Program-made: the position numbers and the translations under genes | Source: Agathobacter sp. | Lineage (GTDB): Bacteria > Bacillota > Clostridia > Lachnospirales > Lachnospiraceae | Length of the DNA stretch: 49,868 nucleotides | NCBI GenBank assembly: GCA_017481285.1 | Contig: JAFUPI010000014.1 | Location: 1 to 49,868 of the forward strand | Reading direction: 5' to 3' | Shown here: positions 1 to 49,868 of the stretch, piece by piece | Numbering within the stretch: the first letter of the stretch is position 1 | How the letters are laid out: every line of letters starts with the position of its first letter | Notes under the pieces: generated by a model | What the model was told of the DNA's origin: nothing | What the model saw: the letters and a program-made list of their open reading frames with translations, nothing else | Database searches by the model: none

Positions 1-492
1 CCCTTATTTTTATATTTCGAAATATATATGTCTCTGTATTTTGCGTGCATTTTCTCTCGGTTAAGAAAAACGCTTTATTTCTAAGAAGCACTCTGCTTGC
101 TTTTATGATTTATTCTGTCTGTCAAAAGTTTTACAATCTGCGCCACTTTATCCGTGTGCAACATGACACCCTTACGAGGATTTCGTAGTTTCTCTTATGT
201 GGGCAGGATTATAAAATGTCATGAGTCACGCAAACTGTCTGAGGTGCCGCACTTGCACCGAGTTTTTTGCATGGCTCATGTAATATCAACTTTATAAGAC
301 TGCCCACATTAGAGAAACAGAAATAAGAGTACGGTGTCTGTTGCACACGGACAAAGTGGTGCAGATAGTAAAAGCTATGCCAGACACAAAATTTAAGCAA
401 GCAGAGTGTTTCAAGAAATAATAGCGTTTCCCTTAAAAGTTCGAAAATGCACACAAAATACAGAGACATATTTATTTCAAGACATGAAGAAA
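1..492. repeat. Giant imperfect palindrome, copy 1
   Basis: The stretch folds on itself almost end to end. Bases 31-36 (TCTCTG) pair with 461-466, 199-206 (GTGGGCAG) with 300-307, and GGTGC at 243-247 with GCACC at 255-259, giving an axis near base 250. The left arm (1-198) matches 49543-49740 with about 12 mismatches and no net gap. The right arm is more diverged from the left arm. The outer stem clearly begins near 17-25 and ends near 473-480, with weaker complementarity out to about 492; the left boundary may lie outside the window. It contains no credible protein gene. It could be a MITE-like non-autonomous element or encode a long structured RNA; nothing here identifies a mobilising enzyme. 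Confidence 0.85.
199..307. repeat. Central segment of palindrome copy 1
   Basis: This 109-bp core is bounded by GTGGGC and GCCCAC. Its reverse complement matches 49741-49848 at roughly 92 percent by eye with one single-base gap, whereas the outer arm matches in the direct orientation. The core is therefore flipped between the two copies. Confidence 0.75.
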
Positions 493-524
493 AGGCTGTC
501 AACAAATTGATATTTGCGACAGCC
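486..524 (-). terminator. Rho-independent terminator of the SleB-like gene
   Basis: On the minus strand GGCTGTC at 524-518 pairs with GACAGCC at 500-494 and is followed by TTTTCTTC. It lies 17 bases past the stop codon of the SleB-like lipoprotein gene, and it separates that gene from the palindromic repeat. Confidence 0.8.
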
Positions 525-540
525 CTTTGAGTATTTTTTA

Positions 541-1686
541 TTACCAGTGTTTCCAGAATACCATTGCGCCGATACGCAATCCTTCTCGATCACCTTTGTA
601 TGTGTTGAAGTAAAGACATCCATCGGTATTATCTTCACCATTAAGTGCAGCCTGAGCTGCTTTGTAACAGTTTTCTGTTGTTTTACCATATGTTAAACAT
701 TTTTCCAAAGGACCATCCGTAGCTGGTGGGAACTGTCCTGGTGCAAACACTACTTCTTTTATTGAATTAGGGAATCTGCTATCTCTTACACGGTTCATAA
801 TTACAGATGCGACCGCAAGATTACATTCATAGGACTGATTTCCTGATTCACACCAAATCATTGCTGCAAGCACTTCATATTCAGATGCATTTGCGATAAC
901 CGGTGTATTAATTGTAGTTCCTCCCGATGAATAACCTGCATTGGAAGCTGTACCTGAACCCTGTGGTTTCGCCTGTGCCTGAGCCTGAGCTTGTGCCTGT
1001 GCCTGCTTTTCACGAATATAAAGCTCTTCTACTGTAATCGCAGTTCCAATATCCATTTTTAAAGTTACATACTCTGCACTAACATAAGCAGTTTTACCGT
1101 TCAATATAACAGCAACCCAGCCTTCTTCTGTAACAGCATCTTTATCTACTACGAGGGTTTTATCCTTTTCGAATTTCGCCAAAACTTCACTTTCTGTGCT
1201 CATTTCCTGACGAATATTTAATAAATCACTTGTAGAAGTAGCAATCATATTACATACTTCTTTTGCATGGTTTAATGCATCTGTTCTATACAAACAGAAT
1301 TCATTGCTAACATATCCTTCTACATCACCTGAACTAATTTTCGTCCAAGCTTCACCTTTTTCAATAACAGTAGCACGGTCTCCTTTTTCTAATACACCAA
1401 CTACTTCTGCCTCAACGTTTGGCTCTTTACGAACACGTAAACTGAGTTCTACATCAGCCATGAGGTAATTCTGCCATTCTTTTTCTTCTTCTGTAAGTTC
1501 TACTTCAGGTTCTTCCGAAGGAATCGTCACAACCTCTTTATTTTCTTCCTGGACACTAACATTCTGAGTATCTTCTACCATAGTATCCACTTCTGTACCT
1601 TCGCCTTTTGCGCTTCCACATGCTGTAACCAATAAAGATAATGCCAAAGTACTGCATAGCAATTTCATCTTGAAATTCGATTTCAT
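541..1686 (-). CDS. SH3-domain lipoprotein with SleB-type cell-wall hydrolase domain
   Basis: Predicted secreted, lipid-anchored peptidoglycan hydrolase of 381 residues. The start at 1686 is chosen because GGAGGAAGT precedes it; five upstream in-frame codons overlap that ribosome site. An N-terminal signal ends in the lipobox LVTAC (Cys23). Two SH3b-like modules follow (roughly 75-135 and 150-215), each with the LxVR or LNIR strand typical of bacterial SH3. A low-complexity (QA)n linker leads to a C-terminal Hydrolase_2 domain (about 265-381), with the likely catalytic Glu in MIWCESGNQ. SleB enzymes open spore cortex during germination, but lipid anchoring and SH3 domains fit a vegetative wall lyase as well. 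It is a single-gene unit with a consensus promoter and its own terminator. Confidence 0.88.
   Translation of the reverse strand: MKSNFKMKLLCSTLALSLLVTACGSAKGEGTEVDTMVEDTQNVSVQEENKEVVTIPSEEPEVELTEEEKEWQNYLMADVELSLRVRKEPNVEAEVVGVLEKGDRATVIEKGEAWTKISSGDVEGYVSNEFCLYRTDALNHAKEVCNMIATSTSDLLNIRQEMSTESEVLAKFEKDKTLVVDKDAVTEEGWVAVILNGKTAYVSAEYVTLKMDIGTAITVEELYIREKQAQAQAQAQAQAKPQGSGTASNAGYSSGGTTINTPVIANASEYEVLAAMIWCESGNQSYECNLAVASVIMNRVRDSRFPNSIKEVVFAPGQFPPATDGPLEKCLTYGKTTENCYKAAQAALNGEDNTDGCLYFNTYKGDREGLRIGAMVFWKHW
971..1006. repeat. Short tandem repeat encoding (QA)n linker
   Basis: Near-perfect 6-base units (GCCTGT/GCCTGA on the plus strand) encode alternating Gln-Ala in the linker before the hydrolase domain. 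Unit number could vary by slippage without shifting frame, changing only linker length. Confidence 0.7.
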
Positions 1687-1784
1687 ACTTCCTCCATACA
1701 TAGTTCATTTCTAAAAGTATTACAACTTTTTCATGAATTTTGAACTATTTATTTCAATTATTACAAATTTGTTACATCGTTGGC

Positions 1785-1813
1785 ATTATAGCAAAGTAAA
1801 TTCTATTTGTCAA
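1785..1813 (-). promoter_or_regulatory. Consensus sigma-A promoter for the SleB-like gene
   Basis: On the minus strand TTGACA (1813-1808), a 17-base spacer and TATAAT (1790-1785) match the housekeeping consensus at all 12 positions. Transcription would begin near 1778, leaving a leader of about 90 bases. The match suggests strong vegetative expression and no need for a sporulation sigma factor. Confidence 0.85.
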
Positions 1814-1899
1814 ATTTTGGTATTATATTTTTTTGTCTCTTTTTGTATCTTTTTGCATACATTTGTCGATAAAATCAATTATATGAATAAAAATAAAGA

Positions 1900-1939
1900 G
1901 TTGTTGTACAACAGCCAAAATTATCTGTATCACAACAAC
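1900..1939. terminator. Terminator after the C39 peptidase gene, possibly bidirectional
   Basis: GTTGTTGT at 1900-1907 pairs with ACAACAAC at 1932-1939. A T-rich tail follows on the plus strand (CCTTTTTTG), and TCTTTATTTTT follows on the minus strand. It sits about 20 bases beyond the peptidase stop codon at 1959. Confidence 0.7.
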
Positions 1940-1958
1940 CCTTTTTTGTTCTTATTTA

Positions 1959-2819
1959 CTATCTCACCGAATACGCCCACATATTCTTTATCTGATATTT
2001 AAAATCTTCAAAATCCCACAATTTTTCTGAACGGGCCTTGCTATTTGGATCATTCACACGGATTTTTCCATCCTCTACTCCCACTAGCACAATGAAATGT
2101 CCTGATTCTGTAAAGACCCCAGGACCCATAGCACAGATAATAGGTCTGCCTTGCCGTAAATGTCTCATTACCACATTTTCATCTAGAGTAACCTCTTGTG
2201 CATTTAATCCTAGATTTTCAGCTCCATAGGTCATGAAATCCCAGGCTGTTCCGATTCCATCAGCGTAATATCCATTTTCCTTTGCATAATCTGCCATGTA
2301 GACTGGAGTTAATTTAGCATCTTGCAAGAGATGAATAGATACCATAGAAAGGCAGGTGGGGCCACAGCCTGTTACACCTATAACACTGCTGCCATATTCA
2401 TAATATCCCCACCTGCTGTCCCATTGGAGAAGAAGTGGCACTTTCGACTGATTTAAACATTCATTCAAGCCCGCTTTCGAATATTCCCCCTTTTTCAATG
2501 GATAGTTTAAAACGAATTCTTCTGTCTCTGGGTTCTTATCTAATATTGCAAGCAATTCATCTGGAATACCCTTATATTTATCTATAAACATCTCTTTCTC
2601 CGTGTCCTTCACCACTACGCGCTCATCATTTTCTTCCTTTTGATACTCCAGGGTCTTGCCAATGAGCGAGCACAAAGTAAAGATAATATAGATAAGCAAA
2701 ATTAATATAAGGATTGCCAGGCCTAATAATAGCTTTTTTAACCTACGGTCTCTTTTCCTTCTTTGAACCTCACTCTTATTTCGTTTCTTCTCAACATACA
2801 AATTTCCATATTCTATCAT
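1959..2819 (-). CDS. Membrane-anchored C39-family cysteine peptidase
   Basis: Predicted papain-like protease of 286 residues. The start at 2819 follows GGAG with a 6-base gap; an ATG four codons earlier overlaps that site. A very basic N-terminus precedes one membrane segment (about 27-50), so the catalytic domain should be outside the cell. The C-terminal Peptidase_C39_2 domain starts at VPLLLQWDSRWG; the nucleophile is the first Cys of TGCGPTC (near residue 150), the His lies in GHFIVLVG and the Asn/Asp in VNDPNS. Unlike bacteriocin exporters it has no ABC module. Family members often process wall or secreted substrates; its own substrate is unknown. Confidence 0.85.
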   Translation of the reverse strand: MIEYGNLYVEKKRNKSEVQRRKRDRRLKKLLLGLAILILILLIYIIFTLCSLIGKTLEYQKEENDERVVVKDTEKEMFIDKYKGIPDELLAILDKNPETEEFVLNYPLKKGEYSKAGLNECLNQSKVPLLLQWDSRWGYYEYGSSVIGVTGCGPTCLSMVSIHLLQDAKLTPVYMADYAKENGYYADGIGTAWDFMTYGAENLGLNAQEVTLDENVVMRHLRQGRPIICAMGPGVFTESGHFIVLVGVEDGKIRVNDPNSKARSEKLWDFEDFKYQIKNMWAYSVR

Positions 2820-2856
2820 CTCATTCTCCATACAGCATAGGCGAAAAATCTATATC

Positions 2857-2890
2857 AAAAAACGGCTATGCAAGTTTTCTTACATAGCCG
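2857..2890 (-). terminator. Terminator of the two-component operon
   Basis: On the minus strand CGGCTATG (2890-2883) pairs with CATAGCCG (2870-2863) and is followed by TTTTTT (2862-2857). It closes the operon of response regulator, kinase and the 261-residue membrane protein, separating it from the C39 peptidase gene. Confidence 0.88.
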
Positions 2891-2947
2891 ATTCTATCCT
2901 TTTCTATCATCCAATGAGCCAACTTTTGGCATCCAAATGCCATCATT

Positions 2948-3733
2948 TTACGAACCATCTGAAATACTGACTGTTCCTGGGTAGTTATTAAACAGCAATC
3001 TGTCTCCAGTCTTATAAATATGGATACAAAGCTTTTCATATCCTTCCTTGTCCAAGAGCAACAAACCATTTTGCCAATATTTCGTTTTATACAGGTTGGT
3101 TTGCGTATCTATATATTGATACGCAGGAAATCCATAATCAGAAATTTCATAATATTCCATCACTCGATCCATTGCAGAATAAAAGCCTTCGTCCATATAT
3201 CCTATCACATTATATGGAACATCAAATGCCATTACTTTTCCTGTACCATCATATACCCAGAAAATGTATTCATTTTCTCCTGCATCCACGCCAACACATT
3301 CCCAAACAGAACATACCCTATCATCATTAACCTCTACCATCATGGCATAGTTGGTAGCATAAAACTTTTCAAATACAATTTCTTCTTTTGCATTCAGCAT
3401 GAGCAAAAACTCTTGTACATTTTTCTGTAAACTTGTAGAATTATTTTGCTCCATCTCATTAGAACCCGACTGCACACTCTCCATATAGTCTTCCTGAATT
3501 CCTTCACCCACGTCTACTACAATATAATTCATAAGCATATCTGGGAAAAATCCTAACATCTCTATCGTATCCACATTTTGAGAACTCAGCTGAATTTCAT
3601 CTATTTCAATCGCTTTTTTCTCCATTTGCAGGCTTCTATCTTCCACCGCCATAATTACCGTAGGAATTAGATATCCTATTCCAAGCAAGCACAAAATCAC
3701 AAGAATTGCTGCACTATTCATTTTCTTTTTCAT
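2948..3733 (-). CDS. Unknown membrane-anchored extracytoplasmic protein
   Basis: I do not recognise this 261-residue protein. It starts at 3733 behind GGAGGTGCAC; the gene begins inside the last codons of the sensor kinase, overlapping by 20 bases. Residues about 7-30 form a hydrophobic anchor or uncleaved signal after MKKKMN. The rest is acidic and probably outside the membrane, with many Tyr and Trp and the segment FWVYDGTGKVMAFDVPYNV, resembling a beta-rich sensor or lipid-binding fold. Co-transcription with the kinase suggests an accessory sensor or an output of the same system; that is inference. Confidence 0.75.
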   Translation of the reverse strand: MKKKMNSAAILVILCLLGIGYLIPTVIMAVEDRSLQMEKKAIEIDEIQLSSQNVDTIEMLGFFPDMLMNYIVVDVGEGIQEDYMESVQSGSNEMEQNNSTSLQKNVQEFLLMLNAKEEIVFEKFYATNYAMMVEVNDDRVCSVWECVGVDAGENEYIFWVYDGTGKVMAFDVPYNVIGYMDEGFYSAMDRVMEYYEISDYGFPAYQYIDTQTNLYKTKYWQNGLLLLDKEGYEKLCIHIYKTGDRLLFNNYPGTVSISDGS

Positions 3734-5129
3734 GTGCACCTCCATTTAACACAACTGTAACCACAGTGCCGACACCTTCTTTGCTATCAAAGTGCATACT
3801 TCCATGGTGAAGCTCCACGATTTTTTCACAAAGTGCAAGCCCCAAACCTGCACTCCCTTTACTTCTTGCTCTCGCTTTATCTACGCGATAAAAGGCTTCT
3901 GTTAGGTGCTTTAAAGCTTCTCCAGGAATCCCCTTCCCCTCATCCATCACATAAAGAATACATCCGACATCCGTCATCTTGACAGCAACCGTAATTTTTC
4001 CACCATTTTCCATAGCCTTTCTGGCATTGTCTAAAAGATTGATAAGCAGTGTTTGAAATAAATCGGGTTCTAACAAACAGCTCCCCGCTTCTGCCTGTAT
4101 CTCAATCCAAATTCCCTTTTCTGCAAAAATATTTTTTAGATGCTTTACGGAATAGTCCACGATTTTTGAGGGAGAACACCATTTCAATTCCACCTCTTTT
4201 TTATCTGCAACAAATAAATCCAGCATTTTCAAAGACATGTTTTCCAAACGCTTCCCTTCGGAAAAGATGTAATCCAAAGCATCTGCCTGATCTCTTAGGT
4301 TTAGTTTTTGTGTGCGCAACAAGTCTGCATATCCGATAATGGATGTCATCGGTGTTTTTAACTCATGGGTAAAGGCACCCATAAACATCTCTTTTTGTTC
4401 CGCAGATTCCTTTAACAGAGTAATATTCTCTTCTAGCTTTTCTGCCATGTTGTCGAAGGCCACTGCAAGTGCACCTACCTCGTCATTACTTTGAATTCTG
4501 GAACGATAGGACAGATTTCCACCGCCAATTTCCTTTGCCGCTTTGGTCAACCTCCGAAGATGTCTGGTAATAAAGGTAGCCACCAGCCAAGATAAAACCA
4601 TACCAATGAGAGATAGCAGCAAAAATATACCTTGAAATAATCTAATCTGTTCTTCCCTTGTCTCATAAATATCTGTAAGCTTTGTGCTGATATCCAAATA
4701 ATAATCTCGATTATTGATAACAAACTTCATGGATGACTGCATAAAATTCTCATCTGCATCAGAAATAAAATAGCTAATCTGCACCTGGTTTTCCTCTAGC
4801 CCCGAAGCATCATTCATATCCTCTAAAACCGAATCTCCTTTTTGATAGGAATACACCATTTCTTCCTGTATGAGCCGAAGACTATAGATAGAATCCTGTT
4901 GACACAAACTAGAAATTACAGAAATCAGTTTTTCTTCACTAATCCAAGTATCATTTTTCCCTACATACTGCACCACTCGAAGGATCATCTCATTGGTATT
5001 TACAATAGTCTCTTCTTCTTTCTCTAAGGAATTCTGGAAACTGGTGTGAATGAGCATCGTTCCACCAACACTAAACAAAAGTGTAATTAATGTAGTGGTC
5101 ATCAAAACAATTTTCAGTCGAAAACTCAT
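3714..5129 (-). CDS. Sensor histidine kinase
   Basis: Inner-membrane sensor kinase of 471 residues. A first membrane helix (about 8-28) and a second (about 165-188) flank an extracellular sensor loop of about 135 residues. HAMP follows (about 188-240), then a HisKA domain with phospho-acceptor His in FTHELKTPMTS, and HATPase_c with N box (LLINLLDNARKAM), G1 (DEGKGIP) and G2 (SAGLGLAL). All catalytic motifs look intact. Its start overlaps the response-regulator stop by four bases (ATGA), so the pair is translationally coupled. The loop has no motif that names the ligand. Confidence 0.95.
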   Translation of the reverse strand: MSFRLKIVLMTTTLITLLFSVGGTMLIHTSFQNSLEKEEETIVNTNEMILRVVQYVGKNDTWISEEKLISVISSLCQQDSIYSLRLIQEEMVYSYQKGDSVLEDMNDASGLEENQVQISYFISDADENFMQSSMKFVINNRDYYLDISTKLTDIYETREEQIRLFQGIFLLLSLIGMVLSWLVATFITRHLRRLTKAAKEIGGGNLSYRSRIQSNDEVGALAVAFDNMAEKLEENITLLKESAEQKEMFMGAFTHELKTPMTSIIGYADLLRTQKLNLRDQADALDYIFSEGKRLENMSLKMLDLFVADKKEVELKWCSPSKIVDYSVKHLKNIFAEKGIWIEIQAEAGSCLLEPDLFQTLLINLLDNARKAMENGGKITVAVKMTDVGCILYVMDEGKGIPGEALKHLTEAFYRVDKARARSKGSAGLGLALCEKIVELHHGSMHFDSKEGVGTVVTVVLNGGAHEKENE

Positions 5130-5785
5130 GGATTTACCTCCAAGCGATATCCTACCTTTTTCACAGCCTGTAGTTCTTTTTCCAATCCTGTCTTTTTACG
5201 AAGTCTTTGCACATGTAAATCCACTGTCTTGCTTCCATACTGCATCTCTCCGCCCCAAACTCGCTCGTAGATTTTCTCTCGATACAAAGCAATGTTTGGC
5301 ATACGAAGAAAAAGGGTCAAAAGCTCAAATTCCTTTGGTGTAAGAGAAATATCTTTTCCGTCTCGTTCCACCTTCATGGAAGTGCAGTTCACCATCAGTC
5401 CATTGATATGAAAGATTTCTTCTGTTTTGTAGCAGCGTCTCAAAACCACTTCCACACGAGCAATAAGTTCTGCAATTTCAAATGGTTTCACAATATAATC
5501 CTCTGCTCCCATACGAAGCCCCTTTACTCTGTCGGAAACCGCATTTTTTGCGGTAAGGAAAATCACTGGAATCTCCAAGGGACGAATATATTCCATCAAC
5601 TCAAAACCATCCACCTCTGGCAGCATAATATCCAAAAGAATCAGGTCATATTTGCCGTTATCTATTTTTTCCAAAGCCTGATTACCATCCTCTGCGGTTT
5701 CACACCAATAACCTGCATTGGTTAAGCTAATTCGTATCAGGTTCAATATAGGCTTTTCATCATCTACAATCAAAATTCTCATCAT
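5126..5785 (-). CDS. OmpR/PhoB-family response regulator
   Basis: Cytoplasmic DNA-binding regulator of 219 residues. The start at 5785 is seven bases from GGAGGG; the longer reading frame would include that site. The receiver domain carries the acidic pair in VDDEKP, phospho-acceptor Asp in LILLDIMLPE, Thr in FLTAK and Lys in IVKPF. The C-terminal winged helix shows SLTPKEFELLTLFLR and ends with VGYRLEVNP. It is first in an operon with its kinase. Three direct repeats just upstream are a good candidate for its own binding site, implying autoregulation. Confidence 0.95.
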   Translation of the reverse strand: MMRILIVDDEKPILNLIRISLTNAGYWCETAEDGNQALEKIDNGKYDLILLDIMLPEVDGFELMEYIRPLEIPVIFLTAKNAVSDRVKGLRMGAEDYIVKPFEIAELIARVEVVLRRCYKTEEIFHINGLMVNCTSMKVERDGKDISLTPKEFELLTLFLRMPNIALYREKIYERVWGGEMQYGSKTVDLHVQRLRKKTGLEKELQAVKKVGYRLEVNP

Positions 5786-5811
5786 GGTACAACCCTCCAT
5801 GTATACATAGT

Positions 5812-5842
5812 ACATCAAAACGACATCAAAACAACATCAAAA
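5812..5842 (-). promoter_or_regulatory. Three direct repeats upstream of the response regulator
   Basis: On the minus strand TTTTGATGT occurs at 5842-5834, 5831-5823 and 5820-5812, an exact 11-base period. OmpR/PhoB regulators bind tandem direct repeats spaced about one helical turn, so this is a likely autoregulatory operator. The first copy overlaps the T-run of the preceding terminator. Confidence 0.6.
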
Positions 5843-5878
5843 AAGCCCATGTGCATACATTTTTACAAGCACATGGAC
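5839..5878 (-). terminator. Terminator after the MFS gene
   Basis: On the minus strand GTCCATGTGC (5878-5869) pairs with GCACATGGGC (5854-5845), with one G-T pair, followed by TTTTTT (5844-5839). It ends the ABC exporter/MFS transcript before the response-regulator gene. Confidence 0.85.
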
Positions 5879-5920
5879 CTTTTCCACTATATCTCGCTTT
5901 ACAAACCAATACGATTCATT

Positions 5921-7084
5921 TTACATAGAAGATTTCAGAAGTCTCTGATACATAACCACCATCACCACTAAAATCACCAACAAATATATTGGCAAAAGAG
6001 CGACTGAAATATGATTGGCAATAATACCAAACAACGGAGGCATGAGAAGTGTTCCTGTATAGGCACTTGCCATCTGTACCCCGACAATCGCCTGGGATTT
6101 GTCCGCTCCAAAAATATCTGGTGTGGAGTGAATGATACAAGGATAAATTGGTGCACATCCTACACCAATGAGGATAAATCCGGCTAAAGCAAAGTATTCG
6201 GACAATGGAAGGAATAATACTGCCACTCCAATCGCCAAAATACTCATACCTAAATGAATCATCTGTTTATCATTTAATTTCGCAGTAATGAAACCACTAA
6301 AGAAACGACCTACCGTAATACCAATATAAAACATACTCGCATAACTAGCGGCCACTTCTTCTGCTACACCTTTGTGCAATACCATATAACTGCTCGCCCA
6401 AAGACCTGCGGTCTGCTCCAACGCACAGTAGCAGAAAAACGCCACCATGATATCTTTTGCACCCTTGATAGAAAGAATTTCTTTCATACTTAAGGCTTTT
6501 GCGGTAACTTCTTCTCCAGCTTCGTTTACCACAGTTTTACGTTTTTTCCACAGAGGCAGGCTGAAAACCAGGATTCCGGTGAGAATCACCTGCAAAATAG
6601 CAATCACTTTATATCCAGTATTCCAAATACCTCCATTTGTTAAAACAAAGCCAAGTACATATGGACCAGTCATAGCTCCCAAACCCCACATACAGTGAAG
6701 CCAGCTCATAATACGGCTACTATAATGCACTGCTACATAATTATTTAAAGAAGCATCTACGCCGCCGGCCCCCAGACCATATGGAATCGCCCACAGACAT
6801 AACTCAATAAAGGAATCTGATATAGAAAAACCAAACAGGGCAACTGCTGTCATAGCAACACTGATAGCCGTCACCTTGCCTGTTCCCAGCCTGTAAGTGA
6901 GTCTGTCACTTTGCAAACTCGAAACGATCGTTCCCAACGAAATAATCGTTGTCACAATCCCTGCAAAAGAAACTGGCACGCCAAATTCCTGATACATGGT
7001 AGGCCATGAACCGCCAAGCACTGCGTCAGGCAGCCCTAAGCTGATAAATGCTAAATATATAATTGCAATCAGTAAATGTGTCAT
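5921..7084 (-). CDS. MFS transporter, FucP-like
   Basis: Twelve-helix membrane permease of 387 residues, the usual size for a compact major facilitator. The N-terminal helix carries the GLPDAVLGGSWP stretch seen in fucose-permease-like MFS members, and the loop after helix 2 has DRLTYRLGTGK in the position of the MFS motif A. The loop between the two halves (about 185-205) is charged. It follows the second ABC permease after a 20-base gap with no terminator, so it is probably read from the same transcript. The ribosome site is weak (AGAGAG). Substrate could be a sugar or a small drug; nothing decides. Confidence 0.85.
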   Translation of the reverse strand: MTHLLIAIIYLAFISLGLPDAVLGGSWPTMYQEFGVPVSFAGIVTTIISLGTIVSSLQSDRLTYRLGTGKVTAISVAMTAVALFGFSISDSFIELCLWAIPYGLGAGGVDASLNNYVAVHYSSRIMSWLHCMWGLGAMTGPYVLGFVLTNGGIWNTGYKVIAILQVILTGILVFSLPLWKKRKTVVNEAGEEVTAKALSMKEILSIKGAKDIMVAFFCYCALEQTAGLWASSYMVLHKGVAEEVAASYASMFYIGITVGRFFSGFITAKLNDKQMIHLGMSILAIGVAVLFLPLSEYFALAGFILIGVGCAPIYPCIIHSTPDIFGADKSQAIVGVQMASAYTGTLLMPPLFGIIANHISVALLPIYLLVILVVMVVMYQRLLKSSM

Positions 7085-7104
7085 TTTAAATGCTGCTCTC
7101 TTTC

Positions 7105-7905
7105 TTAATTTCCTGCACTCTCATAAAATTTGAGTCCATAATTAAACACTCCATATGCCACGCACCAGAAAACAAGTGCAATCACACATTCGATGCCAAT
7201 AACGCCTGCATCTGCTTTCCCTAGGAAAAAGCTGGCTGGCAAATATGCTACGAAAGCAAATGGAATCACCCAGGTGATGATAAATTGAATTCCCTTGTGA
7301 TAAATCTCTGTTGGATATTTCGCAAACTCTGCCATTTCATATGCCACCTGTAAAAGTGGACCACTCTGCTTAATCCACAAAGCAAATGATGCAAAGAATA
7401 ACTTAATGGACGTGTAAATCAATGCACCTGCCAACATAGATACCACAAATAATACGACACTCACCGGTGTAATCGCCGCCACGCCTTTTTGTACGGATAT
7501 GATAACCAAGATACTACCTATCAAGATTTCTCCCAATGCATCCGGCTGCAGTTTTTCTGCAATGACCTGGAAGAACACATTCATCGGACGAAGCATATAG
7601 CGGTCAAACTGTCCATTGACTACCATTCGCCAAGCCACCAGCCAGATATTATCTGTCAAAAGATGGTCGATTCCTCTTGGAATCTGTGCAAATCCATAAA
7701 TAAAAATCAACTGTTCGAGCGTCCATCCTTGCAAAGTTGGAATTTGTTGGAATATTAAATATAGGAAGATAATTCCTGTCGCCTGGGTCAAAAAGAACCC
7801 TAACAGCCCCATGAGGAAATCCACTTTCGACTGCATTACAACCTTCAAGAACTGCTTGATCAGTACTCGATACAATCGCCAATAACGTTTTAAATTATGT
7901 ACCAT
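7105..7905 (-). CDS. ABC-2 type transporter permease (second subunit)
   Basis: Six-helix permease of 266 residues resembling the ABC-2 family 6 (PF06182-like) exporters: an N-terminal amphipathic stretch (KRYWRLYRVLIKQFLK), then the segment QARGxDHLLTD-like QIPRGIDHLLTDN and the LRPMNVFFQVIAE motif typical of the family. AGGAGGAAAAC precedes the start. It lies 13 bases after its partner permease, and the two should form a heterodimer energised by the upstream ATPase. The substrate is unknown. Confidence 0.85.
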   Translation of the reverse strand: MVHNLKRYWRLYRVLIKQFLKVVMQSKVDFLMGLLGFFLTQATGIIFLYLIFQQIPTLQGWTLEQLIFIYGFAQIPRGIDHLLTDNIWLVAWRMVVNGQFDRYMLRPMNVFFQVIAEKLQPDALGEILIGSILVIISVQKGVAAITPVSVVLFVVSMLAGALIYTSIKLFFASFALWIKQSGPLLQVAYEMAEFAKYPTEIYHKGIQFIITWVIPFAFVAYLPASFFLGKADAGVIGIECVIALVFWCVAYGVFNYGLKFYESAGN

Positions 7906-7918
7906 GTTTTCCTCCTTT

Positions 7919-8737
7919 CTAGCCTCCTAAAACAACCAACCGCTTGGTTACCTGCTTCCAAATCAGGCTTCCGAGCCAGTATAACAGAATTACCCAGATA
8001 AACTGACGTCCCATCGCCCAAACCAATTCTTCACCCGTGTATTTCCCGAGATAAATCATAACTGGCGTATAAATCATGGACGAAAATGGCAGACAGTCAA
8101 AAATTCGCTGTGCAGCCTCTGGAAACAGACTAATCGGAATCAACTGCCCTGTCAAAAAACTTAAAAGTGCTGATTTTGCCATTCTTAACCCAAAGATATA
8201 CGTCGTAAAGAACGCCAGCATACCAAAACAAAAGTCAAATAATACATATAATAAGAAGCTCATCAGTACACTACAAATGTACAAAAGCAAGGTTGGTAAT
8301 GAAATCACAGGCATACCTAACACAAACACCTTGTATATCTCAATCCCAATCCATATAAACACACTTGGCACCACCAAGTGATACAGCATATCTCCCATTG
8401 CCTGTGCAATCAAGCTGGCACGATAATCAATGGGCTTAATCAGGTTCATAGCCACTCTGCCTTCTACTACATCATATCCTACCCAGGTAGAAACCGAGAT
8501 GGATACCAAAGAAGATGTGATATATACCATGAAAATATAAACTACCATTTCATTCTGCGTAAGATTCCCAATAACACCACTTTCACTACTTCCGTAAATC
8601 GCCATCCACAAAAAATAGCTGATAAAGGAACTAAACAGACTGATAAATGCCCACAGATAGAAAGCACCTCGATAAGCCAACTGGGTCTTTACCTCATTCG
8701 CTACGAAAGGAAGATATGTACGAAGTAATTTTTTCAT
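7919..8737 (-). CDS. ABC-2 type transporter permease (first subunit)
   Basis: Membrane permease of 272 residues, homologous in layout to its neighbour, with VEGRVAMNLIKPIDYRASLIAQAMGD-type motif (written here only in part: LIKPIDYR). The start at 8737 is taken because GGAGGTGTGTAGT precedes it; the ATPase stop codon lies inside this leader, one base upstream of the ATG, so the two genes are coupled. About six membrane helices are visible. It forms an exporter with the ATPase and the second permease. Confidence 0.85.
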   Translation of the reverse strand: MKKLLRTYLPFVANEVKTQLAYRGAFYLWAFISLFSSFISYFLWMAIYGSSESGVIGNLTQNEMVVYIFMVYITSSLVSISVSTWVGYDVVEGRVAMNLIKPIDYRASLIAQAMGDMLYHLVVPSVFIWIGIEIYKVFVLGMPVISLPTLLLYICSVLMSFLLYVLFDFCFGMLAFFTTYIFGLRMAKSALLSFLTGQLIPISLFPEAAQRIFDCLPFSSMIYTPVMIYLGKYTGEELVWAMGRQFIWVILLYWLGSLIWKQVTKRLVVLGG

Positions 8738-8738
8738 A

Positions 8739-9767
8739 CTACACACCTCCGTGATTATAAATTTCCTTTACGATTTCTGCCAGCTCAGTTTCCTGCAATT
8801 TGATGTCAGTTACCTCTGTCAACTCCATAACTGCCGACAAAATCTGTGGCACCTGCATTTTGTGCTTATCAAAGGAGACAGTATATGTCTTGCCCTCCAC
8901 ATCCAATACAGAATCATAATCATTTTCTGTAATTTGAACATCGTTCACACTCTCTATTTTCTGGAATAACTGCAATTCTTTTAGCAGGTCTGGCTTGCGC
9001 ACTTCCATGGTTACTTTACGTCTCTTACCATAGGTATCTTTCAGATCTTCTAGTGTTCCATCATAAATCTTCTTACCTTCATCAATGATGATAATACGAC
9101 TGCAAAGCTCTTCGATATCACCGATGTCGTGGGTTGTCAGAATAACCGTGGTCTGGTACTTCTCATTAATTTCCTTAATCGCATGACGAATATTATCCTT
9201 TACCACCAAGTCTAAACCAATCGTAGGTTCATCCAAATACAATACCTTTGGATTATGTAAAAGAGCCGCACCTAAATCCGCACGCATACGCTGCCCCAAA
9301 GAAAGTGTACGTACTGGTCTATCAAAAAACTCATCCAGTTCTAACACACGATTCAAAAACTCCATCTGATTCGCATAATCTTCATCACTAACATCGTAGA
9401 TTTCCTTCAAAATGGTAAAGGATTCACTTAGTGGCAAATCCCACCAAAGCTGGGTTCTCTGTCCGAAAACTACACCAATATTCTGAGCATTTTCCTTACG
9501 ATTTTTGCTTGGATCAATTCCATCCACCAGACAAGTTCCTTCCGTTGGATTCAAAATTCCTGTCATCATTTTAATCGTCGTGGATTTTCCAGCACCATTA
9601 CTGCCGATATAGCCAACGATTTCTCCCTTTTCAATGGTAAACGAAATGTCATCTACCGCTACCTTTCTTACCTTTTCATTGGAGAACAGGCCCTTAATGG
9701 CACCTTTAAACCCAGGATATTTCTTTGGAGATACAAACTCCTTGGAAACATTTTTCAATTCTATCAT
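8739..9767 (-). CDS. ABC transporter ATP-binding protein (ABC-2 exporter)
   Basis: Cytoplasmic ATPase of 342 residues. The start at 9767 is preceded by AGGAGGTAGAGTT; a longer frame reads back through a terminator and is not credible. Walker A is GSNGAGKST, the signature LSLGQRMRADLG, Walker B VLYLDEPTIGLD, and the switch His is in TTHDIGD. A C-terminal extension of about 90 residues resembles the accessory domain common in drug-export ATPases. It begins the ATPase-permease-permease-MFS cluster. The export substrate cannot be read from sequence. Confidence 0.92.
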   Translation of the reverse strand: MIELKNVSKEFVSPKKYPGFKGAIKGLFSNEKVRKVAVDDISFTIEKGEIVGYIGSNGAGKSTTIKMMTGILNPTEGTCLVDGIDPSKNRKENAQNIGVVFGQRTQLWWDLPLSESFTILKEIYDVSDEDYANQMEFLNRVLELDEFFDRPVRTLSLGQRMRADLGAALLHNPKVLYLDEPTIGLDLVVKDNIRHAIKEINEKYQTTVILTTHDIGDIEELCSRIIIIDEGKKIYDGTLEDLKDTYGKRRKVTMEVRKPDLLKELQLFQKIESVNDVQITENDYDSVLDVEGKTYTVSFDKHKMQVPQILSAVMELTEVTDIKLQETELAEIVKEIYNHGGV

Positions 9768-9810
9768 AACTCTACCTCCTAATATTCTCCACAATCCTTG
9801 CAACTCAAAT

Positions 9811-9843
9811 AAAAAAGGCCGTGGTACACCCTGTACCACAGCC
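9811..9843 (-). terminator. Terminator of the pyrimidine operon
   Basis: On the minus strand GTGGTACA and TGTACCAC form a stem with a 3-base loop, flanked by GGCT and GGCC, followed by TTTTTT (9816-9811). It lies about 80 bases beyond the last gene of the pyr cluster and 44 bases before the ABC ATPase start. Confidence 0.85.
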
Positions 9844-9919
9844 CGAACTATTAACATAGCCTAAGTTTATTCCTACTGACCAATATTTGTCAATAGAAAC
9901 TTTCGTATTTTTTCGAGAT

Positions 9920-10252
9920 TTAGAAAAATTTCTTCAAAGCATCTGCAACATCGCCAACCTTGTCTAACACATCGCCAGCTTTGTCTAAATCAACTTTCTT
10001 TAACACGTCATCTACTTTATCCATGTCCACATTATCCAGCATATCATCGATTTTATCGATTGCATCCATCGCTTTATCTAAATTCACTTTGGCATTTACA
10101 CCATCGATAATTTTTTCAACGGTTTCATCTGGTAAATCTTTACCGATGATATTTTCGATTACTTTTACTGGATCATTCTTGAATTGTGTACCAAGTTTTC
10201 CATCTTTTTGAATTTCATCGATTAGTTTTTCAATCATTTTCTTAACGTCCAT
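9920..10252 (-). CDS. Small acidic helical repeat protein, unknown
   Basis: A 110-residue cytoplasmic protein with no Cys, His or Trp. The N-terminal half (MDVKKMIEKLIDEIQ and KNDPVKVIENIIG) looks like a small helical domain. The C-terminal half is a degenerate repeat of Asp-Lys-x-Asp-Asp-x-Leu (DKIDDML, DKVDDVL, DKAGDVL, DKVGDVA), probably amphipathic helices. It follows pyrD by 12 bases with AGGAGTACAAA before the start and is the last gene of the pyr cluster. I do not recognise a function; its position may be coincidental or may indicate a link with nucleotide supply. Confidence 0.8.
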   Translation of the reverse strand: MDVKKMIEKLIDEIQKDGKLGTQFKNDPVKVIENIIGKDLPDETVEKIIDGVNAKVNLDKAMDAIDKIDDMLDNVDMDKVDDVLKKVDLDKAGDVLDKVGDVADALKKFF

Positions 10253-10264
10253 TTTGTACTCCTT

Positions 10265-11182
10265 TTATCTCTCATGTACTGCACCAACCAACTCGTTGAT
10301 ATCCTTTACACCATATTTTCTCATATAGTTTTCAATGCCTTCTACTACTTTAATCGTAGTACATGGATCCACGAAGTTTGCTGTACCAACTGATACTGCT
10401 GTTGCGCCGGCAAGAATCATTTCGATTGCATCCTCTGCTGTAGAAATACCACCCATACCGATGAGCGGAAGTTTAACAGCCTGTGCAGTCTGGTAAACCA
10501 TACGAACTGCGATTGGATGAATGGCTGGGCCAGACATACCGCCGGTTTTATTAGCAAGGACGAAGGTTCTGCGGTCAATATCAATCTTCATACCTGTTAA
10601 GGTATTGATAAGAGAAAGACAGTCTGCACCACCTGCTTCTGCAGCACGAGCCATCTCTGTAATGTCTGTTACATTTGGAGAAAGCTTCATGATAACTGGC
10701 TGTTTTGCAATTTTCTTGATATCACTGGTAATCTGCTCTACTAATTTAGGGTCCTGTCCGAAAGCAATACCGCCTTCTTTTACGTTTGGACAAGAAATGT
10801 TGATTTCCAACATATCTACTGGTTCGTCAGCGAGACGTTCTACTACTTCAAGATAATCACTAGTAGATTTACCACATACGTTTACGATAATTTTGGTATC
10901 ATAATTCTGAAGGAATGGGATGTCTCTGTTACAGAACACATCAATACCAGGATTCTGAAGACCTACCGCGTTTAACATACCACCATATACTTCAGCTACA
11001 CGTGGAGTTGGGTTACCTGGCCAAGGAATGTTTGCTACGCCCTTGGTAACTACTGCACCAAGTCTATTTAAATCAACAAATTCGCTGTATTCCTGACCAG
11101 AACCAAAGGTTCCAGAAGCTACCATAACTGGATTCTTAAGTTCTACACCACAAAGGTTTACAGATGTTTTGATATCGCTCAT
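10265..11182 (-). CDS. pyrD: Dihydroorotate dehydrogenase, class 1B catalytic subunit
   Basis: FMN-containing subunit (305 residues) that oxidises dihydroorotate to orotate, the fourth step of UMP synthesis. Visible features: substrate-binding VASGTFGSG, AVVTKGV, the flexible loop with catalytic Cys in NISCPNVKEGG, KLSPNVTD, and the FMN phosphate site MGGISTAEDA followed by GATAVSVGTANF. The Cys base and the neighbouring pyrK mark the NAD-dependent class 1B enzyme. Its ATG shares one base with the pyrK stop codon (TAATG), so translation is coupled. Confidence 0.96.
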   Translation of the reverse strand: MSDIKTSVNLCGVELKNPVMVASGTFGSGQEYSEFVDLNRLGAVVTKGVANIPWPGNPTPRVAEVYGGMLNAVGLQNPGIDVFCNRDIPFLQNYDTKIIVNVCGKSTSDYLEVVERLADEPVDMLEINISCPNVKEGGIAFGQDPKLVEQITSDIKKIAKQPVIMKLSPNVTDITEMARAAEAGGADCLSLINTLTGMKIDIDRRTFVLANKTGGMSGPAIHPIAVRMVYQTAQAVKLPLIGMGGISTAEDAIEMILAGATAVSVGTANFVDPCTTIKVVEGIENYMRKYGVKDINELVGAVHER

Positions 11183-11955
11183 TATAACTCTACCTCCTTT
11201 GCGTTGAATACTGGTCCTTCTTTACAGATACGTGTGTTATTTACGTTTGTATGGTGATCTTTGTCTTTTGTTTTGCAAACGCAAGCAAGACAAGCACCGA
11301 TACCACATGCCATATGTTCTTCCATAGAAATATAACATTCCATATTATTTTCTTCAGCATATGCTTTTAATGCACGAAGCATAGGTGTTGGTCCACAAGC
11401 ATAAATCACGTCTGCTGTTGCACCATTTGCTTTGATTGCATCAATAACATTTCCTTTTGTACCAGCACTGCCATCTTCTGTTGCAATGATAGTATCACAA
11501 ACAGCTTCGAAATCTTCTAATAAGAATAATTCGTTACGATAGCCAAGAACTGCTGTTTTCTCACAATTTAATTCTTTTGCAAGCTGAAGCATTGGAGGAA
11601 TACCGATACCACCGCCAATACAAAATGCTTTTTTATCACCTAATTCAAAACCATTTCCCAAAGGTCCAAGTACACGAACCGTGTCGCCTTCTACCATTTT
11701 AGAAAACTGTGCTGTTCCTGTATTTTCACCAGTCACACGATATACCAGACGAAGAGTTCCTGCTTCTCTATCAATTCCACAAAGAGAAATTGGACGAGGA
11801 AGAAGTTTGGTTCCATCGTTACAGTATAAAGAAATGAACTGTCCAGCTTTCGCAGCTGCAGCGATTTCTTTGGTCTGAATTGTTAAATCATAAATGTCTG
11901 TCGCGATTTCTTTTTGAGAAACCACAACTGCCATTTCTTCAAATTTAGTTGCCAT
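11182..11955 (-). CDS. pyrK: Dihydroorotate dehydrogenase electron-transfer subunit
   Basis: Iron-sulphur flavoprotein (257 residues) that passes electrons from PyrD to NAD. The ferredoxin-reductase-like FAD domain shows RPISLCGI, the NAD domain shows GGGIGIPPMLQLAKEL, and the C-terminal [2Fe-2S] motif is CGIGACLACVC with a fourth Cys in RICKEGP. Length is normal. AAGGAG precedes the start. It sits between pyrF and pyrD in the pyr operon, and the two gene products form the class 1B heterotetramer. Confidence 0.96.
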   Translation of the reverse strand: MATKFEEMAVVVSQKEIATDIYDLTIQTKEIAAAAKAGQFISLYCNDGTKLLPRPISLCGIDREAGTLRLVYRVTGENTGTAQFSKMVEGDTVRVLGPLGNGFELGDKKAFCIGGGIGIPPMLQLAKELNCEKTAVLGYRNELFLLEDFEAVCDTIIATEDGSAGTKGNVIDAIKANGATADVIYACGPTPMLRALKAYAEENNMECYISMEEHMACGIGACLACVCKTKDKDHHTNVNNTRICKEGPVFNAKEVEL

Positions 11956-11974
11956 ATTTATGTCTCCTTGTAAA

Positions 11975-12000
11975 TTAGGCTGACGTATTCGCCAGCCTAA
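11975..12000 (-). terminator. Intercistronic hairpin between pyrF and pyrK
   Basis: TTAGGCTG pairs with CAGCCTAA around a 10-base loop, followed on the minus strand only by TTTAC. The U-tail is too short for an efficient terminator. It may instead stabilise or partly attenuate the operon message. Confidence 0.45.
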
Positions 12001-12009
12001 AGATTTTCA

Positions 12010-12942
12010 TTATTTTGTACCTAATGCACCTGCGATATCGTCAACCATATCGATAACTGCCTGACGAGAAGCATCTGCGAAGTTTTCTTCTGTGATACCC
12101 ATTTCTTTGTACTTATCCTGTTTGTAAGCAGCAATAATACCACGAGATGAGTTTACGATAGCACCGAGACCATCTTTATTGAAGAAGTGAACGAGGTCTT
12201 TGCCCTGTCCGCCCTGTGCACCATAACCTGGTACAAGGATGTAGCTCTTTGGCATAATATCACGGAGTACTTTACCCATTTCTGGATAAGTAGCACCTAC
12301 TACAGCACCAACATAGCTGTAAGAATCACCCATGCAATCCGCGCCCCATTCTGCTACTTTTTCACCAACCCATTCATATAATGGACGACCGTCGATCATT
12401 CTATCCTGGAATTCGCCAGAAGATGGGTTAGAGGTTTTAACAAGGATAAAGATACCCTTCTTTTCTTCTTTGCATACGTCTACGAAAGGTTTGATTCCGT
12501 CTGTTCCAAGATATGGGTTAACAGTTGCGAAATCTCCATCAAATGCAGAGTAAGATTTGCTTCCAATCTGAACCTTTCCGAGATGTCCTACTGCATAAGC
12601 TGCTGATGTAGAACCGATATCGCCACGTTTTACGTCGCTGATAACTACTAAATCTTTTTCATGACAGTAATCTACTGTTTTCTGGAATGCTTTTACACCT
12701 TCTACACCGAACTGTTCGTACATAGCAATCTGTGGTTTTACAGCTGGGATTAAATCGTAAGTTGCATCTACGATAGCTTTGTTGTACTGCCAGATAGCTT
12801 CTGCAGCACCAGCTGGTGTTTCACCAAATTCTGCAAATGCTTTGTCCTGAATATGCTTAGGAATGTAATTAAGCATTGGGTCAAGACCTACTACGATAGG
12901 AGCGTTTGTTTTCTGAATTTTGCTTACAAGTTTGTTAATCAT
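12010..12942 (-). CDS. pyrF: Orotidine 5'-phosphate decarboxylase, type 2
   Basis: Cytoplasmic enzyme (310 residues) that decarboxylates OMP to UMP, the last step of the pathway. The longer type 2 form is indicated by length and by VVGLDPMLNYIP near the N-terminus. The catalytic Lys-Asp set lies in SDVKRGDIGSTSAAYA, and the phosphate loop is near VPGYGAQGG and VNSSRGII. It lies between pyrC and pyrK. The ribosome site (AAAGGG) is moderate. Confidence 0.95.
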   Translation of the reverse strand: MINKLVSKIQKTNAPIVVGLDPMLNYIPKHIQDKAFAEFGETPAGAAEAIWQYNKAIVDATYDLIPAVKPQIAMYEQFGVEGVKAFQKTVDYCHEKDLVVISDVKRGDIGSTSAAYAVGHLGKVQIGSKSYSAFDGDFATVNPYLGTDGIKPFVDVCKEEKKGIFILVKTSNPSSGEFQDRMIDGRPLYEWVGEKVAEWGADCMGDSYSYVGAVVGATYPEMGKVLRDIMPKSYILVPGYGAQGGQGKDLVHFFNKDGLGAIVNSSRGIIAAYKQDKYKEMGITEENFADASRQAVIDMVDDIAGALGTK

Positions 12943-13006
12943 ATTGGATTCCCTTTCTGATATATATTGAATTTGAGTCTGGCATATGCCTGCTCATATA
13001 ATTTCT

Positions 13007-14284
13007 CTATGCTTCGAACACTACATTGCCATCACAGATGGTACATACTACTTTACCAGTTACTTCATATCCATGGAATGGAGTATTCTGTCCCTTGGAT
13101 GCGAAAGTTGTTTTGTCAATCTGGTAGGTTACATTTGGATCAAAAATTACCACGTCCGCAACCTTGCCTGGCTGGATATCACCTTTATCCCATTTCATCA
13201 CCTGAGCAGGATTATAACTCATAGCTGCTGCCATCTGCATTGGTGTGAAAATACCGCCAAGCACCAATTCAGAGTAAGTAAGGCAAGCTGCTGTTTCTAA
13301 ACCTACGATACCGAATGGAGCCTTCTGCATAATGGTATTTTTCTCTTCTGCTGTATGTGGCGCATGGTCTGTGGAAATCACTTCCATAATGCCATCCTTC
13401 AAGCCCTGTTTCAAAGCATCCACATCTTCGCGGGTACGAAGTGGTGGGTTCATCTTGTAATCGGTATTTGCTGGATCTGTGATATCATCTGATGTTAAAA
13501 CAAAATGATGTGGACAAACCTCTGCTGATACTGGAAGCCCTTCTTCCTTCGCCGCCTTTACCATCTTTACGGAATCTGCTGTAGAACAATGACAAAGGTG
13601 AAGTCTTGCACCCGTTTCTTTTGCAATCAAAATATCACGGGCTACAATGACGTCTTCTACAGAATTGGTGATACCTGGAAGACCCATTTCCCTTGTCTTG
13701 GCATCTGCATTTACACAACCGCCATTTACCATATTGATATCTTCACAATGTGCTAAGATTGGAATATCTAATTCTGCCGCGATTTTCATAGCCTCACGGT
13801 AAAGATTTGCATTCATAACAGATTTGCCGTCTTCACTAAGAGCTGGACAACCGGCTTCTACCATCCCCCTGATATCAGAAAGCTCTGCACCAGCCTGTCC
13901 CACTGTAATCGCACCTACCTGATATACGTTGATGCATTTTCCTTCCTTCGCCTTGTCATGCACATATGTGATAACTTCTGCATTATCAGCTACTGGTTTG
14001 GTATTTGGCATAGCCAAAACCGAAGTGTAACCACCATGGGCTGCAGAAGCCATACCTGTGATAATATCCTCTTTATGTGTAAGACCTGGATCACGGAAAT
14101 GCACATGCAAATCGATAAATCCTGGCATAACAAATTTACCTGCTGCGTCAATTACTTTATCTGCTGGTTCTTTGATTTCTTTTTGGATGCTCGCAACTTT
14201 TCCATCCACTATGAGTAAGTCTGCCACTTCATCCAAATTTGTAGCTGGATTTAAAATGTGACCGTTTTTAATTAATATTTTCAT
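13007..14284 (-). CDS. pyrC: Dihydroorotase
   Basis: Zinc amidohydrolase (425 residues) that cyclises carbamoyl-aspartate to dihydroorotate, the third step of pyrimidine synthesis. Metal ligands are in DLHVHFRDPG, AHCED and LCHCST, and the catalytic Asp in STDHAPHTAEEK. Size and motifs fit class I dihydroorotases of Gram-positive bacteria. It stands downstream of the GltD-like flavoprotein and upstream of pyrF. No carA/carB, pyrB or pyrR is present in the window. Confidence 0.95.
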   Translation of the reverse strand: MKILIKNGHILNPATNLDEVADLLIVDGKVASIQKEIKEPADKVIDAAGKFVMPGFIDLHVHFRDPGLTHKEDIITGMASAAHGGYTSVLAMPNTKPVADNAEVITYVHDKAKEGKCINVYQVGAITVGQAGAELSDIRGMVEAGCPALSEDGKSVMNANLYREAMKIAAELDIPILAHCEDINMVNGGCVNADAKTREMGLPGITNSVEDVIVARDILIAKETGARLHLCHCSTADSVKMVKAAKEEGLPVSAEVCPHHFVLTSDDITDPANTDYKMNPPLRTREDVDALKQGLKDGIMEVISTDHAPHTAEEKNTIMQKAPFGIVGLETAACLTYSELVLGGIFTPMQMAAAMSYNPAQVMKWDKGDIQPGKVADVVIFDPNVTYQIDKTTFASKGQNTPFHGYEVTGKVVCTICDGNVVFEA

Positions 14285-14320
14285 ATATGTTTATCCTTTC
14301 AGATAAAATTTGCTATAGTA

Positions 14321-15556
14321 TTATGCCTCATCCTTAGGCAGATTCTGCATATATTCATCCATCGCTTCTGCAACGATCTTAGAATATTTCACCGCTTCTA
14401 CTACCGTACGTGCACCTTTTACTACGTCGCCACTGGCGAATACTCCTGCAAGAGAAGTATGTCCAGTTTCATCCGTCGCGATAAGACCACGGTCATTTGC
14501 TTTTAAGCCTTCTGTGGTGTTCATCAATTTGTTTGCTGGACCCTGGCTGATAGAAACCATAACGTTATCTGCTGGATAAAGTTTTTCGGTTCCCTCTACT
14601 TTCTTAAATCCACCATCCTCTAACATTTCTGTATCTGCGAAGATAACGCCTTCTTCGGTAATTTCTACAGGCATCTTACAGTAGTGGAACTCTACACCTT
14701 CTAATTCTGCATACTCGAATTCGTGCTTGCTCGCTGCCACACCATCGGTTACCGAGAAGCACTCCACCTTACGTACGCCGTTACGAAGTGCCGTACGGCA
14801 AACGTCCATCGCAGCATTACCAGCACCGATTACGATCACATGGCTTCCTAAATGGAAGCTTGCTGGACTGTAAAGATAGTTGATACCATAGTGAACATGT
14901 CCTAAGGTTTCGCCCTTGATCTTAAGTGTATTTGGACGCCATACACCAGTACCAACGAATACAGACTTATAGCCATCTCGGAACAAATCTTCGATGGTGA
15001 TAGCTCCACCAATACTTGCATTTGGACGAATCTTAATATCCTTTAATACGAGATGTCTATATTCAAAATCATCGATAATGCTCTTTGGTAAACGGAATTC
15101 TGGAATACCATAGCGAAGGATTCCACCGATTTTGTCTTTGCCTTCGAAAATAGTAACCTGATAACCTTTTCTCGCAAGAAGTACTGCGATGGTAAGACCT
15201 GCAGGACCGGAACCTACGATAGCTACCTTCATACCATTGGACTCAGCTGGCCCCTTGGTCATCTTAGAGCTATATGTACTAGAAATATAATTCTCAATCG
15301 CTGAGAAATGTACCGGACTGCCTTTTCTACCAAGAATACAATTTCCTTCACACTGTTTCTCATGGTTACAAACGATACTACATACGGTTGTCAGTGGATT
15401 GTTTTCAAAAAGCATCCAGCCTGCGTCATCAATTTTCCCTTCTTTGAGAAGCGAAATAACCTTTGGAATAGGTGTGTGAATTGGACATCCCTCCATACAC
15501 ATTGGTTTCTTACAATTCAAACAACGATTCGCTTCATCCATTACGTGATATGCCAT
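14321..15556 (-). CDS. NAD(P)-dependent flavoprotein, GltD/NfnB-like
   Basis: Soluble oxidoreductase of 411 residues. The start at 15556 has GGGGG seven bases upstream. The N-terminus carries clustered Cys for iron-sulphur binding (CLNCKKPMCMEGCP, then CSIVCNHEKQCEGNC), followed by an FAD site (VGSGPAGLTIAVLLA) and an NAD(P) site (IGAGNAAMDVCRTALRNG). This layout is shared by glutamate synthase small subunits and by the NfnB/SudA-type flavoproteins. No large glutamate synthase subunit adjoins it, so an NfnB-type or stand-alone electron-transfer role is equally likely. It heads the pyr operon behind a clear promoter. Confidence 0.85.
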   Translation of the reverse strand: MAYHVMDEANRCLNCKKPMCMEGCPIHTPIPKVISLLKEGKIDDAGWMLFENNPLTTVCSIVCNHEKQCEGNCILGRKGSPVHFSAIENYISSTYSSKMTKGPAESNGMKVAIVGSGPAGLTIAVLLARKGYQVTIFEGKDKIGGILRYGIPEFRLPKSIIDDFEYRHLVLKDIKIRPNASIGGAITIEDLFRDGYKSVFVGTGVWRPNTLKIKGETLGHVHYGINYLYSPASFHLGSHVIVIGAGNAAMDVCRTALRNGVRKVECFSVTDGVAASKHEFEYAELEGVEFHYCKMPVEITEEGVIFADTEMLEDGGFKKVEGTEKLYPADNVMVSISQGPANKLMNTTEGLKANDRGLIATDETGHTSLAGVFASGDVVKGARTVVEAVKYSKIVAEAMDEYMQNLPKDEA

Positions 15557-15593
15557 AAAAATACCCCCTAGTATGCACATTAATACTTATATA

Positions 15594-15622
15594 ATTTTAC
15601 AACAATATGCCTTATAAGTCAA
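15594..15622 (-). promoter_or_regulatory. Promoter of the GltD-like/pyr operon
   Basis: On the minus strand TTGACT (15622-15617), a 17-base spacer and TAAAAT (15599-15594). The expected start is near 15587, leaving about 30 bases of leader, too short for a PyrR-type attenuator. Confidence 0.75.
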
Positions 15623-15646
15623 AGAATGATTGTGTACAATATCGGT

Positions 15647-16429
15647 TTATTTTTCGTACAAAAATTCTATATACTCATAAATCTCTTTAAAGTCAATCTT
15701 ACATTCGTTATGAAAGATTTGGACCGGAACTTCATGCTCAAAAGAGTATATATGAACATCATAATCATCCTCGCCGTCGTCTGTATAAGTGACAATACTT
15801 TTTTTCTTTGGATCAACAATCCAATATTCTCGTACCCCTGCATTCAGGTATTTGCTTACTTTCAATGTCTTATCTCTCTTTTTCGTAGAAGGAGATAAAA
15901 CTTCAACCACAAAATCTGGGGCTCCATATACAATTCCCTTTTTAAATTTATTTCTATCGCAAATTACAATTACATCTGGCTGAACAATTGTCTTATCATC
16001 GCAATCTAATTGCACATCTACAGCTGCCCCAATGGGGACACATTTTCCTTTTTTGCTCATTACATAATTGTCTAATTTCACATAAATTTTACTCACAATT
16101 ACCTGATGTATTGATGTTGGAGAACTCATGTTGTAAAGTACACCATCGATTAATTCCACTCTTTCATCATCTGGCCAAGCATAATAATCCTCTATCGTAT
16201 ACTCTCCCGGCTTTTTCCCACCATATGCAGCCACACTCTCACGTATCATCAAAGGTTCGTATGGTTTCAATACCCGTTCTAATGCTATTAACGTATCATA
16301 ACGCGGAGACTTCGTAATACCTCCTAAGACCTTCTGCACCGTTCCCATCGGAACACCAGAAAGTTCTGCTAATTTTTCATAAGAATATCCTAATTCTTTT
16401 CTTCTATCGTTCATTTCTTTGATTGTCAT
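15647..16429 (-). CDS. XRE-type HTH fused to Uma2-family (DUF820) nuclease-like domain
   Basis: A 260-residue two-domain protein. The ATG at 16429 has AGGAGG eight bases upstream; a GTG three codons earlier overlaps that site. Residues about 1-60 form a Cro/C1-type helix-turn-helix (YSYEKLAELSGVPMGTVQKVLGG). The rest is a Uma2-type PD-(D/E)xK fold: GVLYNMSSPTSIHQ, then VQPDVIVI, FVVEVLSPSTKKRDK and LNAGVREYWIVDP. Uma2 proteins are abundant in cyanobacteria and some Firmicutes, with little known function. The fused HTH suggests DNA targeting or autorepression. It is a single gene between hypE and the pyr operon. Confidence 0.82.
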   Translation of the reverse strand: MTIKEMNDRRKELGYSYEKLAELSGVPMGTVQKVLGGITKSPRYDTLIALERVLKPYEPLMIRESVAAYGGKKPGEYTIEDYYAWPDDERVELIDGVLYNMSSPTSIHQVIVSKIYVKLDNYVMSKKGKCVPIGAAVDVQLDCDDKTIVQPDVIVICDRNKFKKGIVYGAPDFVVEVLSPSTKKRDKTLKVSKYLNAGVREYWIVDPKKKSIVTYTDDGEDDYDVHIYSFEHEVPVQIFHNECKIDFKEIYEYIEFLYEK

Positions 16430-16551
16430 AATATCCACCTCCTTTTCTTAAATTATAAGATTTGAGAAACCATAAGTCAACCATTTATTATCCATTTTAT
16501 CCATTTTTAAACCATTTCATCCGGCTTGTAAGTGTTTAGAAAAGCACCAAA

Positions 16552-16614
16552 TAAAAAGACGCTTAGATAACCTTATACATGCAAGCATGTATCGGTTACC
16601 TAAGCGCTTTTTAC
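16552..16614. terminator. Bidirectional terminator after hypE
   Basis: A stem of more than 20 pairs with few mismatches joins 16558-16582 to 16585-16607 (GCGCTTAG with CTAAGCG at the base, ATACATGC with GCATGTAT at the tip). It is flanked by AAAAA and TTTTT, so it can stop transcription from either side. Confidence 0.88.
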
Positions 16615-16628
16615 TTTTCTTAACCGTT

Positions 16629-17621
16629 TTAACAGATACGAGGTAATCCCTCACCCTGTAATACTTCTAAATTTCTTAAACCACCAATTCGGGTTCTAAG
16701 ATGCAGCTTACCAGGTGCCTTATCGTTTACATAACCTACGATACAAGCATCCTGTCCGTATTTTGCACTACGAATTGCTTCCACTGCTTTTTCTGCCTGA
16801 TCTGCTGGAACCAAAGCAACTAATTTACCTTCATTTCCCATGTAAAGTGGGTCAAGTCCCAAAAGGCCACAGAAATCCTTCACCTGTGGTGTCACTGGAA
16901 GCTTTTCTTCTTCCAATTCAATGGTCGTATCTGAGGTCTTTGCCAGTTCTTTTAATACAGTGGCAAGACCACCACGGGTAATGTCACGCATGGTATGAAC
17001 ATCTATTTTAGCATCAAATAATGCTTCTACGATTTCTCCCAATGGTGCATTATCGCTCTGAATATCATTTACAATTCCCATACGGGTTCCAAGAATGGCT
17101 GCATGGTGATCCCCCAAATTTCCGGATACGATAACCGCATCTCCTACGCAGACACGTTCTGCAGAAACCTCTCTATCTTCCGGTACAAAACCAACGCCTG
17201 CCGTATTGATGTAAAGCTCGCCATTTCCGTTTACAACCTTAGTATCGCCTGCCACGATTTCCACGCCTGCTTCCCTTGCACATTCTGCCATGGAATGAAC
17301 CACTTCCTGAAGTTTCGAAACTTCTAAACCTTCCTGAAGGATAAATCCACAGGTAATATACTTTGGCTTTGCTCCACGCATAAGCAAATCGTTTACCGTA
17401 CCGCAGATACAAAGACGTCCAATATCTCCGCCTGGATAACTGACTGGTGTAACTACAAAGCTATCGGTAGTCATTGCGATTTTTTGTGCACCTTCTACAA
17501 CTGCACTATCTTCCATTTTATCTAAAGTGGTGCTGGCAAATTCCTTTGCAAAAATTGAGCCAATAAGCTCACTGGTAGCTGCACCGCCGCTACCATGCAC
17601 CATGCTGATTCTTTCTTCCAT
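16629..17621 (-). CDS. hypE: Hydrogenase maturation protein HypE
   Basis: ATP-dependent dehydratase (330 residues) that turns a thiocarbamoylated C-terminal Cys into thiocyanate, the source of the cyanide ligands of the [NiFe] centre. The N-terminal MVHGSGGAATSELI and the AIRS/PurM-like fold are evident, and the protein ends in PRIC, the required C-terminal Cys. AGGAGGAATT precedes the start. It is last of hypC-hypD-hypE. A palindromic sequence separates it from hypD. Confidence 0.95.
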   Translation of the reverse strand: MEERISMVHGSGGAATSELIGSIFAKEFASTTLDKMEDSAVVEGAQKIAMTTDSFVVTPVSYPGGDIGRLCICGTVNDLLMRGAKPKYITCGFILQEGLEVSKLQEVVHSMAECAREAGVEIVAGDTKVVNGNGELYINTAGVGFVPEDREVSAERVCVGDAVIVSGNLGDHHAAILGTRMGIVNDIQSDNAPLGEIVEALFDAKIDVHTMRDITRGGLATVLKELAKTSDTTIELEEEKLPVTPQVKDFCGLLGLDPLYMGNEGKLVALVPADQAEKAVEAIRSAKYGQDACIVGYVNDKAPGKLHLRTRIGGLRNLEVLQGEGLPRIC

Positions 17622-17653
17622 AATTCCTCCTTAATAAGATGCAAAGGCTGAAT

Positions 17654-17770
17654 GAGAAAATCGTTTGCGATTTTCTCGCGCGCGAGCAGAATTGCGAAGC
17701 AATTAATTTCTGCTCTGCGAGCTGCGCACTTCATGAAGTTGTCATAGCATGAACATGCTATGACAACTTC
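17654..17770. repeat. Cluster of nested palindromes between hypD and hypE
   Basis: Three hairpins stand side by side: GAGAAAATCG/CGATTTTCTC (17654-17677, loop 4), GAGCAGAA/TTCTGCTC (17684-17715, with an inner AATTGC-GAA-GCAATT), and a perfect 17-bp repeat at 17735-17751 and 17754-17770 with only two bases between. The third one supplies the last hypD codons and its stop. The compact palindromic layout resembles an intergenic repeat element rather than operon spacing. Confidence 0.75.
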
Positions 17771-18839
17771 CTTCTTCCGACACCATACATGCTCCCTGAG
17801 GGGTCAGTGGCTTGCACACTTTCCCAAAAAGCGGACACTGCTGTGGCTGCATTTTTCCCATAAGAATCTGGTCACAACAGCAAGCCTTGTTTCGTTTGTT
17901 ATCCTCGACCAACGCCTTGCTTCCTGCATCGTATTTTTCATACTCTGTACGAAGCTCCATACCTGTACCGGGAACGATTCCCATACCACGCCAAGCTGCG
18001 TCAGTTGGCTGGAAATATTTCTTAACCAGTTCCTGTGCTCTCACGTTTCCTTCCGCTGAAACAACAGTTGGGTAGAAATTCATAACCGGTGCAGAATTAT
18101 TGTCCATGCTATGCTTTTGCATGCCTTGATAAGCCTTCACGATTCCGCAGAGTGCTTCCAAAATTTCCTCTCCTTCAAAACCCGATACCGCAAATGGAAT
18201 CTGATACTTTTCTGCCAAAGGTTTGAAGAGGTCGCTTCCTGTCACTGCTGCCACATGACCCGGTGCTAAGTATCCCTGAATAGATGCACCATTTTCACAT
18301 AAGTACTCTATCACACCTGGCATAGTCTTTAAAGCTGTCAAAAGCTTTACATTTTCTATCTTACGTTCGATGACTTCTTCTAACAAAAGAGCGTACACTG
18401 GTGTGGTCGTTTCAAAGCCAAGCGCCGCAAACACAAATGTGGTCTCCGACTCTTTTTCCGCCAAAGCAAAAATATCCATTGGCGAGTACACCATAACTGC
18501 TCGTCCGCCCATGCCCTGCACTTCGCTAAGGCTATATTTGCTGCCTGGCACGCGAAGCATATCGCCAAAGGTTACCACGCAGGTATTTGGTGTCATGGCA
18601 AGCTCAATCAATCGATCTACATAAGCCGTAGGTGTTACGCACACTGGACAGCCCGGCCCTGATATCAAATGAATGTTAGCCGAAAGCATCCCTCGGATTC
18701 CATTCTTGGAAATCGCCGCAGTATGACTACCACACACTTCCATAATGTTCATTTCTGGGCCATCGTAATTTGCTAAGAAATCACGCATTTCGGCAAGTAA
18801 CATTTTTTCAGTTTTCCCAGAACTTCCTATTCCGTTCAT
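17742..18839 (-). CDS. hypD: Hydrogenase maturation protein HypD
   Basis: Iron-sulphur scaffold (365 residues) on which the Fe(CN)2CO unit is assembled with HypC. Conserved motifs: MEVCGSHTAAISKNG, GPGCPVCVTP, a thiol pair further on, and the C-terminal [4Fe-4S] Cys set in CCCDQILMG, CPLFGKVC and GACMVSEEG. The normal C-terminus is close to SSEGACAAYY; here the end is EEGSCHSMFML, encoded inside a perfect palindrome, so the last residues may have been replaced. AGGAGGCAG precedes the start. Confidence 0.95.
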   Translation of the reverse strand: MNGIGSSGKTEKMLLAEMRDFLANYDGPEMNIMEVCGSHTAAISKNGIRGMLSANIHLISGPGCPVCVTPTAYVDRLIELAMTPNTCVVTFGDMLRVPGSKYSLSEVQGMGGRAVMVYSPMDIFALAEKESETTFVFAALGFETTTPVYALLLEEVIERKIENVKLLTALKTMPGVIEYLCENGASIQGYLAPGHVAAVTGSDLFKPLAEKYQIPFAVSGFEGEEILEALCGIVKAYQGMQKHSMDNNSAPVMNFYPTVVSAEGNVRAQELVKKYFQPTDAAWRGMGIVPGTGMELRTEYEKYDAGSKALVEDNKRNKACCCDQILMGKMQPQQCPLFGKVCKPLTPQGACMVSEEGSCHSMFML

Positions 18840-18851
18840 CTAAACTGCCTC

Positions 18852-19061
18852 CTACTCACTCATCAGATTGTTCAGATTTTCCAAATCTTCCATATCCTGC
18901 TGGGATACCTTCTGAATCACACAGCCTGCATGCACAAGCACATAATCGCCTACTTTTACATCCACAAGACCAGCTCTGGCAGTTACCTGATTTCCATTGA
19001 AATCTACAACTGCATCTCTATCTTTTATTTCAATTACTTTACCTGGTAAAGCTACACACAT
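18852..19061 (-). CDS. hypC: Hydrogenase maturation chaperone HypC
   Basis: Small chaperone (69 residues) that carries the iron-ligand unit from HypD to the hydrogenase large subunit. The start at 19061 is chosen over 19067 because HypC needs Cys at position 2 (MCVALPGKV) and because GAGG then lies nine bases upstream. The body shows VGDYVLVHAGCVIQKV, typical of the family. It begins the hypCDE transcript behind its own promoter. Confidence 0.95.
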   Translation of the reverse strand: MCVALPGKVIEIKDRDAVVDFNGNQVTARAGLVDVKVGDYVLVHAGCVIQKVSQQDMEDLENLNNLMSE

Positions 19062-19100
19062 GTTCATTTACCTCATTTCACCTAATTACTTTCCTATGGA

Positions 19101-19128
19101 ATTATAGCACAAAAACATAATATTTCAA
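19101..19128 (-). promoter_or_regulatory. Promoter of hypCDE
   Basis: On the minus strand TTGAAA (19128-19123), 16 bases, TATAAT (19106-19101). It lies back to back with the plus-strand toxin-antitoxin promoter, only eight bases away, so regulators of one could affect the other. Confidence 0.75.
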
Positions 19129-19135
19129 TTATTAC

Positions 19136-19164
19136 TTGACTATAGAACATTTGTTCGATATAAT
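19136..19164 (+). promoter_or_regulatory. Toxin-antitoxin promoter P1 with LexA-type box in the spacer
   Basis: TTGACT (19136-19141), 17 bases, TATAAT (19159-19164). The spacer holds GAACATTTGTTC (19145-19156), which fits the Gram-positive LexA (Din) box core GAAC-N4-GTTC. A repressor bound there would cover both promoter elements. The transcript would have a leader of about 125 bases. Confidence 0.75.
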
Positions 19165-19230
19165 TGGATATATCAACTCGTTTCTCATTATGAACAATCA
19201 TAATTCTCTTGAGACTCATCATGTTACCCA

Positions 19231-19259
19231 TTGACTTCCGATAGCATTTATGCTATCAT
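19231..19259 (+). promoter_or_regulatory. Toxin-antitoxin promoter P2 with palindromic operator
   Basis: TTGACT (19231-19236), 17 bases, TATCAT (19254-19259). GATAGCAT-TT-ATGCTATC (19240-19257) is a perfect palindrome filling the spacer and entering the -10 element. It is the natural candidate for antitoxin autoregulation, since the antitoxin is an XRE repressor. Confidence 0.6.
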
Positions 19260-19274
19260 AACAACAGGATAAAA

Positions 19275-19290
19275 CTCCTGAGATTAGGAG
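19275..19290 (+). promoter_or_regulatory. Hairpin covering the toxin ribosome-binding site
   Basis: CTCCT (19275-19279) can pair with AGGAG (19286-19290) across six bases. AGGAG is the toxin gene's Shine-Dalgarno, six bases before its ATG. The stem is only five pairs, so the effect would be partial. Confidence 0.45.
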
Positions 19291-19296
19291 CATACT

Positions 19297-19707
19297 ATGA
19301 AATATAACGTAGAGTTCTATGAAAAAAGAAACGGAAAATCTGAAATCTGGGATTTTTTAGAAAATCTACGACTAAAAGCAAAAACAAGCAAAGATGCACG
19401 CATCCAATATCGTCAAGTAATTTTATATATACAATTATTACAAGATAATGGAATCCATTTACCTGAAAATATTACGAAGCATATCGAAGAAAATATTTGG
19501 GAGCTTCGTCCTGGCAATAATCGTGTTTTTTATTTCTTCTTTGATAACAATACCTTTGTACTTCTTCATGCTTTCAGAAAGAAAACGCAAAAAACGCCTC
19601 GCAAAGAAATAGAACGGGCAAAATCTGAACGTGATGATTATTTAGCTCAGAAAGGAGCCAACCATGAAAACTTGGGAACAATACAAGGAACACGTAAAAA
19701 CAGTTGA
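19297..19707 (+). CDS. HigB/RelE-superfamily toxin (Gp49-like)
   Basis: Probable ribosome-dependent mRNA interferase of 136 residues. The N-terminal VEFYEKRNGKSEIWDFLENL and the central ENIWELRPGNNRVFYFFF-type segment, followed by LLHAFRKKTQKTP and a basic tail, match the Gp49/HigB-like family. The gene precedes its antitoxin, the HigBA order, and overlaps it by 44 bases. It is on the plus strand, unlike its neighbours. The last 20 residues overlap the antitoxin start and may be dispensable. Confidence 0.88.
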   Translation: MKYNVEFYEKRNGKSEIWDFLENLRLKAKTSKDARIQYRQVILYIQLLQDNGIHLPENITKHIEENIWELRPGNNRVFYFFFDNNTFVLLHAFRKKTQKTPRKEIERAKSERDDYLAQKGANHENLGTIQGTRKNS

Positions 19708-19942
19708 TAACACTGCTAAAAAGGATATGGAAGATATAGAGAACATCGCAGCCATCGTCAGCGCGATGGTACAGAAACGAAATTCTCTTGGCATCAGCCA
19801 GCGTGAATTGGCTTCTCTATGTGATATGCCACAATCTTCCATTGCCCGTATTGAATCTATGCAGATTACACCTAAATTGGATACTCTTTTAAAAATTATG
19901 CGTCCTTTAGGATTAGGTTTGACTGTTACTCCCATTAAATAG
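19664..19942 (+). CDS. HigA-type XRE antitoxin
   Basis: DNA-binding antitoxin of 92 residues. The C-terminal half is a Cro/C1 helix-turn-helix (LGISQRELASLCDMPQSSIARIES), with the family's usual ending near PLGLGLTVTPI. AAAGGAG lies just before the ATG, inside the toxin gene. It should bind the toxin and repress the promoter region upstream of it. The pair is followed at once by a terminator shared with the convergent gene. Confidence 0.88.
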   Translation: MKTWEQYKEHVKTVDNTAKKDMEDIENIAAIVSAMVQKRNSLGISQRELASLCDMPQSSIARIESMQITPKLDTLLKIMRPLGLGLTVTPIK

Positions 19943-19985
19943 AGAAAAAAAAGAGTAGCTATTACCTACTGTAATAACTACTCTT
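19943..19985. terminator. Convergent terminator between antitoxin and FAD protein genes
   Basis: AAGAGTAG-C-TATTAC (19951-19965) pairs with GTAATA-A-CTACTCTT (19971-19985). On the minus strand the stem is followed by eight T (19952-19945), a strong terminator for the FAD protein gene. On the plus strand the tail is weaker. Confidence 0.85.
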
Positions 19986-20003
19986 TCTATCCTATTTTTA
20001 CAC

Positions 20004-21374
20004 TTATTTCTCTGCAATATCTCGTGCAACATGAACTCCACTGGCAGAAGCATGTGATAAGGAATGTGTGATACCACTTCCGTCGCCGATGATATACAGG
20101 CCATCGTAACAGCATTCCAATTTATCATTTACTTCTACTTCCATATTATAAAATTTTACCTCTACACCATAAAGCAAGGTATCGTCATTTGCGGTACCTG
20201 GTGCTACTTTGTCGAGTGCATAAATCATCTCAATGATACCATCCAAAATACGTTTTGGAAGTACCAGACTAAGGTCGCCTGGTGTTGCTTTTAAGGTTGG
20301 TGTAATAAATGCCTCTTCAATACGATCTGGTGTAGAACGTTTTCCACGAATCAAATCGCCAAATCTCTGAACGATTACGCCGCCACCGAGCATATTGCTC
20401 AGACGGGCAATGGATTCACCATATCCGTTGGAATCCTTAAATGGCTCTGAAAAATGTTTTGCTACCAACAATGCAAAGTTTGTATTGTTAGTCTGTTTTT
20501 CTGGGTCTTCGTAGCTATGACCATTTACCGTGATAATACCATTGGTGTTTTCGTTTACAACTGCACCCTTTGGATTCATGCAGAAAGTACGCACCTTATC
20601 CTGGTATTTCTGTGTGCGGTAAACAATCTTGCTTTCGTATAATTCGTCGGTTAAATGTGAGAACACATCTGCTGGTAATTCGACACGCACACCGATATCT
20701 ACACGATTGGATTTCGTTGGGATTTCTAATTCCTTGCAAACACGTTCCATCCATTTGCTTCCGCTTCGACCAACAGAAATAATACATTTTTCACAGGTGT
20801 AAGAAGCATCCTGACATTTTACTTCATAACCACCATCGATAATAGCCACGGTTTCTACTGGTGTATCGAAATAGAAATCTACTTTGTCCTGCAAATATGC
20901 ATACAGATTTTCCAATACGACATAATTGATATCCGTACCTAAATGACGAACCGATGCGTCTAAAAGGTGTAAGTCATGCTTGATACATTCTTTTTTGAAT
21001 CTAGTGCCGGAAGTAGAATAAAGCTTCGTACCTTCGCCACCATAACGCATATTGATTTCATCTACATATTTCATCAAATTGAGTGCACGTTCTTTTCCAA
21101 TATACTCGTAGAGTGTGCCACCAAAATCATTGGTAATATTGTATTTTCCATCGGAAAATGCACCTGCACCACCAAAACCGCTCATAATCGAACAGCTTTG
21201 ACATCCGATACAGGACTTAATCTTTTCCCCATCAATCGGACAATGTCTTTTCGCCAAAGAATGTCCTGCTTCAAAAACAGCTACTTTTAAATCTGGTCTT
21301 TTCTGCACCAATTCATACGCAGAAAAAATTCCCCCTGGACCAGCTCCAATAATAATAATATCGTACTTCATCAT
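20004..21374 (-). CDS. NAD(P)/FAD-dependent dehydrogenase (COG2509-like)
   Basis: Flavoprotein of 456 residues. GGAGGAGGAAAA precedes two adjacent ATG codons; the first (21374) is taken. The N-terminal dinucleotide site is DIIIIGAGPGGIFSAYEL. The insert CPIDGEKIKSCIGCQSC and the following SGFGGAGAFSDGKYN are hallmarks of an uncharacterised bacterial FAD-dependent dehydrogenase group. The C-terminal GLYIIGDGSGITHSLSHA closes the FAD site. Its reaction is not established. It follows a HAD phosphatase gene after 33 bases. Confidence 0.85.
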   Translation of the reverse strand: MMKYDIIIIGAGPGGIFSAYELVQKRPDLKVAVFEAGHSLAKRHCPIDGEKIKSCIGCQSCSIMSGFGGAGAFSDGKYNITNDFGGTLYEYIGKERALNLMKYVDEINMRYGGEGTKLYSTSGTRFKKECIKHDLHLLDASVRHLGTDINYVVLENLYAYLQDKVDFYFDTPVETVAIIDGGYEVKCQDASYTCEKCIISVGRSGSKWMERVCKELEIPTKSNRVDIGVRVELPADVFSHLTDELYESKIVYRTQKYQDKVRTFCMNPKGAVVNENTNGIITVNGHSYEDPEKQTNNTNFALLVAKHFSEPFKDSNGYGESIARLSNMLGGGVIVQRFGDLIRGKRSTPDRIEEAFITPTLKATPGDLSLVLPKRILDGIIEMIYALDKVAPGTANDDTLLYGVEVKFYNMEVEVNDKLECCYDGLYIIGDGSGITHSLSHASASGVHVARDIAEK

Positions 21375-21407
21375 TTTTCCTCCTCCAATTGTATCAATTT
21401 GCAAACT

Positions 21408-22115
21408 CTATAATGTATCGATATACGCCAGCAAATCCGCAAAATCTCCTTGTGGATATACCGCAATATCTTTTTCTACTTTGTTAATCAAATCCGCTGG
21501 CATAAGGAATACTTTCATACCAAGCTCTTCGGTAATCATATCTTCGCCTACATCATTTCCAACCATCAGACATTCTTCTGGCTTAACACCAAGCTTTTCT
21601 ACCACTTCTCTGTAGTAGTTCAGATTTGGCTTGCAGAAATGATAATTCTCATAAGTTGTGAAGATTTCAAAATCCTCTGGTGTAAGTCCCGCCCAGCGAA
21701 TACGGCTTTCTGTTGCAATACTTGGAAACATTGGTGTCGTCGCAAGTGCCACACGAAATCCTTTTTCTTTTAAGGTCTGAATCGTCTTAGCGGCTTCTGG
21801 AAGAAAGCCGCAAATATTCTTTACTTCCTGAAATTCATGGAGATAATAATCATCAAAGATTGGAATATCTTCTCTTACTTTCTCTCCAAGAAGTCCTGTA
21901 AAGGCATTCCAGAATGCCTCCTCGTTCGTGCAGGAACCATCGTTTGTGGTCATGGCTTTCATCCCTGCGTAAACAGCCTTTACGAGTTTTTCTGGCTCAT
22001 AACCATGTGGGGCAAGCTTCTTTGCCATGCCTCCCAAATACGCCTTAATAAATGTATCCTGATCCATCGGAAGCAATGTACCATCCAAATCAAATAAAAC
22101 TACTTTAATACTCAT
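21408..22115 (-). CDS. HAD-superfamily hydrolase (phosphoglycolate phosphatase-like)
   Basis: Cytoplasmic phosphatase of 235 residues. Motif I is FDLDGTLLPMD, motif II ALATTP, motif III Lys in KPNLNYYREV, and motif IV GNDVGEDM. The helical cap between motifs I and II (about 20-95) places it in the subclass I haloacid dehalogenase group. Substrate cannot be told from sequence. Its ATG is next to the stop codon of the metal-transport permease gene, so it is in the same transcript. Confidence 0.88.
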   Translation of the reverse strand: MSIKVVLFDLDGTLLPMDQDTFIKAYLGGMAKKLAPHGYEPEKLVKAVYAGMKAMTTNDGSCTNEEAFWNAFTGLLGEKVREDIPIFDDYYLHEFQEVKNICGFLPEAAKTIQTLKEKGFRVALATTPMFPSIATESRIRWAGLTPEDFEIFTTYENYHFCKPNLNYYREVVEKLGVKPEECLMVGNDVGEDMITEELGMKVFLMPADLINKVEKDIAVYPQGDFADLLAYIDTL

Positions 22116-22925
22116 TTACTTTCGTCTCCCATAAAGATATGTGGCAAAATAAATCACGGAAGCGATGATAACAATCATCGGTCCAGTCGCCACATTCGTA
22201 TAATACGATACTACTAAACCTACCACACCTGAGAACACCGAAAAAATCAGTGAAAACAGATGATATTCTCTCATATTGGCGGAAATATTTCTCGCCGAAG
22301 CCGCTGGCAAAATAAGCAGTGCGTTGATAATCAAAATTCCAACCCATTTGATAGAAAGCATTACAATTAATGCTACCAAAACTGCAAAGAGATTGTCCAT
22401 CAGTTTCACTGGAATCTGCTTGCTTTTTGCCACAGTTCTATGAATGGAAATGGCATTCAAATAGTTGAAGCCCAAAATCCAGAACAAAATGGTAGATACA
22501 AATATTGCTACAAGATACCAAATCTCCTGTGTTGTGATACTTAAAATATCGCCCACCAAAATCGCAGAATACTTGCTGAAATTTCCACCTGCGGACAAAA
22601 TCGCTAAACCGATTGCCACAGAGCAGGAAGAAAATACAGAAATAATGGTATCTGTCGATGCAGTATTTCGACTGCTGATTTTATTCAAAAGCATCGCAAA
22701 GGCTATCGCAAAAATCACCATGGAAATCGTCGTATCCTGCATGCCAAAGACTACTCCGACTGCAATTCCTGTCAAGGCTGAGTGTCCCAACGCATCGGAA
22801 AAATATGCCATCTTTTTATTTACAATCATGGTTCCAAGAAGTGCAAAAAGCGGTGTGATAATGAGTATCGCCAACAGTGCATTTCTCATAAAACCATAAT
22901 CTAACCAGGAGGTCCAATTAATCAT
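22116..22925 (-). CDS. Zinc/manganese ABC importer, permease
   Basis: Membrane component of 269 residues with about eight helices, matching the ABC-3 (ZnuB/MntB) family: DYGFMRNALLAILIITPLFALLG at the N-terminus in part, SDALGHSALTGIAVG, and VKWVGILIINALLILPAASARN-like SIKWVGILIINALLI. The start at 22925 is preceded by GGAGGGATGAAAGA and lies four bases past the ATPase stop codon. It pairs with the ATPase and the His-rich binding protein upstream. Confidence 0.92.
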   Translation of the reverse strand: MINWTSWLDYGFMRNALLAILIITPLFALLGTMIVNKKMAYFSDALGHSALTGIAVGVVFGMQDTTISMVIFAIAFAMLLNKISSRNTASTDTIISVFSSCSVAIGLAILSAGGNFSKYSAILVGDILSITTQEIWYLVAIFVSTILFWILGFNYLNAISIHRTVAKSKQIPVKLMDNLFAVLVALIVMLSIKWVGILIINALLILPAASARNISANMREYHLFSLIFSVFSGVVGLVVSYYTNVATGPMIVIIASVIYFATYLYGRRK

Positions 22926-22929
22926 TCTT

Positions 22930-23697
22930 TCATCCCTCCTTAATCCATTTATCCACAGTCTCCGTTGCAAACACACTAGCAAACTCTGGACTTTCAAATA
23001 CTTCCTTTACAGTTCCCTGCTTCAAAACAGTCTGATCCAAAAGCACTACATGATCCGCATACTGCTTCACATATTCCAAATCATGTGAAATCAAAATAAT
23101 CGCCAAATCATAGTGACTCTTTAAATAGCTGATGGTCTTATAAAAAAGCTCCATCCCATTCTTGTCAATTCCCGAAACTGGCTCATCCAAAAGCAAGAGC
23201 TTTGGCTTGTCCATAATCGCCATGGACAAAAGTACTCTCTGAAGCTGTCCACCGGACAAATTACAAACCTGTTTATCAATCAAATCCGCTGCCTCAAAGG
23301 TTTCTAAATGAGTTTTGATTTCCTCATAAATTCTTTTATTTTTCGGTAAAAACACTGGATAGTGATATGCAAAACTTGCAATCAAGTCATAAACACTAAG
23401 CGGTGTATTCTTTTCTATATTAATCGATTGTGGCACATACCCAATCTTCAAATCTTTCATCTTGCCATTCTTGGTATCTCGGTACTCAATGTTTCCCTTT
23501 GTTGGAACGTCCTTTAAAATGGCACGTACCAGCGTGGATTTTCCTGCACCGTTCTTACCGATAATCGCATTTAAGGAGCCACAATGAATATGCAGATTGA
23601 CATCTTTTAATACGACCTGCTCCCCAAAGCTTACGCCAAGGTTATTGATTTTGATACAATGAAAACCACAGGTTTCAATGATTTTTTTCAGTTTCAT
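22930..23697 (-). CDS. Zinc/manganese ABC importer, ATPase
   Basis: ATP-binding subunit of 255 residues. Walker A GKNGAGKST, Q-loop YVPQSINIEKN, signature NLSGGQLQR, Walker B LLLLDEPVSGID and switch His in LISHDLEYV are all present. AGGAGGCACAA precedes the start. It resembles ZnuC/AdcC. It lies between an unknown protein gene (upstream) and the permease gene. Confidence 0.93.
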   Translation of the reverse strand: MKLKKIIETCGFHCIKINNLGVSFGEQVVLKDVNLHIHCGSLNAIIGKNGAGKSTLVRAILKDVPTKGNIEYRDTKNGKMKDLKIGYVPQSINIEKNTPLSVYDLIASFAYHYPVFLPKNKRIYEEIKTHLETFEAADLIDKQVCNLSGGQLQRVLLSMAIMDKPKLLLLDEPVSGIDKNGMELFYKTISYLKSHYDLAIILISHDLEYVKQYADHVVLLDQTVLKQGTVKEVFESPEFASVFATETVDKWIKEG

Positions 23698-23727
23698 TTG
23701 TGCCTCCTTTCTTCGCTTCAGCTGTAT

Positions 23728-24315
23728 TTAGATATTTTCATTAAATATGGTTGCTGCACCATAATTACCGTCTTTATCTTTGATTTCTATATCAAACTTA
23801 TTCCAATGCATATTCTTTTCAGTCGTTTCAACCTGAATAAGATATGCCGACATCTCCTGCTCTCCGGCAACTTCCTTAACCTCGTTTGTATTAATTACGC
23901 GACGTTCTTTTCCATCAATCGTGACTTTAATCGTAATATCTTTTGGTGCAATGTCTTGTTCTCCTTGCTGGAATCTTATCAAACTCATCGGTCTGAAATA
24001 AGCCATCAAAGAATTTCCCCCGCCCTTGACAGAGAAAACATGCAATCCATATATCTCCAAAGTATCAAAGCTTACATCCAGCAACATATCATTTTGGAGC
24101 AGAATATTCTGACACCAGTACTCCAAACATTTTTCCGCATAATCTTTTACCGCAATCAAAAACGGATATCGTCCACTTGGTATGTCAAATTTATAGTATC
24201 CCTCCTCATTACTCTCCGTACTATAAATTGTAATAAAATCTTCCCCCTTAATTTCGACAATAGCATTGTCAATGGGTGTATCATGCTTGTCTTTTACATA
24301 TCCTTCTAAAATCAC
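23728..24315 (-). CDS. Unknown protein with carboxypeptidase-regulatory-like domain
   Basis: A 195-residue protein with a GTG start, GAGG eight bases upstream. Residues 1-75 look like a beta-sandwich carboxypeptidase regulatory-like (transthyretin-like) domain: GYVKDKHDTPIDNAIVEIKG, EEGYYKFDIPSGRYPFLIAV in part. The remainder (about 75-195) is beta-rich and unassigned, with WCQNILLQNDMLLD and KFDIEIKDKDGNYG. There is no signal peptide or membrane segment. It stands between the metal-binding lipoprotein-like gene and the ATPase gene, an unusual insertion in a znu-type operon. Confidence 0.75.
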   Translation of the reverse strand: MILEGYVKDKHDTPIDNAIVEIKGEDFITIYSTESNEEGYYKFDIPSGRYPFLIAVKDYAEKCLEYWCQNILLQNDMLLDVSFDTLEIYGLHVFSVKGGGNSLMAYFRPMSLIRFQQGEQDIAPKDITIKVTIDGKERRVINTNEVKEVAGEQEMSAYLIQVETTEKNMHWNKFDIEIKDKDGNYGAATIFNENI

Positions 24316-24340
24316 TGTTTTTTCCTCACAAAGTTCTAAA

Positions 24341-25357
24341 TCATTGAAAAACTTCTTTAATCAGCTTCAAGTTATTTCTCATACCCTCAATATAACTATC
24401 TGCTTCATATTCCCCACGATTCAGTGGATTCAGGTAAATAACTTCCACATCCACTTCCTTCTGTACCATTTCACACATATCTGTGCCGTAAAGCTCTTCC
24501 GCAAAAATATACTTCACGCCATGATGTTCAATGACTTCTAACACTTCTGCCACTTCGCCTGCACTGACCTGACGCTCCTCGTCTAAATCCATGCAAAAGG
24601 CTGTTTCTAATCCTAAATCTTCTGCCACATAATCATAGGCACAGTGGAATAAAATGACCTCTTCGCCTTTCGTTAAGGTTAAGAGCTTCTCCTGTTCTAC
24701 TTGAAGTGCCTCTAATTTTCTGTCGTAATCTCCTGCATTTGCAAGAAAACTTTCACGCATTTGCGGAGCTGCTTTTGCAAGTCCACTTGCGATAGTTTCT
24801 ACCTGTTTGCGGTACAATTCAACACTCATCCATGCATGAGCATTGACGTCGTGATTGTGGACATCTTCGTCATGAGCATCTTCATTCTCATGGTCGTGTT
24901 CTTCTGTTCCATGGATATCTTCATGGTCTTCTTCACTGTGAGAATCCTCATGCACATGTCCATGTGCATCTTCCTCACACAAGAGTTCAATCCCCTCACA
25001 AGCCTCGATTACCACCAAATCCGGATACTGCTCTGCAATCTCTTCCATGAAAGATTCAATGCCACCACCATTGATGACAAACACATCTGCCGTGGATAAA
25101 ACTTTCATATCCGCCGGTGTCAGTTGAAAATCATGAAGACACCCCGTTTGTGGCTCACTTAAATTTTTTAAAGTTACGCCTTCTGTATCACCAATGACAT
25201 TCATCGTAGCAATGTACATGGGATAAAAAGAAGTTACTACTACAAAATCCTCGTCCTCTGCCGGCTGATTGTGGCTGACATAAATATTGGTAAATCCAAA
25301 ACTTACAACCAAAATACTAAGCAGCATCACGAGTACAAATACATACTTATTCTTCAT
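24341..25357 (-). CDS. Zinc ABC importer, His-rich solute-binding protein (ZnuA/AdcA-like)
   Basis: Extracytoplasmic metal-binding protein of 338 residues. An N-terminal hydrophobic segment (5-25) lacks a clear lipobox Cys, so it may be an uncleaved anchor. Family motifs: VVTSFYPMYIATMNV, ligand His in CLHDFQLTPADM, ligand His in NAHAWMS, and HCAYDYVAEDLGL. Between the first two (about 135-180) is a long His/Asp/Glu loop typical of zinc binders, rather than manganese binders. Its start is six bases from the engB stop. The ribosome site is weak. Confidence 0.92.
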   Translation of the reverse strand: MKNKYVFVLVMLLSILVVSFGFTNIYVSHNQPAEDEDFVVVTSFYPMYIATMNVIGDTEGVTLKNLSEPQTGCLHDFQLTPADMKVLSTADVFVINGGGIESFMEEIAEQYPDLVVIEACEGIELLCEEDAHGHVHEDSHSEEDHEDIHGTEEHDHENEDAHDEDVHNHDVNAHAWMSVELYRKQVETIASGLAKAAPQMRESFLANAGDYDRKLEALQVEQEKLLTLTKGEEVILFHCAYDYVAEDLGLETAFCMDLDEERQVSAGEVAEVLEVIEHHGVKYIFAEELYGTDMCEMVQKEVDVEVIYLNPLNRGEYEADSYIEGMRNNLKLIKEVFQ

Positions 25358-25363
25358 ATTACT

Positions 25364-26185
25364 TTATTTCTTCTTTGATTTCTTACCTACTTTGGAAGCT
25401 GTCTTCGCAGCCTTCTTTTCCTGCAATTTCTTGGTCTTCTTCGCAGTCTCTTTTCCAGTTGCTTTCCAACGTGGTTTGCGTTGTTTTTCTGGTTCCAAAC
25501 TTGCAGCACTAGCCTGGCTTGCAGTCAAAGTTTCATTTGCAGTCGGACTTGCTTCCATTACTGTTTCTGCATCATTTACTGCATCTTCTTCCGAATCTTC
25601 TGGCAATACCAAGGAATCAATGAGCTCCCAAATTTCTTCTCTTCCCTGCTTGGTTTCTGCAGAAAATGGAATCATAATGGTATCCGGTTCCACGTTCAAA
25701 GTATCTGCAATCATCTTCATGTGCTTTGGCACTGCACCACGGCTAATCTTGTCCAACTTCGTAGCAATGATGATTGGTGCAAAGCCCTGCTCTACCATCC
25801 ATTCATACATGAGACAGTCGTTGTCCGATGGCTGATGACGAATATCGATAAGCAGGAATACTGCTTTTAATTTGGTAGAGGTATGGAGGTATTTTTCAAT
25901 CATCTTACCCCATTTTGCCTTGATTTCTACGTTTGCATTTGCATAACCGTAGCCAGGAAGGTCTACCAAATACATGGCATCATTTATATTATAAAAGTTG
26001 ATGGTCTGTGTTTTACCCGGCTGAGAGGAAGTACGCGCCAATGCCTTACGATTCATAAGTGCATTGATGAGTGAGGATTTTCCTACATTGGATTTTCCTG
26101 CAAAAGCGACTTCATAATGTGGATTATCTGGAAAAGTACTTGTAATACCACATACAGTTTCCAGGTTTACATTCTTAATTACCAT
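25364..26185 (-). CDS. engB: Ribosome-assembly GTPase EngB/YsxC with Lys-rich tail
   Basis: Essential-type GTPase (273 residues) for 50S subunit assembly. G1 is GKSNVGKSS, G3 DLPGYG, G4 ATKLDK, G5 SAETKQG. The core ends near residue 200, as usual for the family, and is followed by about 70 extra residues: first acidic and Ala/Thr-rich, then very basic (KKTKKLQEKKAAK, KVGKKSKKK). That tail is unusual and could help bind rRNA. AGGAG precedes the start. It follows lon, as in many Firmicutes. Confidence 0.95.
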   Translation of the reverse strand: MVIKNVNLETVCGITSTFPDNPHYEVAFAGKSNVGKSSLINALMNRKALARTSSQPGKTQTINFYNINDAMYLVDLPGYGYANANVEIKAKWGKMIEKYLHTSTKLKAVFLLIDIRHQPSDNDCLMYEWMVEQGFAPIIIATKLDKISRGAVPKHMKMIADTLNVEPDTIMIPFSAETKQGREEIWELIDSLVLPEDSEEDAVNDAETVMEASPTANETLTASQASAASLEPEKQRKPRWKATGKETAKKTKKLQEKKAAKTASKVGKKSKKK

Positions 26186-26217
26186 GTCAAACTCCTTTTT
26201 TCTAAATCATAATCCTC

Positions 26218-26254
26218 GAAAAACCAAGACCCACTTTCGCAAGTCTTGGTTTTA
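26218..26254 (-). terminator. Terminator after lon
   Basis: AAACCAAGAC (26221-26230) pairs with GTCTTGGTTT (26243-26252), and on the minus strand the stem is followed by TTTTTCG. It separates lon from engB by 35 bases, leaving little space for an engB promoter, so some readthrough is likely. Confidence 0.8.
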
Positions 26255-26267
26255 TCGTCAGATACAT

Positions 26268-28571
26268 TTATTTCACCAGTGCAATCTCCAGCACCTGGTC
26301 TAATTTTTCTACCAGCACAATCTCAAGACCTTTTTTGATTTCTTCGGAAATCTCATGTAAATCCTTTTCATTTTTGGCTGGTACACAAACGGTTTTCATA
26401 TCTGCATTTTTTGCTGCAAGCAGTTTTTCTTTTAAACCACCGATAGGAAGCACACGACCTCTTAAGGTGATTTCTCCAGTCATAGCGACATCAGCTTTTA
26501 CTGGCTGTTTGATAACCGCGGACAATACCGCTGTCGCCATCGTAATTCCAGCGGAAGGACCATCCTTTGGCACTGCTCCTTCTGGAATATGTATGTGAAT
26601 ATCATGCTCTGAGAAAAAGTCTTTGTCAATGTGATACTCTGGACTAATCGAACGAATATAACTAATACCTGCCATGGCAGATTCTTTCATCACGTCGCCC
26701 ATCTTACCAGTAAGCTTCACTTCTCCTTTTCCTGGCATAATATTTACTTCGATTTCTAATGTAGTTCCACCTACACTGGTCCATGCAAGTCCTCGAACAA
26801 CACCGATTTCATCGTTTTCGTTCTTTTCTTCCTGGCTGTATTTTTCTTTACCCAAAAACTTCGCCAGATTCGCATCTGTCACACGGATTTTCTCTTTTTT
26901 ATTCTGGTAGATTTCTCTTGCTGTCTTACGACAAATTTCTCCCAGCTTACGTTCCAGACCACGAACACCCGCTTCTTTGGTATAGCTACGAATCATCTTG
27001 ATTAGAGCTTTATCACTGATGGTAAGCTGTTCTGGCTGGATACCGTTTTTCTCTAACTGCTTTGGAATCAAATGTTCCTTCGCAATGTGGAACTTTTCGT
27101 TTTCCATGTAGCTGGAAACTTCAATGATTTCCATTCGATCCAGAAGTGGTTTGGGAATATTTTGCATTTCATTTGCAGTCGCGATAAAAAGCACTTCCGA
27201 TAAATCCACTGGAATTTCTACATAGTGGTCACGAAATTTACTATTCTGCTCAGAGTCTAATACTTCCAAAAGTGCTGCGGAAGTATCTCCCTTGTAATCG
27301 CTACTTACCTTATCGATTTCATCCAAGAGCATCAACGGATTTTTCACCCCTGCAGAACGAAGGCCGTTTACGATACGTCCTGGCATCGCTCCCACATAGG
27401 TGCGTCTGTGCCCACGAATCTCTGCTTCATCACGCACGCCGCCGAGACAGATACGTACATATTCTTTGTTCAACGCTCTGGCTACAGAGCGGGCAATGCT
27501 TGTCTTACCTGTTCCTGGAGGACCGACCAAACAAATGATAGGGCTTTCTCCCTTGCTGGTAAGGTTTCGTACCGCCAAAAATTCCAGCATACGTTCTTTC
27601 ACTTTTTCCAAACCATAATGGTCTGCATCCAGCACTTCCTGCGCATGGTCTAGGTCATTATTATCCTCTGACATCTTATCCCATGGCATCTCTAAAAGCG
27701 TTTCGATATAGCCACGGCTTACATTGCTTTCGGATGAGTTGGAATGGATATTCTTGAAACGAAGAATCTCTTTTTTGATGCGTTCTTTCACTTCTTCCGA
27801 AGCCTCTAATTTTTCCAAGGCTTCCAAATAACCATCCGCATCAGACTGGGTATTTACTTCTCCCAGTTCTTCACGAATTACATTCATCTGTTCGCGAAGA
27901 ATATAATCCTTTTGATTTTTATCCACTCGCTGTTTTACTTTGTCCTGAAAATCCTTCTGGATTGCCATGACGTCCATCTCACGGAACATCAGTGCCAAAA
28001 GCACTTCATATCTCTCTCCGAGACTATTTGCTTCCAAGATATGCTGCTTGTCTGCATACCCCACAGGAAGCGTATTGGAAACGTAGTTAATCAGTTTCGT
28101 CAAATCCGTAAAGGAATGTGTATGCTTCACTGCATCTGGTGCAATCTTGCCATGCAATTTCGCATATCTTGCAAAATTATCACGGATACTCTTACTCATA
28201 GCACTTAAAGCGGTCTCTGGTAGATTCTCTACGACATCTTCCAGTTCCTCAATTTCTGCCAAGAGAAATTCATCGCATTCCCCAAAAGCAGTCAGTTTTC
28301 CGCGAGACTGGCCTTCTGCCAAAACACGCACAATATTATTTTGTAATTTAATAACCTGCTTGATTTCCGCAACAATCCCCACTTCAAACAAATCAGCAAT
28401 CTTTGGGTTGTCTACCTCAGCATCACGCTGTGTCACCAAAAAGATATGCTGATTGTCATTCATTGCAGCTTCCACTGCCTTTATGGATTTGTCACGGCTA
28501 ATATCAAAATGGGCAATCATACCCGGTAATATCGTCATGCCTCGTAAGGCAATCGCCGGTATTCTTGTCAT
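26268..28571 (-). CDS. lon: ATP-dependent protease Lon
   Basis: Cytoplasmic AAA+ serine protease of 767 residues, normal length. The ATG at 28571 has AAGGAG eight bases upstream; an in-frame GTG three codons earlier overlaps the clpX end. N-terminal substrate-binding domain ([18 protein letters not shown]), Walker [10 protein letters not shown], Walker [10 protein letters not shown], catalytic Ser in [12 protein letters not shown] and Lys in [13 protein letters not shown]. It degrades damaged proteins. It follows clpX after five bases in the quality-control operon. Confidence 0.97.
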
Positions 28572-28576
28572 CGATT

Positions 28577-29821
28577 TCACTCCTTAAGCTCTAGTGCCTT
28601 CAAGTTGTCTTCTACCATATCTTTGGTAATCATACAGTCGGAAATGCTGTCATCCGATGGAATACTATACATCAAATCTAACATTACATTTTCCATGATT
28701 GCACGAAGACCTCTTGCTCCTGTCTTGCGTTCTAATGCTTTATCCGCAATCGCACCGATGGCTTCCTCATCAAAAGTAAGGTCTACACCATCTAATTCAA
28801 ATAACTTGGTATACTGTTTTACCAAGGAATTCTTTGGTTCCTGTAAAATACGAATCAATGCATCTCTATCCAGGTTGTCTAAAGAAACTGTGATAGGTAC
28901 ACGTCCGATAAATTCTGGAATCAAACCAAATTTCACGAAATCCTGTGGAAGTGCATGTCTGAATGCTTCTCCAACATTGATATCGTGTTTGCTATGAACC
29001 TCTGCATTGAAACCAATCGATGCAGTATCCATTCTCTTTTCGATAATCTTTTCCAAACCATCGAAAGCACCACCACAAATAAAAAGGATGTTGGTGGTAT
29101 CAATTGGAATCAATTCCTGCTGTGGGTGTTTTCTTCCGCCCTGTGGAGGAACAGAAGCAACCGTACCTTCCAAGATTTTAAGAAGTGCCTGCTGCACGCC
29201 TTCACCAGAAACATCTCTTGTGATAGAAACGTTTTCTGACTTCTTAGTAATCTTATCGATTTCATCGATGTAAACGATACCGTGTTCTGCACGTTCCACA
29301 TCATAATCTGCAGCCTGAATTAATTTCAGCAAAATATTTTCTACGTCTTCGCCTACATAACCTGCTTCGGTAAGTGTCGTTGCATCTGCAATTGCGAATG
29401 GAACGTTGATTACTCTTGCAAGTGTCTGTGCCAAAAGTGTTTTACCAGAACCGGTTGGTCCTAACATAAGCACATTGCTCTTCTGCAACTCTACACCTAA
29501 ATCCGCACCTGCAAGCACACGTTTATAGTGATTGTAAACAGCCACAGACAATACTTTTTTCGCCTGGTCCTGACCGATTACATAATCATCCAAAAATGCC
29601 TTCAATTCTTCTGGTTTCAAAAGATTGATTTCTTCTTTTGCACTAGATTTTTCACTTACTTCGCCAAACTCTTCTTCATCTACGATTTCCGCACAAATAT
29701 CTACACACTGATAACAGATATACGCACTATTATTTGGCCCAACAATCAATTTTCCGCCAGCCTGCTCCTGTGTTTTTCCACAGAACGAACAGCGAATCAC
29801 ATCATTTTTCTTTCCTGCCAT
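28577..29821 (-). CDS. clpX: Clp protease ATPase subunit ClpX
   Basis: AAA+ unfoldase (414 residues) that feeds ClpP. The N-terminal zinc-binding domain has CSFCGKTQ and CYQCVDIC. Walker A is [12 protein letters not shown], Walker [12 protein letters not shown], the sensor and arginine finger are in the GRVPITVSL to [11 protein letters not shown] region, and the ClpP-binding loop is IGF (ASIGFNAEV). It is 23 bases after clpP in the same transcript. Confidence 0.97.
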
Positions 29822-29844
29822 TTTGGTTCTCCTAGATTCTAAAA

Positions 29845-30426
29845 TTAGCGACTGGTAATTACACCATCAATGAGACCATATGCTAACGCTTCTTCTGCAC
29901 TCATGTAATAGTCTCTTTCTGTATCTGCTGCAACCTGCTCATAGGTCTTTCCTGTGTTTGCAGCTAAGATTTCATTTAATTTCTTTTTGGTCTTCAAGAT
30001 ATTTTCAGCCGTAATCTGAATATCTGTTGCCTGACCTTTTGCACCGCCAGATGGCTGATGAATCATAACTTCTGCATTAGGAAGAGCAAATCTCTTACCT
30101 TTTGTACCACCTGCTAAAAGGAATGCACCCATGCTTGCCGCAAGTCCGATACAAATGGTAGATACATCACATTTAATGTACTGCATAGTATCGTAAATAG
30201 CCATACCAGCTGTAACCATTCCACCTGGAGAATTGATATATAACTGGATATCTTTTCCTGGATCTTCTGATTCCAGGAACAAAAGCTGAGCAACTACAAG
30301 ACTAGCTGTAGTTTCGTTTACTTCTTCTCCAAGGAAGATAATTCTATCTTTTAGTAAGCGGGAGTAAATATCGTAATTTCTTTCTCCTCTGCTGGTTTGT
30401 TCAACGACATAAGGTACTAAACTCAT
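29845..30426 (-). CDS. clpP: Clp protease proteolytic subunit ClpP
   Basis: Serine protease (193 residues) that forms the two-ring Clp chamber. The catalytic Ser is in [11 protein letters not shown], His in [10 protein letters not shown] and Asp in [10 protein letters not shown]. The N-terminus ([24 protein letters not shown]) is typical of processed ClpP. AAGGAGG precedes the start. It lies between tig and clpX. Confidence 0.97.
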
Positions 30427-30455
30427 GTAAAATGCCTCCTTAATAAAAGTTGTTA

Positions 30456-30488
30456 AAGGGTTGTCGCCATTTCAGCAACAACCCTCTT
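30456..30488 (-). terminator. Hairpin between tig and clpP
   Basis: On the minus strand AGGGTTGTTGC pairs with a matching GCGACAACCCT, followed by TTTAACAACTTTT. The tail is imperfect, so this is likely a leaky terminator or processing site that lowers clpP relative to tig. Confidence 0.6.
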
Positions 30489-30493
30489 TTGAT

Positions 30494-31828
30494 TTATTCT
30501 TCTGTTGCTACTTCTTCAGCGTCTTCTTTCTTTGCTTTCTTAGCAGCTTTTTCTTTTACGTTTTCCATGATGTATTCAACAGCTTTTGTGATAGCAATCT
30601 GGTTCTTCATAGAAGCTTTTTCGTTTTCGCCCATATAACCTTTTAACTGAGCTGCATCCATGCCGTACATACCAGCCATCTTTTCGATTTCTGCATCTAC
30701 GTCAGCATCTGTAGCTTCAATACCTTCTGCTTTTACAATTGCTTCAAGTACAAGGCTTGTTTTGATACGTGTTTCAGCTTCTGGACGAACCTGATCCATT
30801 AAGCCTTCGATTGTCTGTCCTGAGAACTGCATGTACTGTTCCATTGTAAGACCACTCTGAGCGATTCTCTGTGCGAATTCATTTACCATATCTTCACACT
30901 GTGTCTGAATCATAGCTTCTGGAATTTCCATTTCAGATGCTTCTACGATAGCTGCGATGGCTTCGTCTTCCTGTTCACGTTTTGCTTCTTCGGCTTTTTT
31001 AGCTTCAAGCTGTTTCTTCAAGTCTTCCTTGTATTCAGCTAATGTTTCGAATTCAGATACATCTGAAGCGAATTCATCATCTAATTTTGGAAGTTCTTTT
31101 GTTGTTACATCGTTAATCTTAACTTTGAAGAGTGCTGGTTTTCCAGCGAGGTCAGCTGCATGATACTGTTCTGGAAATGTAACGTTTACGTCTACTTCAT
31201 CACCAGCTTTGTGTCCTACTAACTGCTCTTCAAATGTATCGATGAATGAATGAGAACCGATTTCTAATGGATGGTTTTCAGCTTTGCCACCATCGAATGG
31301 TACGCCATCTACAGAACCTTCGTAATCGATTACTGCTGTATCGCCTTCTTTGATTGCTCTCTTAACAGATACTGTTCTAGCGTTTTTATTTCTTTCAGCT
31401 TCTAAAGCTTCTTTTACTTCTGCTGCTGAAACTTTAACGTTTGCTTTTGTTACGTTTACACCTTTGTATTTGCCAAGTTTTACTTCTGGCTTAACAGCAA
31501 CTTCTGCTGTGTAAATGAAAGCTTTACCTTTTTCAATCTGTACTACGTCTACAGTTGGACGAGATACAACATCAACACCGCTTTCTTCTACTGCTGCTGC
31601 GTAACTGTTCTGCATTAAGTTGTTTGCTGCTTCTTCGTAGAAGATTTCTGGTCCGTACATTTTTTCGATCATCGCACGTGGCACTTTACCTTTACGGAAA
31701 CCAGGAACACTGATTTTATTTCTTTCTTTTAAATAAGCTGCGTTTAAAGCTTTTTCAACTTCTTCTGCTGGAACTTCGATTGTAAGTTTCACAACATTCT
31801 TTTCTAAATTTTCAACCTGTACACTCAT
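30494..31828 (-). CDS. tig: Trigger factor
   Basis: Ribosome-bound chaperone and prolyl isomerase of 444 residues. The ribosome-binding signature is in VPGFRKGKVPRAMI. The FKBP-type domain is about 160-245 (DTAVIDYEGSVDGVPFDGG in part, HSFIDTFEEQLVGH), and a long helical C-terminal chaperone domain ends with an Ala/Lys/Glu-rich tail. AGGAGG is 12 bases before the ATG. It begins the tig-clpP-clpX-lon block. Confidence 0.97.
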   Translation of the reverse strand: MSVQVENLEKNVVKLTIEVPAEEVEKALNAAYLKERNKISVPGFRKGKVPRAMIEKMYGPEIFYEEAANNLMQNSYAAAVEESGVDVVSRPTVDVVQIEKGKAFIYTAEVAVKPEVKLGKYKGVNVTKANVKVSAAEVKEALEAERNKNARTVSVKRAIKEGDTAVIDYEGSVDGVPFDGGKAENHPLEIGSHSFIDTFEEQLVGHKAGDEVDVNVTFPEQYHAADLAGKPALFKVKINDVTTKELPKLDDEFASDVSEFETLAEYKEDLKKQLEAKKAEEAKREQEDEAIAAIVEASEMEIPEAMIQTQCEDMVNEFAQRIAQSGLTMEQYMQFSGQTIEGLMDQVRPEAETRIKTSLVLEAIVKAEGIEATDADVDAEIEKMAGMYGMDAAQLKGYMGENEKASMKNQIAITKAVEYIMENVKEKAAKKAKKEDAEEVATEE

Positions 31829-31881
31829 TACTAACTATTTCCTCCTTCATATATATGAAATACAAGTAAATTCTTTTTGAA

Positions 31882-31936
31882 CGATGGTTTTTACAAATAG
31901 GCATACTTCGACCATCGCAATCATTTAGAGATTATA
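31882..31936 (-). promoter_or_regulatory. tig promoter -10 region and leader hairpin
   Basis: On the minus strand TGTGCTATAAT is an extended -10 element (TATAAT 31936-31931) without a good -35. The leader then holds CGATGGT (31888-31882) paired with ACCATCG (31917-31911 region) over a 22-base loop. No U-run follows, so the hairpin may affect stability rather than termination. Confidence 0.5.
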
Positions 31937-32001
31937 GCACAGGATTACCCAAAATACTAGTGTTTTTTCTAAAACATCGTTGTTTTTCTTGCCTTTTTCA
32001 C

Positions 32002-32472
32002 TTATAGGATAACTTCCATCCCAACTTTTTGTGGCACAAGTCCACACTTCTCATAAAACTTCATCGCACTCTCGTTACAAGACCACACATTCAGTGTCAC
32101 ATTGTAGCATTCGCTCTCCTTGGCAAAGGAAAGCACATATTCATATAACTGCTTTCCAATATGCATGCCACGCCTTTCTTCAACCACGCATAAATCATCT
32201 ATGTATAAGGTCTTAATATCGGTCAAAATATTATTATCGACATGCTGGATGAATTTACAAAATACATAGCCTAGTACTTCATTGTTTTCATCTACGCCCA
32301 CGAAAATTGGTGTAGAATCATCCTTTATGATTTCTACCAGTTCCTCGTCGGTATACTTCTTTGCATTTGGTTTGAACAAATCTGGTCTGCCATTGTGATG
32401 CACCATAAGTACCTGCATGAGCAATTTATTTAAGCCCTCCATATCTGTTGTCTTCGCTCTTCGAATTATCAT
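32002..32472 (-). CDS. GNAT-family N-acetyltransferase
   Basis: Single-domain acetyl-CoA-dependent acetyltransferase of 156 residues. Motif A is IDDLCVVEERRGMHIGKQLYEYV, seen in part as RRGMHIGKQL; motif B is NVTLNVWSCNESAMKFYEKCGL in part. The acceptor is unknown; the closest general resemblance is to small-molecule acetyltransferases. GAGGAAAATCAA precedes the start. It follows a NUDIX gene after 12 bases. Confidence 0.85.
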   Translation of the reverse strand: MIIRRAKTTDMEGLNKLLMQVLMVHHNGRPDLFKPNAKKYTDEELVEIIKDDSTPIFVGVDENNEVLGYVFCKFIQHVDNNILTDIKTLYIDDLCVVEERRGMHIGKQLYEYVLSFAKESECYNVTLNVWSCNESAMKFYEKCGLVPQKVGMEVIL

Positions 32473-32484
32473 TTGATTTTCCTC

Positions 32485-32985
32485 TTATTTCATGTAATTT
32501 TCTTTATACCACTTCAAAAATTCCACATCACGGAACTGCCATTTTTCTGTCATCAATCGCTCATTCGTTTCGATAATCGTATCAATATCTGCCCACGCAA
32601 GATGGAAACCTCTTTCCTTTTCACTTTCGGTCATGGCAGTCTCTAAAACTTCATCCTCCACCTCACAACTATAGTGCAGAGAATGTGCTATGTATTTTGT
32701 ATTTTCATCAAAAATATCCCGGCGCACTTCAAGTATCTCACCTAATTCTTGGATGGATTCTGGAATGATGACCAAGCCTGTTTCTTCTAATACCTCTCGT
32801 GCCAAAGCCTGTACAATCGTTTCCCCTGCATCCATCCCACCGCCAGGAATTTTGTATTCGCCAGTCTTACTTTGCTGCATGGCAAACAAACCGTTTCTTT
32901 GTATCAATGCACGTACTCCAAAACGCTCAAAAACTGGCATATCATCGGTATAATTCTTTTCATCTAGAACAAGTATGGTACGCAT
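32485..32985 (-). CDS. NUDIX hydrolase
   Basis: Mg-dependent pyrophosphohydrolase of 166 residues. The Nudix box is complete: GGGMDAGET, then REVLEETGLVI. The region before it (LIQRNGLFAMQQSKTGEYKIPGG in part) binds the base. The substrate cannot be identified; nucleotide clean-up is typical. GGAGGAATCTT precedes the start. Confidence 0.88.
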   Translation of the reverse strand: MRTILVLDEKNYTDDMPVFERFGVRALIQRNGLFAMQQSKTGEYKIPGGGMDAGETIVQALAREVLEETGLVIIPESIQELGEILEVRRDIFDENTKYIAHSLHYSCEVEDEVLETAMTESEKERGFHLAWADIDTIIETNERLMTEKWQFRDVEFLKWYKENYMK

Positions 32986-33002
32986 AAGATTCCTCCGATT
33001 AT

Positions 33003-33788
33003 TTATACACTCTTATATTCATATAAACGATACATTTTCTTCGCTATATTTCCACTATATAATTTTTTGAAGATAGCCTTTTCTATTCCTTGTAGTTCAT
33101 TTACAAGTTTTTCTGGTGTCATTTCGTGCTCATTCACAAAAGACAAACGATTACTCTCTAAATCTTTTGGATTGTCGATACCATATACCTGTGTCACACC
33201 AACATCATTAATTGGATTTTTGTACTTGGATGCATTGGCTGCAAACATGGTATAACAGTCCATTAAGATATTTACACTTTCAAAATGTGCTGTGATTTCT
33301 TCTAGAAGCGACTTTAATTCTTCGTTTTCGAAATACATACTAACGCCTTCCATCACAATAATCGCATGTTTTGCTTTTGGAATCGCCGATAACCAATTCT
33401 CTTCACGCACATCAGCCTCCACCATGTGATATGTATCGCTTTGTGTATAGTATCTCTTACGCTCGCAAATCACATTTGGAAAATCAATATCGTACCAAAG
33501 ATGTCCCTTCGTTCCGACACGTTCCACACGGCTATCCATACCACAGCCAATGTGAAGCACAGCTGCACTATTATCTTTTTCCATCTGCCTATGCAGCCAC
33601 TTATCAAACACCGCAGAACGCATTCCCATGTAGTAAGCCAACCATTTAGACTTTGATTTTCCCTTCAATTCGAAGCCTTCGGCATCCCAAATCGCTTCGG
33701 CTTTTTTATCATTTAAAATAATGCCCTTACGGCTTACATAAGCTTTCCCATATAACGGAATATAGAGTGTTTTATTGACATTATTCAT
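33003..33788 (-). CDS. LCM-type SAM-dependent methyltransferase
   Basis: Class I methyltransferase of 261 residues resembling leucine-carboxyl-methyltransferase-like O-methyltransferases. Start at 33788: AAGGAG lies ten bases upstream and the ATG overlaps the phosphoesterase stop by eight bases. The SAM site is AAVLHIGCGMDSRVERV, with acidic WYDIDFPNV and IVMEGVSMYFENEEL downstream. Such proteins modify small natural products or polyketide-like acids in bacteria. Its substrate is unknown. Confidence 0.85.
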   Translation of the reverse strand: MNNVNKTLYIPLYGKAYVSRKGIILNDKKAEAIWDAEGFELKGKSKSKWLAYYMGMRSAVFDKWLHRQMEKDNSAAVLHIGCGMDSRVERVGTKGHLWYDIDFPNVICERKRYYTQSDTYHMVEADVREENWLSAIPKAKHAIIVMEGVSMYFENEELKSLLEEITAHFESVNILMDCYTMFAANASKYKNPINDVGVTQVYGIDNPKDLESNRLSFVNEHEMTPEKLVNELQGIEKAIFKKLYSGNIAKKMYRLYEYKSV

Positions 33789-34329
33789 AAATCGTATACT
33801 CCTTATATACTTCTCCATCTAAGGTCTTCCATTCAAAGCATTCTCCATCAAATGTCATATAACTATGAGGTGAATTTTCCTTTGGAATCGAAACAGAACC
33901 TGGGTTCATGTAAATGTGTGTGTCGTATTCTTCGCAAACCGGCACATGGGTATGACCATGTAAAAGAATGTCACCCGGTTTCACAGGTGGTAAATTGCTA
34001 TTATTATGCACATGCCCATGTGTCACAAAAATCATATGTCCACCTGCTTCCAAAATAGCATAATCTGCCAAGACTGGAAAATTCAACACCATCTGATCCA
34101 CTTCTGCTTCACAATTTCCACGCACGCATAAAATCTCGTTTTTCATTGCATTTAGCATCTCGATGACTTTCTTTGGAGCATAACCTTCTGGCAGGTCATT
34201 TCTAGGACCATGATACAAAATATCACCCAGCAATAACAGCTTGTCTGCCTGTTCTCTCTTATATGCCTCTATTAATTTTTCACAATAATATGCCGACCCA
34301 TGAATGTCGGATGCGATAAGCCATTTCAT
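33781..34329 (-). CDS. YfcE/MJ0936-family metallophosphoesterase
   Basis: Metal-dependent phosphodiesterase of 182 residues. Metal ligands: ASDIHGS, GDILYHG, RGNCE, THGHVH and HGHTHVP, the full calcineurin-like set. Family members (YfcE) cleave phosphodiesters in vitro; the cellular substrate is not settled. AGGAG precedes the start. It overlaps the methyltransferase gene. Confidence 0.9.
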   Translation of the reverse strand: MKWLIASDIHGSAYYCEKLIEAYKREQADKLLLLGDILYHGPRNDLPEGYAPKKVIEMLNAMKNEILCVRGNCEAEVDQMVLNFPVLADYAILEAGGHMIFVTHGHVHNNSNLPPVKPGDILLHGHTHVPVCEEYDTHIYMNPGSVSIPKENSPHSYMTFDGECFEWKTLDGEVYKEYTIYE

Positions 34330-34422
34330 TTTATTTAATCTCCTTATCTATAGTCCAAATAGAAGTAGTAAAATGCATCTATTTGGTTGATATGTAAGTT
34401 TTAATCCTTTCTAGTAACTCTG

Positions 34423-34872
34423 TCATTTCAAAATTACCTTCCACTCATCCTCTTCTATCACATACTGAAATTCTGTCAAATTCTCATCCATCATCACATC
34501 TATCATCTGTTGCAAATCTTCTACTGCATCTAAACTAGGAATATCGTTTTTATCTACCCAGTGCATCTCCCCTTCATCAGATGAAATCACTTCTCCTTCA
34601 AATTCAGTAGCAGAAAATAAGAAAACGATATAACGGCCTTTCTCCATCGGAAACTGTTTTACCCCACATAATTTCGGATTCATAATGTTAAGTCCTGTTT
34701 CCTCTTTCATTTCACGTACAACCGCATCGACAATAGATTCACCTGACTCAATATGTCCACCTGGCATAGCGAATCCTCTCCAGTCATCTTTTACTCGATT
34801 CTGCAAAAGGAATTTATTATCTTTTTCTACTAAACATAACACGGTTAATTCTACTTCTTCGGTACGTTTCAT
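34423..34872 (-). CDS. NUDIX hydrolase, MutT/8-oxo-dGTPase-like
   Basis: A 149-residue pyrophosphohydrolase. It has RVKDDWRGFAMPGGHIE leading into the Nudix box (GGHIESGESIVDA, REMKEETGLNI). The N-terminal VELTVLCLVEKDNKFLLQ is like MutT-type 8-oxo-dGTP diphosphatases that cleanse the nucleotide pool. AGGAGCTATAA precedes the start. It is the gene next to the SOS-box-bearing KilA-N gene and downstream of it, so it may share its damage-inducible transcript; no terminator is seen between them. Confidence 0.87.
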   Translation of the reverse strand: MKRTEEVELTVLCLVEKDNKFLLQNRVKDDWRGFAMPGGHIESGESIVDAVVREMKEETGLNIMNPKLCGVKQFPMEKGRYIVFLFSATEFEGEVISSDEGEMHWVDKNDIPSLDAVEDLQQMIDVMMDENLTEFQYVIEEDEWKVILK

Positions 34873-34917
34873 TTATAGCTCCTCTGAAAACTAATGCGCT
34901 TATACATTTTCCATCCT

Positions 34918-35763
34918 CTATTTTCCCTCAATTTGAGGCAAAGCCGTAAGCTCTAAAGAACTTAGCGTCTTCATTTGCTGCACTGCTAAATCATGTAAAA
35001 GTTTCATTCTCTCTGCCTGTCCACAGCCTTGATTAATCAAAATCGCATTATAACTCTCCATATTCGCTAAAACTAAGAGTTGTTGCAACGATGCATAATC
35101 TCGTATATTGCCTTCTTTCTTTGGATTCTCATCACGCCATTGTTTTGCAGTCTTTCCGAATAAAACTACATTTAAAATATCTGCTTCATTTGCATATGTA
35201 AATACAATCTGTTTTTGTGTCAACTCTGGTGGAATTAAGTTTTCTTTTATCGCATCTGTGTGAATACGATAATTTAATTTCGATATTTCTCGATTTAAAT
35301 TCCAGTTCAAAGAAAGACGACTGTTTTCATCATTTTTTAAACGTTTATAATCTTTAATTAAATAAACTTTAAATTCTGGAGAAATCCAGGTTGCAAACTC
35401 AAAAGCTATGTCTACATGTGCATATGTTCCACCATAACGTCCCGACTTGGCCCTAATTCCTATCGCATTCATTTCTTCAATCCATTTTGTCGGTGTCATT
35501 ACAAATCTATTAAGTCCTGCATCCTTTTTAACCGCCTCGAATTGCACACGGTTAAAATCAGGATTAGATAACATTTCCCATATCCCTAAAAATTCTAGAG
35601 TATTACGATTTCGCATCCAGTTTTGAATAACAAATCGAGGGTCATCTGCATTTTTATATTTTGCAATATCTGTTAACGAAATAAACTCATTTTCAAAATC
35701 TTCCGTATAAATCCCAATATCAATTCCATTTGCATGTATAGTTTCTTTCAACTTTTTTCCCAT
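34918..35763 (-). CDS. KilA-N domain protein behind a LexA-type box
   Basis: A 281-residue protein. The N-terminal two-thirds is a KilA-N domain (FISLTDIAKYKNADDPRF, WMRNRNTLEFLGIWE, GRYGGTYAHVDIAFEFA, ISPEFKVYLIKDY), a DNA-binding module known from phages and large DNA viruses and also found as stand-alone chromosomal genes. The C-terminal part (about 190-281) has NEADILNVVLFGKTAKQWR and ends without a recognised catalytic motif. GGAGGTATCTAT precedes the ATG, and CGAACGTATGTTCT lies 22 bases before it. Function unknown; the regulation suggests a role in DNA damage or prophage response. Confidence 0.85.
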   Translation of the reverse strand: MGKKLKETIHANGIDIGIYTEDFENEFISLTDIAKYKNADDPRFVIQNWMRNRNTLEFLGIWEMLSNPDFNRVQFEAVKKDAGLNRFVMTPTKWIEEMNAIGIRAKSGRYGGTYAHVDIAFEFATWISPEFKVYLIKDYKRLKNDENSRLSLNWNLNREISKLNYRIHTDAIKENLIPPELTQKQIVFTYANEADILNVVLFGKTAKQWRDENPKKEGNIRDYASLQQLLVLANMESYNAILINQGCGQAERMKLLHDLAVQQMKTLSSLELTALPQIEGK

Positions 35764-35784
35764 ATAGATACCTCCATTTTATAT

Positions 35785-35798
35785 AGAACATACGTTCG
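35785..35798 (-). promoter_or_regulatory. LexA-type SOS box upstream of the KilA-N gene
   Basis: On the minus strand CGAACGTATGTTCT agrees with the Bacillus LexA consensus CGAACRNRYGTTYC at 13 of 14 positions; the core GAAC-N4-GTTC palindrome is exact. It is 22 bases before the ATG and immediately before a TATATA stretch, so a bound repressor would block transcription initiation. I could not assign a good -35 element. Confidence 0.72.
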
Positions 35799-35868
35799 TT
35801 TTTCTTATGGTATCATATATAATATAACTATACAAGCACTTCTCACAAAAAATAAATCAGTTCGTCTT

Positions 35869-36315
35869 TTATCTCAATGCCTCATAAAAAGAATACTCCA
35901 CTTCCCCCTGCATCTGCAGCAATGCCCCTGGAACTAATTCCTTTACCATCAGACATTCTGGTGCAGGAAGCCTTACACTTGGTGCAGCAACAATTCCGAA
36001 ATCTGCTGAGGTTACGAAGTTTCTCGCATTATAATTTTGAGGATTGCCTTCTACCATCACCACTTCATAGCCCAGCTCTTTTGCTTTCGCAAAACCATAT
36101 TCTATTAAATCTTTTGAAATATGCTGTCTTTGCAGCTCTGTTTTTACTGCTGCAGGTGAAAGCAAAAGTAATTTATCATCATAGTTTCCTTCTATATGAA
36201 ATCTCGAAAACATCACATAACCAATTACTTCATCCGCCTCATCTACCATAATCAATTCTAATTCTGGCACATAGTATTTTTTACTTCGAATTTCTGTTAC
36301 AAGACTTCTTTTCTA
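35869..36315 (-). pseudogene. 5'-truncated GNAT acetyltransferase
   Basis: Open in frame up to a TAG at 36313-36315, with homology-like sequence continuing upstream of the only GTG start (36270): YYVPELELIMVDEADEVIGYV in part. In intact relatives about 35-45 further residues precede this point (the first beta strand and helix). No Shine-Dalgarno lies before the GTG. The rest reads normally (LLLLSPAAVKTELQRQHISK, EVVMVEGNPQNY, FGIVAAPSVRLPAPE). It is probably a remnant, though a short GTG-started product of 133 residues is possible. Confidence 0.6.
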
Positions 36316-36340
36316 TACTTTTAATTGTTCGCATTTACTC

Positions 36341-37162
36341 CTAACCTTTCGTATAATAACTTCTCGTAATTCCTTCTCGTATAAACTGCTTCTTCTCATA
36401 ATAATGTTGTGCTCTGTGATTATTCAACGCTGTATCTGTATCCAGTCTCCCACATCCCTTTTTCTTCAAGGCATGTTTCAAACTATCCATACACTTTGAT
36501 CCAAGGCCTTGATTTTGCAAATCATCATTCAAATAAATCCATCTCAAATATGCAATATCGGAAGTCACATAATGAATCTCGCAACCACCAATCTGTTTGC
36601 CTTTCCGCAGAAAATCACAAACCTGTTGACCGCCTTTACTCACCTCATGCCAGTCCAGTTGAATCTCATTTTCCTGCATCTCATTTATCACAGAAGAATA
36701 GTACACATTCTCATGCTCCACAACAAAACCATGTGCCTTTAAAACTTCTTCAACCCATGGGAAAGATTCAAATAGCTTTCCATGTCTCGCGAAACATGAC
36801 ATTCCAAAGTAATGGAAAAAAGCATAAATTCTTTCATCTGTATTTAATTCTCTCATTGCGAATTCTAGCAATGCATTTCCAACATCTTTCCTGTCCTTTT
36901 CAAAATAAAATGCACGAATAATTGGATAGGACACTTCTTCGGATATCTCTCCATTTTCATCAAATCCAAAAGCTGTTTTACCATACTGGATAAATCCAAC
37001 GATTTTGTCGCCTTCATATGCTTCTTTTATATTTAATTCTTGAAATAATTTTCTTCCTTCGCCATCTATATCATCATAAAATGACTTTTCCCAAACCTCA
37101 AAATCGACTGAAAAAAAATATGGCGAAGGCATCTTCATCTGATAACAGTATAATTCTTGCAT
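36341..37162 (-). CDS. Tandem GNAT-domain acetyltransferase
   Basis: A 273-residue protein with two GNAT-like halves. The first (about 1-130) is degenerate; the second has the acetyl-CoA site LNDDLQNQGLGSKCMDSLKHA and NNHRAQHYYEKKQFIREG (parts shown). Its acceptor is unknown. The ribosome site is poor (AAGGTG, 17 bases away), so translation may depend on the upstream gene, whose stop lies ten bases before. Confidence 0.8.
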   Translation of the reverse strand: MQELYCYQMKMPSPYFFSVDFEVWEKSFYDDIDGEGRKLFQELNIKEAYEGDKIVGFIQYGKTAFGFDENGEISEEVSYPIIRAFYFEKDRKDVGNALLEFAMRELNTDERIYAFFHYFGMSCFARHGKLFESFPWVEEVLKAHGFVVEHENVYYSSVINEMQENEIQLDWHEVSKGGQQVCDFLRKGKQIGGCEIHYVTSDIAYLRWIYLNDDLQNQGLGSKCMDSLKHALKKKGCGRLDTDTALNNHRAQHYYEKKQFIREGITRSYYTKG

Positions 37163-37171
37163 AATTCTATT

Positions 37172-37945
37172 TTACAACACCTTTTTCAACTCTACAATAA
37201 TCGCCTCTATATCATCATTGACTGCCTCTAAATTCGTAAATAAATCCGCAAACAACTGATTCAAATTTTCTTCGAAATTTGCTGGAAGAATCTTGCACTG
37301 TTTCAAGCAAAGCGAAACTAATCTCTTTTCTCCCGGATGTGTCAGTTCATTCATCGCCCAAATGATATCAAAATAGGATTCTAGAAAAGCAGAGGTTCTG
37401 TGATTCACACTTACTAAATCTTTTCTCTCAAGGGCCTTTTTTATCTGCCATTTATATGCAGGCATAAAATCAGACAACAGCTTCATATTTCTATCAATGA
37501 TATTTTCCTTTAATTGCTTTGGATATGGCACATCGAAACGCTTTTTCGCCTCTGCAAGTCTGCCATCTCGGTCATAGATAATCTTGCAGTTTTTTAAGTT
37601 ATGCCACATACATGTGGTGTATCCGTTATGTGGTTGATACATTTCCACAACAGATGCAACTTCCGCTGAAAAATCATCTACATTGCGATATACGATATCA
37701 ATATCAATCCCGTTATTTAATGTACAATTATCTTCTGTCTCCCAAAATTGATTATTAATCTCCATGTAAGAACAGTACTTTTCCAAAATCTGACGTCTGA
37801 CATCCTTATCCACATCAGCAGTACAATACAAATAAACATCATAATCTGATTTGGCATCATACTCTATGCCAGCTCGTGATCCACCAAGAGCGATTGCTTC
37901 TACCTGCTCTAAGTCTGCTAATTCTTCAAATAATTTTTCTACCAT
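37172..37945 (-). CDS. Nucleotidyltransferase-fold protein, DUF4037-like
   Basis: A 257-residue protein with a minimal nucleotidyltransferase signature, GGSRAGIEYDAKSDYDVYLY (ligand Asp pair in SDYDV) and a third acidic strand GIDIDIVYR. The C-terminal half is helical and resembles DUF4037. Relatives are sometimes linked with aminoglycoside or tRNA nucleotidyltransfer, but nothing here decides. GAGGATACACAA precedes the start. Confidence 0.8.
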   Translation of the reverse strand: MVEKLFEELADLEQVEAIALGGSRAGIEYDAKSDYDVYLYCTADVDKDVRRQILEKYCSYMEINNQFWETEDNCTLNNGIDIDIVYRNVDDFSAEVASVVEMYQPHNGYTTCMWHNLKNCKIIYDRDGRLAEAKKRFDVPYPKQLKENIIDRNMKLLSDFMPAYKWQIKKALERKDLVSVNHRTSAFLESYFDIIWAMNELTHPGEKRLVSLCLKQCKILPANFEENLNQLFADLFTNLEAVNDDIEAIIVELKKVL

Positions 37946-37965
37946 TTGTGTATCCTCTTCACTTT

Positions 37966-38571
37966 TCAGTCTTTTAGAATCTTTGCAAAAAATGCTCTAA
38001 CACCGTCATCCACGGAGGTGCTGACATCTTTTACTTCTAAATCATAATAATATTCCCCACTCGCAATATCTATTGATAAAGAATCCAATGGAAAACCTTC
38101 TACGCGTTTCGAGTGTGGCTCCGAAACCAAAATAAATGGCTCTGTTGCAATTGACATATCCATACTGGAATAATGCTGCTCCTCATCCAAAATGAAATAG
38201 ATTGCATTTCTATATCGCCCGGTTATCTTTCCTCCATGCTGTTTCGCCAAGGATGAATAATAAAGAATCATTTCATCATCATTCAACTCCTTGCCATTTA
38301 CTCTTCGCACATGAATTCCTGGCTGCTCATCCTCTTCTAACTCATCAAAATACAAACCACTATCACAAGAAAAAACTGGCATGTGAAAAGCGTCAAAGTA
38401 CGCTTTCGCTTTGATGCTGGCATTCTCCAAAGGCGTCTCTCCGCATTCATTTACAAATGGAAGTTCACTCTCTAAATCATTTAAACCAATAAGCTCTATT
38501 CCCAATGGTTCCACAGCTACTTCCATAGCTGCTAATTTGGCTTTATTGGTAGTTCCGTACAAAATTTTCAT
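37966..38571 (-). CDS. Non-canonical purine NTP pyrophosphatase, RdgB/HAM1-like
   Basis: House-cleaning enzyme (201 residues) that hydrolyses dITP and XTP. Family motifs: YGTTNKAKLAAME at the N-terminus, ENASIKAKAYFDAF, CDSGLYFDEL (catalytic Asp), and RVNGKELNDDEM. The C-terminus is more diverged than in typical RdgB, with FPLDSLSIDIASGEYYYD in place of the usual FGYDPVF motif, so substrate range may differ. GGAGAAACAGTAT precedes the start. Confidence 0.8.
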   Translation of the reverse strand: MKILYGTTNKAKLAAMEVAVEPLGIELIGLNDLESELPFVNECGETPLENASIKAKAYFDAFHMPVFSCDSGLYFDELEEDEQPGIHVRRVNGKELNDDEMILYYSSLAKQHGGKITGRYRNAIYFILDEEQHYSSMDMSIATEPFILVSEPHSKRVEGFPLDSLSIDIASGEYYYDLEVKDVSTSVDDGVRAFFAKILKD

Positions 38572-38595
38572 ATACTGTTTCTCCGCAAATTACAT

Positions 38596-39078
38596 TTATC
38601 TTTTAACAACATATTTCATTGGTGTAAACTTAATTCCGTTTATCTCCTGCTCTTCACTTAACGGGATAAAGCCAATATGTAAATAAAACGGCAAGCCATA
38701 AGGAGAGGAATTCAATGTCAATTCCTGTAGTAATGGATTTTCACTCAACACATCTTCCAACAAATAATTAAAAATCGCAGTTGCAATGCCTTTTCGGTGA
38801 TACTCTTTCTTTGTAAATACCAAATTAATATGCGTTTTGTTGCTTCTCATGCCTATTAATGCGACAATTTTTTCGCCATCAAAAGCACCATAAATAGGGC
38901 ATATTCCTCGTTTTGCCTTTTCCAAATAGTCAGGATTTTCTACAATGTCTCTTTTGAAGGTATCAATCCCCGATGGATGATAATCAGGGGCTTCAAATTG
39001 CATAAACACCTCTAACGCTAATTCCATCGCTTTTTCAACTTCGTTTTCAGTAATTTTTCTAATAACTATATTTTCCAT
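38596..39078 (-). CDS. GNAT-family N-acetyltransferase
   Basis: A 160-residue acetyltransferase. The start at 39078 is chosen for its alignment with family N-termini (MENIVIRKITENEVEKAM) and a weak GGTGAT site; an in-frame ATG eight codons upstream is possible. Acetyl-CoA motif: TKKEYHRKGIATAIFNYLL. C-terminal YGLPFYLHIGFIPLSEEQE is typical. It follows another GNAT gene. Confidence 0.85.
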   Translation of the reverse strand: MENIVIRKITENEVEKAMELALEVFMQFEAPDYHPSGIDTFKRDIVENPDYLEKAKRGICPIYGAFDGEKIVALIGMRSNKTHINLVFTKKEYHRKGIATAIFNYLLEDVLSENPLLQELTLNSSPYGLPFYLHIGFIPLSEEQEINGIKFTPMKYVVKR

Positions 39079-39112
39079 AATATCACCACAATCCATTCTC
39101 ATTCAAATTCAT

Positions 39113-39562
39113 TTAAATGCCTTTTACTAAAAGCATTTCCATATATGGCAAAACATCAAACCCATTTTTCTCATATACATGAATGGCTCTTTCGTTTTCC
39201 TCTTCTACCTCTAAACGGAAAATATGCTCTGTATACATGCCTTTCAAATAATCGAAAAACATACTTCCGATTCCTAAGCCTCGATAGTCAGGTTTGATAT
39301 ACAAATCTTCAATCCAGATACATGGTCTGCCAAATTCCGTTGAAAAACTTTTTGCAATCATTCCATATCCCTGAATATCTTTTCCATCTTCAAAAATAAA
39401 TCCCTCCAAATAAGGACTGTCATTCACACAATTCTCTATATCATTTTCGAAAATCTCATCAGAGCCATTACTAAGCACCGCTGGAGAAGCATAGAATACC
39501 CGCATCATTTCCATTACAGTGAATTTGTCTTCTCTGGTCATAAGTCTTATTGCTGTATTCAT
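39113..39562 (-). CDS. GNAT-family N-acetyltransferase
   Basis: A 149-residue acetyltransferase: IWIEDLYIKPDYRGLGIGS in part contains the acetyl-CoA loop (RGLGIGS), and EENERAIHVYEKNGFDVLPYM is the C-terminal motif. It overlaps the arsenate-reductase-like gene by four bases (ATGA), suggesting coupled expression. Substrate unknown. Confidence 0.86.
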   Translation of the reverse strand: MNTAIRLMTREDKFTVMEMMRVFYASPAVLSNGSDEIFENDIENCVNDSPYLEGFIFEDGKDIQGYGMIAKSFSTEFGRPCIWIEDLYIKPDYRGLGIGSMFFDYLKGMYTEHIFRLEVEEENERAIHVYEKNGFDVLPYMEMLLVKGI

Positions 39563-39960
39563 TTTTCCTCCACAAGCGCTTCTCTTAATTTCAAAATTTT
39601 ATCTTCAATCGCTTTGATAATAATCATAAATTCTTCATCCGATTTTCCAGTTGGGTCATCCAATCCCCAATTATCATCAAAGGCTCTACCAATAAATGGA
39701 CATCCCACATTGCACCCCATGGAAATTGCAATATCAGGTTCTGGAATATCAGAAATCAACTTCGAATACTGTGTCTGTTCCATGTCAATTCCATACACTT
39801 CCTTCATAAGACGCACTGCATCCTGATTGATTTGTGGTTTTGTTTCTGTTCCTGCAGAATAACTTTCAAACACATCTGCTGCCAGATGTTTTCCCAATGC
39901 CTCAGCAATCTGGCTACGACAGGAATTGTGTACACATATAAATGCTACTTTTTTACTCAT
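39559..39960 (-). CDS. ArsC-type arsenate reductase (LMW phosphatase fold)
   Basis: A 133-residue thiol enzyme. The active loop is CVHNSCRSQ (CX5R), with the downstream Cys and loop GCNVGCP and the acid in DDPTGKSDEEF. This set is that of thioredoxin-coupled arsenate reductases. No arsenite efflux gene or ArsR lies nearby, so a general protein or small-molecule phosphatase role is possible. GAGGAATTATAGA precedes the start. Its gene is two bases from the SHOCT gene. Confidence 0.86.
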   Translation of the reverse strand: MSKKVAFICVHNSCRSQIAEALGKHLAADVFESYSAGTETKPQINQDAVRLMKEVYGIDMEQTQYSKLISDIPEPDIAISMGCNVGCPFIGRAFDDNWGLDDPTGKSDEEFMIIIKAIEDKILKLREALVEEK

Positions 39961-39961
39961 T

Positions 39962-40369
39962 CTATAATTCCTCTAAAATCTCTTTCTTTTTCTGCTCATA
40001 CTCTTCGTAAGTAATCAATGACTGATCATATAAACTCTGCAATTTTCTTAAACGTGTTTCCATATCATCGTTATCATTCGTCGCATTTTCTTCCTCATAG
40101 GAATAACTACGATATCCGCCATATGTATTCATCGTCACATCACGTCCATCATCCTCGATATCGATTACATGACTATCAATCTGCTCATCTGTAAAACCGT
40201 TTTTATAATTCACATAGGTAATCCATCCTGCGATTGCAGTCCAAAAAATTCCGAATAATCCAAATGTTGGAATTGCTACAAATAATCCAATGAGGCAGAA
40301 AATAATTCCTACTCCAAAGCCCATTTTTGACTGACCTTTCCCAGGTCTAACGTGAATTCTCTTTGACAT
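39962..40369 (-). CDS. SHOCT-domain membrane protein
   Basis: A 135-residue protein with two closely spaced hydrophobic segments (about 16-50), then an acidic, Tyr-rich stretch and a C-terminal SHOCT motif (LRKLQSLYDQSLITYEEYEQ, in part; ending KKKEILEEL). SHOCT occurs at the ends of many membrane or secreted proteins of unknown role. AGGAGG precedes the start. It is in line with the ArsC-like gene. Confidence 0.82.
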   Translation of the reverse strand: MSKRIHVRPGKGQSKMGFGVGIIFCLIGLFVAIPTFGLFGIFWTAIAGWITYVNYKNGFTDEQIDSHVIDIEDDGRDVTMNTYGGYRSYSYEEENATNDNDDMETRLRKLQSLYDQSLITYEEYEQKKKEILEEL

Positions 40370-40381
40370 ACATCTATCCTC

Positions 40382-40894
40382 CTAAAATTCCTTATATGTG
40401 TACTCTAACACATAGTGCTCTCCAGTTCTCGGATCCACCTTTTCTTCTGAATGAGAGTATACGAAACCACAAGCCTGCTGCACTTTCTTGGAAGCAATAT
40501 TCTGACTTCGGGCACTTAATACCATCTTTTTTGCCCCCAAATCATTCTTAACATAATTCTCCATAGCCCTTACAATTTGCTTCCCATATCCTTTTCCAAC
40601 AAAATCAGGACCTAGTGCAACACCCGTATCCTCGAATATTCCCGGCTCTATTTCAATCATTCCCGCAAACCCAATTGCTTTTCCGGATGCTTTCTCATAT
40701 ACAAACCAAGCATAAGGGTGATTTCTTTCGTAAGCAATTGTTTTCTCCATTCGAATTTGTGCATCTTCCTCAGAGGTTGTAACATCCCATAGCATATATT
40801 TCGCGCTCTCTGCATGTCTCCAAAGATTGTAATACATGTCCTTCCAATCTTTTTGCTCTGCTTGTTTTATAATTAAATCTTTTGTTTCTAGCAT
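40382..40894 (-). CDS. GNAT acetyltransferase, RimJ/RimL-like
   Basis: A 170-residue acetyltransferase. The layout is RimJ/RimL-like: MLETKDLIIKQAEQKDWKDMY at the start, IGFAGMIEIEPGIFEDTGVAL in part, GKGYGKQIVRAMENYV for acetyl-CoA, and SARSQNIASKKVQQACGFVY. The acceptor may be a protein N-terminus or a small amine. AGGAAG precedes the start. Confidence 0.87.
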   Translation of the reverse strand: MLETKDLIIKQAEQKDWKDMYYNLWRHAESAKYMLWDVTTSEEDAQIRMEKTIAYERNHPYAWFVYEKASGKAIGFAGMIEIEPGIFEDTGVALGPDFVGKGYGKQIVRAMENYVKNDLGAKKMVLSARSQNIASKKVQQACGFVYSHSEEKVDPRTGEHYVLEYTYKEF

Positions 40895-40912
40895 CCTTCT
40901 TCCTTTCAGATT

Positions 40913-41572
40913 TTACAATCTCCAAATATCCCCATTTGGCATCCTGCACAACTGCCCATCGAAATGCTCAATTTCTTCACCAGTTTCCCAGTCACGTACC
41001 ACAACCATTTCATGATACTCATAATCAGGCTCAGGGGCTTCAAACCATTCGCTGAAATAAATCTTATTTTCGTCGCGGAACATCAGGGCTTCATGTTCGC
41101 CCAGTTTAAAACTCTTTTTTTCTGGCCAAATTACTTCTAACACATTATTCTCGCTTTCATAGGACAGCATCACTGGAGCCACATCAAGCATAAGATTATA
41201 GCAATGTTGTACCTCATTTAATGAAATCTCAGTCACAACCTTTTGCTCATAATCCTGCGTATCAAATGCCACAATCTGTATTGTTTTTTCAGCGAAATCC
41301 ACTACTAAAAAGTACAATACTCCATCCCAAAACACAGGTGCTTCCACATATACATTCTCTTTTGTCACAAAAGGATAATACACCTGTCCATCTGGGTAAT
41401 GAATCAATACACAGGTCATCCCTTCATACACTTCACCTGCTTGAAGGATTTCTTCTACCTCATATAAATCACAGAAACAATTCTTTGCGATTTTACAGTA
41501 ATACCATTCGCTGGTTCCTTCAATTCTTTCTGGATAGGCATCTTGTATGCCTTCGATTTTGATGTAATTCAT
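40913..41572 (-). CDS. Unknown protein rich in Tyr, Glu and beta strands
   Basis: A 219-residue soluble protein I do not recognise. The start at 41572 overlaps the upstream stop by four bases (ATGA), with GAGGAG upstream. The sequence is beta-rich and aromatic (EWYYCKIAKNCFCDLYEVEE, VYYPFVTKENVYVEAPVFW), with no membrane segment or catalytic signature. It could be a propeller-like or immunity-type protein. It is coupled to a P-loop kinase gene. Confidence 0.72.
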   Translation of the reverse strand: MNYIKIEGIQDAYPERIEGTSEWYYCKIAKNCFCDLYEVEEILQAGEVYEGMTCVLIHYPDGQVYYPFVTKENVYVEAPVFWDGVLYFLVVDFAEKTIQIVAFDTQDYEQKVVTEISLNEVQHCYNLMLDVAPVMLSYESENNVLEVIWPEKKSFKLGEHEALMFRDENKIYFSEWFEAPEPDYEYHEMVVVRDWETGEEIEHFDGQLCRMPNGDIWRL

Positions 41573-42351
41573 AAATTCAGCTCCTCTATTTCCCATTCTT
41601 TCGCCGGCAAAACTCTTGCACACGCTCCAAGGACTTCCTCTATCACTCGTAGCTCCAACGCCTGTCTATGCTTGAAATGTGCCACCATATCACCAAAGTC
41701 TTCATACCCATGCTTTCTTCCATAAGGTGAGTCCTTCAAATAATTCATCATCAGTGGATACCACATTTCATTGCCCGCATTGTCACAGCGTTCTTTTCTG
41801 ACTACTTGCAAAAATTCTTCCAGCTTATCACTATACAAATACAGCAAACAGAAATTACTCTTATCTATCACACCAAATAATTCACGATAAAATTCCACAA
41901 TTTCTTCATCACTAAGCTCATGGAATAAAATCAAATCTTCCATGATGTTCTGAAAAAAGGCACACTCGAATAAATATCCTTTTCCCCCGAATTTTTCAAA
42001 TCTGGAGAAAACTATTTTCTTCCATTCCGCAAAATCTTTTCGCCCATTGTAAATTTCATACTGCTCCAAATCTTTATGGAAACCTAAAATATCCGTAAGA
42101 ATTTTCGTATATGCAATTACAAAATGCCCATCTTCTTCCACCGTGTTTTTCACGATTTCATCTTTTATCTCGGCATATCGTTCCAGTACTGCCTCATATT
42201 CATCCCTCGACATCCAGGTACACCATGCCAAATCAACTGGCGAATAGTCTCCTTCTCTACAAACACGAAGTTCTGGGGCTACTTGATGAATATGGTTTAC
42301 CAAGGTGGATTTCCCCATGCCTTGGATGCCTTCTACATAAATGTTCTTCAT
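41569..42351 (-). CDS. P-loop kinase-like protein
   Basis: A 260-residue protein beginning with MKNIYVEGIQGMGKSTLVNHI, whose Walker A is GIQGMGKST. The REGDYSPVDLAW stretch and following helices are like deoxynucleoside-kinase or thymidylate-kinase folds, but no diagnostic DRY/DRS motif is seen, so the substrate is uncertain. GAGGAG precedes the start at a distance. It is translationally coupled to the next gene. Confidence 0.72.
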   Translation of the reverse strand: MKNIYVEGIQGMGKSTLVNHIHQVAPELRVCREGDYSPVDLAWCTWMSRDEYEAVLERYAEIKDEIVKNTVEEDGHFVIAYTKILTDILGFHKDLEQYEIYNGRKDFAEWKKIVFSRFEKFGGKGYLFECAFFQNIMEDLILFHELSDEEIVEFYRELFGVIDKSNFCLLYLYSDKLEEFLQVVRKERCDNAGNEMWYPLMMNYLKDSPYGRKHGYEDFGDMVAHFKHRQALELRVIEEVLGACARVLPAKEWEIEELNL

Positions 42352-42380
42352 AAATTATGATACTCCTCTGCAAAAAGTTC

Positions 42381-44162
42381 TTACACCACCTGTGCCATAT
42401 AGAGTCTATAATATGCTCCGCGTTTCTCCATAAGTTCCGCAGGTGTACCTGACTCTATAATTCCATTGTCACTTACTACAAAAATGCGGTCTGCATTCTG
42501 AATCGTTGACAATCGATGTGCAATCACAAAGCTGGTACGCCCTTTCAAAAGTGCTGCGATACCTTCCTGCACCATGCGTTCTGTGTGGGTATCGATACTG
42601 GATGTCGCCTCGTCCAAAATCAAAATCTTCGGCATAGAAATCATGGTTCTGGCAAAAGCGATAAGCTGTCGTTGTCCAATGGAAATCCCCGCACCACGTT
42701 CGCGAAGTTCCGTATCGTATCCCTTTTCCATTTTCATAATAAAATCATGAGCATTTACTGCTTTGGCTGCAGCAATCATTTCTTCTTCTGTTGCATCCAG
42801 TTTACCATACATGATGTTTTCACGTATAGTCCCTTGGAAAATAAAATTATCTTGTGTCATAACTCCCATCTGTTTTCGCAAGCTGTGAAGCGACACTTCT
42901 TTCAAATCATATCCATCAATTAAAATCGTACCCTTTTGAATATCATAGAATCGGCTGATGAGGTTTACGATAGTTGTTTTACCTGCACCTGTTGGTCCAA
43001 CCAGTGCAATGGTTTCCCCTGGCTTTACAGAAAAACTTACGTCTTCTAATACCTTTGTTTCTGCTTCTGTTCCTTCATCATAGGTAAATGACACATGTTC
43101 AAATGAAACTGCCCCTTCAATATCTGGCAGTTCTATCGCATTTGACTCATCTGCAATATCTGGCTCTGTATCCAGAATATCAAAGATACGTTCTGCCGCA
43201 GAAATATTTGTCACCAACTGATTATAGAAATTACTTAGGTTCATGATTGGATTCCAAAACATATTGATGTATGTTCCAAAAGCAACCAACAAACCTACTG
43301 AAATTTCTGGAAATCCGATATATTTTACTCCAACGAGATAAAGCATCATCGCACTAAATCCCCAGCAAAAATCAATCGCTGGTCCAAACATATCTGCAAT
43401 GCGGCAAGCATTGATAAAGGAATCCTTGTGTTCCTCTGTTAATTCATCAAAGGTTTCCTTTGTCTCTTCACTGGCACAAAGACTCTGTACTACACGAATC
43501 CCCGCAATATCCTCATGCACAAAGGCATTTAGATTGGAGGATTTCTTGCGGTAATCATGCCATCTTTTATGTGAAAAACTCTGAATTGTAAACAACGCCA
43601 CCATCATAAGTGGAATCGTACAAAGAGCGGCCAGCGACAGTCTCCAGTCCTTCAGAAACATGATGACAAGTACGCCCACCAAAGTAACAAAATCTGGAAT
43701 CAAGGTAGTTACCGCATTGGATAACACATCTTTCAAAGAATTCACATCCCCAATGATTCTTGCCAATATTTTTCCGGTTGGTCTGCTATCGAAAAATGCA
43801 AAAGACAGCTTTTGAATATGCTCATAAAGTTCCTGACGAACCTTTAGAAGTATTTGATTGGAAATCAAAGACATCACATACATTCGCACCTTTACCATGA
43901 TGATATAAATGATATTTAGCACCATTGCAAAAATACCAAGTTTCAAAAGTCCATCCATATTTCCTACTCCAATGTAATCGTCGATCGCACTTTCGATTAA
44001 CAATGGATTTACAAGGCTGATGGCTACTGTTACACCCATGCAAAGCAGTACGCCAATTACACCTTTTATATGATTTTTCAAGTATGAGAATAAACGCACA
44101 ATGACTTTCCATTTGCCCTGGCTTTTTACCTGTTCATCCTCACGAAAGGAATTTACTGCCAT
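42381..44162 (-). CDS. ABC exporter half-transporter with consensus Walker B (BmrD-like)
   Basis: A 593-residue membrane protein with a six-helix exporter domain (about 25-320) and a C-terminal ATPase. Walker A is GPTGAGKTT, Walker B ILILDEATSSID with the catalytic Glu, and switch His in IAHRLS. The signature is the degenerate ISIGQ instead of LSGGQ. Its partner gene is directly upstream, overlapping by ten bases. This combination is typical of heterodimeric multidrug exporters such as BmrCD, LmrCD and TM287/288. Confidence 0.93.
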   Translation of the reverse strand: MAVNSFREDEQVKSQGKWKVIVRLFSYLKNHIKGVIGVLLCMGVTVAISLVNPLLIESAIDDYIGVGNMDGLLKLGIFAMVLNIIYIIMVKVRMYVMSLISNQILLKVRQELYEHIQKLSFAFFDSRPTGKILARIIGDVNSLKDVLSNAVTTLIPDFVTLVGVLVIMFLKDWRLSLAALCTIPLMMVALFTIQSFSHKRWHDYRKKSSNLNAFVHEDIAGIRVVQSLCASEETKETFDELTEEHKDSFINACRIADMFGPAIDFCWGFSAMMLYLVGVKYIGFPEISVGLLVAFGTYINMFWNPIMNLSNFYNQLVTNISAAERIFDILDTEPDIADESNAIELPDIEGAVSFEHVSFTYDEGTEAETKVLEDVSFSVKPGETIALVGPTGAGKTTIVNLISRFYDIQKGTILIDGYDLKEVSLHSLRKQMGVMTQDNFIFQGTIRENIMYGKLDATEEEMIAAAKAVNAHDFIMKMEKGYDTELRERGAGISIGQRQLIAFARTMISMPKILILDEATSSIDTHTERMVQEGIAALLKGRTSFVIAHRLSTIQNADRIFVVSDNGIIESGTPAELMEKRGAYYRLYMAQVV

Positions 44163-45877
44163 ACACTCACCTCCCCATATTGTACCACATAGGTATCATA
44201 ATAAAGCCCCTTCTTTTCCAGAAGTTCTTCATGTGTACCACGTTCTGCAATTCGTCCGTTCTCCAAATAAATGATTTCATCCGCATGGCGAACCGCAGAA
44301 ATTCTATGTGCAATAATAATTTTTGTTGTTCCTTTTAATTGTTCTAATTCTTTTTGAATCTCACGCTCTGTTTCCATATCCAGAGCAGAAGTAGAGTCAT
44401 CCATTACCAGAATTGGGCATTCTTTAGATATTGCCCTTGCAATGCTGATTCGCTGTTTTTGCCCACCAGAAAGACCTACTCCACGCTCTCCGATTACAGT
44501 TTCATATGAATGTTCCAGTTCTTCAATAAAGTTCTTTGCCTGAGCAAATGCAGAAGCCTTCTGGATTTCTTCCAATGACATAGCTTGACGTTTTCCCATT
44601 TTGATATTCTCTGCAATGGTGTCTGAGAAAAGAAACACATCCTGCATAACCACTGCATTACTACCACGCACCTGCTGGAATGATAAATCTTTGATATTTA
44701 CACCATCCAAACGCACTTCACCCTCTACTGGATCAAAAAATCTCTGCATGAGATTTACGATTGTGGATTTTCCAGAACCCGTTGCACCCATAATGCCCAG
44801 TGTTTTTCCTTGTGGAACGGTGAAGGAAATGTCCTCTAAAATCTCCTTCTCGTCTACCGAAAAACTTACATGTTCAAAAGTAATTTCACCCTTTACTTCA
44901 TCCAAAATCACTGGTTTTTCCGATTCTGTTAAATTGGCCTGCTGCTTCACGATCTTGTCGATTTTCTTCTTGGAAGCAAGTGCACTTGAGACATCATTTG
45001 CAAGCCATCCCAACATCTGCATTGGCCATGTACAGTTACGGCTATACTCTACATAAGCCACCAACGAACCAATATCCATTTCCTGTTTTAACACGGAAAA
45101 TCCTCCCAAAATGGTACATACAACTGGGAGCATTGTACCTACAAACTGGAAAAATGGATAATATCTTACCAATGTTTTTGACTGCTGCATATTCAGTTCA
45201 TAATAACGTTTATTGTGCGATAAGAATTTTTCTATTTCAAACTTCTCTCTCGCAAAGGCTTTTACGGTACGAACACCAGCTAAGTTCTCTTCTGCCACCG
45301 TAGTAAGAATAGCGTTTTCTTCACTGATATCCTCGTACACCTTATCTAATTTTTTCTCCATAATAATTGCCACTGCTGCACTGGCAATCATAAATGCGAT
45401 TGGTACAAAAGTAAGCTTCCAATTCAAATGAAACATACAGTACAAAACACTTGCTACATGTACCACCACTTCAATCACCAACATGCCGACAAAGCCCAAA
45501 ACATTCCAGATTTTGTCCACATCATCTTTTACACGAGCCATAAGCTCGCCCGTATTCGTCTGATCAAAATAGTCTATCGACAATCCCTGCACATGAGAAA
45601 AAATATCCCTTCTCATTTCAGTTCCAATCGTGGCTCCATTTCTATCAAATGTAAATTCTTTTATGTATCCAAATATGGCTCTTCCTACACCACAAACTAC
45701 AATTGCAGCAAGAAGCATTGGTAAGCGATTCATATCACCACTTACAAAAACTTCATTCACAATCACTTTTGTGATTTGCGGATATAACATATCTAATCCA
45801 ATTGCAATAAACATACTAATCAGTGCCAGCAGATAAAATGGCCAATGCTTCAGCACATATATATGTAATTTTTTCAT
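44153..45877 (-). CDS. ABC exporter half-transporter with degenerate Walker B (BmrC-like)
   Basis: A 574-residue half-transporter. GGAGGGTATT precedes the start at 45877. Six membrane helices lie in about 15-310. The ATPase has Walker A GATGSGKST, canonical signature GLSGGQKQR, but Walker B reads LVMDDSTSALD, with Asp where the catalytic Glu should be. Together with the partner's ISIGQ signature this makes one composite ATP site degenerate and the other active. A leader ORF and terminator precede it, suggesting attenuation. Confidence 0.93.
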   Translation of the reverse strand: MKKLHIYVLKHWPFYLLALISMFIAIGLDMLYPQITKVIVNEVFVSGDMNRLPMLLAAIVVCGVGRAIFGYIKEFTFDRNGATIGTEMRRDIFSHVQGLSIDYFDQTNTGELMARVKDDVDKIWNVLGFVGMLVIEVVVHVASVLYCMFHLNWKLTFVPIAFMIASAAVAIIMEKKLDKVYEDISEENAILTTVAEENLAGVRTVKAFAREKFEIEKFLSHNKRYYELNMQQSKTLVRYYPFFQFVGTMLPVVCTILGGFSVLKQEMDIGSLVAYVEYSRNCTWPMQMLGWLANDVSSALASKKKIDKIVKQQANLTESEKPVILDEVKGEITFEHVSFSVDEKEILEDISFTVPQGKTLGIMGATGSGKSTIVNLMQRFFDPVEGEVRLDGVNIKDLSFQQVRGSNAVVMQDVFLFSDTIAENIKMGKRQAMSLEEIQKASAFAQAKNFIEELEHSYETVIGERGVGLSGGQKQRISIARAISKECPILVMDDSTSALDMETEREIQKELEQLKGTTKIIIAHRISAVRHADEIIYLENGRIAERGTHEELLEKKGLYYDTYVVQYGEVSVWQ

Positions 45878-45953
45878 AATACCCTCCATTTCGTAGTTAC
45901 AGTTTCGGTGTCTTGCAGCATTTTATCTTCACCTGACACAGGATGATGAAAAT

Positions 45954-45988
45954 AAAAAAGCTCGGATAAATTTAGAATTTACCCGAGC
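45954..45988 (-). terminator. Strong terminator in the leader of the ABC exporter operon
   Basis: On the minus strand GCTCGGGTAAATT pairs with AATTTATCCGAGC (13 pairs, one G-U) across a 3-base loop (45988-45960), followed by six T (45959-45954). It lies between the leader promoter and the first exporter gene, and no other gene intervenes, so exporter transcription must pass it. Confidence 0.88.
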
Positions 45989-46031
45989 ATATCTGCTTCA
46001 TAAAATGAATATGCCAAAAACACATCCACGC

Positions 46032-46109
46032 CTGATTCAATTTTTAAGATTAACAAATACTATCTTTGAAAAGTTCGCTACATTTTTCAAAACTTAAAAA
46101 TCAAATCAG
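46032..46109 (-). promoter_or_regulatory. Large hairpin over the leader-peptide stop codon
   Basis: CTGATTTGATTTTTAAG (46109-46093, minus strand) pairs with CTTAAAAATTGAATCAG (46048-46032) with a two-base mismatch. Inside it, TTTGAAAA/TTTTCAAA (46091-46084 with 46072-46065) forms a second stem. The leader stop codon (46108-46106) is in the outer stem, so a terminating or stalled ribosome would change the fold. Confidence 0.65.
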
Positions 46110-46180
46110 CTATACATAGACACCGAGGTAATTTCATGATTCATATTTTGTTTCATTGTATTAAATGTAGTGTTAATCAT
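46106..46180 (-). CDS. Leader peptide upstream of the ABC exporter
   Basis: A 24-codon ORF reading MINTTFNTMKQNMNHEITSV then SMYS, with GAGG eight bases before the ATG. It follows a promoter and precedes a large hairpin and terminator. Bacillus subtilis bmrCD is controlled by translation of a similar small upstream ORF (bmrB), which senses ribosome-targeting drugs. No sequence similarity is claimed; the assignment rests on layout. Confidence 0.55.
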   Translation of the reverse strand: MINTTFNTMKQNMNHEITSVSMYS

Positions 46181-46228
46181 TATTTTTACCTCGCTTTCTT
46201 TTATATTTGATTTTGTTACTACTCTTCT

Positions 46229-46257
46229 AGTAAAACACTTCTACCATTAATTGTCAA
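46229..46257 (-). promoter_or_regulatory. Promoter for leader peptide and ABC exporter
   Basis: On the minus strand TTGACA (46257-46252), 17 bases, TTTACT (46234-46229). The -10 is imperfect. The untranslated leader from here to the first exporter gene is about 345 bases, far longer than any other leader in the window. Confidence 0.6.
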
Positions 46258-46319
46258 CCTGCCAATCACATATTTTTTTCGGTTTTGCACAAATTAAACG
46301 TTGTAAGGAGGTGAACTAA

Positions 46320-46511
46320 ATGAGTAATTCAAGCAACAATAGTTCAAAAAAATCTGAAGCGATGAATCGTTTCAAACAGGAATGTGCCAACGAAGTAGGT
46401 GTAAACCTTAAAAGCGGTTATAATGGTGACTTAACATCTAGAGAAGCCGGCTCTATCGGTGGTGAAATGGTTAAAAAGATGATTAAACGCCAGGAAGATC
46501 AGATGAAATAA
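46320..46511 (+). CDS. Alpha/beta-type small acid-soluble spore protein
   Basis: Spore DNA-binding protein of 63 residues. The family motif is clear: NRFKQECANEVGVNLKSGYN in part, then GDLTSREAGSIGGEMVKKMI. These proteins saturate spore DNA and protect it from UV and heat; the Glu-Val junction in CANEVGVNL matches the GPR protease site region. AAGGAGGTGAACTAA precedes the ATG. Expression should be forespore-specific (sigma G), but I could not point to a convincing promoter. Confidence 0.92.
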   Translation: MSNSSNNSSKKSEAMNRFKQECANEVGVNLKSGYNGDLTSREAGSIGGEMVKKMIKRQEDQMK

Positions 46512-46541
46512 TAGTTTTTCTATATTTTGTCTAAAGACTAC

Positions 46542-46620
46542 GAAAATCCCCCTTTATTTTATGTAATTGTCGCTGTATTAGCATAAGGCTTCCAATTACA
46601 TAAAATAAAGGGGGATTTTC
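46542..46620. repeat. Perfect 28-bp inverted repeat between SASP and DJ-1 genes
   Basis: GAAAATCCCCC... at 46542-46569 is exactly repeated in reverse complement at 46593-46620, with a 23-base spacer. Both ends carry AAAA/TTTT, so it can act as a bidirectional terminator for the convergent SASP and DJ-1 genes. A perfect 28-bp stem is much longer than a terminator needs. Confidence 0.9.
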
Positions 46621-46672
46621 TTACACTTTGGTAAAATATATAGAAAATCTATTTTTTCATCTGTCCTTCTTA

Positions 46673-47221
46673 CTAGTTATAAATGATTGATTTACCAAGA
46701 TTTTCTGCAGTTTCGGCGTCTACTAAATAGCGAACGATTTCAAGTGCAAACGGAATGGCGGTTCCCATGCCTCGGCTAGTAATGATATTTCCATCTACCA
46801 CTACTGCATCCGTGCTAATATCTGCACCTACCAGCTTATCCTCAAAGCCTGGATAGGAAGTAGCTTTTTTGCCCTTCAAAATCCCTGCTTCTCCCAATAC
46901 GCTAGGAGCTGCACAAATCGCGGATACCAGTTTCCCTTTGCAATTAAAATCTATAATGGTTTGCAAAACATACTTATTGGCACCCAAGTTTAATGTGCCT
47001 GGCATTCCGCCTGGAAGCACGATGCCGTCCAGCAATTCAAAATCCATAAATTCTGCTGGAATGTCTGTCTGAAAATCAATTCCATGTGCACCCTTTACCA
47101 ATTTTTCTCCTGTAATGGAAATCATGGCTACCTCAATCCCTGCACGTCTCGCAATATCTACTACGGTAAGGGCTTCGATTTCTTCGCAGCCGTCTGCCAT
47201 AAATACACCGAGTTTTTTCAT
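46673..47221 (-). CDS. DJ-1/PfpI-family protein
   Basis: A 182-residue DJ-1/ThiJ-like protein. The elbow nucleophile is the Cys of SAICAAPSVLG, the Glu is in MADGCEEIEAL, and GGMPGTLNL completes the pocket. Members include deglycases, chaperones and covalent-modifying enzymes, so the activity is not certain. AAAGGATATATGGATTT precedes the start. It follows a CYTH-domain gene. Confidence 0.9.
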   Translation of the reverse strand: MKKLGVFMADGCEEIEALTVVDIARRAGIEVAMISITGEKLVKGAHGIDFQTDIPAEFMDFELLDGIVLPGGMPGTLNLGANKYVLQTIIDFNCKGKLVSAICAAPSVLGEAGILKGKKATSYPGFEDKLVGADISTDAVVVDGNIITSRGMGTAIPFALEIVRYLVDAETAENLGKSIIYN

Positions 47222-47244
47222 AAATCCATATATCCTTTCTCACA

Positions 47245-47688
47245 CTATCTCTGACTGAGATTACTATTATGATAATCCTTGGCATTCGTCACATCATCGC
47301 CGAACCAATCCGGAGCCACAAAGCTTTCTGTCTCTTCTAAGGATGCAAACTCTACTTCCACCAAACGTAGCGGTTCCAAAACGCCCTGAAAAATATCCAG
47401 TTCTGCAGTATGTGTTTCATCCAAAGGAATCAAATAGCGAATCTTATCTATCAAAATACCATCGATTTTTGGAAGCATATGCTCAAACGCTTCCGCAGAA
47501 AGTGGAAACTCATGCTCTTCTCTCGCCATCAATCCTTTTCCTTTGTAGGTTAAGAAATATTCGTCATTGCTACGACGAATACGTACGACAGGATTGGTAC
47601 AAAGATATCCCTGAGAAATATGCTTTTGTTCATAGTTTTCTAAATTATCTGGTAAATTTTTCACTAGAAATTTTCTTTCAATTTCCAT
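47245..47688 (-). CDS. CYTH-domain protein (adenylate cyclase/triphosphatase-like)
   Basis: A 147-residue CYTH protein, short of the usual 180. The signature MEIERKFLVKN is intact, with RIRRSNDEYFLTYKGKG and the EHEFPLSAEAFEHM strand following. Small bacterial CYTH proteins are usually inorganic triphosphatases. AGGAGAAATT precedes the start. It is 24 bases from the DJ-1 gene. Confidence 0.88.
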   Translation of the reverse strand: MEIERKFLVKNLPDNLENYEQKHISQGYLCTNPVVRIRRSNDEYFLTYKGKGLMAREEHEFPLSAEAFEHMLPKIDGILIDKIRYLIPLDETHTAELDIFQGVLEPLRLVEVEFASLEETESFVAPDWFGDDVTNAKDYHNSNLSQR

Positions 47689-47696
47689 AATTTCTC

Positions 47697-48167
47697 CTAA
47701 CGTAGCCAGTTATTCTGTTCATAACGCTGTTTCGTCTGAATCGCACGCTTCAAGTCATCAAAACGTTTCGAAATTGGTCCATCTTCAATTACGATATCCA
47801 GAGTCACTGCCATATTGTCAATCATGGTATCTGTAACTTCTTCTCGCATCGTAAGCAAAATCTGATACTTTCCTTCCAACGAATCCTCATCAAAAAACTT
47901 CATCATACGATCTTCAATGGTCATTTCCAAAACTGGAGTTTCGATTTTTTCAAAACGATACTTCTGCTTCACATCAGGATATTTCTCATGATCCACTTCA
48001 CTGACAAACATATCCAATGGTCTTGCACACACCATACCATCTCCGTAAAGTGCCTGATAAATTACCAGTTCCTCTCCTGTTTCTGAATGATGTGCAATCG
48101 CAATAATCTTGTAATTCTTGTTTTTAAAATGTTTGTAGGTTTCCCCTACTACTGGTCTGCGTTCCAT
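47697..48167 (-). CDS. DUF1653-type protein
   Basis: A 156-residue soluble protein. The N-terminal half ([54 protein letters not shown]) is the DUF1653 domain, an SH3-like fold of unknown function. The C-terminal half is helical and ends near [21 protein letters not shown] precedes the start. Confidence 0.82.
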
Positions 48168-48187
48168 TATATTACCTCAACTACTTT

Positions 48188-48799
48188 TTATTGATATGAG
48201 AAGCGGCTTATCATATCCAAGCCTTCGCCTACGAAATCTCTTTCAAAACACAAATTTCCATCATAGCCCTTTACCATCAAATCTTCCACTGTACCTAACA
48301 TATTTTCTGGGATGATATCTTCTGGATGATGATGTACAGCAGCAGAAACTCGCTCCGAATGATTGTGTTCTGCTTCCATGGTTTCTAAGGTTACATCCGC
48401 CTTATCCTCGTCTGTATTCTTTTTTGCACGATCTATAATACTCGTATTTCTGGCTTCCATTCTGGATGCGTGTACCTGCTGCATCGCCTGACGATTTTCC
48501 TGCTGTCTATGCTGGTTCGCCTGCTGGGCATTCTCGTTCTCTACACTCTGCATACCTCTACTCGCTAAAATGCGCTGTTTTGTTCTCTCAAGCTGTTCCT
48601 GTACTGCCTCTTTTGTCTGCTGTTGTACCTGCACTCTTGCAGAATTAATACGGGTAGCCTGCTTTGGTGCCTGATATGCAACACCTTCCCATGGATTTGA
48701 ATTTTTATTTGCATTATTATAGCGGGTTTCATTTTCATTTGCCTTCTTTACCGCCTTTACAATATATGAAATAATTACAATAAGGATTATCAGCTCCAT
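48188..48799 (-). CDS. Unknown single-pass membrane protein, Gln-rich
   Basis: A 203-residue protein with one N-terminal membrane helix (MELIILIVIISYIVKAVKK) and a long polar cytoplasmic or extracellular region rich in Gln, Asn and His (QQQTKEAVQEQLERTKQR, HRQQENRQAMQQVHASRM), likely helical coiled coil. It overlaps the upstream gene by ten bases, with GGAGGTAGATGT before its ATG. I do not recognise it. The pair probably works together. Confidence 0.75.
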   Translation of the reverse strand: MELIILIVIISYIVKAVKKANENETRYNNANKNSNPWEGVAYQAPKQATRINSARVQVQQQTKEAVQEQLERTKQRILASRGMQSVENENAQQANQHRQQENRQAMQQVHASRMEARNTSIIDRAKKNTDEDKADVTLETMEAEHNHSERVSAAVHHHPEDIIPENMLGTVEDLMVKGYDGNLCFERDFVGEGLDMISRFSYQ

Positions 48800-49446
48800 A
48801 CATCTACCTCCAATGTCTGTTTTGCTCTCTCTTCACCGAAGCTCTTTATAAGTATTTCTCGCATTGGTTCCAAAAACTCATTTTCATAGATACGATTTAC
48901 CTCTGTTACCTTATCCGAATGAGGTAAATCGAAAATATCTTTATCCGTTCTATCTATGTAGAAATATGCCATCGCACGATAGCTTGGCCATTCCTTCTCC
49001 AAAGCTTCCTCTGTTACCGCAAGAATATTTTCGACCTCGCTCTGCAAAATAAGCACATCCTTCTGTCCCTTGCAGCCTTTTCCGCACAAGCCTAAAAGTG
49101 TCTGATAGGTCAAATGAAATTCCTTATCCTCTTTGCCAATCAAAAATTCTTGATTGAAATGTCCCTGAAACTTTTTCAGTTCTTTGGCACTGTCACTCAT
49201 GCTATCTCGATACACAGTATTTTCTAAATCACTTTTCATTGCAATCAAGTTTTCTTCCATTTTTTTCAAAACAGAATACACCTGTTCCAACTCTTTCTTT
49301 GCCTGGGAATACTGAGTCTCCATCTGCAGACTGCCTTTTTTCACTTTATCAAAAATCTTCTGCCAAGCCTTGACAACGCTCATATCCGCACCGGCACTTT
49401 TCAATTCTTTCTTTAACCCTTTTAAACTATCTTCACCAAAAAGCAT
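48790..49446 (-). CDS. Unknown coiled-coil protein
   Basis: A 218-residue soluble protein. The N-terminal 90 residues are strongly helical (KGLKKELKSAGADMSVVKAW, YSQAKKELEQVYSVLKKMEE, LIAMKSDLENTV). The second part has LCGKGCKGQKD and a Tyr/Trp-rich stretch EKEWPSYRAMAYFYIDRTD. No family is apparent. GAGGGG precedes the start. It begins the five-gene set through DJ-1. Confidence 0.75.
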   Translation of the reverse strand: MLFGEDSLKGLKKELKSAGADMSVVKAWQKIFDKVKKGSLQMETQYSQAKKELEQVYSVLKKMEENLIAMKSDLENTVYRDSMSDSAKELKKFQGHFNQEFLIGKEDKEFHLTYQTLLGLCGKGCKGQKDVLILQSEVENILAVTEEALEKEWPSYRAMAYFYIDRTDKDIFDLPHSDKVTEVNRIYENEFLEPMREILIKSFGEERAKQTLEVDVWS

Positions 49447-49477
49447 ATCTAATCCCCTCGCTTAAAGATATATCAAA

Positions 49478-49506
49478 AGTATACCACATTTTCTAAAAAA
49501 CACCAA
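49478..49506 (-). promoter_or_regulatory. Promoter of the coiled-coil/membrane protein operon
   Basis: On the minus strand TTGGTG (49506-49501), 17 bases, TATACT (49483-49478). The -35 is weak. The region between it and the palindromic repeat holds a CCAAT-AGCG-ATTGG hairpin and an ACAAAT-ATA-AATTTGT hairpin. Confidence 0.5.
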
Positions 49507-49542
49507 TAGCGATTGGCTACTACAAATATAAATTTGTCGACG

Positions 49543-49868
49543 CCCTTATTTTTATATTTTGAAATAGATATGTCTCTGTATTTTGCGTGCATTTTCTCTC
49601 AGTTAAGAAAAACGCTTTATTTCTAAGAAACACTCTGCTTGCTTTTATGATTTATTCTGTCTGTCAAAAGTTTTACAATCTGCACCGCTTTGTCCGTGTG
49701 CAAAAGAACACCCTTACGAGGATTTCGCAGTTTCTCTAATGTGGGCTGTCTTATAAAGTGGATATTACATGAGCCATGCAAAAAATCGGTGCAAGTACGG
49801 CACCTCAGACAGTTTGCATGGCTCATGACATTTTATAAGACAGCCCACATGAGAGAAACTGCGAAATC
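49543..49868. repeat. Giant imperfect palindrome, copy 2 (cut by window end)
   Basis: The left arm (49543-49740) matches 1-198 in direct orientation. The core (49741-49848) matches the reverse complement of 199-307. After the core, 49849-49868 pairs with 49721-49740 with one mismatch in 20, so the arms of this copy are more alike than in copy 1. The rest of the right arm should lie beyond the window. No protein gene is credible within it. Confidence 0.85.

Follow-up and report, generated by a model that had tools for sequence, protein, structure and literature searches.

The DNA analyzed here is a stretch of 49,868 nucleotides from an Agathobacter sp. genome (contig JAFUPI010000014.1), which we call the window and whose positions are used throughout. 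Its minus strand encodes two ABC transporter genes preceded by a promoter and a short leader. The promoter (46229..46257) consists of a -35 element TTGACA at 46257-46252, a 17-nt spacer and a -10 element TTTACT at 46234-46229, from which transcription probably starts near position 46222. A leader ORF of 24 codons plus stop (46106..46180), encoding the peptide MINTTFNTMKQNMNHEITSVSMYS, follows a Shine-Dalgarno (SD) sequence, GAGGTAA, in the segment CGAGGTAA (46186..46193). A 78-nt hairpin begins at the leader stop codon (46032..46109; folding z of -2.7), and an intrinsic terminator of 13 pairs followed by a T-run (45960..45988; -15.7 kcal/mol, z of -7.5) starts 118 nt past the last base of that codon; the leader as a whole has a folding z of -4.7. 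Beyond the terminator lie the overlapping genes for exporter subunits A (44153..45877) and B (42381..44162), in each of which Pfam identifies ABC_membrane and ABC_tran. As read from the translations, the Walker B motif ends in DD in subunit A (MDD) and in the canonical DE in subunit B (LDE), and a DD in place of DE marks the degenerate ATP-site half of heterodimeric ABC exporters. Sequence matches of the subunits include TM_0288 and the BmrC and BmrD chains (YheI, YheH), and with its adjacent half transporters, one carrying a putative degenerate ATP site, the pair appears to fit the heterodimeric exporters represented by BmrCD and TM287/288. The promoter, the leader ORF with its own ribosome site, the terminator and an exporter of this type are all present as the original prediction had them.

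That prediction also proposed that the end of the leader ORF can pair with the 5' arm of the terminator to form an antiterminator. Absent from it was a second pairing: CGAGGTAA (46193-46186), the SD segment, perfectly complements TTACCTCG at the end of the ORF over 8 bp. Four segments may therefore be distinguished. Segment 1 is the leader SD, for which we propose an anti-antiterminator role; segment 2 is the ORF tail TTACCTCGG (46123..46131), a potential switch strand able to pair with segment 1 or segment 3; and segments 3 and 4 are the two arms of the terminator, the first of which, GCTCGGGTAAATT (45976..45988), contains the GGGTAA that pairs with segment 2.

The arrangement is conserved among same-genus orthologs of the exporter. 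An ortholog of the exporter was found in 38 of 62 same-genus genomes, its own included, and since three are cut by contig ends (G019, G040, G047), 35 were assessable, the window among them. All 35 have a leader ahead of the exporter, defined as an SD of the form G[AG]GGTAA with TT[AG]CC[TC]C lying 35-130 nt downstream of it. Outside known elements this pattern matches four times, apparently at two sites each counted on both strands, in 1.24 Mb of sequence with the two strands summed, or about 0.0013 times per 400 nt by chance. The leader lies no more than 400 nt from the exporter in 33 of the 35; a GNAT-like-looking gene intervenes in G027 and other DNA in G032. A DNA search with the leader matched 18 of the 62 genomes, its own included, some of the matches, such as L023, L029 and L033, being partial and lacking the leader. 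In 31 of the 35 same-genus elements, the window included, a promoter of the form TTGAC[AT]-16..18-T[AT][TA]A[CTA]T stands no further than 110 nt from the leader SD, against an expectation from shuffles of about 0.08; our promoter consensus scan, which requires A at position 2, had overlooked the leader promoter. The hairpin at the stop codon fared differently. It exists in the window, as predicted, but its presence is not constant across the family, and we rejected it as a core part: for the stretch between stop codon and terminator (27-125 nt) in 34 same-genus elements, z was -2.0 or lower in 11 (window -2.6, G042 -2.7, G012 -2.1), several of which probably contain the true terminator, a later one having been picked, and it was above -1 in 20.

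From inside and outside the genus, 136 elements were collected in all, of which 116 remained after removal of exact SD-to-tail duplicates and 115 after removal of L099 (Balneolaceae), a chance match of the named-genome pattern scan. All 115 have a leader ORF that stays open through the tail, where about 27 would be expected; the start codon was picked from among candidates so as to let the ORF span the tail. The remaining two frames are open in 18 and 19 elements. Starts are ATG in 114 of the 115, placed 10-15 nt after the first SD base, and the ORFs run from 20 to 45 codons with variable peptide bodies. In 108 of the 115 the tail ends up 8-26 nt ahead of the stop codon, so that a terminating ribosome would cover or adjoin it. 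One possible reading of such a leader would be nascent-peptide arrest, with the conserved C-terminal ITSV acting as a stalling peptide. ITS(V) is indeed the commonest reading of the tail, (I)TS occurring in 94 of the 115 elements, but the same bases are read as LPR in 15 and as YLG in 6. It is thus the RNA that is kept and not the peptide, which led us to reject peptide conservation and leaves arrest by the nascent chain largely refuted. Nor does the window peptide contain a stall motif of the RLR type.

The SD:tail helix was followed in an alignment of 77 sequences, termed A2. There 92.7% of its cells are paired, as opposed to 28-52% when the helix is slid, and both sides have changed at four of the eight pairs, a count that none of 500 shuffles reached, these shuffle statistics ignoring kinship among related sequences. 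A2 comprises 74 of the 115 elements chosen by diversity and spacing, minus L113, in which no terminator was found, plus L086, L089, L094 and L097; the latter four, together with L091, are family loci that slipped past the regular expression and stand outside the 115-element set. The double changes include GGGGTAA/TTACCCC (SD/tail) in G059 and GAGGCAA/TTGCCTC in L080, and L190, outside A2, carries GAGGTAG/CTACCTC. The 80 named loci carry almost no information on this covariation because the search pattern fixed both the SD and the tail, and the signal accordingly comes from the genus and from rows found by a search model that itself favours the helix. The covariation in relatives that the prediction called for is thus found over the 77 sequences, but with the genus alone it is weak, showing one double change and a score equalled or exceeded by 176 of 500 shuffles. 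Taken together, the comparisons show the SD to be the best conserved partner of the ORF tail, rivalling the terminator 5' arm for it. They also bear on the idea that termination is controlled by a protein or small RNA that acts in trans by binding the tail TTACCTCGG. So short and strongly conserved a stretch could be a binding site, but the complementary double changes in G059 and L080 preserve the pairing while changing the letters, and the ORF is kept open through the tail in every element, making such a factor very improbable.

The competing pairing, between the tail and the terminator 5' arm, was assessed in the 101 of 115 elements for which an automatic picker found a terminator of -11 kcal/mol or better. 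In some rows, such as G003, G004 and G027, it chose a later hairpin although one with CCGTGGT is visible, errors that work against the pairing claimed here; the 5' arm often reads CCGTGGT(A/G)A or CCCCAGGTAA. The mean tail:arm duplex is -10.0 kcal/mol, compared with -6.2+-0.3 for shuffled arms, -6.4+-0.3 for 132 background terminators and -7.6 for the 3' arms. Arms swapped between elements give -9.0+-0.15, and on average the tails therefore fit their own arms best. The position immediately after the tail is also paired in 68 of the 101 elements, mainly as T-G (20), T-A (18), G-C (13), C-G (12) and G-T (4), and pair types vary outside the invariant tail:arm core. Taken singly, 38 of the 101 beat 95% of the background arms, and the window is not among them: its duplex of -9.4 kcal/mol is equalled or bettered by 18% of the 132 background arms. 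The predicted pairing therefore exists, but in the window alone it is no better than chance, and its support comes from the 101 elements jointly. Over that set, the complementarity points to a mutually exclusive antiterminator that involves the leader ORF.

Ensemble folding was used to ask how the two pairings respond to ribosomes while the 3' arm of the terminator has not yet been made. For the window, SD:tail pairing reaches 1.00 without a ribosome, whereas tail:arm pairing reaches 0.98 when a ribosome sits on the start region and 0.96 when it sits at codon 3; both pairings drop to 0 when a ribosome covers the tail. Further along the ORF, at codon 5 or 8, a ribosome that leaves the SD exposed fails to free the tail, so that switching would require stalling at codons 1-3 or queuing of ribosomes. 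For a ribosome at the stop codon the proposed mechanism calls for a low value, but tail:arm pairing comes to 0.32 in the window and to 1.00 in G016. Across the 101 elements, SD:tail exceeds 0.5 without a ribosome in 73, and tail:arm exceeds 0.5 with a ribosome on the start in 67 (28 with shuffled arms); both halves of the switch work in silico in only 43, and 22 elements pass 0.5 for tail:arm with no ribosome at all. G042 fails, with tail:arm at most 0.04, and L078 attains 0.55 in a single state. When the 3' arm is added, the equilibrium favours the terminator in all states tested for the window, and in six of seven fully tested elements, the window included. Antitermination would therefore have to be kinetic, the outcome of a race during transcription.

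The dominance of the terminator at equilibrium is equally what one would expect if the conserved pairing only tuned translation of the leader by occluding its SD and the terminator were an ordinary one ending a small transcript, and SD:tail is both the best conserved and the best predicted helix. Yet such an arrangement leaves without explanation why the terminator arms match the tail considerably better than shuffled arms or background terminators do, and match their own tails better than those of other elements. In addition, a crude scan, which overlooked the leader promoter too, found no promoter between terminator and exporter on the minus strand. We consider this explanation quite unlikely.

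We instead favour, with a probability of roughly 0.75, a ribosome-mediated transcription attenuator of four segments in which the SD serves as segment 1 and which is de-repressed by ribosome stalling. The parts, their pairings and the open ORF are conserved; the order of events and the trigger can be pictured as follows. When no ribosome occupies the leader, segment 1 would pair with segment 2, leaving the terminator free to form and the exporter off. During normal translation, ribosomes would cross segment 2, pause at the nearby stop codon and cover or disturb segment 2, and the terminator would again form. A stall in the first codons, or a queue of ribosomes over the SD, would hide segment 1 and leave segment 2 free to capture segment 3 as it leaves the polymerase, before segment 4 is made. 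The terminator would then be delayed or prevented, and the exporter operon transcribed. The attenuation proposed in the original prediction is partly upheld, in that a leader ORF with alternative terminator and antiterminator pairings is conserved, but its account lacked the best conserved partner, the SD. Ribosome-targeting antibiotics may be the natural cause of stalling, and drug export the purpose of the response. Alternatively, the same attenuator could sense a general slowing of translation or a shortage of amino acids instead of drugs. The leader peptide is variable and has no fixed stall motif, any early stall would do, and codons for N, K, T and M seem, by eye, abundant in many leaders. 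The window leader, however, lacks a run of one regulatory amino acid, and most of the genes seen behind the element encode exporters or RsgA-like GTPases, along with some GNATs and a MATE pump, rather than biosynthetic enzymes; we regard a sensor of this kind as having a small but real chance of being correct.

Attenuation of the trp operon likewise employs four mutually exclusive segments, paired as 1:2, 2:3 and 3:4. The element described here shares that logic and differs in that its segment 1 would be the leader SD and not a set of regulatory codons. By analogy, it is best read as working like the ribosome-mediated transcription attenuation of bmrB-bmrCD, mef(E)L and rli80-hflXr, and, given differences in the length of the ORF, the place of the terminator or the stall motif, it appears to form a family separate from these, characterized by the SD as anti-antiterminator. 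According to the portions of the published account that describe its leader (PMC4191407), bmrB of Bacillus subtilis resembles the window in having a translated leader with alternative structures ahead of a heterodimeric ABC exporter, one homologous to BmrC/BmrD in the present case. It is a 53-codon ORF with its terminator inside the coding region and is under AbrB control, unlike the window, where the ORF has 24 codons, the terminator lies beyond the stop and the SD would act as segment 1. The match in layout to bmrB that had been claimed for this locus consequently does not hold. In the same portions of that work (Reilman 2014), blocking leader translation lowers expression and abolishes induction by lincomycin, which is what termination by default on an untranslated leader would predict. 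The rli80-hflXr leader of Listeria, as outlined in PMC6310831, has an anti-anti-terminator, an antiterminator, a terminator and a short ORF (14 codons), and it controls a paralog of a ribosome GTPase (HflXr, of HflX), as our element would in the case of RsgA. Its RLR stall motif is lacking from the window peptide and its hosts are others, a separation made on the published description. The leader of mef(E)/mel, in the parts of PMC4335068 that deal with it, combines the 8-codon peptide MTASMRLR of mef(E)L with inverted repeats, a terminator and a competing anti-attenuator in a 327-base leader, and its RBS is needed for induction; it has larger hairpins than the present element, and those parts mention no SD:tail 8-mer. 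Within the open-licence literature searched, we recognised no description of an SD:tail leader element. In Rfam, which covers riboswitches, T-boxes and r-protein leaders, the window had no match at gathering score, and a permissive search returned six sub-threshold matches (17-28 bits against gathering scores of 59-118), none of them credible.

Search models extended the element through the family and into the order. Model R1 matched 27 of 397 family genomes, its own included and two of them false (L087, L093), and model R2 matched 28 of 344 order genomes, including six from two other families. All six of these have the short ORF; a GNAT-RsgA-type gene follows in five, Pfam confirming RsgA in G535 and the remainder being named by resemblance, and an ABC exporter about 650 nt from the element follows in L190. 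Matches outside the family at the class level (L201-L205, five of five) and at the phylum level (L208 and L209, two of two) run into long ORFs and were rejected as false, and across 398 phylum genomes R2 gave no real match except in two genomes of its own family, with weak filters that make this result a lower bound. The family, order, class and phylum tallies are all lower bounds, with 10-12 candidates scored per genome; with 67 scored in the genus, 41 of 62 genomes match, including all 35 known, 27 of which are in the model. The pattern scan of named genomes gave 81 stretches. The 80 listed come from Roseburia, Agathobacter, Butyrivibrio, other Lachnospiraceae and some records named Oscillospiraceae, Ruminococcus or Clostridia, apart from the chance match in Balneolaceae. 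One exact pattern run against viral contigs matched none.

The genes behind the element indicate a scope much wider than the heterodimeric exporter that it was correctly predicted to precede. Among 80 unique elements from outside the genus, 73 have an ORF of at least 80 aa within 1.1 kb, and 48 of these ORFs resemble the window exporter. By reading, the other 25 comprise 13 RsgA-like proteins (alone or behind a GNAT domain), three GNATs and nine that are something else or unclear. Pfam assigned RsgA_GTPase (155-172 bits) to all four of the 13 submitted to it (L103, L105, L128, L149), with a GNAT domain in L103 as well; it found GNAT in L125, a weak nucleotidyltransferase match in L111 and, about 430 nt from the element, a permease in L126. 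Thirteen further same-genus places, also classified by reading, include eight of RsgA type, one exporter, one 81-aa protein, two unassigned and one MATE efflux transporter (L218, Pfam MatE). RsgA-like genes, named mostly by reading, in some cases from a GNAT N-terminus alone where the locus ends, and with Pfam on four, were seen behind the leader in L103, L105, L127, L128, L131, L132, L149, L150, L153, L168, L172, L176, L182-L189, L191, L193-L198, L200, L210, L211, L213-L215, L219, L221 and L222. In six of six tested genomes with a leader-linked RsgA, a second, higher-scoring RsgA lies elsewhere, and the leader-linked copy is therefore taken as a paralog. These paralogs are candidate ribosome protection or rescue factors; among the papers that the literature searches listed, none showed an RsgA paralog conferring resistance under the control of a leader.

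One attractive, if tentative, possibility is that this frame-independent, SD-based element defines a ribosome-stall regulon across the Lachnospirales, made up of exporters, a MATE pump, GNATs and second copies of RsgA alone or fused to GNAT, with the leader-controlled RsgA proteins being new rescue or protection factors that stand to RsgA as HflXr does to HflX. We think it somewhat less probable than its negation. If the attenuation reading is correct, an RNA sensor of ribosome distress is common to gut bacteria such as Roseburia/Agathobacter, Butyrivibrio and their relatives and works without a dedicated stalling peptide, because any early stall would do, and its genomic occurrences provide a ready list of candidate drug-response genes, the RsgA paralog included. 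The principle would be a simple one, in which a single SD both launches translation of the sensor ORF and, when nobody translates, holds the switch off.

Several minor observations were made along the way. The leader stands before short proteins of 94 aa in L109 and 81 aa in L212 that both start with MNW and look alike by eye; neither has a Pfam match. In L073, a leader-like element lies about 0.5-0.6 kb upstream of what we take to be an NFACT/RqcH-like gene, too far for control to be assumed. A gene for an alpha/beta small acid-soluble spore protein (SASP) is divergent from the window leader (46320-46511, plus strand), and SASP-like neighbours also occur in several relatives (L018, L025, L026, L031). 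Finally, between the SASP gene and a DJ-1/PfpI gene lies a perfect 28-bp inverted repeat (GAAAATCCCCC...; 46542-46620), which is the sole such pair in the genome (71% complete) with up to three mismatches allowed, and which for that reason probably acts as a terminator in both directions and is not a mobile repeat.
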